From Bacteroidota bacterium (GTDB taxonomy: Bacteria; Bacteroidota; Bacteroidia; B-17B0; B-17BO), in assembly GCA_025356715.1 (NCBI GenBank), contig JANXRU010000009.1, positions 1-15,258 of the forward strand: a stretch of DNA of 15,258 nt, written 5' to 3'. The position numbers and the translations under genes are program-made. Below are positions 1 to 15,258 of the stretch, piece after piece. How positions within the stretch are numbered: the first letter of the stretch is position 1; each line of letters opens with the position of its first letter. The notes beneath the pieces are model-generated. The model saw only the letters and a list, made by a program, of their open reading frames with translations. It was not told the DNA's origin and did not search any database.

Positions 1-95
1 GTGGAGAATGTAAATGCTTTTGTACGCGTTGTATTTAAAAAATCCTGATAGGGTTTGTAAACAACGATTTTGAAATTTTCTTGAGTAGATAATAG
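1..95 (-). pseudogene. nadK: Duplicate 5' fragment of nadK on the opposite strand (probable chimera)
   Basis: Read on the minus strand from about 95 down to 1, the frame is open and gives LLSTQENFKI followed by VVYKPYQDFLNTTRTKAFTF. The part before VVYKP looks like the normal NadK residues that should precede this motif. On the plus strand the same join instead meets an in-frame TAG at 86-88. So the unrepeated 66-94 segment probably carries the authentic upstream coding sequence of nadK, joined in the wrong orientation. The fragment runs off the window at position 1. It is not expected to make a product. Confidence 0.6.
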
Positions 96-159
96 TTGTT
101 TACAAACCCTATCAGGATTTTTTAAATACAACGCACACAACTCCATTTACATTCTCCAC
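1..159. repeat. 65-bp inverted repeat (fold-back) at the left end, inside nadK
   Basis: Positions 1-65 are the reverse complement of 95-159 with 60 of 65 bases matching. The five mismatches are clustered opposite 135-143. The 29-base spacer (66-94) is not repeated. Both arms encode the same NadK stretch beginning VVYKPYQDFLNTT, the left arm on the minus strand and the right arm on the plus strand, with three amino-acid differences (R/H, K/T, A/P). A true inverted repeat in the middle of a normally essential gene is unlikely. A chimeric or fold-back join of two strain variants at a contig end explains both the symmetry and the allelic differences. It may extend beyond position 1. Confidence 0.9.
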
Positions 160-877
160 TTTTTCAAATTCGGAAGAATTAATTGCAAAAGCAGATGTTG
201 TTATTTCATTGGGTGGAGATGGTACCATGCTCGAAACCCTTGAATACGTTCGAAAATCTGGTATTCCTGTATTAGGCGTTAACACAGGGCGATTAGGTTT
301 TTTAGCAACGGTTTATAAAGAAGATTTTGCGAATGCCATACAATTATTAACCAAAGAGAAATACACACTTGATAAGCGCGAACTTATTGAATTAGATAAT
401 GCCACCGATTGCTTTAAAGGCGTAAATTATGCGCTTAATGAATGCACCATTCATAAAAAAGAATCGAGTGCTATGATTAATATTGATACCTATGTAGATG
501 GCGTATTTTTAAATTCTTATTTTGCGGATGGCTTAATTGTATCAACTCCAACGGGCTCTACAGCTTACTCGCTCAGCTGTGGCGGACCAATTATGATGCC
601 TGATTCGGATAACTTTATTATCACGCCTATTGCACCACATAATTTGAATGTAAGACCTATTGTTATTTCAAATAATAAAACCATTAGCTTTAAAGTAAGT
701 GGTAGAAGTGAAAGTTTTAATGTATCCTTAGATTCTCGTTCTCAAACCCTTAAAAATCAATCGGAGTTAGTGATTAAAAAAGCGCACTTTAAATTTCACA
801 TGATTAATTTAGAAGGACAACACTTTTTTGAAACCCTTCGAAACAAGCTTCTGTGGGGCATTGACAAGAGGCAGTGA
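95..877 (+). CDS. nadK: NAD kinase, 5' end missing or rearranged
   Basis: ATP-dependent NAD kinase, which phosphorylates NAD to NADP in the cytoplasm. Diagnostic motifs are all present in order. The nucleotide-binding GGDGTML is at 212-232 and is followed by NTGRLGFLA. The NE motif lies in LNECTIHKKESS, and the substrate-binding stretch TPTGSTAYSLSCGGP sits near 547-591. The C-terminal half is intact and ends with TGA at 875-877. The frame stays open upstream of GGDGT back to the fold-back junction near 95, with a stop at 86-88. The real start therefore lies outside this contig or in the inverted segment. A TTG at 209 lies inside the conserved GGDG region and cannot be the true start. About 260 residues are visible, against roughly 290 for the family. 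Identity is very secure; only the 5' end is uncertain. Confidence 0.93.
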   Translation, partial: VVYKPYQDFLNTTHTTPFTFSTFSNSEELIAKADVVISLGGDGTMLETLEYVRKSGIPVLGVNTGRLGFLATVYKEDFANAIQLLTKEKYTLDKRELIELDNATDCFKGVNYALNECTIHKKESSAMINIDTYVDGVFLNSYFADGLIVSTPTGSTAYSLSCGGPIMMPDSDNFIITPIAPHNLNVRPIVISNNKTISFKVSGRSESFNVSLDSRSQTLKNQSELVIKKAHFKFHMINLEGQHFFETLRNKLLWGIDKRQ

Positions 878-910
878 TTTAGATTAATAAATTATTTCAA
901 TAATCTAAAT
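877..910 (+). other. AT-rich hairpin between nadK and the next gene
   Basis: A perfect 10-bp inverted repeat, ATTTAGATTA (877-886) and TAATCTAAAT (901-910), with a 14-base loop. It begins on the last base of the nadK stop codon and ends two bases before the next ATG. No T-tract follows, so it does not look like a classical intrinsic terminator. It could attenuate read-through, protect the nadK 3' end or mask the start region of the downstream gene. Confidence 0.5.
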
Positions 911-911
911 T

Positions 912-1490
912 ATGGGTAATAAAAAATCAAAAAAAATAATCAATATACTAACAACACTTTTAGTTTTAGTAGGTATTGTTTTGATATTTTTATCTGTATA
1001 TATCTATCACAAAACTTTTATTCCAATGGTTATTCCAATAGGAATATGGATAAGTACAGGGCTAATTTCAACTATACTGGTTTTTAATCTTTGGAACGAA
1101 TATTTTTTGAGGACGCATTTCATATTACAATTATTATTCAATATAATCTCTGTAGGAAGTATCTTTTGCTTTTTATTTTTGTCCATTAACTATTATAATA
1201 AAAGTCATATTTCAAAAAATAATATCTTTAAGATTATTGAAAAATCAAGCCCTATAACAAGCAGGAAAGGAGATGGTCAAAGCTCAACTAAGTTACCAAT
1301 AATCACTATAGAGCATTTAAATAATACAAAAGAATTGATATTCAATTATTCAGAAAAATCTAATGTTTATTATGGAGATAGTATTGAACTTACTATAAAA
1401 AAGGGGCTACTAGGTTATGATGTTATTGATAATTATAAATTTATCGTAGATCAAAACAAAGATATTATTAATGAGTTAAAATTGCACTAA
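912..1490 (+). CDS. Uncharacterised membrane protein with three predicted helices
   Basis: I do not recognise a family. The 192-residue product has a basic N-terminus (MGNKKSKK) and three hydrophobic segments at about residues 10-32, 37-59 and 71-92. A polar tail of about 95 residues follows, rich in Asn, Lys and Ile. The tail ends in a region with the pattern YGDSIELTIKKGLLGYD, which looks like a small folded domain. No lipobox or cleavable signal peptide is evident; the first helix looks like an anchor. It starts 34 bases after nadK with a 10-bp hairpin between them, and its stop lies 13 bases from the convergent aroB stop. It may be co-transcribed with nadK, but nothing links the two functionally. 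It is a reasonable real gene: one long open frame with codon use like its neighbours. Confidence 0.7.
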   Translation: MGNKKSKKIINILTTLLVLVGIVLIFLSVYIYHKTFIPMVIPIGIWISTGLISTILVFNLWNEYFLRTHFILQLLFNIISVGSIFCFLFLSINYYNKSHISKNNIFKIIEKSSPITSRKGDGQSSTKLPIITIEHLNNTKELIFNYSEKSNVYYGDSIELTIKKGLLGYDVIDNYKFIVDQNKDIINELKLH

Positions 1491-1503
1491 TTGTGTCAAA
1501 TCG

Positions 1504-2565
1504 TTAAACCACCGTATTATAATACTCCAGCGCTTTCTTTATTTGAGCAGATGTAATAGCCACATCTATTTTATAATCCCCTACTCCATTTAATAGTACA
1601 CAACGAATTTCATTTTTCTCGTTTTTTTTATCTTGTTCTGCCATTATAATCATCGCTTCAAAATTGGAAGTGTTCAATTTAGTACAATTAAATGTGTGTG
1701 TAAAAACCTCAACAATCTCATTCAATTCTAATTTTGTAATTAGCTTCTTTTGGTAGGATAACCAAGCTTCTGCAACCATTCCAATAACGATAGCTTCGCC
1801 ATGTAATAACTCATTTTTAGTTCCTAATAACACCGATTCAATGGCATGCCCAATGGTATGCCCAAAGTTTAATGCCTTACGAATATTTTTTTCTAAAGGA
1901 TCTTTTTTGACAATGTTATTCTTTAACGTCACACTTTTTGTTATCCAACTTTCTAATTCTTTTGGTTTAGATGAAACAGATAATTTTTTCCAGAATTTAG
2001 CATCACTAATCAACGCCATTTTATAAACCTCTGCTAAACCATTATGAATGTGTCTTTCGGGAAGCGTGCTTAAAAAATCAAAATTAATAAATACACCTTT
2101 AGGCTGTGTTATCGTTCCAATTACATTTTTAATAGCTCCGAAATCTATGCCTGTTTTACCTCCAACACTTGCATCGGCCATCGACAATAAACTAGTTGGA
2201 ATATTAATAAAATCTATGCCTCGCTTATAAACAGATGCCACAAAACCTCCTAAATCAGACACAACGCCACCACCTAAATTAACAATGAGTGTTTTTTTAT
2301 CAGCTTTTAACTCTATTAAAGTTTGCCAAATATGTGAAGCTATTTCAATGTCTTTAGATGCTTCACCACTTTCCAATTCAATAACCTCTGCATTTTTTAA
2401 TATAGCACAAGATGCTAAAAGGCATGGTAAACAATGCGTAAGCGTGTTTTCATCACAAATGATAAGATAAGAGCTATAAGATTCTTTTTTTAAATACTGA
2501 TTAAAAGCATCTAATGCAGAAGAACCAAGCTTTATCGTATATCCTATTGATTTAATTTGTGACAT
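1504..2565 (-). CDS. aroB: 3-dehydroquinate synthase
   Basis: Cytoplasmic NAD- and metal-dependent enzyme of the shikimate pathway that converts DAHP to 3-dehydroquinate. The 353-residue length is normal for the family. Visible motifs are the NAD-binding NLGGGVVSDLGGF (residues 96-108), PTSLLSMADASVGGKTGID (123-141), GLAEVYKMALI (176-186), LNFGHTIGHAIES (232-244) and LLHGEAI (253-259). By comparison with the family, Glu179, His240 and His255 are the probable metal ligands, and Lys137 and Lys182 are in the substrate site. The gene lies 26 bases downstream of nusB on the same strand, so the two are probably co-transcribed. It is convergent with the membrane-protein gene ending at 1490. No truncation or unusual residue was seen. 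Confidence 0.96.
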   Translation of the reverse strand: MSQIKSIGYTIKLGSSALDAFNQYLKKESYSSYLIICDENTLTHCLPCLLASCAILKNAEVIELESGEASKDIEIASHIWQTLIELKADKKTLIVNLGGGVVSDLGGFVASVYKRGIDFINIPTSLLSMADASVGGKTGIDFGAIKNVIGTITQPKGVFINFDFLSTLPERHIHNGLAEVYKMALISDAKFWKKLSVSSKPKELESWITKSVTLKNNIVKKDPLEKNIRKALNFGHTIGHAIESVLLGTKNELLHGEAIVIGMVAEAWLSYQKKLITKLELNEIVEVFTHTFNCTKLNTSNFEAMIIMAEQDKKNEKNEIRCVLLNGVGDYKIDVAITSAQIKKALEYYNTVV

Positions 2566-2591
2566 GCCATGTTTTTAAGAAATTATAAAAC

Positions 2592-3530
2592 TTAGCCTTC
2601 CATCAAGCCTCTACCTGTTTTCTGAATTTTATTATCGCGTTTTAAGTCAGCAATAATCTTATCTAAAACTCCATTAATAAAAATTTTACTGTTTGGTGTA
2701 CTATAATCTTTAGAAATATCGATATACTCGTTTAAAGATACTTTTACTGGCACATTACTTACATTCAAAAACTCTGCTAAGGCCATTTTCATTAGTAATA
2801 CATCCATTGAGGCTATACGCTCCAATTCCCAATTTTTTGTTTTATCATCAATTAATTTCTCGAAATCCTTATTACCTGCAATTGTTTTTCTAAATAAGGT
2901 TGATATAAATTGTTGATCATCTTCTTTATCTTTATACAACGGTGTTAAATGCAAAGTCCCAGAAAAACTCTCAAACGTACGCGCTACCATTGAAAAAGCC
3001 CCAAAAGTATCATCGGCCCAATGCAAATTTTTCTCTTCAAATAAATGATTTAATAAATCATGCTGATATAAAAATTCCGTTGCTACAGAAATCAAAAACT
3101 GCTTATCTTCTTTAGCAGATGGTGTTGGCGAAGACATATACTCTTTGTACAAATCTGTTTGCTTCAATTCGGCATATAATTTACGAACCAAATCAAAATC
3201 ATTTTGCCAAGAAATTTTACGGTTAGCAACTTCTTTTTTTAATTCATCGCTATTAACTAATCTTACTAATAAGCTATTTTCAATGAAACGCATGTTAGGC
3301 TCTAAATCTTCTTTAGATGGCAAACGCTTATTTTTGTTTTCTTCTAAAACCAACAAGGCTGTATGATGCATATCCGTAAATAATACTAATACGTACACAT
3401 ACAAGTCGTAAATTTTATCTAAACTTTTAAATAAATCTCTTTCGTGTGCAACTATATCAGCGGAATCTTGCTGAAAATAAGAATACAACGATTGCATGGT
3501 TTTTATTCGGAGGTAACGTCTGTTTAGCAT
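2592..3530 (-). CDS. nusB: Transcription antitermination factor NusB, long Bacteroidota form
   Basis: NusB binds boxA RNA with NusE/S10 and takes part in rRNA antitermination. At 312 residues it is about twice the length of the enterobacterial protein, as is usual in Bacteroidota. The start MLNRRYLRIKTMQSLY matches the conserved N-terminus, which supports this ATG. The NusB core is at the C-terminus, about residues 215-300, with ELERIASMDVLLMKMALAEF, VPVKVSLNEYIDISKDYS and KIFINGVLDKI. The middle, about residues 30-200, is the charged helical extension of the Bacteroidota form. aroB follows after 26 bases. A TAnnTTTG promoter-like match lies about 57 bases upstream of the start. Confidence 0.94.
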   Translation of the reverse strand: MLNRRYLRIKTMQSLYSYFQQDSADIVAHERDLFKSLDKIYDLYVYVLVLFTDMHHTALLVLEENKNKRLPSKEDLEPNMRFIENSLLVRLVNSDELKKEVANRKISWQNDFDLVRKLYAELKQTDLYKEYMSSPTPSAKEDKQFLISVATEFLYQHDLLNHLFEEKNLHWADDTFGAFSMVARTFESFSGTLHLTPLYKDKEDDQQFISTLFRKTIAGNKDFEKLIDDKTKNWELERIASMDVLLMKMALAEFLNVSNVPVKVSLNEYIDISKDYSTPNSKIFINGVLDKIIADLKRDNKIQKTGRGLMEG

Positions 3531-3586
3531 AAAGAACGATTATTTATTAGTCAATTTGTAAATTATATAATGGGATAATAGAAGTA

Positions 3587-3594
3587 CAAAAGTA
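3587..3594 (-). promoter_or_regulatory. Possible Bacteroidota -7 promoter element for nusB-aroB
   Basis: On the minus strand this reads TACTTTTG, an exact match to the Bacteroidota -7 consensus TAnnTTTG. Transcription would start near 3580, giving a leader of about 50 bases. I found no clear -33 TTG at the expected spacing, so the call rests on one short element in the right place. Confidence 0.35.
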
Positions 3595-3640
3595 TTGAAA
3601 GTTTATGAGAATATTTTATAAACATTTTAACTTTATAAAC

Positions 3641-4744
3641 TTATAGTACGGCATTAATACGAGCAATACTTTCTATACGTTGTTCAGCTATTTTATTAGC
3701 AGCAGCATACGTTGGTATATTTTGTGTTTTTGCAGTTTGAATGATATTCCAAGTAGTATCGTAAATTTTTTCGGCATGAGCCATAGCGCGTTCTCTGTTA
3801 TAGCCTTCTAATTCATAATACACATTGATGATTCCACCAGCATTTACTACAAAGTCAGGGGCATATAAAATGCCTTTTGCTAAAACTAATTCGCCGTGTT
3901 TTTTTTCATCAGCTAACTGGTTATTAGCTGCGCCACAAATAATTTTACATTTTAATTTAGAAAGTGTATCATCGTTAACCGTTGCGCCTAAAGCACATGG
4001 AGCGTATATATCTATATCCAAATCAAACATGTTGTCGACAGAAACTAATTCTGCTTTGTAAGTATCAACGGCATGTTTAATACGCTCTTCGCTAATATCA
4101 TAAATATAAACTTTAGCACCTTCCTTCGTTAAGTGCTCTACTAAGTGCATGCCTACATTACCAATACCTTGCACTAAAACTTTTTTTCCAGATAAGCTAT
4201 CAGTTCCAAAAGCTTCTTTAGCACTTGCTTTCATACTCACATATACACCATAAGCTGTTACTGGAGAAGGATCTCCGCTTCCACCCATATTTACAGGCAA
4301 TCCGCTTACGTGATCTGTTTCCATTTTAATAATTTCCATATCACGGCTACTCATTGCTACATCTTCAGCAGTAATGTATTTGCCACCGAGGCTATTTACA
4401 AATTTACCAAAGCGACGTAATAACGCTTCTGATTTTATTTTTTTTGAGTCGCCAATAATAACCGCTTTTCCACCACCAAGGTTTAAGCCTGCTACAGATG
4501 ATTTATAAGTCATGCCACGCGATAAACGCAATACATCCGTTAATGCCTCCATTTCATTGTTATAATTCCACATACGCGTACCGCCTAATGATGGACCAAG
4601 AACGGTGTTGTGTATAGCAATAATGGCTTTAAGCCCAGTTGCATTATCATTACAAAAAAAAATTTGCTCGTGGTTATATTGTAACATTTGTCCTATTACA
4701 GGATTTTGAGCTAAATTGGAATCTTTGATATCTTTTACGTCCAT
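3641..4744 (-). CDS. Leucine/valine/phenylalanine-type amino-acid dehydrogenase
   Basis: NAD-dependent oxidative deaminase of the Glu/Leu/Phe/Val dehydrogenase superfamily. It interconverts branched-chain (or aromatic) amino acids and 2-oxo acids in the cytoplasm. Length is 367 residues, close to the Leu dehydrogenase norm. The substrate domain carries LGPSLGGTRMW (49-59), MTYKSSVAGLNLGGGKAVI (78-96) with Lys81 and Lys93, and TAEDVAMSS (125-133) with Asp128. The Lys-Lys-Asp spacing matches the catalytic triad of Bacillus leucine dehydrogenase. The Rossmann fingerprint GIGNVG is at 193-198, followed by the conserved APCALGATVND and FVVNAGGIINVYYE. Leu dehydrogenase is the most likely specificity, but valine or phenylalanine cannot be excluded. 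It is likely transcribed separately from nusB, which starts 110 bases downstream with its own promoter-like site. Confidence 0.93.
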   Translation of the reverse strand: MDVKDIKDSNLAQNPVIGQMLQYNHEQIFFCNDNATGLKAIIAIHNTVLGPSLGGTRMWNYNNEMEALTDVLRLSRGMTYKSSVAGLNLGGGKAVIIGDSKKIKSEALLRRFGKFVNSLGGKYITAEDVAMSSRDMEIIKMETDHVSGLPVNMGGSGDPSPVTAYGVYVSMKASAKEAFGTDSLSGKKVLVQGIGNVGMHLVEHLTKEGAKVYIYDISEERIKHAVDTYKAELVSVDNMFDLDIDIYAPCALGATVNDDTLSKLKCKIICGAANNQLADEKKHGELVLAKGILYAPDFVVNAGGIINVYYELEGYNRERAMAHAEKIYDTTWNIIQTAKTQNIPTYAAANKIAEQRIESIARINAVL

Positions 4745-4787
4745 AACTAAAAAGGTTAAATTTCGCGGCTAATTTAGGGTTTATTTT

Positions 4788-4838
4788 GTATTGTAGGACG
4801 TATACCATCACTTAATATAAATTAGCCCAAAAACTCAC
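4788..4838 (+). repeat. Dispersed intergenic repeat, copy 1
   Basis: This non-coding stretch resembles 8260-8312 in the same orientation. Shared blocks are AGGA, ATACCAT and the exact 12-mer AATATAAATTAG (4814-4825 and 8286-8297); 20 of 24 bases match across ATACCAT to ATTAG. An A-rich CAC tail follows in both copies. This copy lies in the 130-base gap between the glycosyltransferase stop and the dehydrogenase start. Its function is unknown. It is oriented away from the only downstream gene, so a simple shared promoter does not explain both copies. Confidence 0.45.
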
Positions 4839-4874
4839 CTTTTTTTCATTTAAACCCCTTCAAAAACAACCGTT

Positions 4875-6581
4875 TTACAAACTAATGACTTGTTTTTTTT
4901 CAAGCTTAACTATATAGTTTTTCTTGCATTGAGCCAATCTTGTTTTTGGATTAATAAACTCCGCCGTAAGTCCAGATACTTGGAAATCATAAAATAATTT
5001 ACATTCCTTAATCGTGAAAACAGAATCTATTTGCATTTTTCCAATGCTATCTGTCATTACCCAACCTGAAGTGCTTGGAGAGTCTAAATTAATTTCTTTT
5101 GGCGAACCTAATTCGTTTATTTTACCATTAAAATAAAAATAACCTGAGTTGGTAATTTCCGTATTGTAAACACTAAACTGTTTCACGTTCAATTTATTCA
5201 TGAATTTAGCAATTTCCGAATCTGACTGATAGTTGAAACAAGGGGCGTATAATGCTGTATTTACCATAAAATTAGCCGCACAAATAATCAACACTCCACT
5301 AACTATAATCCTATTATATAATTCCGATTTTAATTTAAATAAGGTAATAATACCAATCAGAAATAAACTGTACGTAATAATTTTAATTAACCAAGATGTT
5401 TCGAAAGCCACAAACATGATGTAGGTACTTATGATAATACAAATAATCCAAACTAAAACCGATAAATATAGCAATACCGATTTCCATTTTAAATTATCTA
5501 ACACATTTACTAAAAAGTTAGAAATAATAACTGCCGCAAAGGGATGAATAATAAAGGTGTAATGAGGCAATTGATAGGATGAGGCTGACAACATAATAAT
5601 AGTAATGATAAAACCTGCAGTAGTAATTACCTCAACGTTATTATAATTTGTTTTAAATGCTTTTAATTTAGTTTTAACATCGTATACCATGGCTATGATA
5701 AAAATAAGAGGCCAAGGCAATAAACTCCATAATAAACTATGATATAGAAAAAATGGATCAGGGAAATTTGAGGGTAAAGGGTTGTCGCCAAAAATACGCC
5801 CGAAGCTTTGAGTCCAATAAAAGAACTTTACACCCGATGGACTTTGTATAAAATAACTATTTATTTCGGGATGTAAATCGAATTGTAAGTATAAACCATA
5901 AGTCATAGGTGCTAAAATAACACCTATGATAACAAGTACTAATAGATACTGCCATTTTAAGAAAGCTTTCCAATGGCGCTTATAAATAAAATCACTACCA
6001 AAAGCAATAATAGGTAACATTAAACCGATGGGGCCTTTACTTAACATAGCAAACCCAATACCTATGGCTCCCCACACAATATACTTTAATTTACCAGTTT
6101 GATTAAATGCAGCTATTTGCCATAAAGAAAATAAAACAAAGCCCGTTAATAAAGTATCTGTCCTTACATCGTGGTGCATTAAAAAATAAGCTTGGCAGCC
6201 AGCAGCTATTAAAGCAGCATTGATTGCTACCTTTTTGCTATAATACAATAAACTAAAGCGGTATAAGGAGTATAAGCCCAAAATAGAAACTAAGAAAGAA
6301 GGCAATCTGTAAGCAAAATCATTAATACCAAAAACATGAAAACTCAATACAGCCGACCAAAACAAAAAAGGTGGTTTATCTAAATAATCATGGCCCTTAT
6401 CATACACTTGCAAATAGCTTTTTGCAGCAAACATATCCTTAGACATATTTGCATATTGAGGTGCATCAAAATCGATTAAATCATTAAAAAAACCAGTGAT
6501 ATAGATAATGAAAATAAGGGCAAAACAACCAAAGGTTATTAAACTGTTTCTGTTTTGAAAATTAAGCTGTAATGATTTCAT
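4875..6581 (-). CDS. GT39 / ArnT-like polytopic glycosyltransferase
   Basis: Inner-membrane glycosyltransferase of the PMT/ArnT (GT39, GT-C fold) group, which transfers a sugar from a polyprenyl-phosphate carrier to a periplasmic acceptor such as lipid A, a glycan or a protein. The 568-residue protein starts with a hydrophobic helix (about 14-32). The first periplasmic loop carries DFDAPQYANMSKDM (37-50), whose acidic residues match the GT-C catalytic position, and YLDKPPFLFW (66-75), the family's typical K-P-P motif. About ten further hydrophobic segments follow up to about residue 445, then a soluble C-terminal domain of about 120 residues. The acceptor cannot be deduced from the neighbours. 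A TAnnTTTG match lies 22 bases upstream. No neighbouring gene points to a particular glycan pathway. Confidence 0.88.
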   Translation of the reverse strand: MKSLQLNFQNRNSLITFGCFALIFIIYITGFFNDLIDFDAPQYANMSKDMFAAKSYLQVYDKGHDYLDKPPFLFWSAVLSFHVFGINDFAYRLPSFLVSILGLYSLYRFSLLYYSKKVAINAALIAAGCQAYFLMHHDVRTDTLLTGFVLFSLWQIAAFNQTGKLKYIVWGAIGIGFAMLSKGPIGLMLPIIAFGSDFIYKRHWKAFLKWQYLLVLVIIGVILAPMTYGLYLQFDLHPEINSYFIQSPSGVKFFYWTQSFGRIFGDNPLPSNFPDPFFLYHSLLWSLLPWPLIFIIAMVYDVKTKLKAFKTNYNNVEVITTAGFIITIIMLSASSYQLPHYTFIIHPFAAVIISNFLVNVLDNLKWKSVLLYLSVLVWIICIIISTYIMFVAFETSWLIKIITYSLFLIGIITLFKLKSELYNRIIVSGVLIICAANFMVNTALYAPCFNYQSDSEIAKFMNKLNVKQFSVYNTEITNSGYFYFNGKINELGSPKEINLDSPSTSGWVMTDSIGKMQIDSVFTIKECKLFYDFQVSGLTAEFINPKTRLAQCKKNYIVKLEKKQVISL

Positions 6582-6602
6582 TTTAAATACTAATACAAGC
6601 TA

Positions 6603-6610
6603 CAAATGTA
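6603..6610 (-). promoter_or_regulatory. Possible -7 promoter element for the glycosyltransferase gene
   Basis: The minus strand reads TACATTTG, an exact TAnnTTTG match, 22 bases before the ATG at 6581. Transcription would start near 6597 with a very short leader. A small palindrome, GGTTTA-attaa-TAAACC (6622-6638), lies just upstream and could be a regulator site. A -33 TTG at ideal spacing is not evident. Confidence 0.4.
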
Positions 6611-6648
6611 TTGTTTTTATCGGTTTAATTAATAAACCTATTTTTCAC

Positions 6649-6683
6649 AAAAAAGCTCCTTCAGTATCAACTAAAAGAGCTTT
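6649..6683 (-). terminator. Intrinsic terminator after the lipoprotein gene
   Basis: On the minus strand AAAGCTC (6683-6677) pairs with GAGCTTT (6658-6652) across an 18-base loop. Six consecutive T residues (6654-6649) overlap and follow the 3' arm. It lies 20 bases beyond the stop codon at 6704. The stem is short with three G-C pairs, so termination may be partial. Confidence 0.55.
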
Positions 6684-6703
6684 AATAATGGGTTGTTATT
6701 TAA

Positions 6704-7093
6704 TTATCTTTTTTTATGACTTACTTCGGCATTTTCTTTAATAAATACCATATCACTACCCGCCATTAACTTAGTAATACTAGCAACAAATTCCGTTTGT
6801 TCAGATTTTGATAACTCCGTTAAGTTAAAACAATAATCAGACTCTCCTTCTCTACCCCAATGTTCCGCCTTGTAGCTGGGCTTTTTAGCGTGAGCTTCAA
6901 CAAATGCAATTAAGGCAGTTGTTTTCTCTCTGTCGGGTCCAGAACCCTTGCTAATAAAAGTAACTACTAATCTATATTTAACAGGTGTCGCATCTTCTGT
7001 TTTTGGAGTGCTTGCTGTTTCTTGTTTTGCTTTACAAGATATGGCCGAAATAACTAAACAACTAATTGCTGCTAAAAAGAATAATTTTTTCAT
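6704..7093 (-). CDS. Small predicted lipoprotein of unknown function
   Basis: I do not recognise the family. The 129-residue product starts MKKLFFLAAISCLVISAISC, a lipoprotein-type signal with the probable lipidated cysteine at residue 20. Next come a low-complexity Thr/Pro/Lys/Glu linker (about 21-37) and a compact domain of about 90 residues that begins KYRLVVTFISKGSG and ends in a basic HKKR. It lacks known enzyme motifs. The gene is single, followed by a probable terminator. It is divergent from the orphan gldN across a 244-base region full of palindromes, so the two could share control. A role alongside the T9SS module is only guilt by association. Confidence 0.75.
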   Translation of the reverse strand: MKKLFFLAAISCLVISAISCKAKQETASTPKTEDATPVKYRLVVTFISKGSGPDREKTTALIAFVEAHAKKPSYKAEHWGREGESDYCFNLTELSKSEQTEFVASITKLMAGSDMVFIKENAEVSHKKR

Positions 7094-7126
7094 AATATTA
7101 ATTTATTGTTTTTTAATTGTCTTATA

Positions 7127-7181
7127 GTTTACCCAGTTTAATTATTCGTTTTTGTACTTAATGCAAACATGGGTATTTCAT
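7127..7181 (-). repeat. 55-bp palindromic element, left copy
   Basis: Inverted copy of 8314-8368, with 49 of 55 bases identical. The first 19 and last 16 bases of the element are invariant, and all six differences fall in the middle 20 bases. Within the copy, TACCCA+GTTT (7130-7139) pairs with AAAC (7165-7168) and TGGGTA (7170-7175) around a single bulged A, giving a 10-bp stem with a 25-base loop. The copy lies between the divergent lipoprotein and gldN genes. It could be a cis-regulatory or RNA element, a REP-like repeat or one end of a cassette. Confidence 0.85.
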
Positions 7182-7182
7182 G

Positions 7183-7195
7183 TGTAAATTTTACA
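7183..7195. promoter_or_regulatory. Possible operator palindrome
   Basis: TGTAAA-t-TTTACA is a perfect 6-bp dyad around one central base, immediately beside the left 55-bp element in the divergent region. Its size and symmetry suit a dimeric regulator. AT-rich DNA gives such dyads by chance, so this is tentative. Confidence 0.3.
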
Positions 7196-7238
7196 AGTAT
7201 TTTATTCGTCAAAAATAATATTTTTTATGGGTTTTTCA

Positions 7239-7253
7239 TTACTATGGTAGTAA
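7239..7253. promoter_or_regulatory. Possible second operator palindrome
   Basis: TTACTA-tgg-TAGTAA is a perfect 6-bp dyad with a 3-base centre, about 85 bases before the gldN ATG. It differs in sequence from the 7183-7195 dyad, so the two need not bind the same protein. Confidence 0.3.
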
Positions 7254-7303
7254 ATAATTTATTAAATAAACCTAAAATGTATCTTTTTTAAGAAGTAACA
7301 CTT

Positions 7304-7332
7304 ATAAGTTTTAACTAACCACTAAAACTTAT
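7304..7332 (+). promoter_or_regulatory. Hairpin overlapping the gldN translation start region
   Basis: ATAAGTTTTA (7304-7313) and TAAAACTTAT (7323-7332) form a perfect 10-bp stem with a 9-base loop, ending six bases before the ATG at 7338. In mRNA it would cover the ribosome landing area, which suggests translational control of gldN. It has no T-tract suitable for termination. Confidence 0.5.
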
Positions 7333-7337
7333 GAATC

Positions 7338-8195
7338 ATGAAAAATCAAATCCTTCTTTTCTGTCTACTGTTATTTAATGGTATTATTCGTTGCTATGCG
7401 CAAGACCAATTACCTCCAAATTCTAATACTAATCCTGATAACCCATGTGGCATTTATAATAAAGAAAATAGTGTACAACGACGCCAAATTTCTTACACAC
7501 ACCTTAGGGAGTGCGATGTCTCTTGGGAAAAACGAATTTGGCGTGATATAGATATGCGCGAAAAGCAAAACCAACCTCTCTATTATCCCATCGAACCAAA
7601 TGCTTGTCGCACATCCCTTTTTCAAGCACTTACTAAACAAATACTCAATAATAAAATTAAAGCCTTTGCTGATGAAGATTTTTTAATTACCTATGAGCTT
7701 TCGGCTATTCGTAAAAAACTCATATTGATTGATACCGTAGATCAAATTATTTATGATGAATTAGGAGAACCTATTACTGTTCGTTTACCAGTAATTGATT
7801 CCACTAGCATTTATGCGCGTATATTAAAATATAGATTAAAAGAAGATTGGTTTTTTGACAAACAAAAATCGAGTTTAGAAGTTCGTATTATTGGCATTGC
7901 TGCCTACGAATACATTGAAGACAAAGAAGCCTACAAAGAACTATTTTGGGTTTATTTTCCATCTTGCCGCCCCTATTTTGCCGTTAATGATGTATATAAT
8001 TTTAAAAACGATGCCGAGCGAAGGAGTTTAGATGATATATTTTGGAAAAGACAATTCTCTAGCACCATTGTTAAAGAAAGTAACGTACACGACAGGTATA
8101 TTATAGAGTATGAAAAAGGTATTGACGCCTTGGTGGAATCAGAAAAAATTAAATTAGATGTGTTTAAATGGGAACACGATTTATGGAATTATTAA
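7338..8195 (+). CDS. gldN: Orphan GldN/PorN type IX secretion component
   Basis: GldN/PorN is a periplasmic T9SS subunit that forms a ring with the lipoprotein GldK/PorK beneath the outer membrane. It is needed for secretion and gliding. The 285-residue protein has a signal peptide (residues 1-21, ending in CYA before Q). The family signatures follow: HLRECDVSWEKRIWRDID (55-72), QPLYYP (79-84), KEDWFFDKQ near 168, and FWVYFPSCRPYFA to DDIFWKRQFSS near 203-245. It ends with FKWEHDLWNY. It is slightly shorter than typical GldN. The usual partners gldK, gldL and gldM are absent on both sides, so this is a detached copy, probably a paralogue of the operon copy. It is flanked by inverted 55-bp elements and followed by two sensor phosphatases. 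A hairpin sits just before its ATG. Confidence 0.9.
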   Translation: MKNQILLFCLLLFNGIIRCYAQDQLPPNSNTNPDNPCGIYNKENSVQRRQISYTHLRECDVSWEKRIWRDIDMREKQNQPLYYPIEPNACRTSLFQALTKQILNNKIKAFADEDFLITYELSAIRKKLILIDTVDQIIYDELGEPITVRLPVIDSTSIYARILKYRLKEDWFFDKQKSSLEVRIIGIAAYEYIEDKEAYKELFWVYFPSCRPYFAVNDVYNFKNDAERRSLDDIFWKRQFSSTIVKESNVHDRYIIEYEKGIDALVESEKIKLDVFKWEHDLWNY

Positions 8196-8257
8196 ATTTA
8201 GAAGGAGCTCCAGCCCTATCCAAAGGAGATGAAGCTAGAACTATCAGATTGTTTTTT

Positions 8258-8265
8258 TATATTTG
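8258..8265 (+). promoter_or_regulatory. Possible -7 promoter element for the phosphatase pair
   Basis: TATATTTG is an exact TAnnTTTG match in the gap after gldN. Transcription would start near 8272 and give a leader of about 115 bases that contains the whole right 55-bp palindromic element. No convincing -33 TTG at ideal spacing. Confidence 0.4.
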
Positions 8266-8312
8266 AGGATATAATACCATTAGCCAATATAAATTAGAGT
8301 CTAAAAACCACA
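8260..8312 (+). repeat. Dispersed intergenic repeat, copy 2
   Basis: Partner of 4788-4838, sharing ATACCAT (8274-8280) and AATATAAATTAG (8286-8297) at identical spacing, with weaker similarity on both sides. This copy ends directly against the right 55-bp palindromic element and overlaps the predicted transcription start region. Confidence 0.45.
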
Positions 8313-8313
8313 T

Positions 8314-8368
8314 ATGAAATACCCATGTTTGCCTCAAGCACAAACACAAATGATTAAACTGGGTAAAC
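8314..8368 (+). repeat. 55-bp palindromic element, right copy
   Basis: Inverted partner of 7127-7181. TACCCA (8320-8325), a bulged T and GTTT (8327-8330) pair with AAAC (8356-8359) and TGGGTA (8360-8365), preserving the same bulged hairpin as the left copy. The differences between copies are confined to 8333-8352, the loop. It ends 18 bases before the preferred start of the first phosphatase gene, where it would be a structured 5' leader. Confidence 0.85.
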
Positions 8369-8386
8369 CATATGATAATAAAAAAT

Positions 8387-10699
8387 ATGAAAAAGCTATT
8401 TTATTTTAAATTATTTGGCTTCTTGTTTATAAGTCATAGTGTATATGCTCAAAATATTGATTCTTTAAAGCTAGCGCTAAAAAATGCCAAGAACGACACG
8501 ACTAAAATTAATTTATATATCGCTATTAGTGAATGGTGCGACTTAAATGAAATTATAGATTATGCAAACCCAGCGGTTGAGTTATGCGAGAAAAATTTAA
8601 AAAAATTTACTACTAAAACTAAACTAACAAAAGGAGAGTTATATTTAAAACATTTTTATATGATAAACCTTGCCGCATCATATAATAATCTCGCCTATTT
8701 TTATGGAAACTATGATGGAGAGAAAATCAAAAACTTAGTCTACTTTAAAAAAAGTATTTCTATTTTAGAAAACCTATTAAAAGATAACCCTACTGGAAAT
8801 GAGGCTATCAATATTAACCAAGGACTTAGTTCAGGATTAAGCAACATGGGAGTACTCTACGATCAATTAGGAGATACTCCAAATGCATTAGAGAACTACT
8901 TTAAAAGTTTAAAAATACGAGAAAAAATAAAAGATAAAGAAGGTATTGCAATAACTCAAAGTAATATAGGAGTGGTTTATTATAAACTAAAAGATTATAA
9001 AACCGCTTTACTTTTTTATTTTAAAGCTTTAAAATTACAAGAAGAAATCTCGGATAAAATAGGCATTGCACAATCACTAAATAATATTGGCGCTTTATAT
9101 GAAAATCAAATTGATCCTTCTTGCCACCAATCTTCCGAAGAATGCTTCTTAAAAGGAAAATTAAACGCTTTAGATTATTATAGAAAAAGTTTAAAAATAA
9201 ATGAGGAAATAACAGAAAAATCAGGAATTGCACAAGTGTTAGGAAATATTGGGTTCTTATATTATAATTTATTTAAATTCAACAAAAAAACAAATAACAA
9301 AATTGCTTGTGATACGCTATACCATAATGCAATTATGTATTACGACAAGAGTATTGCTATTTATGAGAAATTACATGAAATACGCAATCTTAGTTTTACC
9401 ATAAATAATAAAGCCACATTATTATTTCATAACAATGAAGTAATCCCTTCTAAAATTCTAGCAGAGAAATGTTTAGAAATGTCAAAAAAAATGGGAAAAC
9501 CTGAAAACATCCAAAGAGTTAGTTTATTACTTAGTAATATCTATTCCAAAATGGGAAATTATAAATCCGCCTATGAAATGGAAATTCTGTACCATAATAT
9601 GAGCGATAGCATTAGTAGCGAAAACAATCGAAAATCTTCAATACAAAAAAGTTTTCAATATGAATATGATAAAAAAGTTATTGCTGATAGTATAAGAAAT
9701 TTTAAAGAAAAAGAAGTATCACAAGCTAAACTATCAGCCAGTGAGGCCAGTTTAAAACAAGAAAAAACACAACGCTTTGCTTTGTATGGAGGCTTATTAT
9801 TAGTATTGGTATTTGCTGGTTTTATGTTTAATCGATTTAAAGTAACTCAAAAACAAAAGCAAACCATTGAGTTAAAAGAAAAAGAAACACAATCCCAAAA
9901 TCTAATCATTTCACAACAAAAACACATAGTAGAAGAAAAGCACAAAGAAATTACGGATAGCATTAACTACGCAGAGCGTATACAGCGAAGCTTGTTGGCT
10001 AGTAAAGAATTGCTCAACAATAATTTAAAAGAACATTTTGTTTACTTTCAACCAAAAGATGTTGTTAGTGGGGATTTTTATTGGGCTGCAAATTTAAGTA
10101 ATGAAACCTTTGCATTAGTAACAGCAGATAGTACAGGCCACGGCGTACCGGGAGCCATTATGAGTATCCTTAATATATCATGTTTAAAAGAGACCATTAA
10201 AGAAGGCATTTTAGAGCCTTCCAGTATATTAAACAACACCCGGAAATTGATTATTGAAACTCTTAAAAAAGACGGAAGTGCGGAGGGCGGAAAAGATGGA
10301 ATGGATTGTTCCTTAATTTCTTTTAATTTTAAGAATCAACAAATGACTTATGCAGCTGCCAATAACCCAATTTGGATAGTTCGAGAAAAGCAATTATTAG
10401 ATTTTCCCCCAGATAAAATGCCTATTGGTAAACATGATAGGGATTCTGTTTCATTTACTCAACATACTATTGATTTGCAAAAAAACGATGTGGTGTATTC
10501 CTTAACGGATGGTATGCCCGACCAATTTGGCGGGCCAAAAGGCAAAAAATTCATGTACAAACAACTGAAAGAATTGTTAATTTCCATTGCGCATTTACCT
10601 ATGCAAGAACAAAAAGAAAAACTGTCTACAGCATTAAATAATTGGAAAGGTGATTTGGAACAAATAGATGATATAACTTTGATAGGAGTGAGAATTTAA
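8387..10699 (+). CDS. TPR-sensor SpoIIE/PP2C-family phosphatase, first paralogue
   Basis: Predicted membrane-anchored signalling phosphatase: periplasmic TPR sensor, one helix and a cytoplasmic PP2C (SpoIIE/RsbU) serine phosphatase that would dephosphorylate an anti-anti-sigma-type partner. I prefer the ATG at 8387 over 8372 because it gives a clean signal peptide (residues 1-21, ending VYA). The 770 residues comprise TPR repeats from about 80 to 400, a charged linker, a helix at 464-485, a coiled coil to about 540 and the phosphatase from 545. Metal-site aspartates are present: SGDFYW (Asp563), ADSTGHGVPGA (Asp581), LTDG (Asp708) and DDITLIG (Asp761-762). A loop insert with two cysteines (CHQSSEEC) interrupts one TPR. 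It has its own promoter-like site and lies 3 bases before its paralogue. No anti-sigma or STAS partner is visible in the window. Confidence 0.88.
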   Translation: MKKLFYFKLFGFLFISHSVYAQNIDSLKLALKNAKNDTTKINLYIAISEWCDLNEIIDYANPAVELCEKNLKKFTTKTKLTKGELYLKHFYMINLAASYNNLAYFYGNYDGEKIKNLVYFKKSISILENLLKDNPTGNEAININQGLSSGLSNMGVLYDQLGDTPNALENYFKSLKIREKIKDKEGIAITQSNIGVVYYKLKDYKTALLFYFKALKLQEEISDKIGIAQSLNNIGALYENQIDPSCHQSSEECFLKGKLNALDYYRKSLKINEEITEKSGIAQVLGNIGFLYYNLFKFNKKTNNKIACDTLYHNAIMYYDKSIAIYEKLHEIRNLSFTINNKATLLFHNNEVIPSKILAEKCLEMSKKMGKPENIQRVSLLLSNIYSKMGNYKSAYEMEILYHNMSDSISSENNRKSSIQKSFQYEYDKKVIADSIRNFKEKEVSQAKLSASEASLKQEKTQRFALYGGLLLVLVFAGFMFNRFKVTQKQKQTIELKEKETQSQNLIISQQKHIVEEKHKEITDSINYAERIQRSLLASKELLNNNLKEHFVYFQPKDVVSGDFYWAANLSNETFALVTADSTGHGVPGAIMSILNISCLKETIKEGILEPSSILNNTRKLIIETLKKDGSAEGGKDGMDCSLISFNFKNQQMTYAAANNPIWIVREKQLLDFPPDKMPIGKHDRDSVSFTQHTIDLQKNDVVYSLTDGMPDQFGGPKGKKFMYKQLKELLISIAHLPMQEQKEKLSTALNNWKGDLEQIDDITLIGVRI

Positions 10700-10702
10700 C
10701 AA

Positions 10703-12925
10703 ATGAAAAATAACATCCACATAGTTTTTTTCATTTTCTTATTACTGGTAGGAAGTGCTTTATATTCACAGAGTATAGATTCTTTAAAAATTGAGCTCAA
10801 TAATGCAAAACAAGATAGTACACGCTGTAAAATTCTAAACACGATGATTGAAATAGAGGCTGATGATCAAATTTGGCCTAAATACAATGATCAATTAAAA
10901 TCCATTTGTGAAAAAAATTTAGTAAGCAGCCCTACTCTTAACAAAGGAACACTTAATTCCACTCGCCTCTTCTACTTAAAATACTTAGCATCTGCCCTTA
11001 ATAATGTTGGGTACTTTTATAATACACAAGGTAATACTACCAAAGCTTTAGATTACTTTCATAAGAGCTTACTAATTCAGGAGGAAATTAAAGACCAGAA
11101 AGGTATAGCCGAATCTTTAAATAATATTGGGGTAATTTATCAAAACCAAAGTGACATCCTTCAGGCGTTAGAATGTTACCATAGAAGCCTTAGAATTCAA
11201 GAAAACATAAAAGATAAAGGAGGAATTGCTTCTTCCTTAAACAATATTGGCGCTATTTATCAAAATCAAAACAACAACGATAAAGCGTTAGAGTTTTTTA
11301 ATAAAAGTTTAAAAATACAAGAAGAAATAAATGACAAAATTGGTATAGCCTATACACTAAATAATATTGGGAGAATATATGATTCGAAAAACGACATACA
11401 AAAAGCATTAGAATATCATTACCAAAGTTTAAATGTAAGAAAAGCTATTAATGACAAAGTAGGAATAGCAAACTCTTTAAATAATATTGGTGCCATTTAT
11501 GTAAAACAATCAGAATCAAATTCAACCATTAAAACTGATTCATTATTAAAGAAAGCATTAGATTGCCACGAAGAAGGTTTAAAACATCAAAAAGAAATTG
11601 GTGATAAAAAAGGAATTGCCTATTCCTTAAACAGCATCGCTGGAATTCAATTAAAACTTAATCAAATTGAATTAGCTTTACAAAACGCCAAACTAAGCTT
11701 ACACATAGCGCAAGAATTAGGCTATCCTATAAGTATAAGCGTTGCCAGTAAATTATTAAGTGAAATATATGCTCAATTAGGTTCTTATAAGGAAGCTTTT
11801 GAAATGCAATTATTATATAAACAAATGGCTGATAGTTTAAACAATGAAATTAATAGGAAAGCAGCTATTCAAAAAAGCTTCCAATACATTTATGGCAAAA
11901 AATCGGCAGCTGATAGTGTGAGGGTAATAGAAGAACGTAAGGTTTTTGATGTACAAATAAAACAAGAAAAAACCCAACGAACAGCACTGTATATTGGCAT
12001 AGGATTAATTGCACTATTCACAGCGTTTATATACAATAGATTTAGAATAACCAGGAAACAAAAAGAAATTATTGAACTACAAAAGACAGAGGTTGATAAG
12101 CAAAGGGAGTTAGCTGATAGTAGACGAGATATTGCAGAATCGCAAAAAGAAATTATTGAGGAAAAACAAAAAGAAATTTTAGATAGTATACATTATGCTA
12201 AACGCATACAACAAGCCATGCTCACCAGTGAAAGTTATTTTAATGACCACTTAAAAGCAGACTGTTTTATTTTTTATAAGCCTAAAGATATCGTAAGTGG
12301 TGATTTCTATTGGGCAATTGCTCAAAATCATAAATTTTACATTGCTACGTCAGATTGTACTGGTCATGGAGTACCAGGAGCCTTTATGAGTTTATTGAAC
12401 ATCAATTTTTTAAATGAAAATGTAGTTGAACGAGGCATATATGACCCAGCCAAAATATTAAATGAACAACGTAAAGAAATTATTAATGCACTAAATCCGA
12501 AAGGCACTGAAAATTCAAAAGATGGAATGGATTGCGTTCTTTGCGCCTTTGATTTAGAAAACCATAAATTAGATTTTGCAGGTGCAAATAATCCAGTATG
12601 GTTAATTAGGGATAATAAATTAATAGAATATAAAGGCGATAAAATGCCAGTTGGTAAACACAATAGAGATCAAGAATCCTTCAATCTAAAAACCATCGAC
12701 TTGCAAAAAGGTGATGTTATTTATACTTTAACAGATGGTTTCTCTGATCAGTTTGGTGGACCAAATGGTAAAAAGTTTATGAGCAAAAACTTAAAAGCAC
12801 TATTATTAACTAACGCTCATTTACCAATGACTGAACAAAAAATCTTATTAGAAACCACCTTTAAAAATTGGGTTGGTAATTTGGAACAAGTGGATGATGT
12901 TACATTAATTGGGGTGAGAATTTAA
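10703..12925 (+). CDS. TPR-sensor SpoIIE/PP2C-family phosphatase, second paralogue
   Basis: Same architecture as the gene before it, and clearly a tandem duplicate. It has a signal peptide (about 1-22, ending LYS before Q) and a TPR array (about 93-345) of unusually regular 40-residue units with the pattern GIAxSLNNIGxIYxxQ. A helix at 428-447 and a coiled coil rich in Glu/Lys/Gln (about 448-505) follow, then a SpoIIE/PP2C domain to the C-terminus at 740. Catalytic aspartates are Asp534 (SGDFYW), Asp551 (SDCTGHGVPGA), Asp678 (LTDG) and Asp731-732 (DDVTLIGVRI). The two phosphatase domains are much more alike than the sensors, which suggests one output and different inputs. It begins 3 bases after the preceding stop, so the genes are probably translationally coupled. 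It converges on the adhesin gene with a 26-base gap. Confidence 0.88.
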   Translation: MKNNIHIVFFIFLLLVGSALYSQSIDSLKIELNNAKQDSTRCKILNTMIEIEADDQIWPKYNDQLKSICEKNLVSSPTLNKGTLNSTRLFYLKYLASALNNVGYFYNTQGNTTKALDYFHKSLLIQEEIKDQKGIAESLNNIGVIYQNQSDILQALECYHRSLRIQENIKDKGGIASSLNNIGAIYQNQNNNDKALEFFNKSLKIQEEINDKIGIAYTLNNIGRIYDSKNDIQKALEYHYQSLNVRKAINDKVGIANSLNNIGAIYVKQSESNSTIKTDSLLKKALDCHEEGLKHQKEIGDKKGIAYSLNSIAGIQLKLNQIELALQNAKLSLHIAQELGYPISISVASKLLSEIYAQLGSYKEAFEMQLLYKQMADSLNNEINRKAAIQKSFQYIYGKKSAADSVRVIEERKVFDVQIKQEKTQRTALYIGIGLIALFTAFIYNRFRITRKQKEIIELQKTEVDKQRELADSRRDIAESQKEIIEEKQKEILDSIHYAKRIQQAMLTSESYFNDHLKADCFIFYKPKDIVSGDFYWAIAQNHKFYIATSDCTGHGVPGAFMSLLNINFLNENVVERGIYDPAKILNEQRKEIINALNPKGTENSKDGMDCVLCAFDLENHKLDFAGANNPVWLIRDNKLIEYKGDKMPVGKHNRDQESFNLKTIDLQKGDVIYTLTDGFSDQFGGPNGKKFMSKNLKALLLTNAHLPMTEQKILLETTFKNWVGNLEQVDDVTLIGVRI
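10982..11611 (+). repeat. TPR-encoding tandem DNA repeats, 120-bp period
   Basis: Successive units begin at 11102, 11222, 11342 and 11462, exactly 120 bp (40 codons) apart. A preceding, more diverged unit starts near 10982. The next unit starts at 11612 after a 30-bp insertion encoding about ten Ser/Asn-rich residues. The codons for LNNIG are almost unchanged in each unit. This is the long TPR class rather than the 34-residue one. The near-identity suggests recent amplification, and copy number may vary between strains. Confidence 0.85.
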
Positions 12926-12951
12926 ATCAAAAACACTATCAGTACAGTATA

Positions 12952-15258
12952 TTATCTAATAATAAGCATGTAGCCTGGAAAATCTTTCTGATTGTCTTTA
13001 TTATCAACCACTTTAATAATATAAAAGTAGGTAGCATCGGGGCAATTTGTTCCATTAGATGCTTTCCCATCCCACGATTTATTTAATGCATCCCAACTAA
13101 ATAGCAATTGTCCCCATCGGTTATAAATATATCCTTCTGCTGATTTTGCACCTGATATTTTAATATGAAATGCGTCATTAACCCCATCTCCGTTTGGTGT
13201 AAATACATTTGGCACTTCTATAATTAATTCATCATCCACAATAATTGTTAAGGTTGTATCATCACTACATCCACTCACCGCATCTGTTACCGTAAATACA
13301 ACATTAAAAGTGCCGCCAGTTGTAAATATATGGTTTGGATTAATAACTGATGTGCCAGTTCCATCACCAAAACTCCAATTATAAGTATCAGACAAACTAA
13401 CCCCAAAACTACTATTTGTAAAATTTACACTCAAAGGAGCGTGTCCTGTATACACATCGGCGCTAGCTATTGCATGTATGTTATAATAACCCGCCGTTAC
13501 AGGAGTAATAATGCTTGTGCAACCATTTAAAATTGCTTGTGCATAGTAAGTATATAAGCCATTCCCTGAAGGATTTGGATGATAAATAGATGAATTTCCT
13601 AATAATAATGAACTTGCAGACTGGTCGGAATACCAATTAACAGTAGCCCCTGCTCCAAAATTAGCAGTAAGAGTTAATGTTCCTCCAGTACAGGTATTGT
13701 CACCTGAGTTAAAAATTAAAATAGGAGTCTGGTTAATTAATACAGCAACTGTACTTGATGCCGTGCAATTATTTGAATCTGTAACAGTCATAGTATAAAT
13801 ACCAGATGCTGTTAATGTCGCATTTGTTATGGTTGGATTTTGAACACCTGAAGAAAAACTATTAGGGCCCGCCCAAATATAACTTCCACCACCAGTTCCT
13901 AATAAACTGAATGTATTTCCAGTACAAACCATTGTTGCACTTGATGACGCATTAATAACTAATGGCGCATAAACATTAACAGGAACTATGTCTTGTAACG
14001 AAGAACAACCATTTCCATCAGTTACCGTTACACTATAATTTCCAATATTAACAGAAGATGCATTCGTAATAGTTGGATTTTGATTATTAGAAGTGAATGT
14101 ATTTGGGCCAGTCCATGTATAACTTGTTACACCTGTACCTCCAGCAATTAAATTAATTGGACTTCCATTACATACATTAGTAGCTGTTGCTATTGCTGTA
14201 AATGTTGGTAAAGCATTAACCGAAACACTTGTTACTGCATTAGAACTACATCCTGTTAAAGAATTGGATACCGTTACAGAATATTGACCAGCATAACTGG
14301 TTCCTGCATTAGTAATAGTTGGTGTAGCTAAATTAGAAGTAAAACCATTTGGCCCTGACCATGTATAATTTGTTCCACCACTAGCTGTTAGATTAATGGC
14401 AGTATTTGCACAAATAGATGCAGGATTAGCAAATGCTGATGCTACTGGATTTGAATTAACTGTAACTGCTACAGTAGTAAAGTTTGTACAGCCATTAGCA
14501 TTCGTTACATTTAATTGATAAACACCAGCTACACCGTTTGGTATAACAGGATTTTGAACATTAGATGCGAAAGAACTGGGTCCACTCCATGTATAAGTTA
14601 TTGCTGTTGATGCAAATAATTTAATTGTGTCGTTAGCACAATAACTAATTTTAGAAGCCGTTGCCGAAGGGTTAGGTAAAGGATTAATTGTTACCGTTAC
14701 ATTTGTTGCTGGCCCACTACATCCTGCGGAAGTTGTAAATACAGAATATACTCCTGACATAGGAGTTGTTGCAGGAGAAATAATTGGATTTTGTATGGTA
14801 GTGGTAAAACTATTTGGCCCATTCCAATTATAAGTACCACTACCATTTGCAAATAAGTTAATAGTGCCTCCTTGACATAAACTATTAGCTGTGGCACTGG
14901 CTGTTGGCGCAGCTGGTGCGCCTGGATTAATAATACTATAAGGGCCAAATAAATTAATACAACCAAAGCCATCTTTTACCTGCAAATTATAAGTTCCAGC
15001 TGGTTGACTATTTAAATTAGGAGTTGAACCAACATTAACGTTAGAACTGTTAGTCCAAGTGTACGTTAAAACAGGGGCTCCCGTAACATTGACACTTGTG
15101 ATTGAGCCTGTAGATGCGCTACAATTACTTGGTGCTATTGTTGGCGTAACAGTCATTTGAGGCAAACTGCGAACCGTAACGGTTGCTGTTCCAACATTAG
15201 TACATGTAGATATCGCTGTTCCAGTTACGCTATAAACAGTAGTTAAAGTAGGTGTAAC
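12952..15258 (-). CDS. T9SS type B-sorted repetitive adhesin, N-terminus off the contig
   Basis: C-terminal 768 residues of a large secreted surface protein. The frame is open to position 15258, so a TTG at 15165 is not the start. From the N side there is the end of one repeat (TTVYSVTGT), then a SprB-like unit ending in AGTYNLQVKDGFGC. Five tandem Ig-like units of about 80 residues follow, each with a C-x-G/N motif, a Y-x-W-x-G-P core, QNPTITNA or similar, and GxYSVTVTDxNGC. After these come a divergent Ig-like unit, a PKD domain containing YNWSFGDGTG (about 13235-13470) and the type B (CHU_C) sorting domain with VPNVFTPNGDGVNDAF and YNRWGQLLF. The sorting domain predicts export by T9SS. Its role is probably adhesion, gliding or surface binding. 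Signal peptide and full length are unknown. Confidence 0.9.
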   Translation of the reverse strand, partial: VTPTLTTVYSVTGTAISTCTNVGTATVTVRSLPQMTVTPTIAPSNCSASTGSITSVNVTGAPVLTYTWTNSSNVNVGSTPNLNSQPAGTYNLQVKDGFGCINLFGPYSIINPGAPAAPTASATANSLCQGGTINLFANGSGTYNWNGPNSFTTTIQNPIISPATTPMSGVYSVFTTSAGCSGPATNVTVTINPLPNPSATASKISYCANDTIKLFASTAITYTWSGPSSFASNVQNPVIPNGVAGVYQLNVTNANGCTNFTTVAVTVNSNPVASAFANPASICANTAINLTASGGTNYTWSGPNGFTSNLATPTITNAGTSYAGQYSVTVSNSLTGCSSNAVTSVSVNALPTFTAIATATNVCNGSPINLIAGGTGVTSYTWTGPNTFTSNNQNPTITNASSVNIGNYSVTVTDGNGCSSLQDIVPVNVYAPLVINASSSATMVCTGNTFSLLGTGGGSYIWAGPNSFSSGVQNPTITNATLTASGIYTMTVTDSNNCTASSTVAVLINQTPILIFNSGDNTCTGGTLTLTANFGAGATVNWYSDQSASSLLLGNSSIYHPNPSGNGLYTYYAQAILNGCTSIITPVTAGYYNIHAIASADVYTGHAPLSVNFTNSSFGVSLSDTYNWSFGDGTGTSVINPNHIFTTGGTFNVVFTVTDAVSGCSDDTTLTIIVDDELIIEVPNVFTPNGDGVNDAFHIKISGAKSAEGYIYNRWGQLLFSWDALNKSWDGKASNGTNCPDATYFYIIKVVDNKDNQKDFPGYMLIIR
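13750..14960 (-). repeat. Tandem Ig-like repeats within the adhesin gene
   Basis: Five units recur about every 230-246 bp. The QNPTITN-type segment, read on the plus strand as variants of GTTGGATTTTG, falls near 13831, 14071, 14317, 14546 and 14781; the first two are exactly 240 bp apart. Each unit keeps two cysteines and a Y-x-W-x-G-P core. The contig ends shortly beyond this array, as expected if further repeats defeated assembly. Confidence 0.85.

Follow-up and report, generated by a model that had tools for sequence, protein, structure and literature searches.

The locus considered here raises the question of whether a gldN gene lying next to two TPR-SpoIIE phosphatase genes belongs with them in a functional unit or is merely their neighbor. 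The original prediction, made for the window (the whole stretch of 15,258 nt that was analyzed), favored the former, but missed an 84-nt, 83% identical inverted repeat (I1) on both sides of gldN. The arms of I1 are two copies of a 73–104-bp element, ending at the start codons of a lipoprotein gene and of TPR-SpoIIE 1 (Table 1). We consider it likely that, jointly, the window gene (gldN2) is a member of a second GldN clade supplying an alternative T9SS subunit, that it lies only incidentally beside the SpoIIE genes, and that the element is a non-autonomous repeat placed 5' of start codons.

Table 1. Genes and element copies around gldN2 in the window
Feature	Position	Strand	Basis
129-aa putative lipoprotein gene (lipo129), copy A at its start	6704..7093	-	ORF list; G081 homologue
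Element copy A, 88 bp, own ATGAAATAC to base before the lipoprotein-like gene's start codon	7094..7181	-	I1 arm; nhmmer E 3.3e-16 (model seeded from the window copies themselves)
gldN2, second non-operonic GldN/PorN, 285 aa	7338..8195	+	PF19841 + TIGR03523; clade support 100/99
Element copy B, 73 bp, shortened tail, ends at ATG 8387 of TPR-SpoIIE 1	8314..8386	+	I1 arm; nhmmer E 1.1e-18 (same model)
TPR-SpoIIE/PP2C protein 1	8387..10699 (likely start; ORF-list start 8372)	+	TPR + PF07228; aspartates align with 6k4e
TPR-SpoIIE/PP2C protein 2, tandem paralogue	10703..12925	+	TPR + PF07228; paralogy to protein 1

The second GldN and its SpoIIE neighbors

That the gene encodes an intact, full-length GldN, as had been predicted, is borne out by scores far above the cut-offs, at 207.5 bits versus 23 for PF19841 and 191.4 bits versus 85.9 for TIGR03523, with residues 40–272 containing the matches to solved GldN/PorN chains. 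The claim that gldK/L/M are missing nearby also holds: none was found among the ten window ORFs scanned, a scan that left out a 192-aa ORF at 912–1490, and gldN is not the last gene of a gldKLMN there. On the tree, 12 loci (the orphan rows) are set apart from 37 operonic rows by one change with support of 100/99, which supports placing the window GldN in a putatively long-diverged second GldN clade outside gldKLMN. In the 87 genomes of one group (the "family" of G002), 11 carry a clade member, and all 11 of these clade-bearing relatives have another gldN match, seen in an operonic setting in four (G002, G029, G031 and G053). The gldN2 copy lies away from gldKLMN in 10 of the 11 relatives' loci (L116 being visible on one side only), but in L115 it is one gene from gldKLMN; the notion of a detached subunit thus fails as a universal description. 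A class-level GldN search at E<=1e-100, a threshold that would miss weaker orphan copies elsewhere, gave matches in 6 of 395 drawn genomes, namely G002 and five operonic copies. Judged by family membership, gldN2 would most likely provide an alternative T9SS ring subunit, as has been proposed for the GldO of Flavobacterium johnsoniae. With this second clade, the alternative-subunit build of T9SS rings in these Bacteroidota becomes a testable question.

The two tandem TPR-SpoIIE/PP2C genes are likewise as described: PF07228 is matched at 76.9 and 67.8 bits, respectively (cut-off 25), the products are 43% identical, the genes are 3 bp apart, and the metal-site aspartates are recognizable by alignment to 6k4e in the first and by eye from the paralogue alignment in the second. 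ATG 8387 is more likely than 8372 to be the start of the first gene because the element boundary falls at 8387. The signal peptide and the single TM helix are by-eye calls, and the "periplasm-sensing" attributed to these proteins is therefore presumptive.

The gene order had been read as gldN directly upstream of the phosphatases; it is indeed next in order, but a gap of ~190 bp holding an element copy lies between gldN and TPR-SpoIIE 1. A GldN2-TPR-SpoIIE module that senses secretion or envelope status would draw on this adjacency and on L117, where a TPR histidine kinase and a LytTR regulator lie directly upstream of gldN2; against it stand the intervening gap and the relatives. The loci of the 11 relatives, as far as read (11–21 kb, with gldN at most 2.1 kb from a contig end in L114, L116 and L120), hold no SpoIIE-like ORF at E<=1e-5, and adjacency of gldN2 and SpoIIE was seen in 1 of 12 loci, that of the window alone. 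Moreover, SpoIIE domains are present in all 87 genomes with a median of at least 30 (the best ~32 per genome being scored), and one adjacency in 12 loci is therefore compatible with chance. We thus regard such a sensing module as very unlikely and rejected an operon of gldN with the TPR-SpoIIE genes; the predicted tie between a T9SS subunit and a SpoIIE signaling unit is not supported, and the position of gldN2 is probably incidental. A literature search for SpoIIE and tetratricopeptide in Bacteroidetes gliding found no publication.

A repeat abutting start codons

An inverted repeat around gldN might suggest a segment that flips as a switch, or a transposon that carries gldN and ends in the two arms, and the flanking of the gene by 84-nt inverted arms would suit either. 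However, the arms point to different genes and are only 83% identical, and the element unit recurs at many loci without gldN. The arms being ordinary copies of a common unit, an invertible segment was rejected, and we give the switch or transposon almost no credence. Carriage by phages or plasmids was also rejected: two exact element patterns had 0 matches in viral_contigs and one element copy had no blastn match in plasmids and phages, while GldN was not found in viral contigs and had one plasmid match, at 29%, in Parabacteroides.

The unit can be written as ATGAAATA[G/C]CCATGTTTGC...AAACTGG[C/G]TA.ACCATATGACAA..TAAAAAACAATAAT...ACAT. Its model matches 51 of the 87 genomes (E<=1e-4), with up to 46 of 48 candidates scored per genome, counts that are lower bounds as 48 candidates per genome were scored under strict filters. 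The window repeat core, searched with up to 3 mismatches against 121 sequences, recovered the window's own two copies only. At 100 loci sampled from the best-scoring matches, some orthologous pairs included, 145 units make up 102 arrays, with head-to-tail tandem arrays among them, and 84 of the 102 abut an ATG that opens an ORF (>=60 aa, or >=30 aa where the ORF runs off the fetched stretch). The junction reads ATGAAA in 87 of 99 readable cases, as against 313 of 1148 ORF starts (p 1.7e-36). At the 12 other junctions the gene-proximal unit still starts with TGAAATA (11 with ATGAAATA, one with TTGAAATA), and 80 of the 102 arrays start with ATGAAATA (11 are without a recognizable start); that end therefore belongs to the element. 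Of 561 ATGAAA sites in non-coding sequence, 352 fall at gene starts (the first 120 nt of mechanical ORFs), and hence a preference for ATGAAA together with selection explains much of the element's position, which nevertheless falls at gene starts more often than such sites do (82% vs 63%, p 1.3e-5).

The target genes, named by eye from their N-termini, are what we take to be lepA, gapA, pgk, gcvT, gcvH, pyrH, nuoN, pepP and genes for outer-membrane proteins; of these lepA, pgk and pyrH are, by eye, presumably essential. A bias toward secreted genes was rejected since hydrophobic N-termini, called by a crude ad hoc rule, occur in 50 of 84 element genes versus 253 of 326 ATGAAA ORFs of the background, a lower rather than a higher share. 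No published description of the element was recognized in the accessible parts of the literature searched.

Structure and proposed mobility of the element

A filled site and its empty counterparts, as expected of a mobile repeat, were found at nuoN, where the gain or loss falls exactly at the start codon and the flank may be repeat-like. Of 81 columns, the filled flank of G082 shares 75 with the empty site of G075 (score 67, as against a mean of 6.9 and a maximum of 18 for shuffles) and 73 with that of G084. A first search of 60 fetched nuoN and pepP loci had the element at L169, L198 and L199 only, and later searches added pepP of G010 and nuoN of G040. The close empty-site matches come from this one gene; those of pepP are modest (L198 vs L196 and L192, score 15.5, shuffle maximum 7.5–10.5) and the many other filled/empty pairs, among those listed, are mostly at shuffle level. 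The nuoN flank has further matches ahead of nuoN in L218 (85%), L223 (85%) and L226 (79%), in the last two in inverted orientation relative to nuoN, hence its possible repeat-like nature; among the loci compared, it matched nothing but nuoN regions. In G073, with a 97% identical nuoN protein, the flank is barely above shuffles (17.5 vs 17.0). We infer that the empty sites reflect gain of the element rather than loss.

In the element stem 97.3% of cells are paired; alignment A4 has 26 rows, and the nine further ones of the 35-row A3 include the GTGC-type rows. Pair 9-55 uses all four Watson-Crick types (GC 16, CG 6, UA 2, AU 1) with none broken in 25 of 25 cells, the covariation score is reached by 0 of 500 shuffles, and pairing falls to 17–52% when the stem is shifted by one, two or three columns. 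This is the single covarying pair in the stem, two of five measures are not above shuffles (467/500 and 376/500 reach them), the inner helix and the CATATG helix are weakly supported, and RNAalifold on a 35-row alignment returned no consensus structure.

The element is best read as a mobile repeat that is non-autonomous and inserts immediately 5' of start codons. It would enter right before the ATG of a gene, in most cases an ATGAAA, the presumed insertion target; thereafter the gene's 5' flank would remain upstream and the start codon be kept behind a new A-rich leader. Units would move as DNA with hairpin recognition, and purifying selection would clear insertions within genes. The near-fixed distance to the start codon and the covarying pair could also be those of a conserved leader RNA that acts in cis, comes and goes by recombination, and co-regulates genes (here the lipoprotein gene and TPR-SpoIIE 1). 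Consistent with this, lipo129 has the element both in the window and in its 56% identical homologue in G081 (L139), and eight folded copies have MFE z-scores of -4.4 to 0.1. However, the target genes, as named by eye, have no evident common function, occupancy varies between orthologues, and no Rfam family matches over the element, be it at the gathering threshold in the window or at E<=5 in four loci, on which ground a known structured RNA family was rejected. Further, the TAG-forming base varies with its partner (TAG/TAC/TAA/TAT), making a conserved mini-ORF unlikely. On balance, such a leader RNA appears unlikely to us. A bolder form of the mobile-repeat reading, possible but doubtful, is a new mobile 5'-leader family with its own start-codon-aimed insertion (perhaps single-strand recombination with the conserved internal CATATG pairing with the CAT|ATG junction), which leaves the gene translatable and acts as a portable translational-control leader spread over housekeeping genes. 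If true, a repeat before the start codons of readable genes would amount to natural rewiring of translation and offer a model of how insertion can be directed to gene starts.

Mobilizers and known systems

Mobilization by Y1/RAYT enzymes of two families was rejected, as neither co-occurrence nor an element beside their loci was found. Near 19 fetched Y1/RAYT loci the best element match was at chance level (E 1.5), and near 30 further ones there was none at E<=5. One RAYT-like family occurs in 18 of 51 element genomes vs 9 of 36 others (Fisher p 0.35), and the other in 27 of 51 vs 13 of 36 (p 0.13). PF01797 matches were present in 9 of 14 genomes, with none in G005, G073, G084, G021 and G085. 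Neither Y1_Tnp nor either RAYT query matched in three genomes that have 18, 19 and 46 element matches.

The window phosphatases parallel the SiaA-type PP2C enzymes in their C-terminal domain, which matches 6k4e (TPR-SpoIIE 1) and NF038263, but have a TPR region where SiaA has its N-terminus and reach 169 and 181 bits against an equivalog cut-off of 700 bits. A parallel might also be struck with the GldO of F. johnsoniae, in the accessible part of PMC9127263 a second GldN partially redundant with GldN: both GldO and gldN2 are second copies, but gldO adjoins gldN whereas gldN2 lies elsewhere in 10 of 11 relatives, the exception being L115, where it is one gene from gldN. With IS200/IS605 the element shares a hairpin beside an end and, as one possible mechanism, target-specific insertion (PMC6006769 for part of the mechanism), but it has no linked transposase and a single supported hairpin. 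Like the REPs of the TnpA_REP/RAYT system, it is a short, structured, dispersed repeat, at times in tandem (PMC3733652 and PMC6006769, as far as accessible); unlike them, it has, by eye, no GTAG/CGTC tag and is not beside the examined Y1/RAYT genes. According to the accessible part of PMC3733652, some REPs lie at the N-termini of annotated ORFs, a further likeness. The same paper places the uni-REPs of two species near the upstream ORF's 3' end and at a varying distance from the downstream one, whereas the element, at 73–104 bp, mostly abuts the start codon.

A repeat ending at start codons

An inverted repeat of 84 nt with 83% identity between its arms, unreported in the original prediction, flanks gldN in the window, and this start-codon repeat is the feature of greater interest here. 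Copies read by eye have one unit in common. It runs up to the start codon of the gene that follows, and as many as six units can follow one another head to tail (locus L135). In the window, the two copies (A and B) precede the gene for a 129-aa putative lipoprotein (lipo129) and the first of the two tandem TPR-SpoIIE genes lying 3' of gldN; the start of gldN itself is without a copy. Among the 87 genomes of the relatives' set (the family of MAG G002, with the same number at the order level), blastn with 152 bases around the first arm found matches in 38, nine candidates being scored in each, and a covariance model of the element found matches in 51. Eight genomes have at least 10 matches, and among 48 scored candidates G084, G082 and G081 have 46, 42 and 38. 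With the queries used, no match was found in phages, plasmids or viral contigs. Some copies (L134, L137, L144 and L135) have a palindrome, TCCCGATAGCTATCGGGA, inside the loop region; it seems to be a separate repeat that sits within the element.

Features of the window and of two relatives' loci
Sequence	Feature	Coordinates	Strand	Remarks
Window	Inverted repeat	1-69 and 91-159		91% identity, arms 21 nt apart, where the window begins; possibly an artefact of the contig end; the adjoining NAD kinase ORF seems to be cut short at its N-terminus
Window	lipo129	6704-7093	-	
Window	Element copy A	7094-7181	-	
Window	Arms of the repeat around gldN	7110-7193 and 8302-8385		
Window	Partial match to the element 5' end	7227-7239	-	ATGAAAAACCCAT; lies some 45 bp upstream of copy A and may be a decayed unit
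Window	gldN	7338-8195		Complete; exceeds curated cut-offs of PF19841 and TIGR03523
Window	Element copy B	8314-8386	+	
Window	Large Ig/PKD-repeat protein with type B T9SS sorting domain	12952-15258	-	Adjoins TPR-SpoIIE 2; runs off the window
L115	gldN2 and gldKLMN	8384-12022		One OmpA-family gene in between
L117	TPR histidine kinase and LytTR response regulator, then gldN2	5526-8636		gldN2 directly downstream, same strand

Across 100 sampled loci, 145 units form 102 arrays, of which 84 abut an ATG opening an ORF of 60 aa or more (30 aa or more where the ORF runs off the fetched stretch); among the remaining 18, three have no readable junction and several have a gene start slightly further on. 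The 99 readable junctions comprise ATGAAA (87), ATGAAT (7), ATGACA (3), ATGGAA (1) and ATGTGA (1), against a background of 313 ATGAAA among 1148 first ATGs of ORFs of at least 150 aa. At the 12 junctions other than ATGAAA the gene-proximal unit, which is the last of two units in two of them, still starts TGAAATA (11 with ATG, one with TTG), and 80 of the 102 arrays start with ATGAAATA; thus, the initial sequence is the element's and the start codon the gene's. One account of this placement would combine a preference for ATGAAA with selection against insertion within genes. Of the 2311 ATGAAA sites of large loci, taken as a control, 352 fall within the first 120 nt of a gene (its start region), 1750 elsewhere in coding sequence and 209 in intergenic DNA. 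On that account they predict about 63% of arrays at starts; the observed 82% exceeds this (p 1.3e-5), although the excess is moderate.

Pairing, flanks and candidate mobilisers

The stem TA[N]CCA.GTTT/AAACTGG[N]TA is paired in 97.3% of cells over 26 copies, and its pair 9-55, CG in the window copies, occurs as GC, CG, UA and AU with zero broken cases. The covariation score was reached by 0 of 500 shuffles; two of five stem measures were no better than shuffles, two additional helices have weak support, and RNAalifold proposed no structure on a wider set of 35 rows. In the frame ATG AAA TAN, the same base of pair 9-55 sets TAG versus TAC, TAA or TAT, which argues that it is pairing, in RNA or single-stranded DNA, that has been conserved rather than a short ORF.

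Units stand before nuoN in G082 and G040 and before pepP in G084 (three units), G038 and G010; 57 of the 60 nuoN and pepP loci fetched have no element match at E<=0.01. At nuoN, the 80-base stretch preceding the G082 unit agrees in 75 of 81 columns with the equally long stretch preceding the G075 start codon, and in 73 of 81 with the empty flank of G084, whereas the unit's own end fails to align (score 3 versus 67 and 63, respectively). Three further genomes have a match to this G082 flank upstream of their nuoN, two of them (L223 and L226) in inverted orientation, with no match other than nuoN regions in the fetched loci; this recurrence indicates that the flank, an AT-rich stretch, may itself be repeat-like, perhaps a further small repeat. 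The filled and empty pepP flanks show modest agreement only. Upstream of the G038 pepP unit lies a TACTTTAG box, which we take to resemble the Bacteroidota -7 promoter element, at a spacing that by eye is as in several empty orthologues. From the position of the box, the unit may be transcribed as a leader.

Y1_Tnp genes were found in nine of 14 genomes tested, and in none of G005, G073 and G084. Two RAYT-like families were examined as mobilisers, and neither co-occurs significantly with the element, nor does the element lie beside their genes above chance level at the loci examined. By motif likeness, we tentatively assign one of them to the type of Bacteroidetes RAYT subclass 2.6, for which motifs are given in PMC6006769. 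Several genes of the second family (among L338-L363) have flanking palindromes, e.g., of type GCAGGATTTGCAATCCTGCGG, which are a different repeat system from the element.

The SpoIIE neighbours of gldN

The genes of the original prediction are real: family cut-offs identify a complete GldN, with sequence similarity to solved GldN/PorN chains, followed by two TPR-SpoIIE genes (43% mutual identity) whose PP2C domains both match PF07228, the first also matching the solved phosphatase 6k4e. As had been noticed, gldK, gldL and gldM were not seen nearby: a scan of ten window ORFs gave no match to any of the three. Neither tRNAs nor Rfam families were found in the window.

The proposal that gldN and the phosphatases form a signalling module does not stand. 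Among relatives, the neighbourhoods of gldN2 (the GldN copy outside gldKLMN) vary: a uvrA-carA-der block is common to four loci (L002, L111, L112, L114), with part of its gene set in L117; an OMPP1/FadL gene lies 3' in two (L113, L120); and a cysS/M28 block is common to three (L116, L118, L029). Here, the names uvrA, carA, der, purL and cysS are presumptive, recognised by eye from N-termini without a search. L029 was assigned to G029 from matching coordinates, and in L116 gldN2 begins 47 bp into a stretch near a contig end, placing its upstream gene outside view. Against the 11 relatives' loci, the window SpoIIE proteins matched a single ORF at E<=1e-5; this ORF, in L117, is a histidine kinase adjoining a LytTR regulator and matches through its TPR region, and no SpoIIE-like ORF was found in the stretches read. 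SpoIIE domains themselves occur in 87 of 87 genomes, with a median of at least 30 among the matches scored (counts for 39 genomes being lower bounds). If SpoIIE genes are an estimated 1% or so of genes, about 2% of genes would have one as immediate neighbour, and one adjacency in 12 gldN2 loci would be unsurprising.

A second GldN copy

Among the best 120 of 2724 proteins listed as homologues of the window GldN, the 33 aligned are 57–82% identical to it. A GldN match is present in 84 of the 87 genomes, and the search for copies outside gldKLMN, as originally suggested, recovered a gldN of the window clade in 11 (G001, G002, G028, G029, G031, G053, G071, G072, G079, G083, G085). All 11 have an additional GldN match, which in four (G002, G029, G031, G053) adjoins gldM. 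In a 70-row tree, the 12 gldN2 copies, window included, split from 37 operonic copies with support 100/99. The reading of the window gldN as a second GldN copy stands. It finds a parallel in GldO of F. johnsoniae, likewise a second copy, described in PMC9127263 as a partially redundant paralogue adjoining gldN; the arrangement in L115 resembles that of GldO and may be ancestral.
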